NCBI RefSeq assembly: GCF_040529055.1
Contig: NZ_CP132342.1
Span: 1,017,001 to 1,081,000 of the forward strand
DNA: 64,000 nt
Direction: 5' to 3'
Origin: Xanthomonas sontii
Lineage (GTDB): Bacteria; Pseudomonadota; Gammaproteobacteria; Xanthomonadales; Xanthomonadaceae
Both the position numbers and the translations under genes were made by a program. This document shows, piece after piece, positions 1-64,000 of the stretch (the stretch's first letter is position 1; each line of letters begins with the position of its first letter). Below the pieces are notes generated by a model that had not been told where the DNA came from, searched no databases, and worked only from the letters and a program-made list of their open reading frames with translations.

Positions 1-2
1 GG

Positions 3-425
3 TGGGACAACGCGCTGCTGCGCGCGCTGCGCCCGCACCTGCCGGAAGGGCGGCTGCTGGTGGTGCTGCGCGACCCGCGCGACATGCTGCTGGACTGGCT
101 GGCCAACGGTGCCCCGGCGCCGCTGGCCCTGGCCTCGCCGGAGACCGGCGCGCAATGGCTGGCGGCGGTGTTGGCGCAGGTCGCCGACCTGCACGAACAG
201 GATCTGTATCCGCACCACCTGGTGCGCCTGGACGGCACCGAGCACGATCCGGCCGGCGTGGCGGCGGCGCTGGAGCAGGCGTTCGGCGTGGCGTTCCCGA
301 CCATCGCCACGGTCGGCCCGCCGCGCCTGGCCGCCGGCCACTGGCGCGCCTACGCCACGCCGCTGGCCGCCGCCTTCGCGCTGCTGACGCCGGTGGCGGT
401 GCGCCTTGGCTACCCTGAAACCTGA
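3..425 (+). CDS. Sulfotransferase-like protein, C-terminal part
   Basis: The reading frame is open from the left edge of the window, so the N-terminus is missing. The visible 140 residues contain VVLRDPRDMLLDW, which resembles the 3'-phosphate-binding stretch (RDPRD) of the PAPS-dependent sulfotransferase fold, followed by an Ala-rich helical tail. In Xanthomonas such domains often follow TPR repeats, but no TPR is visible here. The stop lies 20 bases before the start of the next gene, whose Shine-Dalgarno sequence sits in the gap, so the two may be co-transcribed. The assignment rests on one motif and could change once the upstream part is seen. Confidence 0.55.
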   Translation, partial: WDNALLRALRPHLPEGRLLVVLRDPRDMLLDWLANGAPAPLALASPETGAQWLAAVLAQVADLHEQDLYPHHLVRLDGTEHDPAGVAAALEQAFGVAFPTIATVGPPRLAAGHWRAYATPLAAAFALLTPVAVRLGYPET

Positions 426-445
426 TTCCCCAAGGAGATTCACGC

Positions 446-1057
446 ATGCGTCTTCGCAGTGACAGTATCCAGCCGGGTCAGCCCATCGCCGCGACCTACG
501 CGATGGGCCAGGCCGACGGCTTCGGCGGCAACCGCAATCCCGACCTCGCCTGGGACGCGGTGCCGGCCGGCACCCAGTCCTTCGTGCTGCTGTGCGTCGA
601 TCCGGACGTGCCGACCGTGGCCGAGATGGTCGGCCGCGACGACGTGCAGATCCCGGTCGAACAACCGCGCACCGAATTCGTGCATTGGGTGGCGGTGGAC
701 CTGCCCGCCGACCTGCGCGAGATCGCCGAAGGCAGCGCCAGCGACGGCGTGGTGGCCAAGGGCAAGCAGCAACCGCCCGGCCTGGACGGCGCGCGGCAGG
801 GACTGAACAGCTACACCGACTGGTTCGCCGGCGACGCGGCGATGGGGGGCGACTACCACGGCTACGACGGCCCGTATCCGCCGGCCAACGACCTGCGTGT
901 GCACCGCTACTTCTTCCGCCTGTTCGCCCTGGATGTGGCGCGCCTGGACGTGCCGGCACGCTTCACCGCCGCCGACGCCTTGCGCGCGATGCAGGGCCAC
1001 GTGCTGGCCGAAGCCAGCCTGCACGGCACCTACAGCCTCAATCCGGCGGCGAAGTGA
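446..1057 (+). CDS. YbhB/YbcL family Raf kinase inhibitor-like (PEBP) protein
   Basis: This 203-residue cytosolic protein belongs to the phosphatidylethanolamine-binding fold. The family signature is visible: an early NPDLAWDAVPAGTQSFVLL stretch, then VDPDVP, a FVHWVAVDLP segment, and a late YDGPYPPANDLRVHRYFFRLFALD segment that forms the ligand pocket. There is no signal peptide. An AAGGAG sequence stands about ten bases before the ATG and fixes the start. Bacterial members have no settled physiological role; ligand binding is inferred from the fold only. It ends just before a tandem hairpin repeat array shared with the convergent uppP. Confidence 0.88.
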   Translation: MRLRSDSIQPGQPIAATYAMGQADGFGGNRNPDLAWDAVPAGTQSFVLLCVDPDVPTVAEMVGRDDVQIPVEQPRTEFVHWVAVDLPADLREIAEGSASDGVVAKGKQQPPGLDGARQGLNSYTDWFAGDAAMGGDYHGYDGPYPPANDLRVHRYFFRLFALDVARLDVPARFTAADALRAMQGHVLAEASLHGTYSLNPAAK

Positions 1058-1065
1058 GCCATAAA

Positions 1066-1530
1066 GCCCCTCTCCCGCCGGGAGAGGGGTTGGGGTGAGG
1101 GTCCGGCGCGCGAAGCGCCTCGCCGATCTGTCATTGCGAGGCTTCGCCCGCACCCTCATCCGCCCCTGCGGGGCACCTTCTCCCGGGGGGGGAGAAGGGA
1201 AGAGCCAGAGCCCCTCTCCCGCCGGGAGAGGGGTTGGGGTGAGGGTCGGGGCGCGCAGCGCCTCGCCGATCTGACATTGCGAGGCTTCGCCCGTACCCTC
1301 ATCCGCCCCTTTGGGGCACCTTCTCCCGACGGGAGAAGGGAAAAGCCAAAGCCCCTCTCCCGCCGGGAGAGGGGTTGGGGTGAGGGTCCGGCGCGCGAAG
1401 CGCTTAGCCCGATCTGACATTGCGAGGCTCCGCCCGTACCCTCATCCGCCCCTTCGGGGCACCTTCTCCCGATGGGAGAAGGGAGAAGCCAAAGCCCCTC
1501 TCCCGCCGGGAGAGGGGTTGGGGTGAGGGT
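1066..1530. repeat. Tandem intergenic repeat, about 143-base unit, 3.3 copies
   Basis: The block GCCCCTCTCCCGCCGGGAGA starts at 1066, 1210, 1351 and 1494, giving spacings of 144, 141 and 143. Each unit holds two hairpins: CCCCTCTCCC/GGGAGAGGGG around a GCC loop, and a CCTTCTCCC/GGGAGAAGG stem. The units differ from one another at scattered positions. The array fills the gap between the convergent PEBP and uppP genes, so it may end or stabilise both transcripts. Confidence 0.9.
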
Positions 1531-1563
1531 AAGGAGCGCGCAGCGCCTCGCCGACTCAACCCC

Positions 1564-2355
1564 TCACGCCGCCGGCAACCACAGCAGCAGCGCCGCGCCC
1601 AGCACGATGCGGTACACCGCGAAGGCGGTGAAGCGGTGCGACTTGATGTAGCCCAGCAGCCACTTCACCACTACAAAGCCGGTGACCATCGAGGCGACGA
1701 AGGCCAGGGCCACGTCGCCCCAGTTCTCGCTGCCCAGGCCGCCGTCCTTGTACAGCTCCAGGAACGAATACGCGCTGGCCGCGAACATGGTCGGAATGCC
1801 GACCAAGAAGGCGAACTCGGCCGCGGCCGAGCGCTTGCTCAGGCCCAGCAGCATCGCCAGGAAGATCGTCGCCGCCGAGCGCGAGGTGCCGGGGAACACG
1901 CCGGCCACCACCTGCGCCAGGCCGACCGCGATGGCCACCGTCCAGGTCACCGTCTCGCGCTCCGGCATGCGCGCAGCGAAGTACTCGGCCACCAGCATCC
2001 ACACGCCGCCGATCACCAACGCCCACGCCACCGGCTGCACGCTGTCCGGCAACTGCCAGCCGGCCTTGCGGACGATGAGACCGACCACCGCGGTCACCAG
2101 GAAGGCGGCGCCCAGCTTGAAGGCGTAGTCGCGGTTGGCGCGGTCGCCCAGGCCGGTGGCCAGGTCCCACAGGCGCTGCCGGAACACCAGGGTGGTGGCC
2201 AGGATCGCGCCGGCCTGGATCACGATGTTGAAGAAGTCGGACCGGTGGCCGAGCCAGCGCTCGGCGATCAACAGGTGCCCGGTGCTGGAGATGGGCAGGA
2301 ATTCGGTCAGGCCTTCGATGATGCCCAGCAGCAGGGCCGACAACAGATCGCTCAT
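1564..2355 (-). CDS. uppP: Undecaprenyl-diphosphatase UppP (BacA)
   Basis: This integral membrane phosphatase removes one phosphate from undecaprenyl diphosphate so that the C55 lipid carrier can be reused in peptidoglycan and O-antigen synthesis. The 263 residues hold both family signatures: an N-terminal [15 protein letters not shown] segment and a central [10 protein letters not shown] segment, with about seven hydrophobic stretches between and after them. An in-frame ATG further upstream at 2484 would add 43 polar residues that the family lacks, so the start was put at 2355 (MSDLL). The upstream gap is shared with divergent glnA, where an NtrC box lies. Loss of high-level bacitracin tolerance would be expected without it. 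Confidence 0.95.
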
Positions 2356-2442
2356 GGAGGAGAGGGTCGCTTTGGGGGAGGGGAAGCTGCGCAAGGATAG
2401 AGCATCCGCCTTCCGCACAAATTTGGTGCGTTCAGGTGTGAA

Positions 2443-2459
2443 TGCACCACGAAAGTGCA
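2443..2459. promoter_or_regulatory. Candidate NtrC binding site upstream of glnA
   Basis: The 17 bases read TGCACC-N5-AGTGCA, one mismatch from the enterobacterial NtrC consensus TGCACC-N5-GGTGCA. The centre lies about 85 bases upstream of the sigma-54 promoter at 2523-2538, a usual distance for an enhancer site. A further partial half-site (GTGCA, 2461-2465 region) follows directly. Confidence 0.65.
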
Positions 2460-2522
2460 GTGCATTTGCATCCTTCGCGTGCACGCTTCAGCAGAATCAA
2501 GGGCTTGTGAGTGCCACACGCT

Positions 2523-2538
2523 TGGCATGGCGATTGCT
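2523..2538 (+). promoter_or_regulatory. Sigma-54 promoter of glnA
   Basis: TGGCATG-N4-TTGCT matches the -24/-12 consensus TGGCAC-N5-TTGCA/T, with the invariant GG (2524-2525) and GC (2536-2537) exactly ten bases apart. Transcription would start near 2549, about 30 bases before the glnA ATG. A nearby NtrC box and the ntrBC genes downstream agree with this. Confidence 0.78.
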
Positions 2539-2578
2539 GATACTCGCCCACGCCCTTCACAACCCGAGGTTGCATCGA

Positions 2579-4652
<2,074 letters not shown>

Positions 4653-4671
4653 CCCCACCTTGGAGCCCTTC

Positions 4672-6117
4672 ATGAAGACAGGTCTGTTCGCCGGGTGGAA
4701 GGCCCGGTTCTACGCGGTATGCATGCTGATGCTGGTCAGCGCGATGGCGGTCGGCATCCCCGGCAAGGCGTTCGCCCAGGCCGAAACCACCCCGGCGCCG
4801 ACGCCGGACGTGGTCACCGAACAACTGACGCCGCCGCCTGCACCGGCCGCCGCGCCGGCCGCAGCCGCGGCCACGCCGGCGCCGGTGGTGGACAAGGGCG
4901 ACGTCGCCTGGATGCTCACCTCCACGCTGCTGGTGCTGCTGATGGTGGTGCCCGGCCTGGCGCTGTTCTACGGCGGCATGGTCCGCGCCAAGAACGTGCT
5001 GTCGGTGCTGATCCAGGTCGGCGTGGTGTTCTCGCTGATCGCGGTGCTGTGGGTGGTGTACGGCTACAGCCTGGCGTTCGCCGACGGCGGTCCGTTCATC
5101 GGCACGCTGCACAAGGCGCTGCTGGCCGGCGTCGACACCACCACGCTGGCCGACACCTTCTCCAAGGGCTTCAAGCTGCCGGAGTACGTGTTCGTCGCCT
5201 TCCAGTTGACCTTTGCCGGCATCACCGGCGCGCTGATCGTCGGCGCCTTCGCCGAGCGGGTGAAGTTCGCCGCGGTGCTGCTGTTCGTGGTCATCTGGTT
5301 CACCTTCGGCTACCTGCCGCTGGCGCACATGGTGTGGTCGGCCCCGGGCTTCCTGTTCGGCAAGGGCGCGCTGGACTTCGCCGGCGGCACGGTGGTCCAC
5401 ATCAACGCCGGCGTGGCCGGTCTGGTCGGGTCCTACTTCGTCGGCAAGCGCCTGGGCTTCGGCCACACCGCGCTGAAGCCGCACAACGTGACCCTGACCT
5501 TCGTCGGCGCCTCGCTGCTGTGGGTGGGCTGGTTCGGCTTCAACGCCGGCTCGGCGCTGGAAGCCAACGCCACCGCCGCACTGGCCTTCCTCAACACCCT
5601 GCTGGCCACCGCCGCGGCGGTGCTGGCCTGGTCGCTGACCGAGAAGGTGATCAAGGGCAAGTCCTCGGCGCTGGGCGTGGCCTCGGGCATGGTCGCCGGC
5701 CTGGTCGGCATCACCCCCGCCGCCGGCACCGTGGGGCCGTTCGGCGCCATCGCCATCGGCGTGGCCGCCGGCGTGATCTGCGTGTGGGGCGTGACCGGGC
5801 TGAAGAAGCTGCTCAATGCCGACGACACCCTGGACGTGTTCGGCGTGCACGGCGTCGGCGGCATCGTCGGCGCGATCCTCACCGGCGTGTTCACCGACAA
5901 GGCGCTGGGTGGCATGGGCTACGCCGAGGGCGTGACCATGGGCCACCAGGTGCTGGTGCAGGCCGAAGGCGTGCTGATCACCGTCGGCTGGATCGGCGTG
6001 GTCTCGGTGGTCGGCTTCCTGATCGCCAAGCTGGTGATCGGCCTGCGCGTGCCGGAAGACGCCGAGCGCGAGGGCCTGGACATCACCTCGCATGGCGAAT
6101 CCGCCTACGAGTTGTGA
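4672..6117 (+). CDS. amtB: Ammonium transporter AmtB
   Basis: AmtB forms trimeric channels that conduct ammonium/ammonia across the inner membrane and is closed by PII. The 481 residues start with a signal peptide (cleavage expected near AFAQA) and a Pro/Ala linker of about 45 residues. The transporter domain follows, with eleven hydrophobic stretches. Signatures include ALFYGGMVRAKN, the DFAGGTVVHINAG segment carrying the first pore histidine, and DDTLDVFGVHGVGGIVG carrying the second. A GGAG element precedes the ATG. It follows the PII gene closely and is followed by two strong hairpins, so the pair probably forms a two-gene operon. Confidence 0.97.
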   Translation: MKTGLFAGWKARFYAVCMLMLVSAMAVGIPGKAFAQAETTPAPTPDVVTEQLTPPPAPAAAPAAAAATPAPVVDKGDVAWMLTSTLLVLLMVVPGLALFYGGMVRAKNVLSVLIQVGVVFSLIAVLWVVYGYSLAFADGGPFIGTLHKALLAGVDTTTLADTFSKGFKLPEYVFVAFQLTFAGITGALIVGAFAERVKFAAVLLFVVIWFTFGYLPLAHMVWSAPGFLFGKGALDFAGGTVVHINAGVAGLVGSYFVGKRLGFGHTALKPHNVTLTFVGASLLWVGWFGFNAGSALEANATAALAFLNTLLATAAAVLAWSLTEKVIKGKSSALGVASGMVAGLVGITPAAGTVGPFGAIAIGVAAGVICVWGVTGLKKLLNADDTLDVFGVHGVGGIVGAILTGVFTDKALGGMGYAEGVTMGHQVLVQAEGVLITVGWIGVVSVVGFLIAKLVIGLRVPEDAEREGLDITSHGESAYEL

Positions 6118-6125
6118 GTTTCGCC

Positions 6126-6149
6126 GGCCCGCGACGGCGGTCGCGGGCC
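6126..6149 (+). terminator. Hairpin terminator after amtB
   Basis: GGCCCGCGAC-GGCG-GTCGCGGGCC is a perfect ten-base-pair stem with a four-base loop, nine bases after the amtB stop, followed by TTGT. Confidence 0.75.
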
Positions 6150-6205
6150 TTGTCGCAGTGAGTGTGACCGGTGCTGGTGGCCGGCCCTCGCGACCGCGGC
6201 CTTCG

Positions 6206-6232
6206 CCGGCGCTTCCTGGGGGGAAGCGCCGG
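6206..6232. terminator. Second hairpin in the amtB-ntrB gap
   Basis: CCGGCGCTTCC and GGAAGCGCCGG form a perfect eleven-base-pair stem around TGGGG. No T-tract follows. Apart from the two hairpins, the 328-base gap 6118-6445 shows no gene and no clear sigma-54 promoter for ntrB. Confidence 0.5.
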
Positions 6233-6445
6233 CCATTCTCAAAAGATCGAGGTATTCCGCGTGGCCATTCGCCTCGCCACACCCCCGGCTTTCCGCAAGA
6301 TTCCTGGTTGCGTCGTGATGCAGGGCCGGGTGGCACCACCCACTGGTCGTCAGGCGGCTGCGCGACGCGCCATCCGCAAGGGCAGCGGCCGCGTCATGCG
6401 CCGCATGCCCGTGTCGCCTGCCTGGCTTTGCACTACATTGGTGCA

Positions 6446-7483
6446 ATGACCATGAACACCACGCCGCCCCCGCTTTCCGCCCTTGGCACCCCGGTGGTCT
6501 GGGCTGATACCGACGGCCGCCTGCGCGGCGCCAATCCCGCTTTCGCGCGCTGGCTCGGGGTCAGCGTGCGGCGCCTGCTCGACCAGCCGCTGGCCTCGCT
6601 GGAAGTGCAGGGCGATGCGCTCGCACGGTTCCTGCGCAACGACGAGCGCGACGTGCTGCGCCTGCACCGCATGGCCCTGGCCGTGCCCGGCGAGCCGCCG
6701 CGCTTCGCCGAAGGCTGGCTGTCGCGGCTGGACGACGGCGGCTGGCTGCTGGAAGCGCACCCGGTCGACGAGTTCCCCACGCCGGACCCGGCGCAGGCCC
6801 TGCCGAACGCGCTCAGCGCGGCGCTCAAGGGCCTGGCCCACGAACTGCGCAATCCGCTGGCCGGGCTCAAGGGCGCCGCGCAGCTGCTGGCGCGCCGCGC
6901 CCAGCACCGCGACGAGGACGAGCGCGAACTGATCGAACTGATCGGCGCGGAGATCGAGCGCCTCAACAGCCTGCTCGACCAGTTGCTGTCGCCGGCGCCG
7001 GCACGCCCGCACGCCATGCTCAACATCCACGCCGTGCTGGAACGGGTGCTGCGCCTGGCCGAGAACGAAGGCGGCTGGTCGGTGCGCCTGCAACGCGACT
7101 ACGACCCCAGCATCCCCGAATTCCTCGGCGATGCCGACCGCCTCACCCAGGCGGTGTGGAACCTGGTGCGCAACGCGATCCAGGCCGGCGCCGCGCAGGT
7201 CACCTTGCGCACCCGCGTCGAGCACGGCCAGCGCATCCGCGACCGCGTGCACGCGCGCGGCCTGCGCCTGGAGATCGTCGACGACGGCCGCGGCGTACCC
7301 GAGGAACTGGCCGAGCACCTGTTCCTGCCGCTGGTCAGCGGCCGCGCCGAAGGCAGCGGCCTGGGCCTGGCGCTGGCCCAGCAGGTGGCGCGCGAGCATG
7401 CCGGCTCGCTGACCTACCGCTCCCGCCCCGGCCACACCGTGTTCACCCTGCTGCTGCCGCAGCGCGCAGCGGACACCGATTAG
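6446..7483 (+). CDS. ntrB: Nitrogen-regulation sensor histidine kinase NtrB (GlnL)
   Basis: NtrB phosphorylates and dephosphorylates NtrC under control of PII. The 345 residues have a small N-terminal PAS-like sensor (WADTDGRLRGANPAFARWLG), a DHp helix with the phospho-accepting His132 in LAHELRNPLAGLKGAA, and a C-terminal ATPase domain with the N box (VWNLVRNAIQAG), DDGRGVP and GSGLGLALAQ. No membrane segment is present, as expected for a cytosolic kinase. The ATG at 6446 (MTMNTT) is the first in a frame that would otherwise run into unrelated upstream sequence. The ntrC start follows after ten bases, with its own ribosome site. Confidence 0.94.
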   Translation: MTMNTTPPPLSALGTPVVWADTDGRLRGANPAFARWLGVSVRRLLDQPLASLEVQGDALARFLRNDERDVLRLHRMALAVPGEPPRFAEGWLSRLDDGGWLLEAHPVDEFPTPDPAQALPNALSAALKGLAHELRNPLAGLKGAAQLLARRAQHRDEDERELIELIGAEIERLNSLLDQLLSPAPARPHAMLNIHAVLERVLRLAENEGGWSVRLQRDYDPSIPEFLGDADRLTQAVWNLVRNAIQAGAAQVTLRTRVEHGQRIRDRVHARGLRLEIVDDGRGVPEELAEHLFLPLVSGRAEGSGLGLALAQQVAREHAGSLTYRSRPGHTVFTLLLPQRAADTD

Positions 7484-7493
7484 GAGCACTGCG

Positions 7494-8924
7494 ATGACCG
7501 ACTCCCTGCAAGGAACGCAACGTATCTGGGTGGTCGACGACGACCGTTCGGTGCGCTTCGTGCTGTCCACCGCGCTGCGCGACGCCGGCTACAGCGTCGA
7601 CGGCTTCGACAGCGCCGCCGCCGCGCTGCAGGCGCTGGCGCAGCGGCCCATGCCCGACCTGCTGTTCACCGACGTGCGCATGCCCGGCGACGACGGTCTG
7701 GTGCTGCTGGACAAGCTCAAGGCCGCGCACCCGCAACTGCCGGTGATCGTGATGTCCGCCTACACCGACGTGGCCAGCACCGCCGGCGCGTTCCGCGGCG
7801 GCGCCCACGAGTTCCTATCCAAGCCGTTCGACCTGGACGATGCGGTGGCGCTGGCCGCACGCGCGCTGCCCGATGCCGGCAGCGCCATCGCCGCGGCACC
7901 GCCAGTGGCGCCGGCCGGGCAGGGCAGCACCGAACTGATCGGCGACACCCCGGCGATGCGCGCGCTGTTCCGTGCCATCGGCCGGCTGGCGCAGGCGCCG
8001 CTGTCGGTGCTGATCAACGGCGAGACCGGCACCGGCAAGGAACTGGTCGCGCACGCGCTGCACACCGAGTCGCCGCGCGCGCGCAAACCGTTCGTCGCGC
8101 TCAACACCGCGGCGATCCCGGCCGAACTGCTGGAGAGCGAACTGTTCGGCCACGAGGCCGGCGCCTTCACCGGCGCGCAGCGCCGCCACATCGGTCGCTT
8201 CGAGCAGGCCGACGGCGGCACCCTGTTCCTGGACGAAATCGGCGACATGCCGCTGCCGCTGCAGACCCGGCTGCTGCGCGTGCTGGCCGAGAACGAGTTC
8301 TTCCGCGTCGGCGGGCGCGAACTGATCCGGGTCGACGTGCGGGTCATCGCCGCCACCCACCAGGATCTGGAAGCGCTGGTCGAACAGGGCCGCTTCCGCG
8401 CCGACCTGTTGCACCGCCTGGACGTGGTGCGATTGCAGTTGCCGCCGCTGCGCGAGCGTCGCGCCGACGTGCCGCAACTGGCCGAGAACTTCCTGGCGAT
8501 GGCCGCGCGCAAGCTCGACACCCCGCCCAAGCGGCTGGCGCCGGCGGCGCTGGACGCGCTGCGCGCCTATCCGTGGCCGGGCAACGTGCGCGAACTGGAG
8601 AACGTGTGCTGGCGCCTGGCCGCGCTGGCGCCGGCGGAGATCATCGATGCCGGCGACGTCGAGGCCGCCCTGCTGCGCGGCGGCCGCCGCGAGCGCAGCG
8701 GCGACGGCGGAGAGTGGGACACGCAACTGTCGGCCTGGGCGCAGCAGCGCCTGTCCGACGGCGCCGAGGGCCTGCACGCCGAGGCCCGCGAACGCTTCGA
8801 CAAGGCGCTGCTGGAAGTGGCGCTGCGCTTCACCCAGGGCCGCCGCGCCGAAGCCGCCGCCCGCCTGGGCGTGGGCCGTAACACCGTCACCCGCAAGCTG
8901 GGGCCGGGGCGGCGGCGGCGCTGA
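7494..8924 (+). CDS. ntrC: Sigma-54-dependent response regulator NtrC (GlnG)
   Basis: NtrC activates sigma-54 promoters of nitrogen genes, probably including the glnA promoter in this window. The 476 residues contain a receiver domain with acidic residues near 15-17 and phospho-acceptor Asp60 (LLFTDVRMPG). An AAA+ domain follows, with Walker A GETGTGKE near 176, the sigma-54 contact loop GAFTGA, Walker B GGTLFLDEIGD and the R-finger region. It ends in a short Fis-type HTH (RRAEAAARLGVGRNTVTRKLG). TAGGAG stands seven bases before the ATG and overlaps the ntrB stop, indicating a tight operon. Confidence 0.95.
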   Translation: MTDSLQGTQRIWVVDDDRSVRFVLSTALRDAGYSVDGFDSAAAALQALAQRPMPDLLFTDVRMPGDDGLVLLDKLKAAHPQLPVIVMSAYTDVASTAGAFRGGAHEFLSKPFDLDDAVALAARALPDAGSAIAAAPPVAPAGQGSTELIGDTPAMRALFRAIGRLAQAPLSVLINGETGTGKELVAHALHTESPRARKPFVALNTAAIPAELLESELFGHEAGAFTGAQRRHIGRFEQADGGTLFLDEIGDMPLPLQTRLLRVLAENEFFRVGGRELIRVDVRVIAATHQDLEALVEQGRFRADLLHRLDVVRLQLPPLRERRADVPQLAENFLAMAARKLDTPPKRLAPAALDALRAYPWPGNVRELENVCWRLAALAPAEIIDAGDVEAALLRGGRRERSGDGGEWDTQLSAWAQQRLSDGAEGLHAEARERFDKALLEVALRFTQGRRAEAAARLGVGRNTVTRKLGPGRRRR

Positions 8925-8966
8925 AGCGCGGGATCGGGAATGACCAGCCTGCGGCTGTTGAGAGCC

Positions 8967-9118
8967 GGGATTGGGGATTCGCAACGGCGAGGCCCCACGT
9001 CCGGTCGGATCTCGCCCGCTGCATGCGGCGCGTGTTGCGGCATGACGTCGCAGGTCATTGCGCCGAACCGCCTGGCGCTACGCTCTTGCGAATCCCCAAT
9101 CCCCAATCCCCAATCCCG
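8967..9118. repeat. Intergenic inverted-repeat element
   Basis: CGGGATTGGGGATTCGCAA at 8967 is matched in reverse orientation by TTGCGAATCCCCAATCCC from about 9087, and the right arm carries two extra iterations of CCCCAAT. The element is about 150 bases, fills the gap between ntrC and sodC, and looks like a dispersed non-coding repeat of the kind common in Xanthomonas. Confidence 0.6.
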
Positions 9119-9196
9119 CCCGATTAGACTGCGCCCCGTGCACCTTCATGGGGTCTGCACGGCCGCCCCTCTAGTTTCGCCCTGCCACAGGAGTCG

Positions 9197-9778
9197 ATGT
9201 CGATGCGTTACGGATTGCCCCTCGCCGCGAGTGCCTTGTTGATGCTGGCCGCGTGCAGCAGCGCGCCGCCCAAGGCCCCGCCGCCGCCGCCCAAGGCGCC
9301 GCCGCTGGCCAGTGCCGGCACCGTGCAGCAGGCGCAGGCCGTGCTGGCGCCGGCCTCCGGCAGTCTGGTCAGCGGCAAGCTGTCGCTGGTCGCCGCCCCC
9401 GGTGGCGTGCGCATCACCGGCACCCTCGGCGGCCTGCAGCCCAACCACAGCTTTGCCTTCCACGTGCATGAGCGCGGCGATTGCAGCGCGGCCGATGCCA
9501 GCAGCGCCGGCGGCCACTTCAATCCGCTCGGCGCGCCGCACGGCCGCGCCGGCAGCGGCCCGCACCACGCCGGCGACATGGACAACCTCAACGCCACGGC
9601 CGATGGCACCGCGCAGATCGACGTGCTGCTGCACGGCGTGGTGCTCGGCGGCGGCGCGGCCAACGATATTGTCGGCCGCGCATTGGTGGCACACGCAGAT
9701 CCCGATGATTACCACAGTCAGCCGGCCGGCAATGCCGGCGCGCGCGTGGCCTGCGGCGTGATCCGCCCGCTGCGCTGA
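9197..9778 (+). CDS. sodC: Cu/Zn superoxide dismutase lipoprotein, copy 1
   Basis: This extracytoplasmic enzyme dismutates superoxide. The 193 residues begin with a lipoprotein signal (LLMLAAC) and a Pro-rich linker, followed by a SodC domain with the FHVHERGDCSAAD metal and disulfide region, GGHFNP, the HHAGD metal ligands, the conserved ADPDDY stretch and a final ARVACGVI cysteine. Start choice is ambiguous: the CAGGAG element lies three bases before the ATG at 9197 but nine before the in-frame ATG at 9203, which may be the real start. A second sodC follows 79 bases later; this copy is shorter in the loop between HHAGD and the ADPDDY region. Confidence 0.9.
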   Translation: MSMRYGLPLAASALLMLAACSSAPPKAPPPPPKAPPLASAGTVQQAQAVLAPASGSLVSGKLSLVAAPGGVRITGTLGGLQPNHSFAFHVHERGDCSAADASSAGGHFNPLGAPHGRAGSGPHHAGDMDNLNATADGTAQIDVLLHGVVLGGGAANDIVGRALVAHADPDDYHSQPAGNAGARVACGVIRPLR

Positions 9779-9857
9779 CCTCGCATCGCTACTTCCGCCC
9801 GGGTCCGCCTGGGAGGTCCGTCCGCATTCCGCGGCTCTGCAACGAAGGAGAACCCCC

Positions 9858-10484
9858 GTGCGTCGTACCCTTCCCAGTCTGCTGTTCCTGGCCACCACCC
9901 TGGCGCTGAGCGCCTGCAAGCGCGAAGAACCCGCCTCCACCCCGGCGGCGACCCCCGAACCCGCCGCCGCCCCGGCCGCGAGCGCACCGCCGGCCGCGAC
10001 CAACGCCACCGGCAGCGCCAGCGCCGCGCTCAGCCCGACCCAGGGCAACGAAGTGGCCGGCGAGGTCAAGTTCACCACCGTCGACGGCGCGGTGCACGTC
10101 ACCGGCACCATCACCGGGCTCAAGCCCAACAGCGAACACGGCTTCCACATCCACGAGTTCGGCGACTGCAGCGCGCCGGACGGCAGCAGTGCCGGCGGCC
10201 ACTTCAACCCGGCCAAGACCGAGCACGGCCAGGTCGGCAGCGATCCGCACCACGGCGGCGACATGCCCAATCTCAAGGCCGACGCCGAGGGCAAGGCGAC
10301 CATCGATGCGGCGGTGTCCAACAACGTCAACATCGGCAAGGGCGACGGCTTCGACATCCTCAACCACGCGGTGATCGTCCACGCCGACCCGGACGACTAC
10401 AAGAGCCAGCCCACCGGCAACGCCGGCGGCCGCCTGGCCTGTGGCGTGATCAAGGGCGACGCGGCGGCCGCGCCGGCGCAGTAA
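9858..10484 (+). CDS. sodC: Cu/Zn superoxide dismutase lipoprotein, copy 2
   Basis: A 208-residue paralogue of the gene just upstream. It starts at GTG, six bases after AAGGAG, and has a lipoprotein signal (ALSACKREE), an Ala/Pro linker of about 45 residues and a SodC domain. Visible metal and disulfide elements are FHIHEFGDCSAPD, GGHFNP, DPHHGGD, HADPDDY and RLACGVI. Both copies keep all copper and zinc histidines that I can identify, so both are probably active. Tandem placement and shared spacing suggest an old duplication, with joint or complementary protection of the envelope against superoxide. Confidence 0.92.
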   Translation: MRRTLPSLLFLATTLALSACKREEPASTPAATPEPAAAPAASAPPAATNATGSASAALSPTQGNEVAGEVKFTTVDGAVHVTGTITGLKPNSEHGFHIHEFGDCSAPDGSSAGGHFNPAKTEHGQVGSDPHHGGDMPNLKADAEGKATIDAAVSNNVNIGKGDGFDILNHAVIVHADPDDYKSQPTGNAGGRLACGVIKGDAAAAPAQ

Positions 10485-10630
10485 GTGCACGCTGGATGAC
10501 ATTCGCGATGGCGGCATCCGTGTTGCGGGCGCCGCTGTCTTTCGCTTCCTGGATCCGCTGATATCCGGAAAGTGGCTCCAGTCGCGCCGGATCGAGGCTG
10601 CATGAAGCAGAGCGGCATCGTGTGTCGCGC

Positions 10631-11196
10631 TCAGCGAGGATCTGATTCCGCCAGTCGCCGGCGGACCTCCATCAGGGCGAAGCCCAGCAGGTTCTCGCCC
10701 TGCCACGTCGTGGGATCGGCGGCGCGCGGGTCGTCCGCCGCCAGGCCGATGCCCCAGATCCGATCGACCGGACTGGCTTCGACCAGCACCCTGTCGCCGG
10801 TCCCGAGCAGGAGGTCTTCAGCGCCGCGTGCTGGCCGAATTTGCCCAGGTTGCCCGCGATGACCAACTGCATGCGGGCATCGCGCCAGGTGGATTCATCG
10901 AAACCCTGGATCTCCCGCCCGATCGCCTTGGCTTCTCCGGGATGCGCGGCGGCCAGAATGCGGGCACAGGCGGCATGGTCGCCGAACAGCCGCGCCTTGC
11001 CGGCCATCATGTAATGCTCGGCGGTGAGGTAGGTCACCGAATCGAGCACGAACGGCGCCTCGAACCATTGGCTGAAACAACTGCGGTCGATGGCGCCGGG
11101 CTGTTTCGGCGTATGCCCCCAGAAGTGGACGAACTTGAGGTGTTCGCCCGCCTGTTGGCGCGCGCACAGCGCGTCCACGGTCAACACGGTGTGCAT
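10631..11196 (-). pseudogene. NADAR/YbiA-family gene with a frameshift
   Basis: The first 125 residues read as a NADAR-family protein: KFVHFWGHTPK, CFSQWFEAPF, and TAEHYMMAGKARLFGD. NADAR proteins cleave N-glycosidic bonds of ADP-ribose derivatives or riboflavin intermediates. Near 10811-10821 the frame changes by one base: the expected continuation DLLLGTGDRVLVEASPVDRI, then WGIGLA and WQGENLLGFALMEV, is found in the next frame and ends at 10631. One missing base in the AAG codon (reverse strand) explains it. Without the shift the protein would be about 188 residues. The remaining coding sequence is well kept, so either the mutation is recent or it is a sequencing error. Confidence 0.75.
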
Positions 11197-11407
11197 GGAT
11201 GTCCCTGCTGGAAATCAAGTTCGTCTGCACTGCTGCAACCCCGCGGTGCCAGGCCAGCGCCGTGGATGCTGCGACATGCCGTTGCGGCCACCTGTCGCTG
11301 CGTCAGCCCGGTATCGCGTTCTCTCTCCAACTGCGCCTGCCGGAGTCCACCGCTGGCCCGCTTGCTCCTTTCGGGCGGTGACACGCCAGTGGAGGTGCTG
11401 ACGCGGC

Positions 11408-12295
11408 TCAGGCCGCCAGCAACGCCTGCTTGGCGTCCTGCCCGCTCTCGCAATGCACGTACAGCACCGGCAGGCCGTGGGCCTCGAGCACCGCGGCCAG
11501 TTGCCGCTGGCGCGCCAGGTACTGCTCGTAGACCCGCTGCAGGCGTTCGCAGTCCTGGCGGTCGTAGGCGTAGTGCGCGCACCAGCTGGCCGGGTCGAAC
11601 AGCGCCATGCGCACCTCGCCTTCGCGGTAGCGCAGCAGCGGCTCCGGCGGGGCCTGCAGCCATTCTTCCTGGTCCGGCGCCAGCAGCGCGGTCTCGATCA
11701 ACGGCCACAGCGGCGCCAGGCCCTGGTTGTCGTACTGCATCGACATCATCGCTGCCAGGTCGTGGCCGGTCAGGTAGCGGGCGTGCTCGATCTCCGCGCC
11801 AAAGCCCTGCTGCGCGAGCAGCGCGGTATCGGCCTGCGCCATGCCCTGCGCCAGCAACACGTCCTCCAGCGCTTCGGCCACCGCCTGCACGGTGTCGGCC
11901 GGGCCGCTGAGCAGGAACGGCACCACCCGCAATGCGCCGCCGCGCAGGCCGGCGTCGGCCTGGAACGGCAGCGGCACGCTGCCGTCGGCATCGGTGCCGA
12001 AGGCCAGCAGTCGCGGGCCTTCGGCGCGGCCGGGCGCGCGGGCGGCGAGTTCCTCCAGGCGCCGGTGCAGCGGCCAGCCCGGACGCAACGCTTCGGCCGG
12101 GTCGAAATGCGCGCCGGCCAGGCTCAGTTCCAGTTCGCGCACCGCCGGCACCAGTTGCGCCAGGTCGCGGCCGACCTTCTCGGCCAGTTCGGCGGCCTGC
12201 GCATGCGGCAGCGCCGGGTGCGCCGGTTCGCGCCCGGAGGACAATTCCAGGGCGATGACCCCGTGGGCGTGGCGAGTGGCGGAGGCTTGGGTCAT
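11408..12295 (-). CDS. Conserved protein of unknown function
   Basis: I do not recognise a characterised family. The 295-residue product has no signal peptide or membrane segment. It is rich in Ala, Leu and Glu, has an early region LSLAGAHFDPAEALRPGWPL, a central LRVVPFLLSGPADTVQAVAEALE and a C-terminal segment with aromatic and Cys residues (SWCAHYAYDRQDCERL) ending in VLYVHCESGQDAKQALL. It is transcribed away from the FadI-like thiolase with a gap of about 105 bases, and its composition matches the surrounding core genome. It is most likely a lineage-restricted Xanthomonadaceae protein. Confidence 0.75.
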   Translation of the reverse strand: MTQASATRHAHGVIALELSSGREPAHPALPHAQAAELAEKVGRDLAQLVPAVRELELSLAGAHFDPAEALRPGWPLHRRLEELAARAPGRAEGPRLLAFGTDADGSVPLPFQADAGLRGGALRVVPFLLSGPADTVQAVAEALEDVLLAQGMAQADTALLAQQGFGAEIEHARYLTGHDLAAMMSMQYDNQGLAPLWPLIETALLAPDQEEWLQAPPEPLLRYREGEVRMALFDPASWCAHYAYDRQDCERLQRVYEQYLARQRQLAAVLEAHGLPVLYVHCESGQDAKQALLAA

Positions 12296-12400
12296 GGGAT
12301 TGGCGGTTGGCCCGTCGCGGGCGCATAGCTACACTCGCTTCATTATGCCTGCGCTACCGTACAGGCCATGTCCCCGACTCCCCTCGCGCGAGGTAATCCC

Positions 12401-13681
12401 ATGCCAGCAGCCCGTCCCGTCGCCATTCTCGGCGGCGTCCGCATTCCGTTTTGCCGGCAGAACACGGCGTATGCGGATGTCGGGAACCTCGGCATGTCGG
12501 TGCGCACGCTGGGCGCGCTGGTCGAGCGTTACGGGCTGCACGGGCAGCAGCTGGGCGAAGTGGCGATGGGCGCGGTGATCAAGCATTCCAGCGACTGGAA
12601 CCTGGGCCGCGAGGCGGCGCTGTCCTCCGGGCTGTCGCCGCTGACTCCGGGCATCACCCTGCAGCGCGCCTGCGGCACCAGCCTGGACAGCATCATCACC
12701 GTCGCCAACAAGATCGCGCTGGGGCAGATCGAGTCGGGCATCGGCGGCGGTTCGGACACCACCTCCGAGGTGCCGATCGTCTACGGCAAGAAGCTGCGCG
12801 CGCGGCTTCTTGCGGCCAACCGCGCCAAGAACACCGGCGACAAGCTGCGCGCGCTGACCCGCGGCTTCAAGTTCGCCGAGCTCAAGCCCGAGTTCCCGGG
12901 CGTGGCCGAGCCGCGCACCGGCAAGAGCATGGGCGACCACTGCGAGGACATGGCCAAGCAGTGGAACATCTCGCGCGATTCGCAGGACGCCTGGGCGGTG
13001 TCCTCGCACCACAAGCTGGCCGCCGCCTACGAGCGCGGCTTCTTCGCCGACCTGATCGCGCCCTTCCGCGGCGTGGAGCGCGACAACATCCTGCGCGCGG
13101 ATACCTCCCTGGAGAAGCTGGCCACGCTGAAGCCGGCCTTCGACAAGGTCAGCGGCCGCGGCACCCTGACCGCGGCCAACTCGACGCCGCTGACCGACGG
13201 CGCCGCCGCGGTGTTGCTGGCCTCGGAAGAATGGGCGCAGGCGCATGGCCACGTGCCGATGGCCTATCTGCGCGATGCGCAGGTGTCGGCGATGGATTTC
13301 GTGCACGGCGAAGGCCTGTTGATGGCGCCGACCGTGGCCGTGCCGGAGATGCTCAAGCGCCACGGTCTGCGCCTGCAGGACTTCGACATCTACGAGATCC
13401 ACGAGGCCTTCGCCGCGCAGGTGCTGTGCACCCTGCGTGCCTGGGAGAGCGAGGATTACTGCCGCACCCGGCTCGGCCTGGATGCGCCGCTGGGGCAGAT
13501 CGATCCGGCCAAGATCAACCCGGTGGGCTCATCGCTGGCCACCGGCCATCCGTTCGCCGCGACCGGCGCGCGCATCGTCGCCACCGTCGCCAAGCAACTG
13601 GTCGAACGCGGCGGCGGCCGCGCGCTGATCTCCATCTGCACCGCCGGCGGCATGGGCGTGGTGGCGATCGTCGAACGCTGA
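12401..13681 (+). CDS. Acetyl-CoA C-acyltransferase (FadI-like thiolase)
   Basis: Thiolases cleave 3-ketoacyl-CoA in beta-oxidation or condense acetyl-CoA in reverse. The 426 residues include the nucleophilic Cys in LQRACGTSLDS, the HEAFAAQ and GHPFAATGAR histidine regions, and the second Cys in ISICTAGGMGVVAI. Length and the AANSTPLTDGAAAVLL segment resemble FadI rather than AtoB. An upstream ATG at 12368 is in frame, but an AGGT element sits about seven bases before 12401, where the family N-terminus (PVAILGGVRIPF) begins. No FadJ partner lies beside it. Direction of the reaction in the cell cannot be told from sequence. Confidence 0.9.
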   Translation: MPAARPVAILGGVRIPFCRQNTAYADVGNLGMSVRTLGALVERYGLHGQQLGEVAMGAVIKHSSDWNLGREAALSSGLSPLTPGITLQRACGTSLDSIITVANKIALGQIESGIGGGSDTTSEVPIVYGKKLRARLLAANRAKNTGDKLRALTRGFKFAELKPEFPGVAEPRTGKSMGDHCEDMAKQWNISRDSQDAWAVSSHHKLAAAYERGFFADLIAPFRGVERDNILRADTSLEKLATLKPAFDKVSGRGTLTAANSTPLTDGAAAVLLASEEWAQAHGHVPMAYLRDAQVSAMDFVHGEGLLMAPTVAVPEMLKRHGLRLQDFDIYEIHEAFAAQVLCTLRAWESEDYCRTRLGLDAPLGQIDPAKINPVGSSLATGHPFAATGARIVATVAKQLVERGGGRALISICTAGGMGVVAIVER

Positions 13682-13840
13682 GCGTCACCGCGCGCTGGCA
13701 CTCGTGCCGGCGTGCGCCGCGCCACGGCCTTCGGCCCTGCGGCGCCGCCCCGGCGCTGACCGCGCCGCATCCGTCGCGCTACCATGCCCGCCGATTCGCC
13801 TGCGCCACGCGGGCGACACGGCGCGCAGGGGGCGCAGGCC

Positions 13841-14410
13841 ATGACCGAGCAGGGCAGTTTCAATCCGTACCAGGCGCCCAGCGTCGCCAGTCCGTCCAGC
13901 CTGCCGCCGCCGTTGCCGGGCGAGACGTTGTGGCGCGATGGCACGGATTTGCTGTGCCTGCGCGATGCGCCGTTCCCGCCGCACTGCGTGAAGTGCGGGG
14001 CCGCGCTGGGCAACGACGAACTCAAGAAGCGCACCTTCTACTGGCACGCGCCGGGCTGGTACGCGCTGATCCTGGTGAGCATCCTGGTCTATGCGATCGC
14101 GGCGCTGGTCGCGCGCAAGCGCAGCAGCCATGTGCTCGGGATGTGCGCGGCGCATCGGCGTCGGCGCAACCGGTACATCCTGTTGATCGCCGGTGCCTTT
14201 CTGGTTGGCCCGCTGCTGGGATTCGCCGTCGGCGGCGAGAGTGGGTTCTGGCTGGGAGGCGCCGTGTTCCTGGTCATGCTGATCTGGGGCATGTTCGGCG
14301 CGCGCATCCTGGTGCCGCGGCGCATGGACGAGCGCTACGCGCGCTACAAGGGCCTGGCACCCGCGTTCCTGGCGCGCCTGCCTGCGCTGCCGCCGGCCTT
14401 GCGGCGCTGA
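13841..14410 (+). CDS. Small membrane protein with CxxC motif
   Basis: The 189-residue product is not one I can name. It starts with MTEQGSFNPYQAPSV, an N-terminus seen in several hypothetical Xanthomonadaceae membrane proteins, then has a Cys pair (PPHCVKCGA) like a small zinc ribbon. Three or four hydrophobic segments follow (YALILVSILVYAIAAL; ILLIAGAFLVGPLLG; GFWLGGAVFLVMLIWGMFG) and the tail is basic. An in-frame ATG 57 bases upstream is less likely because it adds a low-complexity arginine-rich stretch. It is convergent with hemY. Confidence 0.75.
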   Translation: MTEQGSFNPYQAPSVASPSSLPPPLPGETLWRDGTDLLCLRDAPFPPHCVKCGAALGNDELKKRTFYWHAPGWYALILVSILVYAIAALVARKRSSHVLGMCAAHRRRRNRYILLIAGAFLVGPLLGFAVGGESGFWLGGAVFLVMLIWGMFGARILVPRRMDERYARYKGLAPAFLARLPALPPALRR

Positions 14411-14639
14411 GCGGCCGGACGCGGCCGGCCTAGCTTCGGATGCGATGACCGGCGCGCCGCCGGCCTGGGCACACGACGCGGCCCAGGCCTTCTGCCGTGC
14501 TCCTCTTCGCTGATCGGCGCAGGAGCGATGCGCGTGCGCTGCCGCGTCCGGAAGCAGCCCATGACGCGCTTTCGCCGCGGATCAGCGTGCCCGGTCTGGT
14601 CTTGCAGGCTCGGCCATCTCTGACAACACCGGGACGGAC

Positions 14640-15908
14640 TCAACCCTCCAGCCGCGGGAACCCATGGTCGTCGCGGCGTTCCGTGCTGTCCGGCGCCGGC
14701 GCGATCGGGGTCACCGGTGCGACCGGCTCGGGCAGCGGCTGCGCGATGTCGCCGCGCTGCACGCGCAGCGCATTGGCGTAGCAGCGCTGCGCCGCGAGCA
14801 TGTCGCCGGCGTCGGCATAGCCGTCGCCGAACACTTCCCAGGCCTCGGCGCCCGCACCCAGCGCCAGCGCGCGGTGCAGGAATTCCTCGGCCTGCGGCCA
14901 CTGCTGCTGGCGGCTGGCCAGACGCGCCAGGGTCAGCAGCAGCGCCGGGCTGTCCGGATGCGCCTGCAGCCAGCGCTGCGCGCTGGCGCGGCGCGAATCG
15001 TACTTCTCCACCGGCAGGCGCCCGTACAGCGCGGCCAGGCCTTCGTCCCAGCGCGTGTCCAGCGCCTGCTCCAGGCTGCGCAGCGCCGCATCGTCCCAGC
15101 GCAGGGCGGCCGCGCGCACCGCGTAGGCGGCGACCACCGCCGGCTCGCTGCGCAGCGATTTGGGCAGGCTCTCCCAGCGCTCGGCCAGGGCATTGGCATC
15201 GGCGGCCTGGTCCAGCGAGGCCGCGGCCAGGCGCGTTTCCAGCGTGGCGATCGCCTCCAGCGGCAGCGCCTGCTGCTGGCGGATCGCGCCGAGCTGGCCG
15301 TAGGCCTCGCCGGCACGACCGATGCGGGTCAGTGCCTCGGTGCGCAGCAACAGCCCGCGCGGCGGCAGCGGCTGCGCCGCGGCCACGTCCAACGCATTGA
15401 TCGCATCGACCGGGCGCTGCTGCTCCAGATGCAGTTCGGCCAGCAGCAGTGCATGCGCCGCGGCATCGCGTTCGGCCAGGCGCCGCAGGTGGCGCTCGGT
15501 GGCCTCGCGGTCGCCGCGCGCATCGGCCGCGCGTACCGCGGCGATCAGGGCGATGGCGCTGACCTCGGGGTCTTCGGCGGCGGCGTTGAGCTGCTTCTCG
15601 GCCCGTGTCCACTGGCCGGCGTGGGCGGCGGCCAGGCCGTCGAGCAGGCGCGCGCGCGACTGCTTGCGGCGGCGCCGGCCCCAGGCGCGGAACGGGAAGC
15701 TGAGCACGTTCCACACCAGCCACAGCGCCAGGAACGCGATCACCAGCAGCAGCGAGGCCTGCGGCAGCGAGGCGATGTAGTCAGTGCCGCCGACGCGCAC
15801 GATCACCTCGCCGAGCTGGCGCACCTGGTCCTGCCCCAGCCATTGCGCACCGATCACGCCCAGCGCGATGACGATCAACAGCACGATCAGGGAACGAAGG
15901 GATTTCAT
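14640..15908 (-). CDS. hemY: HemY-type TPR membrane protein
   Basis: HemY is an inner-membrane TPR protein encoded with hemD and hemX; in gammaproteobacteria it is thought to help organise late haem synthesis, but its biochemistry is unsettled. The 422 residues begin with two hydrophobic segments (SLIVLLIVIALGVIGAQWLG and SLLLVIAFLALWLVWNVL), then about 270 helical residues with TPR-like repeats, including LLLAELHLEQQRPVDAINAL and a C-terminal AEEFLHRALAL. The start ATG overlaps the hemX stop (ATGA), showing translational coupling. This is not the protoporphyrinogen oxidase that shares the name in Gram-positive bacteria. Confidence 0.9.
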   Translation of the reverse strand: MKSLRSLIVLLIVIALGVIGAQWLGQDQVRQLGEVIVRVGGTDYIASLPQASLLLVIAFLALWLVWNVLSFPFRAWGRRRRKQSRARLLDGLAAAHAGQWTRAEKQLNAAAEDPEVSAIALIAAVRAADARGDREATERHLRRLAERDAAAHALLLAELHLEQQRPVDAINALDVAAAQPLPPRGLLLRTEALTRIGRAGEAYGQLGAIRQQQALPLEAIATLETRLAAASLDQAADANALAERWESLPKSLRSEPAVVAAYAVRAAALRWDDAALRSLEQALDTRWDEGLAALYGRLPVEKYDSRRASAQRWLQAHPDSPALLLTLARLASRQQQWPQAEEFLHRALALGAGAEAWEVFGDGYADAGDMLAAQRCYANALRVQRGDIAQPLPEPVAPVTPIAPAPDSTERRDDHGFPRLEG

Positions 15909-16885
15909 GACGGGCTCCTTGCGTCGCGCATCGCGCGCAACTGTTGCAGGGTGGTTCCGAGTTCGGGAATGGTCGGGCGCAGATCGGCATTGGCCAGGGT
16001 GCGCAGCGCGGCGCGGCGTTCGCGCAGCTGCGGCGACTCCGGCCACAGCCGCGACAGCCAGCGCCCGGCGCCGGCCAGGGCGCTGCGATAGCCACGCGTG
16101 TCGCCGCGTTCCAGCGCCGCGCGCGCCAGGGTCAGGTCGAGCTGCAGCGCGTCGTGGGCGGCCACGCGCTCCGAGCCGGCGGCCAGCACGCCGCCCTGCG
16201 AGGGGCGGATCTTCACCAGCGGCGCCAGCAGGCGCTGCCACAGCGGCTGCTGCGCGCTCTCCGGCAATTGCGTCGGCAGCTTGTCCAGGCTGGCGGCGAA
16301 GGCATCCAGCTGCGCCGCCAGGCGTGCCTGCGGCCCGTCGCCCAGCGCGTCCAGCGCGGTGCGTTCCTGCAGCAGCGCCTGGCGCAGGTTGAGGAATTGC
16401 GGATCGTCGATGCCGTCCAGCACACCGCTGGCCAGCGCGTAGGCACGCCGCGCGCCGGCCGCATCGCCGGCCAGCAGCAGGCGCTGCTGGCCCTGGTTGA
16501 GCAGCAGTTCGACCTCGTCCAGGCGCAGCGCCTGCGCGCCGTGACGGTTGGAATCGGCGAGCTTGGCGACATTGGCCTCCAGCAGCGCGCTGCGCTGGCT
16601 CAGGCCGAGCATTTCGTCGCGCAGCACGCGGTTGGTGCTGGCCGCGTCCTGGAGCCGCTGCGCGGTGGCGCGCTGGTCGCGGCGCAGGCTGTCCTGGGCC
16701 TGCTGCAAGGCCTGCAGTTGCTGCTGCAGGTCCGACTGCTGGGCCAGTTCGCGCGCGCTGCGCGCCTGCCACCAGTCCCAGCCACGCCAGCCGGCGAACG
16801 CCAGCGCGGCCAGCGTGGCGAGCACCAGCAGCAACCAGATCCAGCGTGTGGAACGGCGAGGCGTGATCGGGATTTCGTCGGTCAT
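15905..16885 (-). CDS. hemX: HemX-type uroporphyrinogen-III C-methyltransferase-like protein
   Basis: The 326-residue protein has one N-terminal membrane anchor (WIWLLLVLATLAALAFAGW), a Gln-rich coiled coil of about 80 residues and a helical C-terminal domain containing RLDEVELLLNQGQQRLLLAGD, typical of the HemX family. The family is often labelled uroporphyrinogen-III methyltransferase, but no SAM-binding site is visible here. It sits between hemD and hemY. An in-frame ATG upstream at 16978 would put an arginine-rich, poorly conserved leader in front, so 16885 (MTDEIPI) was chosen. Confidence 0.88.
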   Translation of the reverse strand: MTDEIPITPRRSTRWIWLLLVLATLAALAFAGWRGWDWWQARSARELAQQSDLQQQLQALQQAQDSLRRDQRATAQRLQDAASTNRVLRDEMLGLSQRSALLEANVAKLADSNRHGAQALRLDEVELLLNQGQQRLLLAGDAAGARRAYALASGVLDGIDDPQFLNLRQALLQERTALDALGDGPQARLAAQLDAFAASLDKLPTQLPESAQQPLWQRLLAPLVKIRPSQGGVLAAGSERVAAHDALQLDLTLARAALERGDTRGYRSALAGAGRWLSRLWPESPQLRERRAALRTLANADLRPTIPELGTTLQQLRAMRDARSPS

Positions 16886-16997
16886 CGGCAGCGTCCTGGG
16901 GGCCGTCGCCCGTCGCGAGCAAGGCGGCGGTCGGCGCGGCACCGCCGGAGCATGGCGTGAGCGGCACTGCGGCCGCAACCCGGGCGGCGGTCCGCGT

Positions 16998-17771
16998 TCA
17001 GCGAGGTGGCGAGCGCGTTACGATCGCGGCCGCTGCGGCGACCAACTGCTGCGGCATCGGTCCGGCCGCCTGTGCGACGTCGACGAACCCCAGGTCCGCG
17101 GCCAGGGTCGCCAGGCGCGCGCTGGCCGCGACCACCGGCCGCGCGCGCCAGGCCCGGGCCAACTCCTCCGGCAACTGCGCCAGCAGCTGTTGCAGCGCCT
17201 CGCCGCTGCTCAGCGCCAGCACACCGGGCGGCGCCGCACGCAGGCGGGCCAGGTCGGCCGCGCGCAGTCGTACCGGTTCGCGCACGTACACGTCCGCGCG
17301 CAGCAGCGGGGTGCCGCGCGCCTGCAGGTGTGCGGCGATCAGGCCGCGGCCGCCGGGGGCGGTGATCAGTCCCACCGGCAGGTCGTGCGCGGCCAGTTCC
17401 GGCAGCGCCAGCAGGCCGTCGCTGTCCATCCGCGCCGGCGTCGCCACCTCGGCGATGCCGTGCTGGCGCAAGGCGCGCGCCGTGCCTGCGCCTACCGCCA
17501 GCCAGCACTGGCCGGGGCGTGCCGCCAGCGGCTGCAGCGCCGCGGCCGCGCGCACCGCCGCCGGGCTGCTGACGATGACCCGTGGCGCAGCCAGCGCCGC
17601 GGCCAGGGCCGCGCGGGTGGCGGGATCGGCGCGCGGCCGCAGCCGCCACGGCGACACCGCCAGCACCCGTGCGCCGCAGCGCGCCGCGGCCCGCCGCAGC
17701 GGCGCGTGCTCGCCCTGCGGGCGCAGCGAGATCAGGGTCCAGGCCGGGGCCGCGGTTGCATGCGCGCTCAT
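16998..17771 (-). CDS. hemD: Uroporphyrinogen-III synthase HemD
   Basis: HemD closes and inverts ring D of hydroxymethylbilane to give uroporphyrinogen III, the branch point to haem, sirohaem and cobalamin. The 257 residues show the two-lobed family pattern, which is weakly conserved in general: LISLRPQGEH at the N-terminus, VIVSSPAAVRAAA, CWLAVGAGTARALR, LPVGLITAPGGRGL, and the late VLALSSGEALQQLL. A second possible start (ATG at 17780) would add three residues and has a G-rich stretch upstream. It is the first gene of a minus-strand hemD-hemX-hemY operon and divergent from the thioesterase gene, with only about 40 bases between starts. Confidence 0.88.
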   Translation of the reverse strand: MSAHATAAPAWTLISLRPQGEHAPLRRAAARCGARVLAVSPWRLRPRADPATRAALAAALAAPRVIVSSPAAVRAAAALQPLAARPGQCWLAVGAGTARALRQHGIAEVATPARMDSDGLLALPELAAHDLPVGLITAPGGRGLIAAHLQARGTPLLRADVYVREPVRLRAADLARLRAAPPGVLALSSGEALQQLLAQLPEELARAWRARPVVAASARLATLAADLGFVDVAQAAGPMPQQLVAAAAAIVTRSPPR

Positions 17772-17813
17772 GCCAGGCATTATGCGAGCCCCCACCGGCA
17801 GCACAATCGCATC

Positions 17814-18284
17814 ATGGCAGCGGATCTTTCCTTCGAGGCGTTCCTGCAGCAGTTGCAACGGCAGTTCCAGGCCATGCCGCCGGTGGCGGCGCTGCAGGTC
17901 GCCGTGCACGAGTATGCCGAGCAGCGCCTGCAGCTGGTCGCACCACTGGCGGCCAACATTAACGACAAGGGCAACGCCTTCGGCGGCAGCCTGGGCTCGG
18001 TGATGACCCTTGCGGGCTGGGGGCTGGTCAACTGCGAGCTGCACCGCGCCGGCCTGCAGGCCGACGTCTATGTCGCCGACAGCCAGGTGCGCTACCTGGC
18101 GCCGCTCTACGCCGATCTGCATGCCCAGGCCAATGCCGATGCGGAGGGCGACTGGGCCGTGTTCGTGAATACCTTCCGCCAGCGCGGCCGCGCCCGCATC
18201 GGCATCCAGGCCCAGGTCGGCGCGCCCGGCGCGGCCGCGGCGGCGACCCTGAGCGGTCGCTTCGTGGCCCTCGCCAAGGGGTAG
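17814..18284 (+). CDS. YiiD C-terminal-type hotdog thioesterase
   Basis: The 156-residue protein has the YiiD_C thioesterase pattern: an N-terminal helix, LVAPLAANINDKGNAFGGSLGSVMTLAGWGLV with the central helix and catalytic-site Asn/Asp of the hotdog fold, then DVYVADSQVRYLAP and paired beta strands. It would hydrolyse an acyl thioester, probably acyl-CoA or acyl-ACP; the substrate is unknown. The E. coli homologue carries an extra GNAT domain that is absent here. It starts close to hemD on the other strand, so the two probably share a promoter region. Confidence 0.85.
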   Translation: MAADLSFEAFLQQLQRQFQAMPPVAALQVAVHEYAEQRLQLVAPLAANINDKGNAFGGSLGSVMTLAGWGLVNCELHRAGLQADVYVADSQVRYLAPLYADLHAQANADAEGDWAVFVNTFRQRGRARIGIQAQVGAPGAAAAATLSGRFVALAKG

Positions 18285-18329
18285 GATGCGCGGATCGCGC
18301 GCCCCGCGCGCCGCCACCTGGACGCCGCC

Positions 18330-18749
18330 ATGCCCTCGATGTTCCGCGCGCTCGCGCTGCTGTTGCTGCTCGGCTGGACCGGCGCGGCCGTGGCCGGCAG
18401 CCGCGCGCAACAGCGCAAGCTCGACGATCTGCAGACCGCCTACGCCGCGGCGGTGCGCTGGAGCGAGTTCGAGACCGCCTGGCAGGTGGTCGACCCGGCC
18501 TACCGCCAGGCGCATCCGCTGACCGACCTGCAACTGGAGCGCTACCGGCAGATCCAGGTCTCCTCCTACAAGGTCGGCGGCGGCGCGGTCGGCGACGGCG
18601 AGGCGCTGCGCGAGATCGAACTGGGCGTGATCAACCGCAATACCCAGGCCGAGCGCATCGTCCGCTACCGCGAGCGTTGGCGCTGGGACCCCGAGGCCAA
18701 GACCTGGTGGCTGCAGGATGGCCTGCCGGACCTGTGGAACGGCCAGTAG
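18330..18749 (+). CDS. Secreted protein of unknown function
   Basis: A 139-residue product with a clear signal peptide (FRALALLLLLGWTGAAVAG) and a mature part of about 115 residues. The mature sequence is NTF2-like in length and layout: an early helical region around LQTAYAAAVRWSEFETAWQVVD, and a strand-rich end with VRYRERWRWDPEAKTWWLQDGLPDLW. No catalytic motif is visible. A later ATG (18339) is also possible. It is followed 53 bases later by the rhodanese gene in the same direction, so the group thioesterase to gpsA may be loosely co-transcribed. Confidence 0.75.
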   Translation: MPSMFRALALLLLLGWTGAAVAGSRAQQRKLDDLQTAYAAAVRWSEFETAWQVVDPAYRQAHPLTDLQLERYRQIQVSSYKVGGGAVGDGEALREIELGVINRNTQAERIVRYRERWRWDPEAKTWWLQDGLPDLWNGQ

Positions 18750-18802
18750 CGCGGTCGCCGAGCTGTGCGACAATCGGCGCCCGCTTCCAGCCCCCGAGTC
18801 CC

Positions 18803-19237
18803 GTGAACTTCGAAGAACTGCTGGCCTTCGCCGGCCGCAACCCGATGCTGGCCCTGGCCCTGGTGGGCCTGACCATCGCCCTGATCGTCACCGAAGTGGC
18901 GCGCCTGTTCCGTGGCTACAAGAGCCTGCGGCCGGCGGAGCTGACCCGCCTGATCAACGCCGGCAATGCGGTGGTGGTCGACCTGTCGGCCTCGGCCGAT
19001 TTCGAGAAGGGCCACATCGCCGGCAGCCGCAATGCCACCGCCAGCCAGTTCGGCCCCGAGCACAAGCTGGTGGCCAACGCCAAGGCGCAGCCGGTCGTGC
19101 TGGTCTGCCGCACCGGCACCACCGCCGACGGCGCCGCCAAGCAGTTGAAGAAGGCCGGCTTCGAGCAGGTCTACGTGCTCGAGGGCGGCATCGCCGCCTG
19201 GCAGCAGGCCGAGCTGCCGCTGGTCAAGGGCCGCTGA
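18803..19237 (+). CDS. Membrane-anchored rhodanese-like protein
   Basis: The 144-residue protein starts at GTG ([13 protein letters not shown]), has one N-terminal membrane segment ([22 protein letters not shown]) and one rhodanese domain with the active-site loop [12 protein letters not shown], including the sulfur-carrying Cys. It resembles the YibN group found next to secB and gpsA in many gammaproteobacteria, and both genes follow here. A role in sulfur transfer or redox control of exported proteins is often suggested but not shown. No ATG start is available in this frame without losing the membrane anchor. Confidence 0.9.
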
Positions 19238-19325
19238 GACACCGCGTCCGGCCAGACCTCGAGGGTCGCGGCCGGCGTGTGATAATCCCGTTTCTTTCTG
19301 TTACCGAATCCACCGGAGTCAAGCA

Positions 19326-19844
19326 ATGTCCGACCTCACCAACAACGGCGCCGCGGCGCCGGCCGACGCCGCGGCCGGTCCCGCTTTCACCATCGAGAAG
19401 ATCTACGTCAAGGACGTGTCCTTCGAGTCCCCCAACGCGCCGTCGGTGTTCAACGACAACGCGCAGCCGGAACTGCAGCTCAACCTCAACCAGCGCGTGC
19501 AACAGCTCAACGAGCAGGCCTTCGAAGTCGTGCTGGCCGTGACCCTGACCTGCACCGCCGGCGGCAAGACCGCCTACGTGGCCGAAGTGCAGCAGGCCGG
19601 CGTGTTCGGCCTGGTCGGCCTGGACCCGCAGGCGGTGGACGTGCTGCTCGGCACCCAGTGCCCGAGCATCCTGTTCCCGTACGTGCGCTCGCTGGTCAGC
19701 GACCTGATCCAGGCCGGCGGCTTCCCGCCGTTCTTCCTGCAGCCGATCAACTTCGAGGCCCTGTACGCCGAGACCCTGCGCCAGCGCGCGCAGCAGGGCG
19801 AGGGCCAGTCGCTGGCCGATTCGGAGCCGGCCGGCAACGCCTGA
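19326..19844 (+). CDS. secB: Protein-export chaperone SecB
   Basis: SecB holds precursors unfolded and delivers them to SecA. The 172 residues contain the family core: [19 protein letters not shown], a long beta-rich middle, and the [33 protein letters not shown] segment that contacts SecA. A CGGAG element precedes the ATG. The N-terminal Ala-rich extension of about 20 residues is slightly longer than in E. coli. It lies 18 bases upstream of gpsA, the conserved order in this class. Confidence 0.97.
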
Positions 19845-19862
19845 GCGCGTTCGCCGTTGCGC

Positions 19863-20888
19863 ATGCGCGATAACGCCAAGAAGAAGATCGCCGTCCTCGG
19901 CGCCGGCTCCTGGGGCACGGCGCTGGCGTCGCTGACCGCACGGCACGGGTACCCGACCGTGCTGTGGGGACGCGATGCCGTGGTCGCCGAGGCCATCGGG
20001 CAGCGCCACGAAAACCCGCGCTACCTGCCGGGGATCGCGTTGCCGGAGGGCCTGCAGGCCACCACCGACCTGGCGGCGGCCATCGATGGCGCCGACTGGA
20101 TCCTGGTGGTGGTGCCGTCGCATGCGTTCACCGAAACCCTGCGCCAGCTCGCGCCGCTGCGCCCGGCGCAGGCCGGCGTGGCCTGGGCGACCAAGGGCTT
20201 CGAGCCCGGGTCGGGGCGTTTCCTGCATGAAGTGGCGCAGGAGATCCTCGGCGAGGAGGTCCCGCTGGCGGTGGTCACCGGTCCGTCCTTCGCCAAGGAA
20301 GTGGCCCTGGACCTGCCGACCGCGGTGACCGTGCACGGCGATGCCGCGTTCGCGCAGCAGGTCGCCGACGCCATGCACGGCCCGACCTTCCGCGCCTATA
20401 CCGGCGACGACATGGTCGGCGCCGAGCTGGGCGGGGCGATGAAGAACGTGCTGGCGGTGGCCACCGGCGTGGCCGACGGCATGGAGCTGGGCCTCAACGC
20501 CCGCGCCGGCCTGATCACCCGCGGCCTCAACGAGATGCTGCGGCTGGCCGCGGCGATCGGCGCCAAGCCGGAGACCCTGATGGGCCTGGCCGGACTCGGC
20601 GACCTGGTGCTCACCTGTACCGGCGACCTCTCGCGCAACCGTCGGCTGGGCCTGGCGCTGGGCCGTGGGCAACCGCTGCAGGAGGCGGTGCGCGCGATCG
20701 GTCAGGTGGTCGAGTCGGTGCAGACCGCCGACGAGGTGATGCGCCAGGCCGAGCGCCACGGCATCGATCTGCCGATCTCCAATGCGGTGCGCGCAGTCCT
20801 GCATGGCGAGCTGACCCCGGCGGTCGGCCTGCAGCAGTTGCTGGCGCGCGAACAGAAGCCCGAGTACCCAACCACCTTGTTCAGTTGA
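19863..20888 (+). CDS. gpsA: NAD(P)-dependent glycerol-3-phosphate dehydrogenase GpsA
   Basis: GpsA makes sn-glycerol 3-phosphate from dihydroxyacetone phosphate for phospholipid synthesis. The 341 residues show the Rossmann motif [27 protein letters not shown], the catalytic Lys in [13 protein letters not shown], and [23 protein letters not shown]. An in-frame TTG two codons upstream is possible but the ATG at 19863 fits the family. A bidirectional terminator follows about 20 bases after the stop, and the lower-GC island starts less than 100 bases after the stop. Confidence 0.97.
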
Positions 20889-20908
20889 TCCGGCTACCGC
20901 CGGACACG

Positions 20909-20938
20909 AAAGCGCCCGGCCTGGCCGGGCGTTTTCGT
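20909..20938. terminator. Bidirectional terminator after gpsA
   Basis: CGAAA, a CGCCCGGCC/GGCCGGGCG stem around a single T, then TTTTCG. The A-rich left flank and T-rich right flank allow termination in both directions. Confidence 0.85.
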
Positions 20939-20984
20939 ATCCGCTGCGCACACCGGCGCTGCAGCGGTGGCCGGACGATCGCGT

Positions 20985-20997
20985 AAAAAAAGCCCGG
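20985..20997. repeat. Left 13-base direct repeat, candidate attL
   Basis: AAAAAAAGCCCGG here is repeated exactly at 26378-26390. The right copy is one arm of a working terminator, whereas this copy lacks the matching CCGGGC arm, as expected if integration duplicated part of a terminator. Confidence 0.5.
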
Positions 20998-21375
20998 CGT
21001 CAGGCCCTTTGTGCAAATCCGCATGGGCCTTGAAACAATATACGGGACAACAGATTAGCTCTATTTCGTGCCGCTTGCAGGTGATGTGGCGTTGTGGGCT
21101 GGGAGCCACATGAGATCCTTGAGAAAGCAAGCCGGGTCGCGCTGTAGCGGAAACGATTGCCAAGGGGCGGCGAGCTTGCGTCGATCTCAGCTCATTCCTC
21201 GGCAGTCTATCCAGAACGAGAACACGCAGCGATGGACTGTGGTGGGTGCCTTCAGCATGTTCGGGATCAGTCCGTGGCACTTCGACCGCCCTCCCATTTG
21301 CACCTTGCTCGTGCAACGTGCAATAGCGATCACAGCGCTAAGGTGAAAAACCTCGCCCTCCTGTCCGTGAAAGAA

Positions 21376-21420
21376 CGGGTGTCTTGCCCGATTTCGTGAG
21401 AAGATGGGGTAAGACACCCG
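21376..21420. promoter_or_regulatory. Large dyad upstream of the HTH gene, candidate operator
   Basis: CGGGTGTCTTGCCC (21376-21389) pairs with GGGGTAAGACACCCG (21406-21420) in 13 of 14 positions, with 16 to 17 bases between the arms. It ends 34 bases before the ATG of the HTH gene. As DNA it fits an operator for a dimeric MerR-like protein; as RNA it would form a stable hairpin. The remaining part of the 20939-21375 gap shows no gene. Confidence 0.6.
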
Positions 21421-21454
21421 ATTTCAGTCACGCAACCAACTTTTCTGGCTCTCT

Positions 21455-21961
21455 ATGCAACTTGTCACAACACGTGATGCAACAAGATTAACAGGCCTCT
21501 CGACGGAACAACTCCGCGAGTGGACGAGCCGTCGCGCGTTGATTCCTCCCGATGTGAAACCCAAAGGCCACGGTTCACCCGCTCGCTATTCTTGGCAGAC
21601 GATACTGCTGTTACGTTTGGCTGTCGTGCTACGCGACCGATTCAGATTGGAGCTACAGGCACACCGTGACCTATTTGCGCAACTAGGCGCGGGGCTAGCC
21701 CACGAATCCTTCCTGTCACTGTGGGGCAAGGCCTTAGCGCTTCATGGGGGAGCACAGTGGAGCTTGATTGATTCGCGCGATGAGGTCGTTTTCACTGACG
21801 ACTGCATCCTGCTCCGACTCGATCCCCACTTGCAGCACCTATTGGACGGTTTTTCTTTGCCCAAGCCGGTGTCGGTGAGCCAGTTCCAGCTCTTCCCGGC
21901 TCTTGGCATGGGAGGCGATCGTGTATTCAACGACCTAACTGGACACCGCCGACATGGGTAG
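21455..21961 (+). CDS. MerR-like HTH protein of the methyltransferase operon
   Basis: The 168-residue product opens with a MerR/HTH-17-type winged helix: VTTRDATRLTGLSTEQLREWTSRRALIPP followed by GSPARYSWQTILLLRLAVVLRD, where the Tyr/Ser-Trp wing is typical. The remaining 100 residues match no ligand-binding domain I know. No Shine-Dalgarno sequence is visible before the ATG, so translation may be leaderless or weak. The stop overlaps the methyltransferase start by eight bases, so the two are coupled. A large dyad upstream suggests autoregulation, as with controller proteins of restriction-modification systems; a role in target recognition is also possible. Codon use is less GC-biased than in flanking genes. 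Confidence 0.75.
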   Translation: MQLVTTRDATRLTGLSTEQLREWTSRRALIPPDVKPKGHGSPARYSWQTILLLRLAVVLRDRFRLELQAHRDLFAQLGAGLAHESFLSLWGKALALHGGAQWSLIDSRDEVVFTDDCILLRLDPHLQHLLDGFSLPKPVSVSQFQLFPALGMGGDRVFNDLTGHRRHG

Positions 21962-24900
21962 CGCCGCGTTCACGCAAGCCCTGACGGCGACTGGTTACCT
22001 CTTGCCGGACGGCAGCGGAGCACCTGGATTGATCCAAGCTGGAGAGGATTTCGGCGCACGCCTGCGATCTGTTCTATGCGACGGTCGAGTGGGCCTGCAA
22101 GCCGAGGCGGTCTTTTCAGCGCAGAGCGTGCCAACCGCCATCTTCAAGGACTCGGGCAATGAAGCTCCCTCTGAACAGCAGATAGCGCAATGGCACGAGG
22201 CTGCCTGGAACATCGGCGTGGCACCTCTGCTGTGGATCATCACGCCCACTGACGTGCACTTGTACGACTGCTATGCGTCACCGGTCAGCGAAAGCCCAGA
22301 GCATCTCGCCACTGTGCCGCTGGACGTGTTTTCCTTGCAGGCGGAGGACAGGCTGCGGTCCCTGGACGCCATGTGCGGCCGGTACGCGACTGAAACCGGA
22401 GCCTTCTGGTCAAGCGCCATCGGGCAGCGGATCGATCGCCGACATCGTGTGGATCGAGCGCTACTCGACGAAATCAATGCGCTTGAGGATCGCCTGACGA
22501 GCCTGCCGCCGGCCAGCGGCCAGCCGCTGCCGGATGGCAAGCAGGAAACGCAGGCATCGCGTGACTTTGCGCAGCGCCTGATCGGCCGCTGCATCTTCAC
22601 GTCGTACCTCGTTGACCGTGGCATCGCCCAGCCTTTTCTGCCGCCGGAACTCCCCGCCGACGTGGCTGGCATGTTCACGACCGTTGATTCGACCTTTACG
22701 CTGTTCCGGTGGCTTCGCAGCACCTTCAATGGTGATCTTTTCCCAATGGATGATCCTGGCGCCGAACACCAGCGCCTAGGCAAGGCGCACTTGGAACTCT
22801 TGCGGGACTTCGTTGAAGGCCGCAGCCTGCTGTCAGGCCAGGGCCGTTTGTTCCGATTCCGCTTCGATGCGATCCCCGTGGACCTGATCAGCTCGATCTA
22901 CCAGCAGTTCGCTCGATCGAGCGCGGCGGACGAGGCTCATGTGCAGGGCCTGCACTACACGCCGGTGGAACTGGTCCATCTGACGCTGGACCCGGTGTTC
23001 GAAAGGCTGCCGGCGCAAGCTCGAGTGATCGATCCGACATGCGGGTCGGGCGCTTTCCTGGTCGAAGCTTTCCGGCGGCTGGTATGGAAGCGCACTGAAG
23101 AAGCAAAGACGGCCAGCCGTGCCGTCGTGCGCGATGTGCTGCGCACGCAGCTTTACGGCATCGACATCAACAAGTCCGCCTTGGGCATCGCAGCGTTCAG
23201 CCTGTACCTAGCAGCTTTGGAGCTCGATGAGGAGCCGGTTCAGGACATACAGGATCTGAAGTTTGACCGCCTAATCGGCGTCACGCTTTTCGAGGCCGAC
23301 ACGGTTCACGATGAGTTGCCACCCCTTGTCGCGGCCAAGCCCTTTGACGCAGTTGTGGGCAACCCTCCGTGGACTTTCGTCAAGCGTGGTCGCCCCTCGC
23401 GCAAGCGCAAGCGCAAGGCGGAAGATGTTCAGTCCAGTCGGCCACGACGAAGCCCGGATCAGGAGTTTTTGTGGGTGGCATCGCGCCTGGCTGGCGATTC
23501 CGGGCGAATCGGCATGGTGATGAAGGCCTCGCCGTTCTTCTCCAAAGACGAGCATGCGATTCAGTCGCGCGAGGCGCTGCTGCGTGCACTTAATCCTGCT
23601 GCGCTGGTGAATCTGTCGGCGCTGCGAAAGGAAGGGCTCTTTCCCGACGCGACGGGGCCAGCGCTACTGTTCTTCGGCCGTTGCGCATTGACGGATCGCG
23701 ATGATCGCCTGCTGGTAGGGTCGATTCCGTGGACACCCGACTTCCGACGCAACGGGGTCTTTCATGTAGGTCCCGGAGAGTTGAAGAGCGTGCCGCTGTC
23801 GCGAGTCTTGCGCACACCTGCGATGCTCAAAGCGGCTGCGTTCGGGACCGTGCGCGATGGCTGGCTGATCGAGAAACTGGAGCGTATGTTTCCAACACTC
23901 GATCGATTGCTGACCGATCATGAATTGACTGCGCGCGGCCAGGGAATCAAGGTGCAGGGCGTTGGTGTTGAACGTCCCCCAGCGCACTACTATCAATTGG
24001 ACTTCGTTACCACAGAGGCCTATCAGCCATTTCGATTGAAGCCTGGTGCGCTCACAAGGTTCACTCATGAATGGCTGCATCGCTCCAGGAAGAAAAGGGT
24101 CGAGATGTTCAATGGGCCGGTGCTCCTGTGCCCGAAGGGGAGCCAGACCGATGCCATTGAATTGGGCCGCTACAGCGCAGCCGTCGTCGGACACAGTGCC
24201 CTATTCAATGAGAGCTTCTATGGCATTTCGTTTGCGGGCAAGGCCCTTGATGCTGCGCGTGTTCTTTCCGCCATCCTGAATTCGAGCCTCACCGCCTTTC
24301 AGCTTGCGATGGGCGGTGGGGCATGGGGATTGGAGCGACCCACGGTGGAGCCCAACGATCTGCTTTCGTTGCGTGTCCCGAATCTGAACGAGATCGATTC
24401 TGCGCTACTGGAATCGGTCTTGTCAGCGGAGGCTGCTCTTGCGCAGGAGCCTGGCAATAAGGCCTTGATCGAGGCACTCGACCACGCCGTGTGCGAACTG
24501 TATGGCCTAGATCGCGATGAGGCGACCCTTGCCTCTGATGGTGTTCAGCGTGCTCGCGCGCTCCTGTTCGAAGGTCGCAAGCATCGCATGGCCCTGACCA
24601 AGAGGCCGTCCAAGGACGACTTGGTGGCCTATGCCAGCGAGGTGGTCCACACGGTCAATGCCTACCTGCGTGCGCGCGGTAAGAGACACCTGGAGGCGGT
24701 CATCTATTCACGGCATGTTGCTGCCGGCAATGCCGCCGATGGTGTGCCGGGCGTGGATGCTGTGCGCTTCGCTATGGTGGCTGGCGCGCCGTCAGACACG
24801 CCTCGTGTGCATTTGGGCAGCGAAGCGGAGATCGAGCGGTTGGGAGCGCTACTGCGCGGGCAGGTCAACGCGGATGTGCCCCCCTATCTCAACGAACGGC

Positions 24901-25046
24901 GCCAGATACGCATCTACGACGAGAACGCGCTTTTTGTACTCAAACCGTCCGAGGCCCGCTACTGGACCCGAACAGCGGGGCTGAATGATGGGGATGTCGT
25001 TCTGGCGGATCACTGGATCAAGGGGTTCCATGCATCTGTCGCCTGA
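21954..25046 (+). CDS. Large N6-adenine DNA methyltransferase, Eco57I/type IIG-like
   Basis: The 1030-residue protein has a gamma-type amino-methyltransferase core. Motif I is DPTCGSGAF at residues 360-368, preceded by the HYTPVELVHLTLDPVF helix, and the catalytic motif IV is NPPW at 470-473. The first 300 residues are mostly unassigned; a segment around 85-105 (VAPLLWIITPTDVHLYDCY) recalls the N-terminal fold of type I and type IIG enzymes, but I see no intact nuclease motif there. Residues after about 650 probably hold the target-recognition domain (HEWLHRSRKKRVEMFNGPVLLCPKG) and a C-terminal helical part. It overlaps the upstream HTH gene by 8 bases and the downstream nuclease-like gene by 17, so all three are coupled. 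Adenine specificity is inferred from NPPW. Confidence 0.85.
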   Translation: MGSAAFTQALTATGYLLPDGSGAPGLIQAGEDFGARLRSVLCDGRVGLQAEAVFSAQSVPTAIFKDSGNEAPSEQQIAQWHEAAWNIGVAPLLWIITPTDVHLYDCYASPVSESPEHLATVPLDVFSLQAEDRLRSLDAMCGRYATETGAFWSSAIGQRIDRRHRVDRALLDEINALEDRLTSLPPASGQPLPDGKQETQASRDFAQRLIGRCIFTSYLVDRGIAQPFLPPELPADVAGMFTTVDSTFTLFRWLRSTFNGDLFPMDDPGAEHQRLGKAHLELLRDFVEGRSLLSGQGRLFRFRFDAIPVDLISSIYQQFARSSAADEAHVQGLHYTPVELVHLTLDPVFERLPAQARVIDPTCGSGAFLVEAFRRLVWKRTEEAKTASRAVVRDVLRTQLYGIDINKSALGIAAFSLYLAALELDEEPVQDIQDLKFDRLIGVTLFEADTVHDELPPLVAAKPFDAVVGNPPWTFVKRGRPSRKRKRKAEDVQSSRPRRSPDQEFLWVASRLAGDSGRIGMVMKASPFFSKDEHAIQSREALLRALNPAALVNLSALRKEGLFPDATGPALLFFGRCALTDRDDRLLVGSIPWTPDFRRNGVFHVGPGELKSVPLSRVLRTPAMLKAAAFGTVRDGWLIEKLERMFPTLDRLLTDHELTARGQGIKVQGVGVERPPAHYYQLDFVTTEAYQPFRLKPGALTRFTHEWLHRSRKKRVEMFNGPVLLCPKGSQTDAIELGRYSAAVVGHSALFNESFYGISFAGKALDAARVLSAILNSSLTAFQLAMGGGAWGLERPTVEPNDLLSLRVPNLNEIDSALLESVLSAEAALAQEPGNKALIEALDHAVCELYGLDRDEATLASDGVQRARALLFEGRKHRMALTKRPSKDDLVAYASEVVHTVNAYLRARGKRHLEAVIYSRHVAAGNAADGVPGVDAVRFAMVAGAPSDTPRVHLGSEAEIERLGALLRGQVNADVPPYLNERRQIRIYDENALFVLKPSEARYWTRTAGLNDGDVVLADHWIKGFHASVA

Positions 25047-25701
25047 CTTGCCCTTGGGGCGTCCATCGTTTGCGCTCTCGGAAGACGAGTTTGCGACCGT
25101 GGTTGATCTTCTGTGTCAGGGGGTTGCAACAGCAAGGTCGCTGTTGACGCCAGGGATGCTGGAAGTGCCCATCACGCTCCACGTCAAGAAGGCGATGCGC
25201 CGGCTGAAAAAGGAGCTCGGCCTGTCGAATCTTGAGATCACGGGCGAGTTCGAGCTGTTGGACATGGGCAACAACGATCCAGAGGTGCTCGGGCGCATCG
25301 ACATCGTTCTTCGCTTCCTGCACCAGTTCGGCGATGAGGAGGCCTACCTCGGCGTCGAGTGCAAGCGTGTGGGAGCTGGGGAAGCTGCGCTCAACCAGCG
25401 CTATGTCACCCAGGGCGTTAACCGTTACGTGACGGGGCAATACGCAGCTGGCCACTATCGTGGTGTGATGCTTGGATACGTGCTGAAGCTACCGAGCGCA
25501 GCCTTGGTGGAAGGCATTGATGCCCGTATACGCGCGACCTATGGCGAGGATGCGAAGCTGGTGGATCTGGATCCCCACGCCGAATCACTTTCGATACACG
25601 AGGGAAATCTGACGCAGGGGACGTCAGGCCACGTTATTCGCTTGACGCACGTTTTCGTGGATACGACGCCTGCGGCTTCCACCACTGCTGCAAGTAGCTG
25701 A
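25030..25701 (+). CDS. PD-(D/E)XK nuclease-like protein
   Basis: The 223-residue product carries a plausible PD-(D/E)XK core: an acidic strand TGEFELLDM, Asp91 in GRIDIVLRFL, and Glu110-Cys-Lys112 in YLGVECKRV, with a following helix and strand (QGVNRYVTGQYAAGHYRGVMLGYVL). The E-x-K placed on a hydrophobic strand about 19 residues after the Asp is the family pattern. AGGGG lies six bases before the ATG, inside the methyltransferase end. Next to a large adenine methyltransferase it would be the restriction or effector subunit; alternatively it could be an accessory protein that binds DNA without cutting. An IS fragment follows within about 25 to 100 bases. Confidence 0.72.
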   Translation: MHLSPDLPLGRPSFALSEDEFATVVDLLCQGVATARSLLTPGMLEVPITLHVKKAMRRLKKELGLSNLEITGEFELLDMGNNDPEVLGRIDIVLRFLHQFGDEEAYLGVECKRVGAGEAALNQRYVTQGVNRYVTGQYAAGHYRGVMLGYVLKLPSAALVEGIDARIRATYGEDAKLVDLDPHAESLSIHEGNLTQGTSGHVIRLTHVFVDTTPAASTTAASS

Positions 25702-25723
25702 ACAGCCTTCAGAGAAATTGTCC

Positions 25724-25983
25724 TTGTGATCTCTTAGGTTGTTCATCCGGGGCATCTCTGGAAGATGAGGGTTACCAAGCCAACCCAGCCCCCAGGAGCC
25801 CCGGATGAGCCTGCATAAACATGCCCGTTTGAACCTTCGCGGTCGAGCCCTGCTTGTGGATAGCATCCTTGTTCAGGGGCTGCGCGTCGAAGAAGCGGCG
25901 CATGCTGCCGGTGTCAGCCTCCGAACGGCCTACAAATGGCTCAAGCGCTTCAAGGAAGAGGGGCGTAAGGGTTGACCGACGCC
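25724..25983 (+). mobile_element. IS481-type insertion sequence fragment
   Basis: The left part of an insertion sequence is kept: TGTGATCTCTTAGGTTGTTC, a non-coding lead, and the first 56 codons of a transposase. The right part is gone, and integrase remnant sequence follows directly on the other strand from about 25984. The left boundary is an estimate based on TGT and the nuclease gene end. Confidence 0.6.
25805..25975 (+). pseudogene. Truncated IS481-family transposase
   Basis: Only the N-terminal helix-turn-helix region is left: MSLHKHARLNLRGRALLVDS, then EEAAHAAGVSLRTAYKWLKRF, then a stop after KEEGRKG. The MSLHK start and the AAGVSxRTAYKWLxRF pattern are typical of the leader part of IS481 transposases, which are normally about 300 to 350 residues with a DDE domain. 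The catalytic domain is absent, so the gene is dead. Its end coincides with the point where the integrase remnant breaks off. Confidence 0.75.
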
Positions 25984-26200
25984 ATGTGCGGGCCTGCTCG
26001 ACGGTTAGCTCCCCGTACTGGGGCCAGGCGGGCTTACGGCGCTCGCCGGCGTTCGTGCGGTACTGGAGCATGAACACCTTGCGGCCTGCCGGGGTGATCT
26101 TGCACAAGAAGCCGGGCACCACGGTGTCCCGGAGTTCGACGGCCTGCGCCTGGGGCCTTGCGGCATCGACGGCGGACTTGGTGAGTTTGATTCTTGCCAT
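25984..26200 (-). pseudogene. Remnant of a tyrosine integrase, N-terminal domain
   Basis: Reading from 26200: MARIKLTKSAVDAARPQAQA, ELRDTVVPGFLCKITPAGRKVF, LQYRTNAGERRK, YGELTVEQART. This is the DUF4102 arm-binding domain of P4-type integrases, about 70 residues. It is then cut off at about 25984 by the insertion-sequence fragment, so the catalytic domain is lost. An integrase reading inward from an island end is the normal layout for an integrative element, and the 13-base repeat lies 178 bases upstream of its start. The element can no longer move by itself. Confidence 0.78.
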
Positions 26201-26377
26201 GATGACTCCCCGGAAAACCTCGGCTTCCAAGAGCCACATGGGAGCCATGCGACCGGAAGCCGGGTCAAGTCTCGGAAAGCGCCGGCATATGATGGACGCG
26301 CCTAAACCCTTGATAAACCTGCTGTAGCGGGCTTGGGCGTAGTCCAGCGAAATGCCGGGCTGGAGTCATCGTCAAAC

Positions 26378-26390
26378 AAAAAAAGCCCGG
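26378..26390. repeat. Right 13-base direct repeat, candidate attR
   Basis: AAAAAAAGCCCGG, identical to 20985-20997. It overlaps the terminator of the Ax21 gene. The region 26201-26377 between it and the integrase remnant shows no gene and would be the attachment region of the element. Confidence 0.5.
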
Positions 26391-26407
26391 TCGTGGGACC
26401 GGGCTTT
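26378..26407 (-). terminator. Terminator of the Ax21 gene
   Basis: AAAGCCCGGTC-GTGG-GACCGGGCTTT forms an eleven-base-pair stem; on the minus strand it is followed by a run of seven T. It lies 54 bases after the Ax21 stop. Confidence 0.88.
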
Positions 26408-26460
26408 CCGAACCGCGCGCGGCGGGAGAGAGAGACGACGCGCGCGGCGCTAGGCAACGC

Positions 26461-27033
26461 TTACCAGCTGAAGCGCGGGCCGACGAACCATTCCTTGTCG
26501 CCGTGGCGGTCCATCTTCAGGTCGGCGCTCAGGCCCCAGTTCTGGTTCAGCTTGGCCTGGGCGCCCAGACGGCCGTAGAAGGTGCCTTCCGGATTGACGC
26601 CGTCCTTCTTCAGGTAGTCCTCGTAACCACCCAGGGCATAGACTTCCAGGTACGGGTTGAACGCGGTGCGGATACCCGCTTCGGCGCTCCAGCCGTTGAA
26701 CTTGGTGCCGTATTCCGGGGCGAAACGGTTGTAGGCCACGCGGGTCACCAGGTCGGTGCTGGTCGCGATCTCGTGGTTGTAGCCGGCACCGACGCGCCAC
26801 TGGTCGACGCGTGCGTCGGCAAAGTCGGTCTTCTGGCGGTTGAAGTCGCCGAACACGCTGAAGTTCGGGTGGAACGCGTAGGAACCCTTGACCGCCCAGC
26901 CGTCGGCATCGCCGCCGCTGGCGTCGGTCTTGACGTAGCCGGCTTCGGCATAGTTGTAGGAAAGGCCTTCGGCGGCCGAAGCGGCGAACGGCAGGGTGGC
27001 CAGGAGGCCGAGAGCAAGCAGAGAGGTCTTCAT
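26461..27033 (-). CDS. ax21: Ax21-family outer-membrane beta-barrel protein
   Basis: The 190-residue protein has a signal peptide (LLALGLLATLPFAASA, cleaved before AEGLSYNYAE) and a mature part made of short alternating beta strands that ends in PRFSW, a terminal aromatic as expected for an outer-membrane barrel. The sequence matches the Ax21 family of Xanthomonas and Stenotrophomonas (GYVKTDASGGDADGWAVKGSYAFHPNFSVFGDF region). Ax21 was once proposed to be a quorum-sensing or immune-eliciting peptide precursor; that claim was withdrawn, and an outer-membrane or vesicle-associated role is what remains. The gene is monocistronic, with its own terminator bordering the island. Confidence 0.9.
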   Translation of the reverse strand: MKTSLLALGLLATLPFAASAAEGLSYNYAEAGYVKTDASGGDADGWAVKGSYAFHPNFSVFGDFNRQKTDFADARVDQWRVGAGYNHEIATSTDLVTRVAYNRFAPEYGTKFNGWSAEAGIRTAFNPYLEVYALGGYEDYLKKDGVNPEGTFYGRLGAQAKLNQNWGLSADLKMDRHGDKEWFVGPRFSW

Positions 27034-27277
27034 AATCGGGGTACCTTCGTTATTGGTTTGTCGGCGCTGAGGCGTGGGGCCGTTCGCTGCCGATATGTAA
27101 ATTATCCGTTAGCGACCCGAACTCGCCCTGAATCCCAAACCGACCAGTCCATAAATTAAACGCCCCGTTCAGGCGCTCGCGATGCATTGTTGTGATGCGC
27201 GCCGTTGCATTCCAGGTAACAGGGAATATCAGGACTGTCAGCGCAGGTGGCGACGCCCACCGCGTGCGAGCGGCACG

Positions 27278-27820
27278 CTACAGCGCGGCAAGCGTCTCGA
27301 TCGCCGCGCGGACGCGTTGCCTGTCCATGGGCACCACCGAGCGGTGGATGGTCGCGCCTTCGATGAAGGCATCGATGGCGGCGGATGCGGCGACGGAGAA
27401 CTGCGTTTCCAGGGCGGCCCGGCTCCTGGCCATCCACTGCTGCATGATCGCGGTCATCTCCGGATGCCGGCGGGCGAACGCATACAGTTCGTAGCTCAGC
27501 AGCAGCACCCGCGGGGACGCCGTCCCCTCGGCGAAGATGATGTTCACCACCGCCTCGCAGGCCTGGTCGCGGTTCTGCGCGGTGCGGATTTCGGCAGCGA
27601 AGTCGGCGGACACGTCTTGGGAGAAGCGGGTGAACGCGGCGACCAGCAGGTCGTGCATCGAGCCGAAATAGTAGGTGGTGGCGCTGAGCGGAACGCCGGC
27701 TTCCTCGGCGACCTTGCGGAAGGTGGTGCCGGTGACGCCGTGGTCCAGGATCACCCGCAAGGTGGCCTGCTCGATCGCTTCCTTCCGGTGCGGATCCTGG
27801 CGCCAGGTCCTGCCGCTCAT
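27278..27820 (-). CDS. TetR/AcrR-family regulator
   Basis: The 180-residue protein has the TetR N-terminal HTH: EAIEQATLRVILDHGVTGTTF, then RKVAEEAGVPLSATTYYFGSMHDLL with the YYFGSMHDLL helix typical of the family. The C-terminal 120 residues are helical and would form the ligand pocket. It is divergent from a DUF1349 gene, and the 147-base gap holds a 22-base dyad that is a likely operator, so it probably represses itself and that neighbour. The ligand is unknown. Confidence 0.92.
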   Translation of the reverse strand: MSGRTWRQDPHRKEAIEQATLRVILDHGVTGTTFRKVAEEAGVPLSATTYYFGSMHDLLVAAFTRFSQDVSADFAAEIRTAQNRDQACEAVVNIIFAEGTASPRVLLLSYELYAFARRHPEMTAIMQQWMARSRAALETQFSVAASAAIDAFIEGATIHRSVVPMDRQRVRAAIETLAAL

Positions 27821-27876
27821 GTGTCCAACGCTGTTTTCGACGAAGGCCGATGATCGCAGGTCGCGGTTGACGCCTC

Positions 27877-27898
27877 AATTGGTACGAATGTACAAATT
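27877..27898. promoter_or_regulatory. Candidate TetR operator
   Basis: AATTGGTAC-GAAT-GTACAAATT has nine-base arms with one mismatch. It lies between the start codons of the divergent TetR gene (27820) and the DUF1349 gene (27968), where one dimer could control both. Confidence 0.6.
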
Positions 27899-27967
27899 CG
27901 CCAAAGAGGTCGACGAAGGCCATCGCCGCGATGGCGCCTCCGAAACAGCGACGTGAGGAGCAGTGCG

Positions 27968-28657
27968 ATGGCGAATTGCGGGGAGCAGGACGTGGATATC
28001 GGTCGTCGGGCGACCCTGGGTGGGCTCGCCGCCGGCAGTGGCGTGCTGGCGAGCGGTGCGCGCGCGGCGGCAGCTTCCGGCTGGGAGGCGGGCACCTGGC
28101 TCAACGCGCCCAAGGTCCATCGGATCCTGCCGGGCGGCGTGCTCGAGGTCGTCACCGACAAGGGCGGCGATTTCTGGCGCGAAACCCATTACGGGTTCAC
28201 CCGCGACAGCGGGCATTTCCTCGGCATCGCCGCACCCGCGCGCTTCACCTGCCAATTGCGCGTGCGCGGCAAGTTCGAACAGCTCTACGATCAGGCCGGC
28301 CTCATGGTGCGGGTCGACGAGCGCCGCTGGGTGAAGGCCGGTATCGAACTGAGCGATGGGCGGCCGATGCTCAGCAGCGTGTTGACCGACGGCCGTTCGG
28401 ACTGGGCCACCGGCCCGTACGAAGCGGACGCGTCGGATTTCTGGATGCGCGCCACCGTGGACAAGGGCGTGCTGCGCCTGCAGGTCTCGCGCGACGGGAA
28501 ATCTTGGCCGCTGGTGCGGTTGTGCCCATTCCCGGTCGCCTCCTCCTACCTCGTCGGCCCGATGACGTGCACGCCGGAACGGGAAGGATTGATGGTCCGC
28601 TTCTCCGACTGGAGCCTGGGGCCGGTGCTGGGCAAGGACCTGCACGATCTGTCCTGA
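27968..28657 (+). CDS. DUF1349-domain protein with Tat-like leader
   Basis: The 229-residue product begins with a twin-arginine-like leader (DIGRRATLGGLAAGSGVLASG, then ARAAAA). The mature part is a DUF1349 concanavalin-like lectin/glucanase fold: GGDFWRETHYGFTRDSGHF, LYDQAGLMVRVDERRWVKAGIE, and a late SYLVGPMTCTPEREGLMVRFSDW. Proteins of this fold often bind sugars, but no catalytic residues can be read here. GAGGAG stands seven bases before the ATG; an in-frame GTG at 27953 is less likely. Divergence from a TetR gene with an intervening operator suggests ligand-induced expression. Confidence 0.82.
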   Translation: MANCGEQDVDIGRRATLGGLAAGSGVLASGARAAAASGWEAGTWLNAPKVHRILPGGVLEVVTDKGGDFWRETHYGFTRDSGHFLGIAAPARFTCQLRVRGKFEQLYDQAGLMVRVDERRWVKAGIELSDGRPMLSSVLTDGRSDWATGPYEADASDFWMRATVDKGVLRLQVSRDGKSWPLVRLCPFPVASSYLVGPMTCTPEREGLMVRFSDWSLGPVLGKDLHDLS

Positions 28658-28744
28658 CGCCTGCAGTGCCGTGGCGCGTGCCGCGTCAGCGATGCAGCGA
28701 TAGAACACTGGATGGCGCGTTGCCAGGCGACGCGCGACGTACGC

Positions 28745-29224
28745 TCAGTCGGCGCCGGGAAAGCCCAGTTGCCGCCACGCCTCGAACACCACCACCGCGA
28801 CCGCGTTGGACAGGTTGAGGCTGCGGTTGTGCGGCTGCATCGGCAGGCGCAGGCGCTGCGCGTCGGGCACCTGCTCCAGCACCGTGTCCGGCAGGCCGCG
28901 GGTTTCCGGGCCGAACAGGAAGGCGTCGCCGTCGGCGAAGGCGGGCGTGTCGTAGCGGGTGCTGCTGCGGGTGCTGAGGGCGAACAGGCGGCGCGGGGCG
29001 ATGGCCTGCAGGGCCGCATCCAGCGATGCATGGACCTGCAATCGTGCGTACTCGTGGTAATCCAGGCCGGCGCGCTTGAGCTGACGGTCGCCGAGGTCGA
29101 AGCCCAGCGGCTCGATCAGGTGCAGTTGCGCGCCGGTGTTGGCGCAGAGACGGATGACGTTGCCCGTGTTGGGCGGAATTTCGGGCTGGTACAGCAGAAC
29201 ATGCAGCGTTGGGGTGGCGATCAT
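28745..29224 (-). CDS. trmL: tRNA (cytidine(34)-2'-O)-methyltransferase TrmL
   Basis: TrmL methylates the 2'-OH of the wobble base in the leucine tRNAs CmAA and cmnm5UmAA. The 159-residue SPOUT protein shows LLYQPEIPPNTGNVIRLCANTGA, the YHEYA segment, LFGPETRGLP and the knot end LRLPMQPHNRSLNLSNAVAV. The frame runs far upstream, but MIATPTLHVLLYQPEIP is the family N-terminus. No partner gene is needed; it stands alone between the DUF1349 gene and the repeat protein gene. Confidence 0.95.
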   Translation of the reverse strand: MIATPTLHVLLYQPEIPPNTGNVIRLCANTGAQLHLIEPLGFDLGDRQLKRAGLDYHEYARLQVHASLDAALQAIAPRRLFALSTRSSTRYDTPAFADGDAFLFGPETRGLPDTVLEQVPDAQRLRLPMQPHNRSLNLSNAVAVVVFEAWRQLGFPGAD

Positions 29225-29265
29225 CGGCGCAGTGTACGCGCCGGCGCGGAGGCCTTGGTGCCTAT

Positions 29266-29742
29266 TCAGCGCACCAGGCCGACCGCCAGGTCCTGGCCCA
29301 GCTTCTGCAGGCTCGGCTGCAACTGCAGCATCGCGGTGTCCAGCGTCTCGCCGACCACGTCGCCGATCGCCAGCATGCTGCCCATGTCCGCATCCGGACG
29401 CACCTGCACGGTGGCCAGGGTCACCACGTGCTGGCTGGCGGCCTGCTCCTGGTTGCGCTCGGCGAGTTGCTCGGCGGAGGGCCGCACCTGCACCGCCGCC
29501 AGGGTGGCGATGCGGCTGGACAGTTCGGCGTCGCGCTGGGCGATCTGCTCGGCCGAGGGGCGCACCTGCACGGCCGCCAGGGTGGCGATGCCGCTGGCCT
29601 GTTCGATGCTGCGCTGGGCGATCTGCTCGGCGGAAGGGCGCACCTGCACCGCATCCAGGGTGGTGATCTGCGTGGCGGCGAAGGACGGCGCGGCGAGCAG
29701 GGCGGCGATGGCGGCGGTCAGGAGCAGGGTGGTGGTCTTCAT
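29266..29742 (-). CDS. Periplasmic protein with four VQVRPSAEQ repeats
   Basis: The 158-residue product has a signal peptide (LLLTAAIAALLAAPSFA) and then four near-identical repeats of about 28 residues built on the pattern I-x-TL-x-AVQVRPSAEQ-x-AQR-x-x-EQAS. The fourth is partly degenerate (VVTLATVQVRPDADMGSM). The repeats are followed by about 40 unique residues rich in Leu. Each repeat predicts one strand and one polar helix. I do not recognise a characterised family. GAGG is seven bases before the ATG. A GGTG-N16-CACC palindrome lies 29 bases upstream, so control by a GntR/YtrA-type repressor is possible. Confidence 0.75.
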   Translation of the reverse strand: MKTTTLLLTAAIAALLAAPSFAATQITTLDAVQVRPSAEQIAQRSIEQASGIATLAAVQVRPSAEQIAQRDAELSSRIATLAAVQVRPSAEQLAERNQEQAASQHVVTLATVQVRPDADMGSMLAIGDVVGETLDTAMLQLQPSLQKLGQDLAVGLVR

Positions 29743-29771
29743 GGCGGGCCTCGTTGGTGTTGTTGATCAGT

Positions 29772-29795
29772 GGTGTGGTAGTAATGTAGTACACC
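29772..29795. promoter_or_regulatory. Candidate GntR/YtrA-type operator
   Basis: GGTG-N16-CACC with further dyad symmetry inside (GGTGTGGTA against TAGTACACC, two mismatches). As I recall, this spacing is the site reported for YtrA-type GntR regulators in Xanthomonas. It lies just upstream of the repeat-protein gene. The rest of the 29743-30156 gap shows an AT-rich stretch (29800-29945) and no gene. Confidence 0.5.
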
Positions 29796-30156
29796 TAATC
29801 AGGGGTTGCAAGAACTTTTTTGCGCCCGGTTGTTTTATTAAGCTTTCATTCACTTAATGCCGGTGGCTTTTGCGCTTGCGGATGTGTAAGCAGACCGCGT
29901 GCCAATTCCAAGTTTCTGTTTTTGAAAGAGAATTTTCCTTGGCGATGTGTCCGCGGGCGGACACCCGGGCGCTCGCGTACGCCGGACGCGGACACCGCGG
30001 CGCCGCCCGCGGCGGCAGCCGACCCGCTGATGGGTCGGAGGTGACGCCGTTGCAGAAGGGCGTCAGCGACAACGGCGGACTGCGCGCCGTGCGGTACGCC
30101 CGGTACGATCGGCATTCACCGGCTGTTTCACTCGCCCCAAGGAAGAAGGAATCCGC

Positions 30157-33030
30157 ATGACCGTCTCGACCCGCCCGCGTGGCGCCCTGTTGGCCGTCGC
30201 CCTGTCCGTCGCGCTCGGCGCATTGAGCTACGCGCCGCCTTCGACGGCGGCCAGGCCCGCTGCCGCCGCGTCGGTGGATATCGCCTACGCGCAATTCACC
30301 CTGCCCAATGGGTTGCGGGTGGTGGTGCACACCGATCGCAAGGCGCCGATCGTGGCGGTCAACCTCTGGTACCACGTCGGCGCCAAGGACGAGCCGGCCG
30401 GGCGCACCGGGTTCGCGCATCTGTTCGAGCACCTGATGTTCCAGGGCAGCGAGAACCACCACGGCGAGTTCTTCGAGCCGTTCAAGCAGGTCGGCGTCAC
30501 CGACCAGAACGGCACCACCAACAGCGACCGCACCAATTACTTCGAGAACGTGCCGACCACCGCGCTGGACATGGCGCTGTGGATGGAGTCGGATCGCATG
30601 GGCCACCTGCTCGGCGCCATCGATCAGGCGGCGCTGGACGAGCAGCGCGGGGTGGTGCAGAACGAGAAGCGCCAGGGCGAAAACCAGCCGTACGGGCAGG
30701 CCTGGAGCCGGCTGAGTCGCGCGCTGTACCCGGCCGGCCACCCGTACCACCACACCGTCATCGGCTCGATGAACGACCTCAACGCGGCCTCGCTGGCCGA
30801 CGTGAAGCAGTGGTTCCGCACCTGGTACGGGCCCAACAATGCGGTGCTGGTGCTGGCCGGCGACATCGACGTGGCCACGGCCAAGGAGAAGGTGACGCGC
30901 TACTTCGGCGACATCCCGGCCGGCCCGAGCATGGCCCAGCCCAAGGTCGACGTGGCCCAGCGCAGCCAGTCCACCCGCGAGACCATGACCGACAAGGTGC
31001 CGCAGACGCGGATCTACCGCGTCTGGAACGTGGCGCAGACCGGCACCGAGGACGTCGACCGCCTGCAACTGCTGGCGCAGGTGTTGGGCGGCGCCACCTC
31101 CTCGCGGCTAGACCGGCGCCTGGTCCACCAGGACAAGCTGGTGGATATGGTCAGCGCCTCGGTCTGGCCGTCGCAGCTCGGCTCCGGCTTCGGCATCATC
31201 GCCATGGTCAAGCAGGGCGTGGACCCGGCCAGGGTCGAGGCGGCGATCGACGAGGAACTGCGCCGGCTGCTGGACAAGGGGCCGGACAAGGCCGAACTGG
31301 CGCGCGCCAAGACCGCCTTCCGCGCCGGCTTCATCCGTGGCGTCGAGCGCATCGGCGGCTTCGGCGGCAAGGCCGACGTGCTGGCCGAGTGCGCGGTGTA
31401 CACCGGCGACCCCGGCTGCTTCCGTACCTCGCTTGCGACCATCGCCGAGACCCGCCCGCGCGATCTCACCGCCGTCGGCCGCAAGTGGCTGGGCAAGGGC
31501 GACTACACCCTGCTGGTGCAGCCGGGCGAACGCGTGGCGCAGGCCGAGGAGCCGACGGTGCAACCGGCGCCGCTGAATCCGCCGCCGGTCGATCCCAAGT
31601 ACCGCACCCTGCCCAGCGTGGTCGACCGCAGCGCCGGCCCGCCCAAGACCACCCAGTTTCCGAAACTGACGTTCCCGACGCTGCAGCGCGCGACGCTGAA
31701 GAACGGCACCACGGTGATCCTGGCCGAACGCCACGAGGTACCGGTGGTGCAGTTCAGCTACGAGTTCCAGGGCGGCTACAGCGCCGACCAGGGGCGCAAG
31801 CCGGGGACGGCCAACTTCACAATGGGCATGCTCGACGATGGCGCCGGCGAGCGCGATGCGCTGGCGTTCGCCGATGCGGCCGAGGCATTGGGGGCGTCGC
31901 TGGCGGCCGGCGCTGCGCTGGACGGCAGCAATGCCTACCTGTCGGCGCTGAAGGAGAACCTGGCGCCGTCGCTGGCGCTGTACGCGGACATGCTGCGGCG
32001 GCCGCGCTTCGCGCCGAACGAGATCGAACGGGTCCGCGCCAGTTGGATCGCCAGCATCCGCCAGGAGAAGGCCCAGCCCAACGGCGTGGCGATGCGGGTG
32101 CTGCCGCCGCTGCTGTACGGCGTCGGCCATCCCTACGCGATGCCGTTCAGCGGCATCGGCACCGAGGCGGCGATCGCGGCCTTGCAGCGCGAGGATCTGG
32201 TCGACTTCCATCGCGACTGGGTGCGCCCGGAGCACGCCACCCTGATCGTGGTCGGCGACACCACCCTGGCCGAGATCGTGCCGCTGCTGGACGCGCAGTT
32301 CGGCGACTGGAAGGGCGAAGGGACGGCGCCCTCGGTGCCGGTCCCGGCCCGCGTGGCTCGGCCGGCCAAGCCACGCGTGTACCTGATCGACCAGCCCGGC
32401 GCGGTGCAGGCCAACCTGTTCGCCTCGGAACTGGTGCCGCCGACCACCGATCCGGCGGCGGTCCGCTTCGACATCGCCAATGGCGTGATCGGCGGCGACT
32501 TCACCTCGCGCCTGAACATGAACCTGCGCGAGAACAAGCATTGGTCCTACGGCGCGCGCAGCGGCGCGGCCAGCGCCCTCGGCCAGCGGCCGTGGACCGC
32601 GTCGGCCCCGGTGCAGATCGACAAGACCGCCCCGGCGCTGCAGGAGATGTACAAGGAGATCAGCGCCTTCGCGAGCGGCAAGGCGCCGCCGACGGCGGAG
32701 GAGGTGGCGCGCATCCGCAACATCCAGACCCTGAGCCTGCCGGGCGCCTACGAGACGGCCAGCGCGGTGATGGGCGCGATCGGCGGCATCGTCCGCTACG
32801 GCCGCCCCGACGACTACGTGTTCAAGCGCAAGGCCGAGATCGAGGCGATGACCCCGGCGCAGGTGCGCGAGGCGGCGTCGATGCTCGACCCGAACACCTT
32901 GACCTGGGTGGTGGTGGGCGACCTCAAGCAGATCGAGGCGCCGGTGCGCGCGCTGAAGCTGGGCGAGGTCACCGTGATCGATGCCGACGGGGTGCCGCAG
33001 GGCGGGGCGGCGGCCCCGGCGCCGCGCTGA
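30157..33030 (+). CDS. M16-family zinc metallopeptidase, exported
   Basis: The 957-residue protein has a signal peptide (ALLAVALSVALGALSYA) and two M16 halves. The first half carries the inverted zinc motif H88-L-F-E91-H92 (GRTGFAHLFEHLMFQGS) and the downstream Glu region (QRGVVQNEKRQGENQPYG). The second half, from about residue 500 (TLQRATLKNGTTVILAERHEVP), lacks HxxEH and would be the structural domain, as in pitrilysin-like proteins. It probably degrades peptides in the periplasm. Length and the NLRENKHWSYGARS segment are typical of Xanthomonas copies. It is preceded by a GGAAGAAGGAA ribosome site and followed by a lipoprotein gene. Confidence 0.93.
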   Translation: MTVSTRPRGALLAVALSVALGALSYAPPSTAARPAAAASVDIAYAQFTLPNGLRVVVHTDRKAPIVAVNLWYHVGAKDEPAGRTGFAHLFEHLMFQGSENHHGEFFEPFKQVGVTDQNGTTNSDRTNYFENVPTTALDMALWMESDRMGHLLGAIDQAALDEQRGVVQNEKRQGENQPYGQAWSRLSRALYPAGHPYHHTVIGSMNDLNAASLADVKQWFRTWYGPNNAVLVLAGDIDVATAKEKVTRYFGDIPAGPSMAQPKVDVAQRSQSTRETMTDKVPQTRIYRVWNVAQTGTEDVDRLQLLAQVLGGATSSRLDRRLVHQDKLVDMVSASVWPSQLGSGFGIIAMVKQGVDPARVEAAIDEELRRLLDKGPDKAELARAKTAFRAGFIRGVERIGGFGGKADVLAECAVYTGDPGCFRTSLATIAETRPRDLTAVGRKWLGKGDYTLLVQPGERVAQAEEPTVQPAPLNPPPVDPKYRTLPSVVDRSAGPPKTTQFPKLTFPTLQRATLKNGTTVILAERHEVPVVQFSYEFQGGYSADQGRKPGTANFTMGMLDDGAGERDALAFADAAEALGASLAAGAALDGSNAYLSALKENLAPSLALYADMLRRPRFAPNEIERVRASWIASIRQEKAQPNGVAMRVLPPLLYGVGHPYAMPFSGIGTEAAIAALQREDLVDFHRDWVRPEHATLIVVGDTTLAEIVPLLDAQFGDWKGEGTAPSVPVPARVARPAKPRVYLIDQPGAVQANLFASELVPPTTDPAAVRFDIANGVIGGDFTSRLNMNLRENKHWSYGARSGAASALGQRPWTASAPVQIDKTAPALQEMYKEISAFASGKAPPTAEEVARIRNIQTLSLPGAYETASAVMGAIGGIVRYGRPDDYVFKRKAEIEAMTPAQVREAASMLDPNTLTWVVVGDLKQIEAPVRALKLGEVTVIDADGVPQGGAAAPAPR

Positions 33031-33155
33031 TCGCGGCAGGTGCGCGTCGGCGAGGGCCGGCGCGCGCTGCCTGCCGGTGCCAGTAGGCCGACGGTGTCAT
33101 GGCCGATTCAGCGTTTTGCGGCACAATCCGGATTCACCTGCCAACGGGCCCGTCC

Positions 33156-33473
33156 ATGCGTCTACCGATCGCCTTCGTCCTGCTCGCCACGCTCGCCGGC
33201 TGCACCTGGGTGCCGATGGCGCCGGAAGGCAAAGGGGTGCGGGTCCTGCCGCCCGGTCAGGCCGCCAGCGGCTGCGAGAAGCGCGGCGAGGTGGTGGTGT
33301 CGGTGAAGAGCAGCGTCGGCTTCTACCAGCGCAACCCGCTGCGGGTGCGCGAGGAGCTGGAGACCCTGGCCCGCAACGAGGCGCCCGGCGTGGGCGCCAA
33401 CACCGTGCAGGCGATGGGCGACCCGGTCGACGGCGACCAGCGCTTCACCGCCTACCAGTGCGGCGGCCGCTGA
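33156..33473 (+). CDS. DUF4156-like lipoprotein
   Basis: The 105-residue product has a lipoprotein signal (IAFVLLATLAGC, lipidated Cys16) and a small Cys-containing domain: GKGVRVLPPGQAASGCEKRGEV, VGFYQRNPLRVREELETLARNEA, GANTVQAMGDPV, and a terminal YQCGG. This is the DUF4156/RcsF-like layout, in which the two cysteines form a disulfide across a small alpha/beta fold. A stress-sensing role like that of RcsF would be speculation. An in-frame ATG at 33099 would put a non-signal leader in front, so 33156 was chosen. It precedes oleA by about 100 bases. Confidence 0.8.
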   Translation: MRLPIAFVLLATLAGCTWVPMAPEGKGVRVLPPGQAASGCEKRGEVVVSVKSSVGFYQRNPLRVREELETLARNEAPGVGANTVQAMGDPVDGDQRFTAYQCGGR

Positions 33474-33575
33474 ACCGCTCAGACCATACGCTTTCCGGGG
33501 ATTTGTTAAAGATGCGGTAAAACGGTGTAACCGCTAGAATTGGCGCCCCCTCGCCTGACCCTGGCGTACACCTCG

Positions 33576-34592
33576 ATGCTCTTCACCAACGTCTCGATCG
33601 CGGGACTGGCGCATATCGACGCGCCGCACACGCTGACCTCCAAGCAGATCAACGCGCGCCTGCAGCCTACCCTGGACCGGCTGCGGATCCGGGCCGACGT
33701 GCTCGGCGACATCGCCGGCGTCCACGCGCGGCGCATGTGGGACCAGGACCTGCAGGCGTCCGACGTGGCGACGCTGGCGGCGCGCAAGGCGATGGGCGAT
33801 GCGGGCATCGAGGCTGGGCAGGTCGGGCTGCTGGTCAACACGTCGGTGAGTCGCGATTACCTGGAGCCGTCCACCGCCAGCATCGTCGCCGGCAATCTGG
33901 GCGTGAGCGAGCAGTGCATGACCTTCGACGTCGCCAATGCCTGCCTGGCCTTCATCAACGGCATGGACATCGCGGCGCGCATGATCGAGCGTGGCGATAT
34001 CGACTATGCGATGGTGGTCGATGGCGAGACCGCCAACCTGGTGTACGAGAAGACCCTGGAGCGGATGGCCTCGCAGGACCTGACCGCCGACGCCTTCCGC
34101 GACGAAATGGCGACCCTGACCCTGGGTTGCGGTGCGGTGGCGATGGTGATGGCGCGTACCGACCTGGCACCGGATGCGCCGCGCTACCGCGGTGGCGTGA
34201 CCCGCTCGGCCACGCAGTGGAACACCCTGTGCCGGGGCAACATGGACCGCATGGTCACCGACACCCGCATGCTGCTGATCGAAGGCCTCAAGCTGGGCCA
34301 GAAGACCTTCGCCGCCGCGCGGCAGGCGCTGGGGTGGGCGGTGGACGAACTGGACCAGTTCGTCATCCACCAGGTCAGCCTCCCGCACACCAAGGCCTTC
34401 ATGAAGAGCTTCGGGATCGACCAGAAGAAGGTCATGACCATCTTCGGCGAATACGGCAACATCGGCCCGGCCAGCGTGCCGATCGTGCTGAGCAAGCTGC
34501 GTGAGCTGGGCCGCCTGAAGAAGGGCGACCGGATCGCGCTGATGGGCATCGGCTCGGGCTTGAACTGCTCGATGGCCGAGGTGGTTTGGTAA
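33576..34592 (+). CDS. oleA: Olefin biosynthesis thiolase OleA
   Basis: OleA performs non-decarboxylative head-to-head Claisen condensation of two fatty acyl-CoAs to a 2-alkyl-3-ketoacyl-CoA or acid. The 338 residues match the Xanthomonas enzyme in length and in long conserved stretches (LLVNTSVSRDYLEPSTASIV; ANACLAFINGMDIAARMIE). The nucleophile is Cys123 (FDVANACLAF), with later His (FVIHQVSLPH) and Asn (FGEYGNIGPASVPIVL) of the thiolase triad. The in-frame sequence before the ATG at 33576 is not conserved. It heads the ole cluster but is separated from oleB by a Fic gene. Confidence 0.96.
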   Translation: MLFTNVSIAGLAHIDAPHTLTSKQINARLQPTLDRLRIRADVLGDIAGVHARRMWDQDLQASDVATLAARKAMGDAGIEAGQVGLLVNTSVSRDYLEPSTASIVAGNLGVSEQCMTFDVANACLAFINGMDIAARMIERGDIDYAMVVDGETANLVYEKTLERMASQDLTADAFRDEMATLTLGCGAVAMVMARTDLAPDAPRYRGGVTRSATQWNTLCRGNMDRMVTDTRMLLIEGLKLGQKTFAAARQALGWAVDELDQFVIHQVSLPHTKAFMKSFGIDQKKVMTIFGEYGNIGPASVPIVLSKLRELGRLKKGDRIALMGIGSGLNCSMAEVVW

Positions 34593-34649
34593 GCGCCAGG
34601 CGCAGGACAGGCGCGCAAATTTTCCTTGCGCGCCGTATTTGGGTGTTTA

Positions 34650-34674
34650 GAAAGAAATTTGCTAAATTTCTTTC
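34650..34674. promoter_or_regulatory. Perfect AT-rich palindrome before the Fic gene
   Basis: GAAAGAAATTT-GCT-AAATTTCTTTC has two exact eleven-base arms in an otherwise GC-rich region. It stands 36 bases before the Fic start codon. TTAG and CTAA flanks extend the symmetry with one base offset. Likely an operator bound by the Fic protein's own C-terminal HTH-like part or by another dimeric regulator. Confidence 0.65.
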
Positions 34675-34710
34675 CTAAGAGCCGTCTCCGGCCACGGCAA
34701 GGATCGCCTG

Positions 34711-35883
34711 ATGTCGTCTCGACGCTGTACCGGACACTATGTCCCCGGGTCGCTGGCGGGCAGCCGTTATCAGGCGTTCGTTCCTGATCCGCTGCCGCCC
34801 GAGCCGCCGCTGCAGTTGGCGGCGCCGCTGCTGATCGCGCGCAAGGAGCAGGCCGACCAGGCGCTTGGTCGCCTCGATGGCATCACCCTGATGCTGCCGG
34901 ACCCGGAGCTGTTCCTCTACCACTACGTGCGCAAGGAAGCGGTCCTGTCCTCGCAGATCGAGGGCACGCAATCGTCGCTGTCCGATCTGCTGCTGTTCGA
35001 GCTGGACGAGGCACCGGGTGTCCCTCTGGACGACGTCGAAGAAGTCTCCAACTACGTCGCTGCGCTGAACCACGGGCTGCGGCGCTTGCGCGAGGATGAC
35101 TTCCCGCTGTCGCTGCGCCTGATCCGCGAAATGCACGCGCTGCTGTTGCAAGGTGGGCGTGGTGCCGGCAAACGTCCGGGCGAATTCCGTTCGGGCCAGG
35201 TCTGGATCGGCGGTGCCTCGCCGGCGTTGGCGCATTTCGTGCCGCCGCCGCCGGAAGCCCTGGATGCGGTGCTGGCCGCCTTCGAGCGCTTCCTGCACGC
35301 GCCTGGCCGCGACGTCTCGCCGATGGTCAAGGCAGCCCTGGCGCATGTGCAGTTCGAAACCATCCATCCCTTCAGCGATGGCAACGGCAGGCTGGGGCGG
35401 CTGCTGATCGCGTTGATCCTGTGCAACGAAGGTGTGCTGCGCGCGCCCAGCCTGTACCTGAGCCTGTTCTTCAAGCGCCATCGCGCGCGTTACTACGAGC
35501 GCCTCAACGCGGTACGCACCGAGGGCGACTGGGAAGGCTGGCTGGATTTCTTTCTCGAGGGCGTTGCAGACACCGCGCAACAGGCGGTGTCCACCGCGCA
35601 GCGCCTGCTGGCGCTGCTGGCGGCCGACCGCACACGTATCGCCGGATTGGGAACGCGCGCTGGCAACGTGGGCCTGGTGTACGAGCAGTTCGCCCGTCGT
35701 GTCCTGCTGGGCGTGCCACAGGTCCAGCCGCATTTGCCGCTCAGCGCACCGACGATCCGTGCCGCCATCCGCACCCTGCAGGATCTGGACATCGTCAACG
35801 AACTGACCGGGCAGCAGCGGCACCGCGTGTTCGCCTATCAGGCTTATCTGGACATCCTCAGCGAGGGTGCGCAGCCGTTATGA
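34711..35883 (+). CDS. Fic-family protein (class II, with winged-helix-like end)
   Basis: Fic enzymes usually transfer AMP from ATP to a hydroxyl side chain. The 390 residues contain an N-terminal Fic_N region with the self-inhibitory motif S-x-x-x-E-G (LSSQIEGTQ, Glu84), the catalytic loop HPFSDGNGRLGR with His219, and a C-terminal part that predicts a winged helix (LSAPTIRAAIRTLQDLDIVNELTG), common in this group and able to bind DNA. All catalytic residues are present. The gene stands inside the olefin cluster between oleA and oleB, and a palindrome upstream suggests its own regulation. There is no visible antitoxin gene; inhibition would be internal. Confidence 0.92.
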   Translation: MSSRRCTGHYVPGSLAGSRYQAFVPDPLPPEPPLQLAAPLLIARKEQADQALGRLDGITLMLPDPELFLYHYVRKEAVLSSQIEGTQSSLSDLLLFELDEAPGVPLDDVEEVSNYVAALNHGLRRLREDDFPLSLRLIREMHALLLQGGRGAGKRPGEFRSGQVWIGGASPALAHFVPPPPEALDAVLAAFERFLHAPGRDVSPMVKAALAHVQFETIHPFSDGNGRLGRLLIALILCNEGVLRAPSLYLSLFFKRHRARYYERLNAVRTEGDWEGWLDFFLEGVADTAQQAVSTAQRLLALLAADRTRIAGLGTRAGNVGLVYEQFARRVLLGVPQVQPHLPLSAPTIRAAIRTLQDLDIVNELTGQQRHRVFAYQAYLDILSEGAQPL

Positions 35884-35968
35884 GTTCCCCAGTGCCGCAC
35901 GCCGACGGCAATGCGCCATGCGCCGCGGCGGCGCCGTCTTCCTCCCCCATCTCGCATCGGTCCCCCGC

Positions 35969-36874
35969 ATGAACTACCCCGGCTATCCCTTCACCCCGCA
36001 GCGCTTCCAGGTCCGCCCGGGGCTGCACATGTCCTATCTCGACGAAGGTCCGCGCGACGGCGAGGTGGTGGTGATGCTGCACGGCAATCCGTCGTGGAGC
36101 TATCTGTGGCGCACGCTGGTGAGCGGGCTGTCGGACCGCTACCGCTGCATCGTGCCCGACCACATCGGCATGGGCCTGTCGGACAAGCCGGACGATGCGC
36201 CGGGCGCGCGGCCGGGCTACGAGTACACCCTGCAGTCGCGCGTGGACGACCTGGACGCGTTGCTGCGGCATCTGCGCATCGACGGGCCGGTGACGCTGGC
36301 GGTGCACGACTGGGGCGGCATGATCGGTTTCGGCTGGGCGCTGTCGCACCATGCGCAGGTGCGGCGCCTGGTCATCACCAATACCGCGGCGTTCCCGCTG
36401 CCGGCGGCCAAGCCGATGCCGTGGCAGATCGCGATGGGGCGGCACTGGCGCCCGGGCGAGTGGTTCATCCGCACGTTCAATGCGTTCTCTTCGGGCGCGT
36501 CGTGGCTGGGCGTGTCGCGACGCATGCCTGCCGATGTGCGTCGCGCCTACGTGGCGCCGTACGACAATTGGGCCAACCGCATTTCCACGATCCGCTTCAT
36601 GCAGGACATTCCGCTGTCGCCGGCCGACAAGGCCTGGTCGCTGCTGGCGCGGGCCGAGCAGGCATTGCCGTCGTTCGCCGATCGCCCGGCCTTCATCGGC
36701 TGGGGCCTGCGCGACATCTGCTTCGACCATCATTTCCTGGAAGGCTTCCGCCGCGCGTTGCCGCAGGCCGAGCTGATGGCCTTCGAGGATGCCAACCACT
36801 ACGTGCTGGAAGACAAGCACGAGGTGCTGGTGCCGGCGATCCGCCGGTTTCTGGACGCGCATCCGTTGTCCTGA
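35969..36874 (+). CDS. oleB: Beta-lactone decarboxylase OleB
   Basis: OleB removes CO2 from the cis-beta-lactone made by OleC to give the final cis-olefin. The 301-residue alpha/beta hydrolase is of the haloalkane-dehalogenase type. The nucleophile is Asp114 in VHDWGGMIGFG, the catalytic His is His277 in EDANHYVLED, and the oxyanion HGNPSWSYLWR segment is present. These positions agree with those I know for the Xanthomonas enzyme. The frame is open upstream in poor sequence, so the start was set at MNYPGYPFTP. It follows the Fic gene by 85 bases and may be transcribed from within or through it. Confidence 0.95.
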   Translation: MNYPGYPFTPQRFQVRPGLHMSYLDEGPRDGEVVVMLHGNPSWSYLWRTLVSGLSDRYRCIVPDHIGMGLSDKPDDAPGARPGYEYTLQSRVDDLDALLRHLRIDGPVTLAVHDWGGMIGFGWALSHHAQVRRLVITNTAAFPLPAAKPMPWQIAMGRHWRPGEWFIRTFNAFSSGASWLGVSRRMPADVRRAYVAPYDNWANRISTIRFMQDIPLSPADKAWSLLARAEQALPSFADRPAFIGWGLRDICFDHHFLEGFRRALPQAELMAFEDANHYVLEDKHEVLVPAIRRFLDAHPLS

Positions 36875-37085
36875 GCACGCACGCCGGCCAGATCCGGCGT
36901 CTTCCTGCGGCGCGCCGCACATGCAGGAAGGGGATTGCCGCCGGCGTTGCGCCGTGGATCGTCTACACGGGCACGCGCAAACTGCTACCGATTGCCGTGA
37001 TGCAACATTGTTGGCTGGGTACAGTCGCCGCCGACGTGCGCGTCGCGGAAGCGGACGCTGCACGCAATCGGACAGGAGACAGAGA

Positions 37086-37574
37086 GTGAAAGCGATGGCG
37101 ATGGCGATGCTGTTGACGGCGATGAGCGTGCCTGGTGCGCATGCGGAAGACCTGACCACGTCCGCGGACGGCAAGACGCTGACGGTCGGATTCGGCCAGC
37201 CCACCTGGAAGCAGGTGCTGCACTACCGCAAGCTGTACGACAAGAAGCCGTTCCCCGATGCGGAGATCTACTACTACAGCAACGGCATGTACAAGATCAT
37301 CTCGCAGGGCGAGAACCACTACGGCGTGTACGTGCTGCAGGGCAGCTTCGAGGACCAGACCTACACGATCCGCTTCATCTCGCTGCCGTCCGAGGACTGG
37401 GGCAACAAGACCGCCTTCCACCAGCTGACGTTCATCCGTGGCGAGGACAGGAACGTCTTCATCCAGAACGCGATCGTCGACACCGGCGAGGCCATCGCCC
37501 AGCAGAACGGCACCTACACCCTGGAAAAGAACACCGTGACCAATCCGGTGCCGACGGCGTGGAAGCACCGCTGA
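37086..37574 (+). CDS. Secreted protein of unknown function within the ole region
   Basis: The 162-residue product starts at GTG, eight bases after CAGGAG; a later ATG (37095) is also possible. It has a signal peptide (AMAMLLTAMSVPGAHA) and a mature beta-rich domain of about 140 residues with many Tyr and Asn: KTLTVGFGQPTWKQVLHYRK, DAEIYYYSNGMYKIISQGENHYGVYVLQGSF, TYTIRFISLPSED. I do not recognise the family. There is no Cys in the mature part. It lies between oleB and a minus-strand YkgJ-like gene, and nothing in it links it to olefin synthesis. Confidence 0.75.
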   Translation: MKAMAMAMLLTAMSVPGAHAEDLTTSADGKTLTVGFGQPTWKQVLHYRKLYDKKPFPDAEIYYYSNGMYKIISQGENHYGVYVLQGSFEDQTYTIRFISLPSEDWGNKTAFHQLTFIRGEDRNVFIQNAIVDTGEAIAQQNGTYTLEKNTVTNPVPTAWKHR

Positions 37575-37751
37575 GCCGATGCGGCGCGCGTCCGCCGTGC
37601 TTCGGATGCCGCCAGGATGGGCGTTTGCAGGAGTTTGCGTAGGAGCGGCTACAGCCGCGACCGGGCGTTGCCGGGAACGCGGATCGCGGCTGGTCCCGCG
37701 GCGACAAGGGCAGATGCTACGGCCCCCCTGCCGTGTTGGCGCCGCCGCCGC

Positions 37752-38126
37752 TCAGGCGTCCGGTAGATTGCGTTCGACTACGCCGTCCCAGTCGGCCAGG
37801 GTCAGCAGCGGCAGGCCGTGCGCCAGCCGCGACTTGTCGCACTGCGCGCTGCGTTCGCCGAACTCCAGCGAGGCCGGCACCGCGGCGCACACCGACGGCC
37901 GCCGCTCGTGGATGCTGCAGCGACTGTAGCGGCCGATGTCCGCGTCCAGGGCGATGCAGCGCGGCTGCGCCTGCGAGGTGCCACGCATCACCCGCTCATG
38001 GGTGCGCAGCGGTTCGGTCAGCTCGAACGGGACCCTGCCGCCCAGCGCGGGATCGGCTTCGCTCCAGTGGAAACTGACGCGGAAGTAGGCGCAGCAGGCG
38101 CCGCAGGTGAGGCAGGGATGGGACAT
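37752..38126 (-). CDS. YkgJ-family cysteine-cluster protein
   Basis: The 124-residue cytosolic protein belongs to the YkgJ/UPF0153 group, thought to chelate zinc or iron. The N-terminal cluster CLTCGACCAYFRV follows MSHP directly, and later cysteines occur in PRCIALDADIGRYSRCSIHERRPSVC and CDKSRL. The frame is open for another 83 codons upstream, but that part is low-complexity and the Cys cluster sits at the N-terminus in this family. The gene stands on the opposite strand between oleB and oleC, with about 145 bases to the oleC start. Confidence 0.88.
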   Translation of the reverse strand: MSHPCLTCGACCAYFRVSFHWSEADPALGGRVPFELTEPLRTHERVMRGTSQAQPRCIALDADIGRYSRCSIHERRPSVCAAVPASLEFGERSAQCDKSRLAHGLPLLTLADWDGVVERNLPDA

Positions 38127-38271
38127 GGCGGCCGGGCCTTGCGCGGCGAACAGCGTGGGGGGCGCGGCATTCTGACCGAACCGGGGCGCGCTGCAAGCAC
38201 GCCGGCATTCAGCCGCGGCGGCCGCGGCCGGGGTGTCGGCTGCGGCCAGGCGCATCGGCGATAATCGGCGC

Positions 38272-39933
38272 ATGACCACGACCTGCAACATCGCGGCGAC
38301 GCTGCCGCGGCTGGCGCGCGAGCGCCCGGACCAGATCGCCATGCGCTGCCCCGGCCGGCCCGGCCCCGGCGGCATGGCCGCCTACGACGTGACCCTGAGC
38401 TATGCGCAGCTGGACGCGCGCAGCGATGCCATCGCCGCCGGCCTGGGCGCCTACGGCATCGGCCGCGGCACCCGCACGGTGGTGATGGTGCGGCCGTCGC
38501 CGGAGTTCTTCCTGCTCATGTTCGCGCTGTTCAAGGCCGGCGCGGTGCCGGTGCTGGTCGATCCGGGCATCGACCGGCGCGCGCTCAAGCAGTGCCTGGA
38601 CGAGGCGCAGCCGGAGGCCTTCATCGGCATTCCGCTGGCGCAACTGGCGCGGCGCCTGCTCGGCTGGGCGCGCTCGGCAAAGCGGATCGTCACCGTCGGC
38701 CGACGCTGGGCCTGGGGCGGCACCACGCTGGCGCGGATCGAGCGCGCCGGCCAGGGCGCCGGCAGCCAGCTCGCAGACACGGCCGCGGACGACGTCGCCG
38801 CGATCCTGTTCACCAGCGGCTCCACCGGCGTGCCAAAGGGCGTGGTCTACCGGCACCGGCATTTCGTCGGCCAGATCGAGCTGATGCGCAATGCCTTCGA
38901 CATGCAGCCTGGCGGGATCGACCTGCCGACTTTCCCGCCGTTCGCGCTGTTCGACCCGGCGCTGGGGCTGACCTCGGTGATCCCGGACATGGACCCGACG
39001 CGTCCGGCCAAGGTCGATCCGCGCAAGCTGCACGATGCGATGCAGCGCTTCGGCGTGACCCAGCTGTTCGGCTCGCCGGCGCTGATGCGGGTGCTGGCCG
39101 ACTACGGCAAGCCGTTGACCAACGTGCGCTGCGCCACCTCGGCCGGCGCGCCGGTGCCGCCGGACGTGGTGGCGCGGATCCGCAGCCTGCTGCCGGAGGA
39201 CGGTCAGTTCTGGACGCCCTACGGCGCCACCGAGTGCCTGCCGGTGGCGGTGATCGAGGGCCGCGAGCTGCAGGACACGCGTGCGGCGACCGAGCGCGGT
39301 GCCGGCACCTGCGTCGGCACGGTGGTGCCGCCCAACCAGGTGCGCATCATCGCCATCGACGACGCCGCGATTCCCGAGTGGAGCGGCGTGCGCGAAGTCC
39401 CCACCGGCACCGTCGGCGAGATCACCGTCGCCGGGCCGACCGCCACCGACACCTATTTCAACCGCGATGCGGCCACGCGCCTGGCCAAGATCCGCGAACG
39501 CCTGGACGACGGCAGCGAGCGCGTCGTGCACCGCATGGGCGACGTCGGCTATTTCGACGCGCAGGGCCGGCTGTGGTTCTGCGGGCGCAAGACCCAGCGC
39601 GTGGAAACCGCGCAGGGGCCGCTGTACACCGAACAGGTGGAGCCGATCTTCAACGCGCTGCCGGGCATCGGCCGCACCGCCCTGGTCGGCATCGGCGCGC
39701 CGGGGCAGCAGCGCCCGGTGCTGTGCTACGAGCTGGAAGTGGGCGCCATGCTCTCGAGCGGTCCTGAACTGCAGGCGCTGCAGCAGCGACTGCGCGATAC
39801 CGCCGCCGCGCATGCGCACACGGCCGGCATCGTCGATTTCCTGAGCCACCCGGGCTTTCCGGTGGACATCCGCCACAACGCCAAGATCGGCCGCGAGAAG
39901 CTGGCGCTGTGGGCAGCGGAACAGCGCAAATGA
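38272..39933 (+). CDS. oleC: Beta-lactone synthetase OleC
   Basis: OleC adenylates 2-alkyl-3-hydroxy acids from OleD and closes them to cis-beta-lactones. The 553 residues have the acyl-adenylate (ANL) fold: the P-loop LFTSGSTGVPKGVVY, the YGATE motif, MGDVGYFDAQGRLWFCGRK with the ATP-ribose Asp, and a C-terminal subdomain in which the catalytic Lys lies in RHNAKIGREKL. The first ATG after the upstream gap that gives the family N-terminus is at 38272. It is followed by oleD after 100 bases in the same direction. Confidence 0.94.
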   Translation: MTTTCNIAATLPRLARERPDQIAMRCPGRPGPGGMAAYDVTLSYAQLDARSDAIAAGLGAYGIGRGTRTVVMVRPSPEFFLLMFALFKAGAVPVLVDPGIDRRALKQCLDEAQPEAFIGIPLAQLARRLLGWARSAKRIVTVGRRWAWGGTTLARIERAGQGAGSQLADTAADDVAAILFTSGSTGVPKGVVYRHRHFVGQIELMRNAFDMQPGGIDLPTFPPFALFDPALGLTSVIPDMDPTRPAKVDPRKLHDAMQRFGVTQLFGSPALMRVLADYGKPLTNVRCATSAGAPVPPDVVARIRSLLPEDGQFWTPYGATECLPVAVIEGRELQDTRAATERGAGTCVGTVVPPNQVRIIAIDDAAIPEWSGVREVPTGTVGEITVAGPTATDTYFNRDAATRLAKIRERLDDGSERVVHRMGDVGYFDAQGRLWFCGRKTQRVETAQGPLYTEQVEPIFNALPGIGRTALVGIGAPGQQRPVLCYELEVGAMLSSGPELQALQQRLRDTAAAHAHTAGIVDFLSHPGFPVDIRHNAKIGREKLALWAAEQRK

Positions 39934-40033
39934 GCGCGCGCAGCATGTGCACCGGCGCGCTTGCGCAGCAGGACACCATTGGCGCGGCGCATGGCCGGCC
40001 CCAGAATGGCCGCCCTGATCATGGAGTGTGGCG

Positions 40034-41044
40034 ATGAAGATCGTGGTGACCGGTGGCGGTGGATTCCTGGGCCAGGCGCTGTGCCGCGGGTTGGTGGCGC
40101 GCGGGCACCAGGTGGTCAGCTACAACCGCGGGCACTACCCGGAACTGCAGGCCTTGGGCGTGGCCCAGGTGCGGGGCGACCTGGTCGACGCGCAGGCGCT
40201 GCAGCATGCGCTGGCCGGCGCCGATGCGGTGTTCCACAACGCCGCCAAGGCCGGCGCCTGGGGCAGCTACGACAGCTACTACCAGCCCAACGTGGTCGGC
40301 ACCGAGAACGTGCTGGCGGCCTGCCGCCTGCACGGCGTGTCGCGCTTGGTCTACACCTCCACACCGAGCGTGACCCACCGCGCCACCCATCCGGTCGAAG
40401 GCCTGGGCGCGGACCAGGTGCCCTACGGCGAGGATTTCCAGGCGCCGTACGCGGCGACCAAGGCGATCGCCGAGCGCATGGTGCTCGCGGCCAACGACGC
40501 GCAGCTGGCGGTGGTGGCGCTGCGCCCGCGGCTGATCTGGGGGCCGGGCGACAACCAGATCCTGCCCAAGCTGGTCGCGCGGGCGCAGGCCGGGCGCGTG
40601 CGCCTGGTCGGCAGCGGCGACAACAAGGTCGATTCCACCTACATCGACAACGCCGCACAGGCGCACTTCGATGCCTTCGAGCACCTGGCGGTGGGCGCGC
40701 CCTGCGCCGGCAAGGCCTACTTCATCTCCAACGGCGAGCCGTTGCCGATGCGCGTGCTGCTCAACAAGCTGCTCGCCGCGGTCGGCGCGCCGACGGTGAC
40801 CAGGACGCTTTCGTTCAAGGCCGCCTACCGCATCGGTGCCGCCTGCGAGACCCTGTGGCCGCTGCTGCGCCTGCGCGGCGAGCCGCCGCTGACGCGGTTC
40901 CTCGCCGAGCAGCTGTGCACCCCGCACTGGTACAGCATGGAGCCGGCGCGGCGCGACTTCGGCTACGTGCCGCAGGTAAGCATCGAGCAGGGACTGCAGC
41001 GGCTGGCGTCGTCATGGCGCCACGACACGTCCGTCACCCGCTGA
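40034..41044 (+). CDS. oleD: 2-alkyl-3-oxoalkanoate reductase OleD
   Basis: OleD reduces the beta-keto acid from OleA with NADPH. The 336-residue extended short-chain dehydrogenase has the nucleotide-binding motif [15 protein letters not shown], the [12 protein letters not shown] segment, the substrate-region Ser in YTSTPSVTH, and the catalytic Y-x-x-x-K in [15 protein letters not shown] is seven bases before the ATG at 40034; the in-frame GTG six bases earlier is too close to it. With oleC upstream it forms the second half of the olefin cluster. OleB, OleC and OleD are known to form a multi-enzyme assembly in Xanthomonas. Confidence 0.95.
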
Positions 41045-41107
41045 CGACCACGCGTTTCCGAAGATGATGCCGCGCCGATTCGGCACGACAACCTTCTGGA
41101 CATTGCC

Positions 41108-41266
41108 ATGCTGCATTACGCCATCATCTTCTTCGTGATCGCCATCATCGCCGCCGTGCTCGGTTTCAGCGGCATCGCCGGCGCGGCGACCAACATCGCC
41201 TGGATCCTGTTCGTCGTGTTCCTGATCCTGGCGGTGATCTCGATGTTCCGCCGCGGCAAGGTGTAG
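41108..41266 (+). CDS. DUF1328 small membrane protein
   Basis: A 52-residue product with two hydrophobic helices joined by a Gly/Ala turn: [52 protein letters not shown]. This is the full UPF0391/DUF1328 pattern, in which the GxAGxAxxIA turn and the basic end are constant. The function is unknown; members are often stress-induced. A strong hairpin ends the transcript 26 bases after the stop. The gene is short and easily missed. Confidence 0.9.
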
Positions 41267-41291
41267 TCCGCCGCGACAATCCAACGTCGAT

Positions 41292-41324
41292 ACTTGCCCG
41301 CGGCGCCCTGCGTCGCGGGCAAGT
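41292..41324 (+). terminator. Terminator after the DUF1328 gene
   Basis: ACTTGCCCGCG and CGCGGGCAAGT form a perfect eleven-base-pair stem with an eleven-base loop, followed by CGTTTCT. Confidence 0.75.
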
Positions 41325-41444
41325 CGTTTCTGGGCTCCGCGCCGCGAGGGCGCCTGCCGCCCGGAGGCAGCGCGATGGGGCAGGGCTGGACGTTCCGCTC
41401 GGCGCTTGTCACCATCCTCCGCTCAGGGGACAGGGGCGGATCGA

Positions 41445-43400
41445 ATGCGAGCGTGGATCGTGTGGGCAGGCCTTGCGCTTGCGGGGAGCGCGTGCGCGCA
41501 GGTGCCGCCGGTGGACCTGGCGCCGTATCTGCAGCGCGACCAGTTCGACCGGGTCAAGATCTCCCCGACTGGCGCCTACTATGCAGTGATCGCACCGCTC
41601 GAGGACCGCACCGTGCTGGCGGTGATCCGGCGCAGCGACAAGCAGGTCTCGGCCAAGATCATGGGCCAGGCCGATTCGGTGGTGCACGACTACTGGTGGG
41701 CCAGCGACGAGCGCATCGTGGTGTCGATGGCCGAGCGCCTGGGCGCACTGGACCGCCCCGTGGCGATCGGCCAGCTGCATGCCATCGATGCCGACGGCAA
41801 GAATGCGCGCTTGCTGGCCAGCCCCTACGGGCTCAACGACAGCGTCAACGGCGTCACCTACAAGGCCGGCCTGGATCCGTCGGTGTTCATGCTCGACACC
41901 TTGCCGGACGACCCGCGCGCGGTGCTGGTGTCGGTGGTGGAGCAGACCAAGGACCCCACCGTGCATGTGGACAGGCTCGACATCTACAACCACCGACGCA
42001 CGCCGGTGGCGCGCGCCCCGGTGGCGCGTGCGGACTTCGTCACCGACCACGGCGGCCACGTGCGCTTCGCGCAGGGTGCCGAGACCGGCAGCACGGTCAA
42101 CAAGCTGTTCTACCGCAACGATGACGCCAGTCCGTGGCGGCTGATCAACGACGAAGCCAGCAGCGGGCATCGCAGCTTCCCGCTGGGCTTTTCCGCGAAC
42201 GACAGGATCGCCTACCTGCAGGTGGAGCAGGTCGAAGGACCCGATGCGGTGGTGGCATGGGATCCGCAGAGCGACCGGTCCACGCCGCTGCTGCGTGACG
42301 CGAAGGTCGATCCCTACCAGGTGTTGCGCGACCTCGATGGCCGCACCCCGATCGGCGTGTCGTTCATGAGCGACCGTGTGCACAACCGCTTCTTCGACGA
42401 GACCGCGCCGACGGCGCGGCTGTACCGCGCGCTGGAGCAGGCCTTCAATGGCGATGCGGTGTACATCACCTCCGCCACCGCCGATCGGCGCCTGCTGATG
42501 CTCTATGTGTGGAGCGATCGCAACAACGGCGATTACTTTCTGTTCGACACCGTCGACAAATCGGCCAAGCGGGTGTTCAGCCGTCGCGAATGGTTCGTGC
42601 CGGAGCGGATGCCGTCGACCCGCGAGGTCGCCTTCAAGGCCAGGGATGGGATGGCCCTGTACGGTTATCTGACCCTGCCGCTGCAGGCGCCGGCCGGCAA
42701 GCCGCTGCCGATGGTGCTGTTGCCACATGGCGGGCCGTTCGGCCTCTTCGATGGCTGGGAATTCGACGACGATGCGCAGGTGCTGGCCGCAGCCGGCTAC
42801 GCGGTGTTGCGGGTGAACTACCGTGGCTCGGGCAACTACGGCCGCGCCTATACCCAGGCCGGTGCCCGGGAGTGGGGCGGGCGCATGCAGGACGATCTCA
42901 CCGATGCCACCCGCTGGGCGATCGACCAGGGCATCGCCGATGGCGCGCGTATCTGCATCTACGGCGCCAGCTACGGCGCCTATGCCGCGCTGATGGGCGC
43001 GGCGAAGGAGCCGGACCTGTACCGTTGCGCGGCCGGCTACGTCGGCGTCTACGACCTGGAAACGATGTACCGCGACCAGGCCAGGTACGCGCGCTGGACC
43101 AAGGCCTGGGCCGGCGACTGGCTGGGCGAACGCGACAGCCTGGCGGCGCGGTCGCCGGTCAATCTGGCTGCGCGCATCCGCGTGCCGGTGTTCCTGGCGG
43201 CCGGCGGCAAGGACGAGCGTGCGCCGATCGAACACACCGAGCGCATGGAAAAGGCGTTGAAGAAGGCCGGGGTGCCGGTGGAGTCGTTGTATTTCCCCAA
43301 CGAGGGCCACGGCTTCTATACCGAGCCGCACCGGCGCGCCTATTACACGCAGTTGCTGGCGTTCCTGAGCAAGCACCTGGGCGGCGCGCAGGCGCAGTAG
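41445..43400 (+). CDS. S9-family prolyl oligopeptidase-like peptidase, exported
   Basis: The 651-residue protein has a short signal peptide (IVWAGLALAGSACA), a beta-propeller domain of about 380 residues and a C-terminal alpha/beta-hydrolase domain. The catalytic Ser509 lies in YGASYGAYAAL, the Asp in AGGKDERAPI and the His in NEGHGFY; the oxyanion region is PHGGPFG. It probably trims peptides in the periplasm, like the S9C acylaminoacyl-peptidase group. The upstream in-frame ATG at 41406 would bury the signal sequence, so 41445 was chosen. It stands alone between DUF1328 and ubiJ. Confidence 0.93.
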   Translation: MRAWIVWAGLALAGSACAQVPPVDLAPYLQRDQFDRVKISPTGAYYAVIAPLEDRTVLAVIRRSDKQVSAKIMGQADSVVHDYWWASDERIVVSMAERLGALDRPVAIGQLHAIDADGKNARLLASPYGLNDSVNGVTYKAGLDPSVFMLDTLPDDPRAVLVSVVEQTKDPTVHVDRLDIYNHRRTPVARAPVARADFVTDHGGHVRFAQGAETGSTVNKLFYRNDDASPWRLINDEASSGHRSFPLGFSANDRIAYLQVEQVEGPDAVVAWDPQSDRSTPLLRDAKVDPYQVLRDLDGRTPIGVSFMSDRVHNRFFDETAPTARLYRALEQAFNGDAVYITSATADRRLLMLYVWSDRNNGDYFLFDTVDKSAKRVFSRREWFVPERMPSTREVAFKARDGMALYGYLTLPLQAPAGKPLPMVLLPHGGPFGLFDGWEFDDDAQVLAAAGYAVLRVNYRGSGNYGRAYTQAGAREWGGRMQDDLTDATRWAIDQGIADGARICIYGASYGAYAALMGAAKEPDLYRCAAGYVGVYDLETMYRDQARYARWTKAWAGDWLGERDSLAARSPVNLAARIRVPVFLAAGGKDERAPIEHTERMEKALKKAGVPVESLYFPNEGHGFYTEPHRRAYYTQLLAFLSKHLGGAQAQ

Positions 43401-43479
43401 CGGCGCGCGGCGCAGCGGGCGGGACATCTGTCTCGCCCTGCGCACGGCCTGGCGACGTGTCTGCCGCTAGAATGCGGGG

Positions 43480-44130
43480 ATGTCTGGATCCCCCCTCGAT
43501 GCTCTCAAGCCCCTGGCCGGCCGCGCGCTGGAAGCGGCGCTCAATCGCGCGCTGGCGCTGGACCCGGAAACCGGCGAGGCCCTGCGCGACCTCGACGGCC
43601 AGCGCGTGGCGCTGACCCTGGAGGCGCCGGCACTGGCCCTGCAGATCCGCGTCGACGGCACCCAGCTGCGGGTCGGTCCGGTGGATCCGGCGCAGGAGCC
43701 GGAGCTGGCGGTGCGCAGCACCCTCGGCGGCCTGCTTGCGCAGTTGCCGTTCCTGGCGCAGGCGCGGCGCCCCGGCGGCCCCGGCGGCCCCGTCGGGCGG
43801 GTGCGGGTCTCCGGCGATGCCGAACTGGCGCGGCGTCTGCAGCAGTTGGCGACGCGCTTCGATCCGGATTGGCAGCGGCCGTTCGTGCAGGTGTTCGGTG
43901 AGGTGCTTGGCGTGCAGGTGGCCAACACCGCGCGCTCGGCGCTGCAGCAGGCCCGGCGCAGTGCGCAGGATCTGGCGCAGAGCGCGGCCGAATATGTCAC
44001 CGAGGAGTCGCGCGACGTGGTCGCGCGCGCCGAGCTGGAGGCCTTCTACGACGACGTCGACGTGCTGCGCGACGACATCGAACGCCTGGCCGCGCGCGTG
44101 GCGCGGCTGCAGCCGGAGCGCGGCGCATGA
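43480..44130 (+). CDS. ubiJ: Ubiquinone biosynthesis accessory factor UbiJ
   Basis: UbiJ has an SCP2-type lipid-binding domain and helps the soluble Ubi complex hold polyprenylated intermediates. The 216 residues show the SCP2 domain in the first 125 ([47 protein letters not shown]) and a C-terminal coiled-coil segment rich in Glu, Asp and Arg. The stop overlaps the ubiB start by four bases (ATGA), so the two are translationally coupled. No ubiE is found next to it in this window, unlike in E. coli. Confidence 0.9.
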
Positions 44131-45785
44131 AGGCGATGTTCCGCGCCAGCCGCATCGGCCGGGTGATCCTGCGCTACCGCCTGGACGACCTGCTCGACGG
44201 CACCCCGGCCGAGCGCTGGCTGCGCCTGGCCAAGCCGTTCGTGCCGCGCGCCAGCCCCGACATCGCCGCACAGTCGCGCGGCGCCCGCCTGCGCCTGGCG
44301 CTGCAGGACCTGGGGCCGATCTTCGTCAAGTTCGGGCAGATCCTCTCCACCCGCCGCGACCTGATGCCGCCGGACGTGGCCGAGGAACTGACCCTGCTGC
44401 AGGACCGGGTGCGCCCGTTCGACGGCGAGGCGGCGCGGCGCATCGTCGAGCAGGCGCTGGGCCGGCCGATCGCGGTGGCGTTCGCGACCTTCGATACCGA
44501 GCCGCTGGCCTCGGCCTCGATCGCGCAGGTGCACGCGGCGACGCTGCACGACGGCCGCGAAGTGGTGGTCAAGGTGCTGCGCCCGGACATCGAGCGGCAG
44601 ATCGACGCCGACATCGCCTTGCTGAAATCGGCTGCCGCGCTGGTCGAGCGCACCCATCCGCGCGCCGACAAGATCCGCCCGCGCGAGGTGGTGGCCGAGA
44701 TCGAGACCACCCTTGCCGCGGAGCTGGACCTGCAGCGCGAGGGCGCCAACGCCAGCGTGCTGCGCCGTTTCTGGCTGCACTCGGACGACCTCTACGTGCC
44801 CGAGGTGATCTGGACCCACACCGCCGAGCGCGCACTGACCCTGGAGCGGGTGCGCGGCATCCCCTCCGACGACATCGCCTCGCTGGACGCCGCCGGCATC
44901 GACCGCCGCGCGCTGGCGGCCAAGGGCGTGCGGGTGTTCTACACCCAGGTGTTCCGCGACAACTTCTTCCATGCCGATGCGCACGCCGGCAACATCTGGG
45001 TCGACAGCGACCCGGCGCGCCGCGACAACCCGCGCTTCATCGCGCTGGACTTCGGCATCATGGGTCAGCTCTCGCAGGAAGATCAGTACTACCTGGCCGA
45101 GAACTTCATGGCCATCTTCAACAAGGATTACCGGCGCATGGCCGAGCTGCACGTGGAGGCCGGCTGGATGCCGGCCAACGTGCGCATCGACGAGCTGGAG
45201 GCGGCGGCACGCTCGGTGTGCGAGCCGTACTTCACCCGGCCGCTGTCGCAGATCTCGCTGGCCGAGGTGCTGATCAAGCTGTTCCGCGTGGCCCAGCGCT
45301 ACCAGCTGACCCTGCAGCCGCAACTGATCCTGCTGCAGAAGACCCTGCTCAACATCGAAGGCGTCGGCCGCCAGCTCGATCCGGAACTGGACATCTGGGC
45401 GGTGGCGCGGCCGGTGCTCGAACGCATCCTCATCGAGCGCTACAGCCCGCAGCGCGCGCTGCACGAACTGCGCAAGCGCCTGCCGGAGATCATGACCCAC
45501 GCGCCGGACATGCCGCGGCTGATCCACGGCTGGCTGCGCCAGCAGGTCGAGGGCCGGCACGAACTGTCGATGCGCTCGCGCGACCTGTTCGAACTCAACC
45601 TGCTGGTGCGGCGCATGCAGCGGCGGGTGGTGGCGGCGATCGCCGGCGTCGGCCTGCTCACCGTGGCCACGCTGCTGTACGCGCTCGACGCGGGCGGGCC
45701 GCAGCTGGGCGGGGTGTCGCTGTGGGCCTGGATCAGCGGTGGTGCCGGCATCGCGGCCTTGCTGTCGGCGTGGTGGCGGCGCTGA
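44127..45785 (+). CDS. ubiB: Ubiquinone biosynthesis kinase-like protein UbiB
   Basis: UbiB is an atypical protein-kinase-like ATPase of the ABC1/ADCK family needed for coenzyme Q synthesis. The 552 residues contain the KxGQ motif ([16 protein letters not shown]), the Ala-rich loop that replaces the P-loop ([13 protein letters not shown]), the VVKVLRP lysine, the [10 protein letters not shown] catalytic segment and the DFGIMGQL metal motif. Two hydrophobic helices at the C-terminus ([38 protein letters not shown]) anchor it in the inner membrane. Confidence 0.96.
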
Positions 45786-45787
45786 GC

Positions 45788-46387
45788 GTGGCGGCGCTGG
45801 ATCGCGCGCGGCTGCACGCGGTGCGCGCCGAACTCGGTGAGGAAGGTCCGCGTCACGATGCAGGCCAGCCCGAGCGCGCGCAGCGCCTGCTCAATATCAC
45901 CCCGGAGACCGGCGAACTGCTGGCGGTGCTGGTGCGCGCCATGGGTGCGCGGCGGGTGCTGGAGATCGGCACGTCCAACGGCTATTCCACCCTGTGGCTG
46001 GCCGAGGCCGCGGCGGCACTGGGTGGCGGCGTGACCACGCTGGAATATGCCACGCACAAGATCGCGCTGGCGCGGCGCAACTTCGCCAGTGCCGGCGTGG
46101 AGGGCTGTGTCGATCTGATCCTCACCGATGCCGGTGCCTGGCTGGCCGATGCGGCGTCGGCCACGTTCGACCTGGTGTTCCTGGACGCCGAGCGCACGCT
46201 GTATTGCCACTGGTGGCCGCAACTGCGCCGGGTGCTGCGGCCGTGTGGGCTGCTGGTCGTGGACAACGCGCTGTCGCACGCGACGGAGATGGCGCCCTTC
46301 GCTGCGCTGTTGCAGGCCGATGCCGCGTTCACCTGCACCACGCTGCCCGTCGGCAACGGCGAACTGCTGGCGGTCAAGGACGCGTAG
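45788..46387 (+). CDS. O-methyltransferase-like SAM-dependent enzyme
   Basis: The 199-residue product has a class I methyltransferase fold of the cation-dependent O-methyltransferase (catechol/caffeoyl-CoA) type: AMGARRVLEIGTSNGYSTLWLAEA is motif I, VTTLEYATHKIALARRNF motif II, and FDLVFLDAERTLYCHWW holds the metal-region Asp. The substrate is unknown. Starts are uncertain: GTG codons at 45770, 45773 and 45788 are all in frame, the first two overlapping ubiB. It probably belongs to the ubiJ-ubiB transcription unit, but nothing shows that it acts on ubiquinone. Confidence 0.82.
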   Translation: MAALDRARLHAVRAELGEEGPRHDAGQPERAQRLLNITPETGELLAVLVRAMGARRVLEIGTSNGYSTLWLAEAAAALGGGVTTLEYATHKIALARRNFASAGVEGCVDLILTDAGAWLADAASATFDLVFLDAERTLYCHWWPQLRRVLRPCGLLVVDNALSHATEMAPFAALLQADAAFTCTTLPVGNGELLAVKDA

Positions 46388-46607
46388 GCGCAGCGCGGCG
46401 GCGTGCCTGCCCGCGACGTGCGTCGTCGGGTCAAGCAACCGTCGGCGCGAGCTGCAGCCACGTCGTCATCGGTGCCATGGGTGCCGTTGTCGTGAGCGAG
46501 GTCATGGCGCAGTGCAGCGGACACTGCCGCTCGGCGCCACCTGCATGCGCGCCTCGTTGCCTGCAATGCGCATTGTCGCGCCGCGGCACGGCGCGGATAA
46601 TCCGGCA

Positions 46608-47351
46608 GTGAACACCGACGCCGATTCCCTGCAGATCCTCTATCAAGACCCATTGCTGGCCGTGGTCGACAAGCCTGCCAGGCTGATGGTCCACGACAGC
46701 AAGCTCGCCCGCGGCGAGGACGATTTCCTCGCCGACCGTCTGCGCGCACAGCTGGGTCGGCCGATCTTCCTGGTGCACCGGCTCGACCGTGCCACCAGCG
46801 GCTGCCTGCTGCTCGCCTTCGACCGCGACACCGCCAGCGTGCTGGGCAAGGCGCTGATGGGGGGCGGCGTCGACAAGGATTACCTGGCGATCTGCCGCGG
46901 TTGGCCGGCCGAAGACCGCTTCGAGGTCGACCACGACCTCGACGGCGGCCCTGGCAAGCCGCTGAAGAAACCGGCGCAGACCCGCTTCGCGCGCCTGGCC
47001 TGCGGCGAACTGCAGGTGCCGTCGGGCGAGTTCGCCACCTCGCGCTATGCGCTGCTGCGCTGCAGCCCGGTGACCGGGCGCTTCCGCCAGATCCGCCGCC
47101 ACCTCAAGCACCTCTCGCATCACCTGATCGGCGACACCAGCCATGGCGATGGCCGCCACAACCGCATCTTCCGCATGCAGGGCGTGCACCGCATGCTGTT
47201 GCACGCCGAACGCCTGACGTTTCCGCATCCGGACGGACACAGGATCGCGGTGACGGCGCCGCTGGATGCGGAGTTCGTGCGGGCGTTCGGCTTGTTCGGC
47301 TGGGATCCGGCGCCCTGGCAGGTGGATGCGGGCGGTGGTGTGGCGGGATAG
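46608..47351 (+). CDS. truC: tRNA pseudouridine(65) synthase TruC
   Basis: TruC makes pseudouridine 65 in isoleucine and aspartate tRNAs. The 247-residue RluA-family protein has the order LQILYQDPLLAVVDKPARLMVH, the catalytic HRLDRATSGCLLLAFD with Asp60, and TGRFRQIRRHLKHLSHHLIGD. The RRHL-HL-H-IGD-HGD-R-NR pattern is specific for TruC rather than RluA-D. A GTG start at 46608 places the family N-terminus correctly; an ATG at 46566 is in frame but adds a leader that is not conserved. Confidence 0.92.
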   Translation: MNTDADSLQILYQDPLLAVVDKPARLMVHDSKLARGEDDFLADRLRAQLGRPIFLVHRLDRATSGCLLLAFDRDTASVLGKALMGGGVDKDYLAICRGWPAEDRFEVDHDLDGGPGKPLKKPAQTRFARLACGELQVPSGEFATSRYALLRCSPVTGRFRQIRRHLKHLSHHLIGDTSHGDGRHNRIFRMQGVHRMLLHAERLTFPHPDGHRIAVTAPLDAEFVRAFGLFGWDPAPWQVDAGGGVAG

Positions 47352-47508
47352 TACCCGCCCCTGCTGAGGATTTCGCCCCAGTAAGATACTCTGTTATGGG
47401 GTAACGCGCTGGAGGCTGATCGCCTGCATGCACGCCGCTTCCGCGTGCGCAGGGTGCGGGCCTTTTTTGTTGATTTATCGGCTGAAATTCGTCTTTCAGG
47501 GGGCGTGA

Positions 47509-47841
47509 ATGTGGACTAGGATTCGTTCAGTGGTCGCTGTCTCGATTTTCTCCGTACTGCCATTTTCTGCTTCGGCAGGAGACGGCTCGGGAAAGGTGAT
47601 ACAGGTCATCGCGCATTCGCACGATGTCGTATTTTTTTCTCTTGATGGCCCGCATACGAACGCGCCTGCGTGCTCGAGCACGCCGTGGTCGCTGTCTTTG
47701 GCGACCAACTCGGGAAGAGCCCAGTATGCGTTGCTACTGAGTGCTGACGCACAAGGCAAGGCGGTCATTGTGCATGGAACAGGGGACTGTTCTGCATGGG
47801 GTGATCGCGAAACGGCCGAGTATATTCTGATCAACAACTGA
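47509..47841 (+). CDS. Small secreted protein, paralogue A
   Basis: The 110-residue product has a signal peptide (SVVAVSIFSVLPFSASAG) and a mature domain of about 87 residues with two Cys (NAPACSSTPW and GTGDCSAWGD). The pattern ALLLSADAQGKAVIVHGTGDC, then YILINN, recurs in the next plus-strand gene, so the two are distant paralogues. No known name applies. GC is lower than in the neighbours, and the T-rich stretch before it (47461-47480) may be a terminator of the truC transcript. Confidence 0.72.
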   Translation: MWTRIRSVVAVSIFSVLPFSASAGDGSGKVIQVIAHSHDVVFFSLDGPHTNAPACSSTPWSLSLATNSGRAQYALLLSADAQGKAVIVHGTGDCSAWGDRETAEYILINN

Positions 47842-47950
47842 AATGTCACGCTGTCCGGTTGCGAGACGCGCTTTCACTTACTAGCCTTTCGCCAGTGCGG
47901 GGCGAATGCAGGTCGACCAGTAAATAGCAACGTCCAATGCAGGGGGATAT

Positions 47951-48280
47951 ATGCAGCGTGCAAGAATTTCATGGCTGGCGGGATGGCTACTGCTCGGTGC
48001 CACCTCGCTGGCACAGGCGGAGCCTACGAGCGATCTGCTCAATGTGGTTACGCTCAGGCCGTACATCGGCGCTCCTTGGGTGTATATCGACGTGGACTCG
48101 GATGCTTTTTGCGGCACCTTCACGTTTGTCATCGATACCACCCAGCCCAACGGCAAGGAAGCATACGCCGCGGCGATGACGGCACTCACCACCGGCAAGA
48201 AAGTGCGGCTGGAAGTGCCGACCGATACCGGCTGCAAGGGGTGGGCCAGCAAACTCCAGTCGATCTTCATCTACCGGTAG
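47951..48280 (+). CDS. Small secreted protein, paralogue B
   Basis: A 109-residue product with a signal peptide (WLAGWLLLGATSLAQA) and a mature domain with two Cys (DAFCGTFTF; DTGCKGWASK). It shares layout and end pattern with paralogue A: strand, Cys, AAMTALTTGKKVRLEVPTDTGC, then SIFIYR. The Cys spacing suggests one disulfide. A purine-rich AGGGGGATAT stretch precedes the ATG. It is convergent with the DUF2059 gene, with 128 bases between the ends. Confidence 0.75.
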   Translation: MQRARISWLAGWLLLGATSLAQAEPTSDLLNVVTLRPYIGAPWVYIDVDSDAFCGTFTFVIDTTQPNGKEAYAAAMTALTTGKKVRLEVPTDTGCKGWASKLQSIFIYR

Positions 48281-48408
48281 CGCGAGTCGCGACATCGTCT
48301 CGCACCGTTTGATTGGCGATGGCACAGGAGAGGCCGCAGCCGCGGCGGGGACTACCGGTGAGGCCCGCCGCGGCTGAAATGGTCTGCGGGAGAAAGATCG
48401 GCGCCGCG

Positions 48409-48933
48409 TTACTTGGCTGGCGGCGCGTTGACCGTCTGTTCCAGGTCCTTCTGCAGGTCGGCGAACAGCGGGGTCATCTTCTGCTGGATCGCCCCCATCA
48501 GGTTCTGCATCAGTTGCGGGGTCTTGTCGAGCAGGCTCTGGCCGGCCGGGCTCTCGTAGAACTCGGCCATCGCCAGCACGTCCTGCTTGGAGAAGGTCTG
48601 CTTGTACAGGTTGACGTAGAGCGGACGCATCTCCTGCCACGACAGCGCCTTGCGCACGGTGGCCTGGGTACGCTCCTGGATCTGCTGCAGCTTCTGCTGC
48701 TGCGCGGCGTCGAGCGGGTGCTGCGCGGTGAGCTGGGCGAACTGCTGGCGCTGCATCGCCTCGATCTGCGGCAGCATGGTGTCGAGCATGTTCTGCGCGC
48801 GCGAGGCCGACAGCAGGCGGTTGACGTCGGCCTCGCTGGGCGGTTCGGCCAGCGCGGGGAGGGCGGCCAGGGCCAGCAGCAAGGCCAGCAGCAGGCGCTG
48901 CGGCCACTGGAAGAAGCGCGAAGTCGGGGACAT
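48409..48933 (-). CDS. DUF2059-domain exported protein
   Basis: The 174-residue protein has a signal peptide (LLLALLLALAALPALA) and a helical DUF2059 domain: PPSEADVNRLLSASRAQNML, LSWQEMRPLYVNLYKQTFSKQDVLAMAEFYESPAGQSLL, then LMQNLMGAIQQKMTPLFADL. Members are widespread in proteobacteria and of unknown function. The gene is divergent from arfB with about 165 bases between the starts. Confidence 0.88.
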   Translation of the reverse strand: MSPTSRFFQWPQRLLLALLLALAALPALAEPPSEADVNRLLSASRAQNMLDTMLPQIEAMQRQQFAQLTAQHPLDAAQQQKLQQIQERTQATVRKALSWQEMRPLYVNLYKQTFSKQDVLAMAEFYESPAGQSLLDKTPQLMQNLMGAIQQKMTPLFADLQKDLEQTVNAPPAK

Positions 48934-49097
48934 GGAGCATCCTGCAGAACGATGACCGGCGGCCAGAATACGGCAATCGCCGCGCCGCCGCCGCCGCGCG
49001 TGAGGACGTGCGACCGGCCGGCGTCCGCTCCCTGGCTCGTTCAGGCGGCGCCGACGCGGAAACCGGGCGGTCCGGCGAATACCCTACAATCCGCGCC

Positions 49098-49529
49098 ATG
49101 GGTAACGGGGCCATCCACATCTCGAGCAGCCTGACGATTCCGGAGGACGAAATCGTCGAGCGCTTCGTGCGCGCCAGCGGCGCCGGCGGGCAGAACGTCA
49201 ACAAGGTCGCCACCGCGGTCGAGTTGCGCTTCGACCTGGCCGGTTCGCCGTCGCTGCCGGAGCCACTGCGTGCGCGCTTGTTGGCGCGGCGCGACCGCCG
49301 CATCACTGCCGACGGGGTGCTGGTGATCGATGCGCAGCGCTTCCGTACCCAGGACCGCAACCGCGACGATGCGCGCCAGCGCCTGGCCGAGTTCATCGCC
49401 GCCGGGCTGTCGGTGCCGAAGCGGCGCATCGCCACCAAACCCTCGCACGGCGCCAAGCTGCGACGCCTGGACGCCAAGCGCGAGCGCAGCCAGATCAAAC
49501 GCGGCCGCTCGCCCGGCCGCTGGGAGTGA
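49098..49529 (+). CDS. arfB: Peptidyl-tRNA hydrolase ArfB (YaeJ)
   Basis: ArfB rescues ribosomes stalled on mRNAs without a stop codon by hydrolysing the peptidyl-tRNA. The 143 residues carry the release-factor GGQ motif early (ASGAGGQNVNKV, residues 27-36) and a long basic tail (KRRIATKPSHGAKLRRLDAK, then KRGRSPGRW) that enters the empty mRNA channel. It lacks codon-recognition domains, which separates it from RF1 and RF2. The next gene begins four bases after its stop. Confidence 0.95.
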   Translation: MGNGAIHISSSLTIPEDEIVERFVRASGAGGQNVNKVATAVELRFDLAGSPSLPEPLRARLLARRDRRITADGVLVIDAQRFRTQDRNRDDARQRLAEFIAAGLSVPKRRIATKPSHGAKLRRLDAKRERSQIKRGRSPGRWE

Positions 49530-49532
49530 CTT

Positions 49533-50135
49533 TTGACCGAACGCGATTACCGCCTGCCCGCAGCGCCCCCGAACATGCCGATGGTCAGGCCCAGCCGCTT
49601 CATGCGCTGGCTCGGCCGCACCGCCTTGCGGCTGACCGGCTGGCGGGTCGTGGGCGAGTTCCCCAACGTGCCCAAGCTGGTGATGATCGTGGCCCCGCAT
49701 TCGTCCAACTGGGACGGGTTCCTGGGCTTCGCGGTCAAGTTCGCGGTCGGCTTCGAGGTGCGCGTGCTGGGCAAGACCCAGTTGTTCTGGTGGCCGCTGG
49801 GACCGCTGCTGCGCAGGCTCGGCGGCATACCGCTGGACCGCAACTCGCCGCGCGGCGTGGTCGAACAGGCGGTGGCGCTGATCCGCGGCGCCGAACGCAT
49901 GTGGTACGTGATCACCCCCGAGGGCACGCGCAAGCGCGTGGAGAAGTGGAAGACCGGCTTCTGGAAGATCGCCCACGGCGCGCAGGTGCCGATTTTCCCG
50001 GTGTACTTCGACTACCCCAGCCGCACCGTCGGCCTCGGCGAGGTGGTGTGGACCAGCGAGGACATGCAGGCGGACATCGCCGCGATCCGCGAATGGTACC
50101 GGCCGTGGCGCGGCAAGCATCGCGATACGTTGTGA
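49533..50135 (+). CDS. Lysophospholipid acyltransferase-family protein
   Basis: The 200-residue product has the PlsC-type H-x4-D motif (APHSSNWDGFLG), the glycerol-3-phosphate or acceptor region (LGGIPLDRNSPRGVVEQAV) and the third block VITPEGTRKRVEKWKTGFWKIA. It lacks a long N-terminal membrane segment. The start is TTG, seven bases after GGAG inside the arfB end; no ATG fits without cutting the N-terminus. An acyl-CoA- or acyl-ACP-dependent acyl transfer is likely, but the acceptor is not known. It is coupled to arfB by position only. Confidence 0.87.
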   Translation: MTERDYRLPAAPPNMPMVRPSRFMRWLGRTALRLTGWRVVGEFPNVPKLVMIVAPHSSNWDGFLGFAVKFAVGFEVRVLGKTQLFWWPLGPLLRRLGGIPLDRNSPRGVVEQAVALIRGAERMWYVITPEGTRKRVEKWKTGFWKIAHGAQVPIFPVYFDYPSRTVGLGEVVWTSEDMQADIAAIREWYRPWRGKHRDTL

Positions 50136-50219
50136 CGGGCAGCGGCGGCTGACGGCGGCGCCATCCGCCGTTTTGCCCCACGGCGCCAACCGATGCCGTA
50201 GGAGCAGCGCATGGGTCGG

Positions 50220-50762
50220 ATGTTGTTGTGGGAGGGACTTCAGTCCCGACGCAGCAAGGTGCCAGGTGGCTTGGTCTTCACTCGTCGCGGCTGAAGCCGC
50301 TCCCACAAGTGCCGCCCCAAGGATCGCCGGAAGACTGCACTGTGTGGGGGATCTCAGTCCGACGCAGGAAGGTGCCAAGTGGCTTTGGGCTTCACTCGTC
50401 GCGTCTGAAGCCGCTCCCACAAGTGCCGCCCCAGGATCGCCGGAAGACTGCACTGTGTGGCGGATCTCAGTCCGACGCAGAAAGGTGCCAAGTGGCTTTG
50501 GGCTTCACTCGTCGCGGCTGAAGCCGTTCCCACAAGTGCGGTGCCAGGATCGCTGGAAGACTGCACTGTGTGGAGGATCTCTGTCCGACGCAGGAAGGTG
50601 CCGGGCGGCTTTGAGCTTCCCTCGTCGCGGCTGAAGCCGCTCCCACAAGTGCGGTGCCAGGATCGCTTGAGGGCTGCACTGTGGGAGGGACTTCAGTCCC
50701 GACGACGGACGGTGTCAGCCGACCTTTCGCTCGTCGTGGCTGACCCCGCTCCCACATGCAGG
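50220..50762. repeat. Tandem repeat array, about 113-base unit, five copies
   Basis: The block CTCGTCGCGGCTGAAGCCGC, with small changes, starts at 50281, 50395, 50508, 50621 and 50730, giving spacings of 114, 113, 113 and 109. Each unit has a GTGGGAG...CTCCCAC-type dyad around the TCGCGGCTGAAGCCG core, like dispersed REP elements known in Xanthomonas. The array lies between the acyltransferase and TonB-receptor genes. Short apparent reading frames inside it are by-products of the repeat. Confidence 0.9.
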
Positions 50763-50776
50763 CCTTGATCCCTGCG

Positions 50777-53700
50777 CTACAGCGCGCTGCCGCCGAACTT
50801 CTGCGTGTACTGCAGGTACACGCTGCGGCCCACGGTGTCGAACCAGGACACGTCGTAGTACGGGTACGACGTATAGGTGCGGTCGTGCGGCGGCATCTTG
50901 TCGAACAGATTGGTCACCGTCAGCGACAGCTGCGCGTGGTCGGTGAAGCGATACTGCAGCGAGGCGTTATAGCGGTAGGTGGCGCCGACCCACGGGCTGT
51001 CGCCGCTCTCCGGGTCGTAGACCTGGTCGTAGGAATCGGAGGTCGGCAGGCGGCCCAGGCGTTCGCCGTGCAGCGTCGCGGTCCAGGCGTTGCGCTCCCA
51101 CGACACGCTGGCGCTGGCCTTGGTGCGCGGGATGTCGTAGCCGCTGTTGACCGCGAATTCGTCCACCATCGCTTCGCCGGCGTACACCTGGATGTCGTGG
51201 CGGCGTACCCAGGTGTAGTTGCCGCTCAGGCGGAAGGTGCCGATGCCGGTGTCGAGGCGGTACTGCGCGCTGAGGTCGATGCCGTTGGTGCGTTCGCGGG
51301 CGATGTTGATCGGGTTGACGTAGACCCCGTACAGGCGACCGTCGGCACTGCGGGTGACCCGCGCCAACGCCTGCTGGCAGGTAGTGGAGGTGGCCTGCAG
51401 CACGCCGAGGCGGCAGTCGGCCTCGTCGCGCAGCACCTGGTCCACGCGCAGGTCCTGTACCTGGTCGCGCATGTCGATGTTGAAGTAGTCCACCGACAGG
51501 TCCAGGTCGGCCATCGGCGACCACACCAGGCCGGCGGTCCACGAGGTGCTGTTCTCCGGGTTCAGCGCGCGGTTGCCGCTGCGGCCGCGGATCACCGCCT
51601 CTTCGTTGTAGCTGCAGTCCTGGATCGCCACGCCCGGTTCCTCGCTGGCGCAGCGGTAGTAGTCCACGCCGGTGGTCTCGTCGTTGCCGGGGCCGGCGTA
51701 CACGTAGTGCAGGTCCGGGGCGCGGAACGCGGTGCCGTAGGAGGCGCGCACCAGCAGCGTGTCCACCGGCCGCCACTCCAGCCCGCCGCTGTAGGTGAAC
51801 TTGCCCAGCGAGCGCCCGGCGAAGCGGTACTGGTCGTAGCGCCCGGCCAGGCTCAGCGACACCGTCGACAGCACCGGCAGGCGCAGCTCGCTGGCCAGCG
51901 CCCAGCGGTTGCGGCTGCCGTGGCCGTCGGAGTCCTTCCAGCTGTAGTAGTAGTACTGCGTGGCCAGCGGATCCGGGCGCAGGTTGTAGGCCTGGTTGCC
52001 GAATTCGGCGGTCGCGGCCATGCCGGCATCGCCGCCGGGCAGCGAGAACAGCGCGGTGTTGGTGGCGGTGAAGGCGAGGGTGTCGGTGCGCGAGCGCGGC
52101 TGATACACCGTGCGCTGGGCGATGCTGTCGTACTCGGCGCGGCTCAGCGGCGTGTACAGGCGCTGCGGGTCGGCGTTGAAGATCGGCAGCCCCGAGTCTT
52201 CGTCCACGCCCAGCTGCGGGCCGAGGAACAGCGCGTTGGCGCGCGCGGCGACGATCTGCGGCCAGCTGATGGTGGCCTGGTACTGCGAGTGGCTGAGGCT
52301 GGTCTCGTAGTCCCAGTCCGCGCCCAGGTGGCCCTTGAAGCCGGTGGTGACGCTGAAGGTCTTCTGCCGGGTGCGGATGGTGCCGGCGTTGAGGCCGCCC
52401 ATTTCTTCCGGGCTGAACTGGCGCCCCCAGGCTTCCACCTGGTCGGTGGCCTGGTTGTATAAATAGCCCTGCTCGTTGCCGTCCGGGGCCATGTAGCCCC
52501 ACTGGGTCACGTCGCGGAACAGCGACAGCTCGTGGTAGCCCACCTGCACGTCGGCGAACCACTCGCTGCCGTTGTCGAAGGCGTAGCGCAGCGAGGCGTA
52601 GCCGTTGAGGCCGCGGCGCTTGTTGGTGATGGTGCCGTAGCCGATCGAGGCACTGCTGCCGCAGAACGCGCCGTAGCCCGGGCGGGTGGCGTAGCCGGTG
52701 CTGCCGCCGTTGAGGCCGGACACCGCCGCGCAGGTGTCCGCGCCCGGGTCCAGGTAGTCGTCGTTGCCGTCGGTGCGCAGGAAGGTGCGGCGCGGCACCT
52801 GCGAGCGTGCGGTGGGGCCGTCCAGGGTGCTGTCCTGGCGGCTGCGCTGGTAGGCCCACAGCGGCGTCTGCGAGACCAGTTCGGCGCCGAACACCGCGTC
52901 GAAATTGCCGCGCGACCAACCGCTGCTGAGGCTGAGATTGAAGCTCTCGCCGCCGCCGCGGGTGGTGTCGCCGAAACGGTAGTCCAGCGTGGTGCCGTCG
53001 GCGTGCTTCTTGAGGATGAAGTTGACCACGCCGGAGATCGCGTCCGAGCCGTAGATCGCCGAGGCGCTGCCGGTCAGGATCTCGATGCGGTCGATCATGC
53101 CCAGCGGGATGTTGGAGATGTCGGTGAAGTTGCTGCGGCCCTTGAACGGCATCGGGAAGTCGGCGATGCGGCGGCCGTTGACCAGCACCAGGGTGTGGTT
53201 GGGGCCGAGCCCGCGCAGGTCCACCTGCTGCGCGCCGGGCGAGAAGTCCGCGCCGCTGGCCGACTGCGGGCTCTGCGTCTCGCCGCCGTTCTGGGTCATC
53301 GCGCGCAGCACGTCCGGCACCGAGGTGAAGCCGTTGGCCTTGATCTGCTCGGCGCTGATCACGCTGATCGGCGCGGGGCCTTCCACCTGCGTGCGCGGGA
53401 TGCGCGAGCCGGTCACGCGCAGGGTGTCCAGTTGCGCCACCGGCGCCTCGGCCGCCGCGGCCGGCGCCGGCGCGGCGGCACGGACCGGCTGCGCGCGGGC
53501 CGGGGCCGGCTCCTGGCGCCGCACCAGCCACGCGCCGGAGGGGTCGCGCTGGGCGACGAAGCCGCTGCCGCGCAGCACCTGCTGCAGCGCCTGTGCGGTG
53601 TCCAGTTGGCCGTGCGCGCCGCCGCTGCGGGCCTGGCCCAGTTGGTCGGCACGGTAAATCAGTTGCGCGCCGGATTGCCGCGCCAGGGTGTCCAGCGCCG

Positions 53701-53824
53701 CGCGCAGCGGGCCGGCGGGGACGTCCACCGTGCCGGTGGCGGCAACGGCAGCGGGTTGCGCCTGCGCCGCACAGGCGCTCGCACAGGCCATGCTCAGCAG
53801 CAGGGCACGCATCGGATACCGCAT
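50777..53824 (-). CDS. TonB-dependent outer-membrane receptor with STN signalling domain
   Basis: The 1015-residue receptor has a signal peptide, an N-terminal STN (secretin/TonB short) domain at about 32-105 (GPLRAALDTLARQSGAQLIYRADQ), an Ala/Pro linker, a TonB-box-like stretch (LDTLRVTGSRIPR), a plug domain (ISAEQIKANGFTSVPDVLRAM; VLVNGRRIADFP; DAISGVVNFILKK) and a barrel ending in YLQYTQKFGG plus three residues. The STN domain marks a FecA-type transducer that signals to the FecR protein encoded next to it. The substrate is unknown; long Tyr/Asp-rich loops do not reveal it. GGAG is eight bases before the ATG. It is the last gene of the fecI-fecR-receptor group. Confidence 0.93.
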   Translation of the reverse strand: MRYPMRALLLSMACASACAAQAQPAAVAATGTVDVPAGPLRAALDTLARQSGAQLIYRADQLGQARSGGAHGQLDTAQALQQVLRGSGFVAQRDPSGAWLVRRQEPAPARAQPVRAAAPAPAAAAEAPVAQLDTLRVTGSRIPRTQVEGPAPISVISAEQIKANGFTSVPDVLRAMTQNGGETQSPQSASGADFSPGAQQVDLRGLGPNHTLVLVNGRRIADFPMPFKGRSNFTDISNIPLGMIDRIEILTGSASAIYGSDAISGVVNFILKKHADGTTLDYRFGDTTRGGGESFNLSLSSGWSRGNFDAVFGAELVSQTPLWAYQRSRQDSTLDGPTARSQVPRRTFLRTDGNDDYLDPGADTCAAVSGLNGGSTGYATRPGYGAFCGSSASIGYGTITNKRRGLNGYASLRYAFDNGSEWFADVQVGYHELSLFRDVTQWGYMAPDGNEQGYLYNQATDQVEAWGRQFSPEEMGGLNAGTIRTRQKTFSVTTGFKGHLGADWDYETSLSHSQYQATISWPQIVAARANALFLGPQLGVDEDSGLPIFNADPQRLYTPLSRAEYDSIAQRTVYQPRSRTDTLAFTATNTALFSLPGGDAGMAATAEFGNQAYNLRPDPLATQYYYYSWKDSDGHGSRNRWALASELRLPVLSTVSLSLAGRYDQYRFAGRSLGKFTYSGGLEWRPVDTLLVRASYGTAFRAPDLHYVYAGPGNDETTGVDYYRCASEEPGVAIQDCSYNEEAVIRGRSGNRALNPENSTSWTAGLVWSPMADLDLSVDYFNIDMRDQVQDLRVDQVLRDEADCRLGVLQATSTTCQQALARVTRSADGRLYGVYVNPINIARERTNGIDLSAQYRLDTGIGTFRLSGNYTWVRRHDIQVYAGEAMVDEFAVNSGYDIPRTKASASVSWERNAWTATLHGERLGRLPTSDSYDQVYDPESGDSPWVGATYRYNASLQYRFTDHAQLSLTVTNLFDKMPPHDRTYTSYPYYDVSWFDTVGRSVYLQYTQKFGGSAL

Positions 53825-53926
53825 CGAGTTTTCTCCCCAAACGGGCGCGGAGCGCGCCTCAGTAGCTCCAGGACGAACGAGACCGACAAATCCCCCCGCC
53901 GCCGCGCCCGCCCGGCGCGGGACGGC

Positions 53927-54985
53927 TTACCGGCTGTGCAACAACACCGTGTCGCCGTGGCGCTCGGCGCGGATCGGGAACCCCTGTTCGAGCAGGCGCA
54001 CGAAGGCATCGACGTTGGACCAGCGCACGTTGCCGCCGACCCGCAGCGCCGCGGCACCGGCATCGGCGACCTGCAGCTTGACCGTGTTGTAGCGGTTGAA
54101 CTCGGCCACCGCCGCCTGCAGCGGGGTGTCGTCGAAACTCAGGTAGCCGCTGCGCCAGTCCAGCGCGCGCTCGGCTTCGGCCAGCGCGACCCGGCGTACC
54201 AGCACCCCGTGCGGCCCGGCCTGGGCGATGCTGCCGGCATGCAGCAGCAGCGGCGGCGCCTGCGGCGCGCCCGCCGATTCCAGCCGCACCGTGCCTTCGG
54301 TGACCACCACGCGCAGCGCATCGGCCTCGCGGCGCACCGCGAAGCGCGTGCCCACCGCCACCACCCGGCGCGCGCCGCTGTCGACCACGAAGGGCCGGCC
54401 CGGGTCCTTGCTCACCGCGAAGAACGCCTCGCCGCGCTGCAGGTCGATGCGCCGCTGCGCGCGCGACAGCGCCACCGCGATGCGGCTGTCGCTGCTCAGT
54501 GTGGCCTGCGAGCCGTCGGCCAGGGCCACCGGGCGCAGCTGGCCGGTGACGCTGGCATAGGCGGTCGGCACTGGTTCGACGGCATGCCGCCAGACCAGGG
54601 ACAGCACCGCGGCACCGAGCAGCGCCGCTGCCAGCGCCGCCGGCCAGCGCCGTCGCCGCGGCGCACGCGGCCGCGCGGCGAAGCGCAGGCCGCGCAGGTC
54701 CGGCGAGGCGGTGGCGGCCGTGGCGGCCGGCGCCAGCGTGCTGCGGCCGCCCAGGCCCTGCCAGCGGCCGCGTTCGGGCACCTGCCCATCGCGCTGGCCG
54801 GCGCCCAGCGCCTGCAGGCGCCCACTCTCCTGCCAGGCGGCCTGCAGGCGCAGGAACGCCACCCGGTGCGCGGTGGCCGCGGCCAGCCAGGCATCCAGGC
54901 GCGCCTGCCGTGCGTCGGACCAGTCGTCGCGGTCGCGCCGCGCCAGCCAGGCCGCCGCACGCGCCTCAATCCACCTGCTGTCCAT
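53927..54985 (-). CDS. fecR: FecR-type anti-sigma/signal-transfer protein
   Basis: FecR-type proteins span the inner membrane, hold the ECF sigma factor in the cytoplasm and receive the signal from the receptor STN domain. The 352 residues have a DUF4880 N-terminus (RWIEARAAAWLARRDRDDWSDARQARLDAWLAA), one membrane helix (WPAALAAALLGAAVLSLVW), the FecR domain (GEAFFAVSKDPGRPFVVDSGARRVVAVGTRFAVR) and a DUF4974-like C-terminus (LSFDDTPLQAAVAEFNRYN). Its start overlaps the sigma-factor end by 20 bases, so the two are coupled. Confidence 0.92.
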   Translation of the reverse strand: MDSRWIEARAAAWLARRDRDDWSDARQARLDAWLAAATAHRVAFLRLQAAWQESGRLQALGAGQRDGQVPERGRWQGLGGRSTLAPAATAATASPDLRGLRFAARPRAPRRRRWPAALAAALLGAAVLSLVWRHAVEPVPTAYASVTGQLRPVALADGSQATLSSDSRIAVALSRAQRRIDLQRGEAFFAVSKDPGRPFVVDSGARRVVAVGTRFAVRREADALRVVVTEGTVRLESAGAPQAPPLLLHAGSIAQAGPHGVLVRRVALAEAERALDWRSGYLSFDDTPLQAAVAEFNRYNTVKLQVADAGAAALRVGGNVRWSNVDAFVRLLEQGFPIRAERHGDTVLLHSR

Positions 54986-55538
54986 CGCGTGCCCGCGCCT
55001 GCATCGGCTTCGCCGGCGCCGCCGCGCCCTCGTCGCCATGGAAATGATCGGCCAGCAGGCGCATGCCCCGGGCCACGTGCTTCTCCACGCTCTTCTCGCT
55101 GATTCCCAGGCGCACGGCCACCTCCTTCTGCGGCAGTTCCTCGACCCGCCGCAGCCAGACCACGCTGCGGCAGCGGTCCGGCAACCGGTCGAAGGCCGCA
55201 GCCAGCCGGCCCAGCACCTGCCGTCCGCCGCACCAGCGTTCCGGCGACAGCTCGTCTATCAGGACGTGCATCGACTCCAGATCCCCCACTGCCTCGATCG
55301 ACACCACCCGGTTGCGGCGCAGCCGGTCGGTCATCAGGTGCCGCGCGGTGGCGAACAGGAACGACTTGGGCAGGCTCGGCCGGGCCTTGCCGGCGGCCTC
55401 GTAGACGCGCACGTAGATCTCCTGGCGCAGGTCGTGCCACTCCTCGCGATGCGGCCAGCAGCGCCGCAGGTAGCCGCTGAGCGCCTGCTCGTGGACGAGG
55501 ATTTCTTGGACGAACCAATCGTCGAGGGAAGCGGACAT
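54966..55538 (-). CDS. fecI: ECF RNA polymerase sigma factor, FecI type
   Basis: The 190-residue protein has sigma region 2 (ALSGYLRRCWPHREEWHDLRQEIYVRVYEAAGKARPS, then FLFATARHLMTDRLRR) and region 4 (AAFDRLPDRCRSVVWLRRVEELPQKEVAVRLGISEKSVEKHVARGM). With FecR and an STN-containing receptor directly downstream it forms a complete cell-surface signalling system. A GTG nine bases upstream (55547) is also in frame. The 157-base gap to the divergent cyanophycinase-fusion gene may hold the promoter it recognises, but I cannot point to a clear -35/-10 pair. Confidence 0.93.
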   Translation of the reverse strand: MSASLDDWFVQEILVHEQALSGYLRRCWPHREEWHDLRQEIYVRVYEAAGKARPSLPKSFLFATARHLMTDRLRRNRVVSIEAVGDLESMHVLIDELSPERWCGGRQVLGRLAAAFDRLPDRCRSVVWLRRVEELPQKEVAVRLGISEKSVEKHVARGMRLLADHFHGDEGAAAPAKPMQARARDGQQVD

Positions 55539-55695
55539 GGATCCCACATTAGCCGATCGCCGGTGCGTGCGGGCAAGTGCCGCGCGCGCCGACGTGGGAG
55601 GGTGAAGGCGGCGGGGGGAAACCGTGCCGCCGTTCGTCCCCTCTCAGCAACGAGCCGCACGCTCGCCTGCCCGCCCCGTTCCCGAGGAGATCCGC

Positions 55696-57642
55696 ATGAC
55701 CCGTTCCGTCGGCATGTTCCGGCCCTGGATGTCGCTGCTGCTGGGCCTGTGCCTGGCCACGCCCGCCGTCGCGCGCGATTACCGCCAGTACCTGGTCGGC
55801 GATCCGGCCGCGCCCACACCCGGCCCGGTGTCGCCCGGCCTGCTGCTGATGGGGGGCGGCGACCGCAACTACGATGCGCTGCGCTGGTTCATGGCCAAGG
55901 CCGGGCACGGCCACGTGGTGGTGCTGCGCGCCTCGCAGGCCAACGAGGTGGGCGAGGAGTTCTACCGCAAGGTCGGCGGCGTGGCCTCGGTCGAGACGTT
56001 CGTGTTCAGCGGCCGCGGCGCCTCCAGCGATCCGGCGCTGCTGCGCGCGCTGGCCCGCGCCGACGGCATCTTCATCGCCGGCGGCGACCAGTCGCGCTAC
56101 GTGCGCTACTGGAAGAACACCCCGGTGGCCGACGCGCTGGATGCGCACGTGCGCGCCGGCAAGCCGCTGGGCGGCACCAGCGCCGGCCTGGCGATGCTGG
56201 GCGAGTACCTGTACGGCTCGATGGACGGCGGCAGCATCACCAGCCCGGCGGCGCTGGCCGATCCGCTGGGGCCGGCGGTCACCATCGAGACCGACTTCCT
56301 GCACCTGGACCTGCTCAAGCGGGTCATCACCGACACCCACTTCCGCGAGCGCGACCGCCTCGGCCGCCTGTTCGCGTTCCGCGCCAAGGCCGCCACGCTG
56401 GCGCCCAAGGGGGAACCGCTGATCGGCCTGGGCGTGGACGAGAGCGCCGCGCTGGCGGTGGAGGGCGACGGTACCGCGCGCGTCTATGCCACCGATCCGC
56501 AGGCCGTGGCCACCGTGGTCGCCGGGCCGCTGCAACCGCCCACCCCGGCCGGGCAGCCGCTGCAGGCCGCGCGCATCGAGACCGTCGGGGTCGGCCCCGG
56601 CTCCACCCTGCACCTGCCCGACGGCCGCGTCGAGGCACCGGTCTTCCACCGCTACTACGCGGTGCAGGACGGGCGCATGCGCGAGATTCCCGCCACCACC
56701 CTGGTGATCCATGGCGGCGCCGGCGTCGAGCGCGCCAGCAGCAGCCCGGCCGACCTGGCCGAGGCGCGCGCGGCCATGGAGAAGGCGCTGCGTACCGGGC
56801 AGGCGCTGCTGGCGCAGGGCAAGCCGGCGGTGGATGCGGTCGCCGCGGCGATCACCGTGCTGGAGGACTCGCCGCAGTTCAACGCCGGCAAGGGCGCGGT
56901 GTTCACCCACGACGGCCGCAACGAACTGGACGCGGCGATCATGGACGGGCGCACCGGCAAGGCCGGCGCGGTGGCCGGCGTGCACCGGGTCAAGAACCCG
57001 ATCGAACTGGCGCGTGCGGTGATGGACCAGTCCGAGCACGTGATGCTGGTCGGCGATGGCGCCGAGGTCTTCGCAAAGCAGCACGGGATCACGCTGGTCG
57101 CGCCGTCCTACTTCCGCACCGAGAAGCGCTGGCAGCAACTGCAGCAGGCGCTGAAGGAAGAAGCCAACAAGCAGGCGCACGCCGATCTGGAAACCGCCAA
57201 GCACTTCGGCACGGTCGGTGCGCTGGCGCTGGACCTGCAGGGCAACCTGGCCGCCGGCACCTCCACCGGCGGCATGACCAACAAGCGGTACGGCCGCGTC
57301 GGCGACTCGCCGATCATCGGCGCCGGCACCTTCGCCGACAGCCGCTGCGCGGTGTCCGGTACCGGCTGGGGCGAGTTCTACATCCGCGCGGTGGCCGCCT
57401 ACGACATCTGCGCGCGGGTGAAGTACGCCGGACAGAGCCTGGCCCAGGCCGCCGACGCGGTGATCGACCAGCAGATCCCCAAGGCCGGCGGCGACGGCGG
57501 TGCGATCGCGCTGGGCGCCGACGGCAGCGTGGCCTTCCCGTTCAACACCGAGGGCATGTACCGCGGCTGGATCGGCGCCGACGGCGTGCCGCACGTGGCC
57601 ATCTTCAAGGACGAGGCGTTGCCGCTGCCCGGCGGGCAGTGA
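55696..57642 (+). CDS. Cyanophycinase / isoaspartyl peptidase fusion, exported
   Basis: The 648-residue protein joins two enzymes. After a signal peptide (MSLLLGLCLATPAVA) comes an S51-type cyanophycinase domain with LLMGGGDRNYDALRW, AGGDQSRY and the nucleophile Ser162 in GGTSAG. From about residue 334 (TTLVIHGGAG) follows an Ntn-hydrolase isoaspartyl peptidase/L-asparaginase domain whose catalytic Thr506 opens the second chain (KHFGTVGALALD), with the substrate Arg and Gly-rich GTSTGGMTNKRYGRVGD. Cyanophycinase releases beta-Asp-Arg dipeptides and isoaspartyl peptidases split them, so one chain could carry out both steps. GAGGAG precedes the ATG. It is divergent from fecI. Confidence 0.88.
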   Translation: MTRSVGMFRPWMSLLLGLCLATPAVARDYRQYLVGDPAAPTPGPVSPGLLLMGGGDRNYDALRWFMAKAGHGHVVVLRASQANEVGEEFYRKVGGVASVETFVFSGRGASSDPALLRALARADGIFIAGGDQSRYVRYWKNTPVADALDAHVRAGKPLGGTSAGLAMLGEYLYGSMDGGSITSPAALADPLGPAVTIETDFLHLDLLKRVITDTHFRERDRLGRLFAFRAKAATLAPKGEPLIGLGVDESAALAVEGDGTARVYATDPQAVATVVAGPLQPPTPAGQPLQAARIETVGVGPGSTLHLPDGRVEAPVFHRYYAVQDGRMREIPATTLVIHGGAGVERASSSPADLAEARAAMEKALRTGQALLAQGKPAVDAVAAAITVLEDSPQFNAGKGAVFTHDGRNELDAAIMDGRTGKAGAVAGVHRVKNPIELARAVMDQSEHVMLVGDGAEVFAKQHGITLVAPSYFRTEKRWQQLQQALKEEANKQAHADLETAKHFGTVGALALDLQGNLAAGTSTGGMTNKRYGRVGDSPIIGAGTFADSRCAVSGTGWGEFYIRAVAAYDICARVKYAGQSLAQAADAVIDQQIPKAGGDGGAIALGADGSVAFPFNTEGMYRGWIGADGVPHVAIFKDEALPLPGGQ

Positions 57643-57814
57643 GCCCTGCGCGCCGGCGCCCCCTGCGGGGCGCTGGCGCCATGCCTGCGCCCGGCCATCT
57701 GTACGCCGGCTGGCTGCCGCGCCGGGCCGAGCCAATGGCACATGCCGCTGCCATGCAAACCCGGTAACGTGGGCGGCTGTCTTGGCCCCAAGGTCCTCCC
57801 AGGAGTTCCACCTC

Positions 57815-59974
57815 ATGTCGCGTAACGTCGTTCTGGCCGCCGCCATCAGCCTGGCGCTGGCTGCCTGTTCCGGTAAGGAGTCCACCCCCGTGCCCGCCGC
57901 CCCCGCTGCTCCGGCCGCCGCGCAGCCCGCCGCCGCCGCCAACCCGCTGCTGACCCCCAGCACGCTGCCGTTCCAGGCGCCGCCGTTCGACAAGATCAAG
58001 GACAGCGACTACCTGCCGGCCTTCGAAGAGGGCATGAAGCAGCACCTGGCCGAGATCCGCAAGATCGCCGACAACCCGGAACCGGCCACCTTCGCCAACA
58101 CCCTGGAAGCGATGGAGCGCAGCGGCGAGACCCTGACCCGCGTGTCGCGCATCTTCTTCGGCCTGGTTCAGGCCGACACCAACGATGCCCGCCAGAAGAT
58201 CCAGGAAGAGATCGCGCCCAAGCTGGCCGCGCACCAGGACGAGATCAGCCTGGATCCCAAGCTGTTCGCGCGCATCAAGAGCCTGTACGACCAGCGCGAC
58301 ACGCTGACCCTCGACCCGGAGCAGAAGCGCCTGGTCGAGTACGAATACCAGGAGTTCGTGCGCGCCGGCGCGCAGCTGTCCGACGCCGACAAGGCCACCC
58401 TGCGCAAGCTCAACGTCGAAGAGACCACCCTGGCCACGCAGTTCCACACCAAGCTGGTCGCGGCCACCGCCGCCGGTGCGGTGGTGGTGGACGACAAGGC
58501 CAAGCTCGACGGCCTGTCCGACGGCGACATCGCCTCGGCCGCGCAGGACGCCACCGCGCGCAAGCTCGACGGCAAGTACCTGCTGGCTCTGCAGAACACC
58601 ACCCAGCAGCCGGTGCTGGCCTCGCTGAAGGACCGCGACCTGCGCCAGCAGGTGATGGCCGCCTCGCAGTCGCGCGCCGAGAAGGGCGATGCCAACGACA
58701 CCCGCCAGACCGTGCAGCGCCTGGCGCAGCTGCGCGCGCAGAAGGCCAAGCTGCTCGGCTTCGACAGCTACGCCGCCTACAGCCTCAGCGACCAGATGGC
58801 CAAGACCCCGGACGCGGCGCTGAAGCTGCTCACCGACACCGTGCCCGCCGCCACCGCCAAGGCGCGCAGCGAAGCGGCCGAGATGCAGAAGGTGATCGAC
58901 GCGCAGAAGGGCGGCTTCAAGCTCACCGCCGCCGATTGGGACTTCTACGCCGAGCAGGTGCGCAAGGCCAAGTACGACCTCGACGAAGCGCAGATCAAGC
59001 CGTACTTCGAACTGGACAACGTGCTGCAGAACGGCGTCTTCTACGCCGCCAACCAGCTGTACGGCCTCACCTTCAAGGAGCGCACCGACATCCCCACCTA
59101 CCACGACGGGATGAAGGTCTATGAAGTGTTCGACAAGGACGGCAAGTCGCTGGCGCTGTTCTACACCGACTACTTCAAGCGCGACAGCAAGTCCGGCGGC
59201 GCCTGGATGGACGAGTTCGTCGGCCAGAACGGCCTGACCGGCACCAAGCCGGTGGTCTACAACGTGTGCAACTTCACCAAGCCCGCTCCCGGCCAGCCGG
59301 CGCTGCTGAGCTTCGACGACGTCACCACCATGTTCCACGAGTTCGGCCATGCGCTGCACGGCATGTTCTCCAACGTGAAGTACCCGACCCTGGCCGGCAC
59401 CGCCACCTCGCGCGACTTCGTCGAGTTCCCCTCGCAGTTCAACGAGCACTGGGCGTCTGATCCGAAGGTGTTCGCGCACTACGCCAAGCACTACCAGACC
59501 GGCGAAGCGATGCCGGCCGACCTGGTGGAGAAGATCAAGAAGTCGCGCACCTTCAACCAGGGCTACGCCACCACCGAGTACCTGTCGGCGGCGCTGCTCG
59601 ACCTGTCCTGGCACACCCTGCCGGCCGACGCGCCGCTGCAGGACGTGGACAAGTACGAGGCCGACTCGCTGAAGAAGTACAAGGTGGACCTGCCGGAAGT
59701 GCCGCCGCGCTACCGCACCACCTATTTCGACCACATCTGGGGCGGCGGCTACTCGGCCGGCTACTACGCCTACTTCTGGTCGGAAGTGCTCGACGACGAC
59801 GCGTTCCAGTGGTTCAAGGAGCATGGCGGCCTGACCCGCGCCAACGGCGACATCTTCCGCGCCAAGATCCTCTCGCGCGGCAACACCGTCGACCTGGCCA
59901 CCCTGTACCGCGACTTCCGCGGCAAGGACCCCAGCGTCGAGCCGCTGCTGGAAAACCGCGGTCTGAAGAACTGA
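57815..59974 (+). CDS. dcp: M3-family peptidyl-dipeptidase, lipoprotein
   Basis: The 719-residue zinc peptidase is of the thimet/Dcp type. It has a lipoprotein signal (AAAISLALAAC), an Ala/Pro linker of about 25 residues, a long helical N-terminal domain and the zinc motif H508-E-F-G-H (TTMFHEFGHALHGMFS) with the downstream Glu ligand in TSRDFVEFPSQFNEHW; the C-terminal HIWGGGYSAGYYAYFWSE segment lines the active site. Membrane anchoring in the periplasm would suit peptide scavenging. AGGAG is nine bases before the ATG. It follows the cyanophycinase fusion by 172 bases and ends in a strong terminator. Confidence 0.93.
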   Translation: MSRNVVLAAAISLALAACSGKESTPVPAAPAAPAAAQPAAAANPLLTPSTLPFQAPPFDKIKDSDYLPAFEEGMKQHLAEIRKIADNPEPATFANTLEAMERSGETLTRVSRIFFGLVQADTNDARQKIQEEIAPKLAAHQDEISLDPKLFARIKSLYDQRDTLTLDPEQKRLVEYEYQEFVRAGAQLSDADKATLRKLNVEETTLATQFHTKLVAATAAGAVVVDDKAKLDGLSDGDIASAAQDATARKLDGKYLLALQNTTQQPVLASLKDRDLRQQVMAASQSRAEKGDANDTRQTVQRLAQLRAQKAKLLGFDSYAAYSLSDQMAKTPDAALKLLTDTVPAATAKARSEAAEMQKVIDAQKGGFKLTAADWDFYAEQVRKAKYDLDEAQIKPYFELDNVLQNGVFYAANQLYGLTFKERTDIPTYHDGMKVYEVFDKDGKSLALFYTDYFKRDSKSGGAWMDEFVGQNGLTGTKPVVYNVCNFTKPAPGQPALLSFDDVTTMFHEFGHALHGMFSNVKYPTLAGTATSRDFVEFPSQFNEHWASDPKVFAHYAKHYQTGEAMPADLVEKIKKSRTFNQGYATTEYLSAALLDLSWHTLPADAPLQDVDKYEADSLKKYKVDLPEVPPRYRTTYFDHIWGGGYSAGYYAYFWSEVLDDDAFQWFKEHGGLTRANGDIFRAKILSRGNTVDLATLYRDFRGKDPSVEPLLENRGLKN

Positions 59975-60004
59975 TCGGCGCTGCGCCGATCGAGTGTGTG
60001 GAGA

Positions 60005-60034
60005 ACGGGATGGCCTTGCGGCCATCCCGTTTTT
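60005..60034 (+). terminator. Terminator after the M3 peptidase gene
   Basis: ACGGGATGGCC-TTGC-GGCCATCCCGT is a perfect eleven-base-pair stem and is followed by TTTT. The following gap (60035-60470) is of lower GC content and shows no gene, repeat or clear promoter. Confidence 0.93.
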
Positions 60035-60470
60035 CGTTGGGGTGATCTGGATATGCCTTGCGGCGCTGGTACTGACTCACTTCAAGGCGGCGAGGGATGC
60101 GGATGCCAGATGCGCTGGCTAGCAAAAACTCGACAATCCATTCCGCTGAGGTGGCAGTAACGGATATACGTCGTCCTCTTTCCGTACATGTCCGCGTCCC
60201 GCCGTGGAGGGCGCGATCCTCAATGCGGGCGGACTGCTCAGCCGCGCCAGTAGAGAAGGATGGAAATTTTTGTCTACGAGCATGGACGGTTCGAAATGAA
60301 TTTTTATCGATCCAAACTCCGTCAGATCCTAGGCGTCAAATCTCTCTTGGTGCAGCAGGATCCGCATTGATGGGTTCAAAGGCCTGCGTAACAGTTGCAG
60401 CGACGGATCGCCTATGTACCATCAGGGCGTGGTTCGAAGATTCAACCAAATCCACCACGAGGAGAGGACG

Positions 60471-61658
60471 ATGAAAGGAAACTGGATTGTGGGTATCGCG
60501 ATGCTGTGCGCTTGCTTTGCGGCGTCTGCCGCAGGACAGCTAGACATTCGACTGGAGCATGCGCAGGTTGCCAGAGCCAGCTCTGGCGGAGCGGTCATTA
60601 CGATGACTTTGACTAATGCGGGGAATCAGCCTATCGCGGTGCCTGATGCTTATGTTCCAGCGGTGAGCCGCGATGGGGTAATGCAAGCCAATCTGTTCCG
60701 CGTGTTGCAGGAAGACGGGAGCCCGGTAGACTACCGTGGCATTTACGTAAGCAAACTGCCGGGTTCGACGCCTGACGTCATCCTGCGTCCGGGTGAGTCG
60801 AGATCCGCGACGGTGGATCTGTCCCTGAGCTACCAGATCATGCCTGGCCGCCACTACTCTGTGACTGTGCAGCCTCTTCTGCGGTACCGCGAACTTCCGA
60901 CGGCCGCCGCCGCGAACGCTTCCGATCACCCGAACCAACTCAAGGCTGCCACATCCAACCGTATTGAGGTCACACCGCAGGCATCGGCCGAGCCTCAATC
61001 CGATGCTCGAAGCATTGAGGCCGCAGAGGCTGTTGCCTGTAGCGCCGAACAGCAAAGCGCGATTCAGGAGGCGGTGCTCAACGCCGGCGACCTCGCCCTC
61101 GCAACCTCGAACTACACACAGTCGCTCCTTCAATCCGACGGAAACGGAAACCTTACGTTCAACCAGACTCCGCGTTACACGAAGTGGTATGGCCAGTACG
61201 GCGACCCGAACGACATGTCCAGCCCGAATGGCACGGTCAACGGAAAGATCGCGTGGAGGATCCACGTCAATGCAATCCGCCTCGGGAAGGAAGAGAATCA
61301 ATTGCCGAATCCACCCACATTGTCCACGCAATGCAATTGCGAAAAGCAGGGAAAGGTTGATCCGGCGAATACGGTCGCGTGGGTGAACCCGTCCGAGCCC
61401 TACGCCATCAATATCTGTCCGCTGTTTTTCTCCCTTCCAGCCATCGGTAACGCGCAGAACACATACTCCAAGGCGGGGACGATCCTGCACGAGATCTCGC
61501 ACTTCAACGATGGGTACACGAAAGGTACGGACGATCTGGGTAACCCCAACCAGCCGGTAGAAGACGCAAAGCTCTTAGCCCAATCTGCGAGAGATTTGGC
61601 AGCCGACGCCGCGAACAATATTGAGTTCTACAGCGTCAACCTGGAAGGTGATCAGTAG
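60471..61658 (+). CDS. M35-like (deuterolysin/peptidyl-Lys) metallopeptidase, secreted
   Basis: The 395-residue protein has a signal peptide (VGIAMLCACFAASAAG), an N-terminal beta-sandwich of about 140 residues (LDIRLEHAQVARASSGGAVITMTLTNAGNQPI) and a C-terminal peptidase domain. The domain contains H340-E-x-x-H344 (ILHEISHFNDGYTKGTDD), and the nearby D/GTDD residues fit the aspzincin metal site of M35. Cys pairs (QCNCEKQ; NICPLFF) may form disulfides. GAGGAG is about seven bases before the ATG at 60471. Codon use is less GC-rich than in the core genes. Secreted M35 enzymes with such N-terminal domains occur in Xanthomonadaceae; the substrate is unknown. Confidence 0.82.
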   Translation: MKGNWIVGIAMLCACFAASAAGQLDIRLEHAQVARASSGGAVITMTLTNAGNQPIAVPDAYVPAVSRDGVMQANLFRVLQEDGSPVDYRGIYVSKLPGSTPDVILRPGESRSATVDLSLSYQIMPGRHYSVTVQPLLRYRELPTAAAANASDHPNQLKAATSNRIEVTPQASAEPQSDARSIEAAEAVACSAEQQSAIQEAVLNAGDLALATSNYTQSLLQSDGNGNLTFNQTPRYTKWYGQYGDPNDMSSPNGTVNGKIAWRIHVNAIRLGKEENQLPNPPTLSTQCNCEKQGKVDPANTVAWVNPSEPYAINICPLFFSLPAIGNAQNTYSKAGTILHEISHFNDGYTKGTDDLGNPNQPVEDAKLLAQSARDLAADAANNIEFYSVNLEGDQ

Positions 61659-61819
61659 CGTTGCAGGCCACGTGGCTTGTGAGGTGGTGTCATCCCGGCA
61701 TAAGTGTAGACCTTCGAAGACTGGCTTGGCGAAGCCAAGCATCGCAGCGAATTGGATTTTCACGGCGTAAGACTATTCATTTCCGAAGAGGCGCTCGTGC
61801 CCGCACGCCAATGTCGGGT

Positions 61820-62420
61820 TCAATGCAACTGCCTGCCTTTCGCGGGCGGCACCATCCACGGCAACGCATAGACCACACGCTCTTCGCGCACGCCATTGGA
61901 CGTTGGGGCGCGCAGCGGCTGGCGCGCGATCTGCAGCAGTAGTGTGCGTATCGCGTTGGCAGCATCGCAGAGCGTGTCATCCGTCGCTGGCACCTGCTGG
62001 TCGGCACGCTCGGGCACATCGCAGGCCGCCACCATCCCAGTGTGGGCCGAGACGGAGTCGGCCAGCAGGGTGAGTCCGTCGATCTGCTCTTGGGTGATCC
62101 AAAACCCGCTGTCATGTGTATCTGGCGTCGCCTCGGCGGTTGCAGAACGCCCGGCGCTGTACGTCGTGTCGATCCGCTGTGCTGGATAAGACAGCGCATG
62201 CAGTACCAGATCCACCTGATCGGCCCAACATTTCCAGGCACAACGCCAGCTCGCCCATGCGCACCTTGGGCTCCGCAGCCCGCTCCTCGGCCTGCGTTCG
62301 CGGCTGCGCCAGCCGGAGCAGGAACCGCACGTGATCGCGCAGCTTCGCCAGCCGGAACTGGCTGTCCTCCGGCAGGAAATAGCCGGGCATGTCTTCGTCG
62401 TCCAAGCGATCGTGCGACAT
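61820..62420 (-). pseudogene. XAC0095-like gene with a frameshift
   Basis: From 62420 the frame reads MSHDRLDDEDMPGYFLPEDS, QFRLAKLRDHVRFLLRLAQPR, VRMGELALCLEML and then loses sense. At 62224-62226 (CCC on the plus strand) one extra base moves the continuation ADQVDLVLHALSYPAQRIDT into another frame, which stays open to 61820 with GFWITQEQIDGLTLLADSVSAHTG. Joined, the protein would be about 199 residues. The MPGYFLPEDxQFRLxKLR start recalls the Xanthomonas XAC0095-like family of unknown function. Either a recent mutation or a base-calling error in the G run explains the shift. Confidence 0.7.
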
Positions 62421-62590
62421 CGTTGCCTCCTCGTTCCATCAAGGGGTGCGCCCGCCAAGAACGGCGGACGGGAAGTCGGGAGGTTCGAAACCGCACGTAG
62501 CCGGCGGGCATATTTCCCCGAAGGGTGTTGTATTAGCCGCCCTCCCGACGCAGGCATCGCGTCGGCTTGCGCTTGCAAGCATGCAGGCAC

Positions 62591-62620
62591 AAAAAACCCA
62601 CCGGTTTGTCGGAGGTGGGT
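62591..62620 (-). terminator. Intrinsic terminator on the minus strand
   Basis: Read on the minus strand: ACCCACC, an eleven-base loop, GGTGGGT, then six T. It lies 170 bases upstream of the XAC0095-like gene, so it must end a transcript that starts to the right, although no minus-strand gene is present there; a small RNA is possible. Confidence 0.7.
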
Positions 62621-62971
62621 ACCGCTACGTGAGGAGTTTCGACGCTCCTTGGGTCAAGAGTGCGACTGGTCGGTGAGTGTGTCAATAGATGATATGTAAG
62701 GCGTGAGCCAACCGACCCTCGAATCCAGTCAATCAGCCGTGTTGGCCATCTGATATGTTATTGCTCAGGCTTGCTAATGGGGCTGCAGGGCTGAATATGC
62801 TTGTGGCGAGGGTTTTGGGCCAGTGTTCGTTTTACGGAAACAGTAAATGCGGACGTGTAGGTTTTGGGTTTGAAGAAAAGGTAGGCCTAGTGAAGTATCT
62901 GGCTTGATTGAGAGACCGTTACGTTAGACATGTCTCAATACAGGAACGCATCAAGGAAAGGAGTTTGAAAA
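62621..62971. other. Gene-free, AT-richer border region
   Basis: No open reading frame of coding appearance is visible. GC falls from the core level to about half over this stretch. A short palindrome (AGACATGTCT, 62926-62935) stands about 35 bases before the helicase start. The composition change marks the left border of a second foreign segment. Confidence 0.5.
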
Positions 62972-64000
62972 ATGGACATCGACTATGACTTTTATGCGAA
63001 GAATGAGGTCTATAAAAGCTGGGCCGACCATCGGCTAATCTTTAAGGTTGCGAATGGTAAGACGGGCTTAAAAGGTTTCAGGTTGCCTCAAAGAGCAGCC
63101 GCATTCGCTGTCCTATCTCATCTCGATATGTCGCCTACAAAACCGGCAACTGTTGTGATGCCAACAGGAACCGGAAAGACCGACACCATCTTCGCACTTA
63201 TGTTGGCAGGGCTGTTCAAGCGAACGCTTCTCGTCGTTTCATCGGATGCCCTGCGCTCACAAATGAGCGAGCGTCTTGAGTCCCTGGCGACGTTAAGGCT
63301 GATCGAAGTTGTAACAGACGAGTTGCTTTCGCCTAAGGTTCATTTGGCAGCAGGCTTAAGTGGTGCGTTCGATCTAGGTGCGATAGAAGGAGCAAATGTC
63401 ACAGTCACAACTCCGGATACCCTGGCTCTACTTCAGACGGATGAACTACGGGAAGTCATGGGGTTTTTCACTCATGTCGTATTTGATGAGGCTCATCATG
63501 TGGTTGCCGAAACTTGGGAGCGCATTAGAGCTGCTGCCGATGGCAAGCCGGCTCTATACTTCACTGCTACTCCGTTTCGACTGGATGACCAGCGTATAAG
63601 CGGAAAAATCGTGTTTAACTACACGCTAAGGCAAGCCCAGCGCGATGGCTATTTCCAAGAAATTGAGTTCCATCCCATACGTGAATACCGGGAGGATATG
63701 GCTGACGAAGCTATCGCCAAAAAGGCTGTCGCTCTTCTTCAGCAGGACCTTAGGGATGGTTTTGATCACATCTTATTAGCGCGATGTTCGGGGATAGAGA
63801 AAGCCAATAGCGTCGCGGCCATCTATGCGAGACTGTCGGATGGGACAGACCTCAATCCTGCGCTGTTGCACAACAAGGTTAAGGGCCTCGCTGAAAGAAG
63901 AAAGGACGTTATTAACCGTAAGTGCAGAATTATCATTTGTGTAAACATGCTAGGGGAAGGATTCGATCTTCCTGAGCTCAAGCTCGCGGCAATCCATGAT
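62972..64000 (+). CDS. SF2 DEAD/DEAH-box helicase, N-terminal part
   Basis: The frame is open from an ATG preceded by AAAGGAG to the window edge, 343 codons so far. Walker A is VMPTGTGKTDT (about residues 62-72), the DEAH box is VVFDEAHHVV, motif III is FTATPFRLDD, and the second RecA domain shows motif V/VI beginnings (VNMLGEGFDLPELKLAAIHD). This is the layout of restriction- and defence-type SF2 helicases. The first 45 residues (MDIDYDFYAKNEVYKSWADH and after) are unassigned. GC is about 45 to 50 percent, far below the core, so the gene is probably acquired. The C-terminus and partners lie beyond the window. Confidence 0.88.
   Translation, partial: MDIDYDFYAKNEVYKSWADHRLIFKVANGKTGLKGFRLPQRAAAFAVLSHLDMSPTKPATVVMPTGTGKTDTIFALMLAGLFKRTLLVVSSDALRSQMSERLESLATLRLIEVVTDELLSPKVHLAAGLSGAFDLGAIEGANVTVTTPDTLALLQTDELREVMGFFTHVVFDEAHHVVAETWERIRAAADGKPALYFTATPFRLDDQRISGKIVFNYTLRQAQRDGYFQEIEFHPIREYREDMADEAIAKKAVALLQQDLRDGFDHILLARCSGIEKANSVAAIYARLSDGTDLNPALLHNKVKGLAERRKDVINRKCRIIICVNMLGEGFDLPELKLAAIHD

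Follow-up and report, generated by a model that had tools for sequence, protein, structure and literature searches.

Type IIG restriction enzymes such as MmeI, BpuSI and DrdV share a common order of an N-terminal PD-(D/E)XK-like domain, a helical linker, an N6-adenine methyltransferase and a recognition domain. They characteristically cleave at a fixed short distance and are stimulated by AdoMet. The large subunit of the R.BspD6I heterodimer is a nicking nuclease in its own right and, unlike the large protein of the pair described here, not a methyltransferase. Split type IIG-like systems have been described as AchA6III, OspHL35III and MexAMORF1192P (Blow 2016, PMC4752239), of which the first two are without an N-terminal endonuclease motif and the third is termed unrelated to MmeI. 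In that study, the examples given by name in the text and S4 legend combine a methyltransferase bearing a recognition domain with PLD, GIY-YIG or HNH nucleases on separate polypeptides, plus translocases. The same source notes that in type III systems the recognition domain resides in the modification subunit, while restriction is the task of a separate subunit (PMC4752239). Beyond that study, the titles and abstract openings of the open-access literature, a scope that excludes preprints and is weak evidence of absence, yielded no other split IIG system.

The locus examined here lies in a window of 64,000 nucleotides from Xanthomonas sontii and probably encodes a two-subunit, type IIG-like restriction-modification system, in which a separate subunit would cut without a motor. 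It resembles the split systems in Blow 2016 in placing the nuclease on a polypeptide of its own, but differs from the examples named in that text and legend in that its nuclease is of the PD-(D/E)XK type and its operon contains no translocase. Likewise, recognition in the modification subunit and restriction by another subunit recall the type III arrangement as outlined there, whereas this operon has no helicase or ATPase gene and its putative restriction subunit is only 223 amino acids long. The initial annotation had proposed a restriction-like module, perhaps a variant type II or IIG system, that matched no named system. The module itself is supported, as a restriction-type methyltransferase with a PD-(D/E)XK nuclease; the lack of a named match holds only partly. 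The PADLOC type IIG models PDLC03603 and PDLC03623 match the window's methyltransferase, as they do 14 of 14 members of alignment A5, and split IIG-like systems have a precedent in Blow 2016, although the examples named there have other nucleases.

A genomic island beside gpsA

The operon sits between gpsA and an outer-membrane gene, within a 5.4-kb insertion that is absent from all 19 other genomes of the same genus that were searched. The gap between these flanking genes is 5578 bp in the window, compared with 155-192 bp in 19/19 of the others. The inserted segment of about 5.39 kb (20985..26390, no strand) has a 13-bp direct repeat at its two ends (20985-20997 and 26378-26390). There are two copies of the repeat in the window and one apiece at L107 and L108, which are empty sites; it was not found in L109 and L110, which are more distant. 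As first described, the genes have a lower GC content than the core (0.60-0.62 across 21001-26000 against about 0.70 further out) and adjoin mobile-element debris. The debris consists of an N-terminal fragment of an IS481 transposase (25805..25972, plus strand; LZ_Tnp_IS481, 5.8e-17) and a tyrosine integrase truncated to its Arm DNA-binding domain (25772..26248, minus strand; Pfam Arm-DNA-bind_3, 1.8e-9), the translations of which show that the 3' part of the integrase passes through the IS481 fragment. No Rfam family reached its gathering score over 20900-26500.

Gene pairing and a putative exchangeable regulator

The three open reading frames reported earlier are real and correctly placed, run in the same direction, and overlap by 8 and 17 bases. 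They comprise a MerR-type helix-turn-helix (HTH) regulator of 168 amino acids (21455..21961, plus strand; Pfam MerR_1, 8.3e-6), an N6-adenine methyltransferase of 1030 amino acids with its own target-recognition domain (21954..25046, plus strand), and a stand-alone PD-(D/E)XK-type nuclease of 223 amino acids (25030..25701, plus strand). The nuclease start at 25030 fits the aligned starts at loci L004 and L018; the longest reading frame begins at 24985 and would encode 238 amino acids. The same gene order, overlapping ends and nuclease triad are seen again in many phyla, beyond what chance would produce.

Relatives were gathered by tblastn on plasmids and whole genomes and by one scan of named genome contigs with a single motif, D[PL][AT]CGSG[VIA]F. 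The 80 named loci rank highest among at least 380 confirmed relatives, a sample that favors close relatives of the query because it takes the best-ranked rows and a one-motif scan. Among these 80, the nuclease gene lies directly downstream of the methyltransferase in 70, starting between 97 bases before and 16 bases after the methyltransferase stop codon. Of the other ten, three have a displaced or broken nuclease, four end at a contig edge and three are without a nuclease, so that, with the contig-edge loci set aside, 73 of 76 carry a nuclease copy. Starting from the nuclease instead, a methyltransferase was found upstream in 15 of 16 foreign genomes (7/7 loci and 8/9 further genomes). Both nuclease-first sets and the best-80 methyltransferase loci serve as independent pairing tests, whereas the nuclease alignments A1 and A4 do not, as they include open reading frames from L006-L010 chosen for following a methyltransferase. 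Eight plasmid loci with fused IIG genes (6.8-7.3 kb each, with 1.3-1.8 kb downstream of the gene) contain no such nuclease. Over 67 pairs, distances between nucleases correlate with those between methyltransferases for every domain (r 0.79-0.88); this indicates co-inheritance only and singles out no docking domain. On the basis of these comparisons, the conserved unit is a pair consisting of a methyltransferase of about 1030 amino acids and a nuclease of about 223 amino acids with overlapping or abutting genes. The three-gene unit first proposed thus reduces to two, with an upstream regulator that changes from locus to locus.

The pairing also bears on the idea that the methyltransferase serves regulatory or orphan methylation, with the nuclease used otherwise or restriction decayed. 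One locus (L027) does carry the methyltransferase without a nuclease, and the island's integrase is truncated. Set against the retention of the nuclease in nearly all uninterrupted loci and an invariant catalytic triad in 70/70 family members, this idea appears very improbable. For the methyltransferase, 50,697 phage records gave two local matches with a coverage of 14-15%, and a single-protein pattern scan of viral contigs gave none.

The regulator types found upstream include MerR, XRE-like, ribbon-helix-helix-like, HTH_11 and LexA with an S24 peptidase, and at some loci no regulator is recognizable; homologues of the window's own MerR-type protein occur at L018, L023, L025 and L132. In the window, a tandem dyad 5' of the MerR-type gene forms a candidate operator, with one half at 21377..21389 (GGGTGTCTTGCCC, plus strand) and the other 30 bp away at 21407..21419 (GGGTAAGACACCC, plus strand). 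The dyad pattern alone is not rare (21 occurrences in the window with at most one mismatch, where 27 are expected); what is unusual is only the dyad pair spaced at 28-30 bp upstream of the gene, which is present at 4/5 loci with the window's MerR subgroup and at 0/98 others. Judged from these patterns, the HTH gene is probably an exchangeable regulator whose MerR type in the window accompanies the tandem dyad. The HTH protein may repress or time the operon through the two candidate dyads, about 30 bp apart. Restriction-modification under a controller protein has an HTH gene, preceded by its own operator, at the start of the operon, a layout that the candidate dyads may reflect here. Of the two roles suggested for it at the outset, controller or recognition part, the first is likely while the second most likely belongs to the methyltransferase.

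Domain organization and the probable source of specificity

The methyltransferase is matched by Pfam N6_Mtase (5e-18) and Eco57I (1.6e-11). Its catalytic core, residues 308-560 (22875..23633, plus strand), is supported by the Pfam matches and by those to CamA, MmeI and BrxX, and holds the DPTCGSG (residues 360-366) and NPPW (470-473) motifs that had been noted previously. The region of the target-recognition domain, approximately residues 590-840 (23721..24473, plus strand), corresponds to the C-terminal part of the same CamA, MmeI and BrxX matches. It is also where two otherwise near-identical homologues, L029 and L030, diverge locally: their DNA is 94-100% identical across the regulator gene and methyltransferase residues 1-437, 81-89% identical as far as residue 587 and 66-72% identical over residues 588-837. 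Target recognition most likely belongs to the methyltransferase's own recognition domain. The C-terminal domain, residues 866-1030 (24549..25043, plus strand), has conserved R-x-W and DAD motifs and belongs to no known family. Searches with N- and C-terminal pieces (65 each) found no convincing Pfam or PDB family, returning scattered single-member matches; the best profile match was to a designed protein (E 0.026).

The N-terminal domain, residues 1-135 (21954..22358, plus strand), is probably a PD-(D/E)XK relic lacking ExK, as judged by profile comparison. In hhalign against the nuclease domain at the N-terminus of nine fused IIG proteins, it reached a probability of 81 and a score of 37.6, while controls remained at or below 22.3 (reversed, 9.2; 20 column shuffles, at most 15.5; A9, 11.1; A6, 22.3). 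The nine comparators have EAK in 9/9 and PDY in 8/9. Among 67 methyltransferases (A7, consisting of 66 and the window's), none has [DE]xK at the ExK place in either register (column 63, or columns 55-57 as favored by hhalign), and at most 4/67 have it at any other column of residues 1-135, where W85 is the only invariant residue. In terms of type IIG features, an N6-adenine methyltransferase and its own recognition domain are present in one chain, whereas an active nuclease domain is not found within the same polypeptide in these 67 sequences. The protein thus follows the type IIG layout, from PD-(D/E)XK-like domain through helical linker and N6-adenine methyltransferase to recognition domain, but its N-terminal domain is without a conserved ExK and the active-looking nuclease is a separate gene.

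That nuclease contains the motif described at the outset, D91 (25300-25302) followed by E110-x-K112 (25357-25359 and 25363-25365, plus strand). All three residues are identical in 70/70 family members (A6, consisting of the window's protein and 69 of 74 matched reading frames, with broken, cut-off and fused ones left out), and D and ExK fall on consecutive strands as expected of the PD-(D/E)XK common core. PDDEXK_9 matches 4/70 members and HSDR_N 1/70; the window's nuclease has no Pfam match, no PDB match by single sequence or profile, no PADLOC family, no significant Foldseek match with its model, and one chance-level NCBIfam match (E 0.038, 14 of 275 bits).

In VIA-align, BamHI, OkrAI and BstYI, compact type IIP enzymes of similar size, occupy the first eight rows. 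Such neighbors would suit an orthodox type II pair, in which a small BamHI-like nuclease recognizes the same site alone, with the large protein acting solely as cognate methyltransferase. However, orthodox type II nucleases that differ in specificity usually show little resemblance to one another, and this nuclease can be aligned across phyla with five invariant residues. Evidence that the nuclease recognizes the site itself is mixed. A patch at residues 50-105 diverges alongside the recognition domain in L029/L030 (0.79 and 0.71) and L058/L060 (0.57 and 0.56), but stays at 0.84 in L075/L081 and L022/L024, pairs whose recognition domains diverge (0.68 and 0.62, respectively). Given that the large protein also seems to retain a relic of a fused nuclease, the orthodox pair is unlikely.

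Other defense systems share parts of this organization. The fold of methyltransferase residues 165-865 resembles that of BREX PglX/BrxX, and a BREX-like or signaling defense could be envisaged, with the methyltransferase providing the self mark and the nuclease acting as an effector that responds to other host factors instead of docking directly. PglX matches are far below the family cut-offs (61.6, 47.4, 44.2 and 36.4 bits against 400, 500, 900 and 900), and BREX membership was rejected on these scores. The locus further differs from BREX in its additional nuclease partner, and neither pglZ nor any other brx gene is annotated beside the pair in the seven plasmid loci opened. Such a defense is consequently a distinctly improbable account. 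PADLOC also reports weak matches of the HTH protein to mad1 (1.7e-5) and of the methyltransferase to mad2 (3.1e-13); membership in MADS was rejected, with NCBIfam MAD2 at 25.2 of 720 bits and the nuclease matching no mad model. Open-access papers yielded nothing relevant on MADS.

Proposed mechanism and implications

In the two-subunit, type IIG-like system favored here, the large protein would use its own recognition domain to bind a short DNA site, where it would methylate an adenine and so mark host DNA. The PD-(D/E)XK-like domain at its N-terminus, with the catalytic motif lost, may be retained as a scaffold. The small nuclease, produced from the overlapping gene, would dock on the large protein and cut if the site is unmethylated, possibly in defense against phage. 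Cutting is expected near the site because the operon encodes no ATP-driven motor. A methylation-dependent, type IV-like activity, the other option raised in the initial annotation, found no support and was rejected by reasoning, as the nuclease shares its operon with the enzyme expected to mark host DNA and would thus confront DNA marked by its own partner.

A broader reading, which we regard as evenly balanced, is that the pair represents a widespread, unnamed subtype filed as 'type IIG'. Within it, the ancestral fused nuclease would have lost its activity and survived as a docking platform, while a family-wide stand-alone PD-(D/E)XK nuclease would take its target wholly from its methyltransferase, with no motor and with freely swapped regulators, including LexA-like ones. 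If this reading is true, the LexA-like regulators would couple restriction to DNA damage.

The pair turns up again across diverse bacteria, and its larger member tends to be catalogued as a one-protein system. If the proposal is right, a family of single-protein type IIG entries would be half-systems, with the nuclease an unlabelled neighboring gene. It would also predict which such enzymes methylate yet cannot cut alone, as well as the component they are missing, and an ATP-free nuclease whose specificity comes from a methyltransferase on another chain would have value as a modular cutter. Likewise, the pair may present a case of how fused restriction enzymes split, with the old active site lost and the domain kept.

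Operon and insertion site

The operon consists of three forward-strand ORFs: a MerR-type HTH protein of 168 aa (21455-21961; Pfam MerR_1, 8.3e-6), a methyltransferase of 1030 aa (21954-25046; Pfam N6_Mtase, 5e-18) and a small protein of 223 aa (25030-25701), the nuclease, for which a Pfam search returned no family. The ORF calls bear out the sizes, positions and overlaps of the initial annotation (8 bases between the HTH and methyltransferase genes, 17 between the methyltransferase and nuclease genes). The drop in GC that it noted is to ~0.60 at the operon, versus ~0.70 further out. A second low-GC stretch (0.54-0.61) occupies the right end of the window, 60000-64000.

The operon sits in an insertion missing from the other sampled genomes of the genus. 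The insertion site lies between gpsA and an outer-membrane-protein gene, flanks found in 20 same-genus genomes; the gap between them is 5578 bp in the window versus 155-192 bp in the others (19/19). A 13-bp repeat at both ends (20985 and 26378) occurs once in each of the nearest empty sites, L107 and L108, and is absent from the more distant empty sites L109 and L110. The mobile-element debris noticed earlier beside the operon proved, at the right end of the island, to be an integrase piece with the Arm domain only and an IS481 fragment. Among 199 relatives searched, the nuclease is present in one, the window's own genome.

Methyltransferase-nuclease pairing

The conserved core is the methyltransferase and nuclease pair. 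Named genome contigs were scanned with the methyltransferase, and the best 80 of at least 380 confirmed relatives were retained. A nuclease profile of 15 sequences, drawn solely from the window, plasmids and other genomes, matched 72 ORFs across these loci on the first pass and 74 after iteration. Among these best 80 loci, 70 have the nuclease directly downstream; measured from the stop codon of the methyltransferase, the start of the longest nuclease ORF falls at -97 to +16 bases, and within -8 to +4 in 49 of the 70. The nuclease copy is displaced, overlapping or broken in L064, L083 and L090, a contig edge is reached in L054, L062, L100 and L102, and the methyltransferase is partial and without a nuclease in L079 and L095. 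No nuclease homologue was found in L027 (Symploca), where the methyltransferase (3364-6447) is intact and 6 kb of downstream sequence is present; this enzyme is possibly an orphan or may have another partner. Going by record titles, the hosts include Proteobacteria, Bacteroidetes, Chloroflexi, Planctomycetes, Cyanobacteria, Acidobacteria and one Methanophagales archaeon (L034), in which the nuclease is found too.

Nuclease-led searches gave matches in 2/369 genomes (single-protein query), 7/398 (alignment A1) and 10/385 (A6). Both G574 and the genome of the window turn up more than once; 16 of the matched genomes are foreign. The methyltransferase lies immediately upstream in 15 of these 16 (7/7 and 8/9), the exception being the weakest match (L135, E 3.8e-4). 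All seven plasmid loci opened from tblastn matches have a downstream ORF in the nuclease position; since some plasmid ORFs joined the profile by position, these loci are not independent evidence of pairing. On plasmids, the L004 methyltransferase lacks its first ~295 residues. That of L009, like those of L131 and L136 among the 8/9, is spread over two consecutive ORFs, after which the nuclease ORF follows; decay, sequencing error or a genuine split could account for this.

Four plasmids (L111-L114) show another three-gene order with 4-base overlaps, in which a ribbon-helix-helix or CopG-type regulator precedes a ~587-aa N6 methyltransferase and a ~1021-aa fused-IIG-type protein. SIR2 and TIR genes adjoin the pair in L010 (8775-11305), and SIR2 and AAA ATPase genes in L007 (10472-15042); by analogy, these neighbourhoods resemble defence islands.

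Proposed function and relation to type IIG systems

A restriction-modification system composed of a large protein and a small cutter explains the pair most simply. This reading is supported by the gene overlap, by the invariant nuclease triad (D91/E110/K112), by an apparent relic in the large protein (residues 1-135, a probable PD-(D/E)XK domain without ExK) and by the lack of a motor gene in the operon. The large protein would recognise a DNA site and methylate it, while the small protein would cut if that site were unmethylated. Docking, cutting and defence are what we infer for the pair.

Between loci L029 and L030, DNA identity is 94-100% across the regulator gene and the methyltransferase up to residue ~437, 81-89% from there to residue ~587, 66-72% at residues ~588-837 and 91-97% in the remainder of the methyltransferase; the dip coincides with the recognition-domain position of CamA, MmeI and BrxX. 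In L075/L081, L022/L024 and L058/L060, too, conservation within the methyltransferase is lowest, or nearly so, at the recognition domain. Nuclease residues 50-105 diverge as well in L029/L030 (0.79) and L058/L060 (0.57), which counts against a purely passive nuclease; L075/L081 and L022/L024 show no such divergence (0.84 each). Neither Pfam nor PDB yielded a convincing match for the C-terminal domain that lies past the recognition domain (residues 866-1030; 24549-25043). R-x-W and DAD motifs are conserved in this domain, which is a candidate nuclease-docking site.

All 14 members of the methyltransferase alignment A5 are matched by two PADLOC type IIG models, one member at 1.3e-257 and some over nearly the full length. 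The large half thus already figures in databases as a IIG enzyme of one protein. According to Blow et al. 2016 (PMC4752239), a single recognition domain defines type IIG-like systems; the split versions reported there combine translocases with PLD, GIY-YIG or HNH nucleases. The window pair has a PD-(D/E)XK-type nuclease and no translocase in the operon. Such a version is not among the examples named in section 10 and the S4 legend of that paper. Relative to those examples, the translocase-free PD-(D/E)XK form is new, while split IIG-like systems as such were known. The earlier view that no named system matches therefore fails for the methyltransferase half and stands, against the same examples, for the PD-(D/E)XK split form.

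Upstream regulators

The three-gene set originally proposed survives as the pair (70/80 loci) and not as a fixed HTH partnership, since the type of upstream gene varies by locus. The window's MerR subgroup is found upstream in the window, L018, L023, L132 and L025, the last placed by alignment alone and without a Pfam match. Other loci differ: L029 has a MerR_1 protein outside this subgroup, L021 an HTH_11 protein and L048 a MazE/AbrB-like one. L005, L007 and L008 carry XRE-like genes and L020 a ribbon-helix-helix-like gene, all four scoring under the Pfam cut-offs; inspection by eye revealed no clear regulator in many non-Proteobacteria loci. Paired GGGTN5ACCC dyads, a candidate operator, 28-30 bp apart with at most one mismatch each, lie upstream in 4/5 MerR-subgroup loci and in 0/98 others, a pattern that only L132 tests independently because it was first noticed in the other four of the five. 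L018 has one good copy and one degraded.

LexA-like regulators, with a LexA DNA-binding domain and an S24 peptidase, directly precede the methyltransferase gene in L083 (657-1298; -4 bases) and L084 (525-1142; +6 bases), and would link the restriction system to DNA damage.
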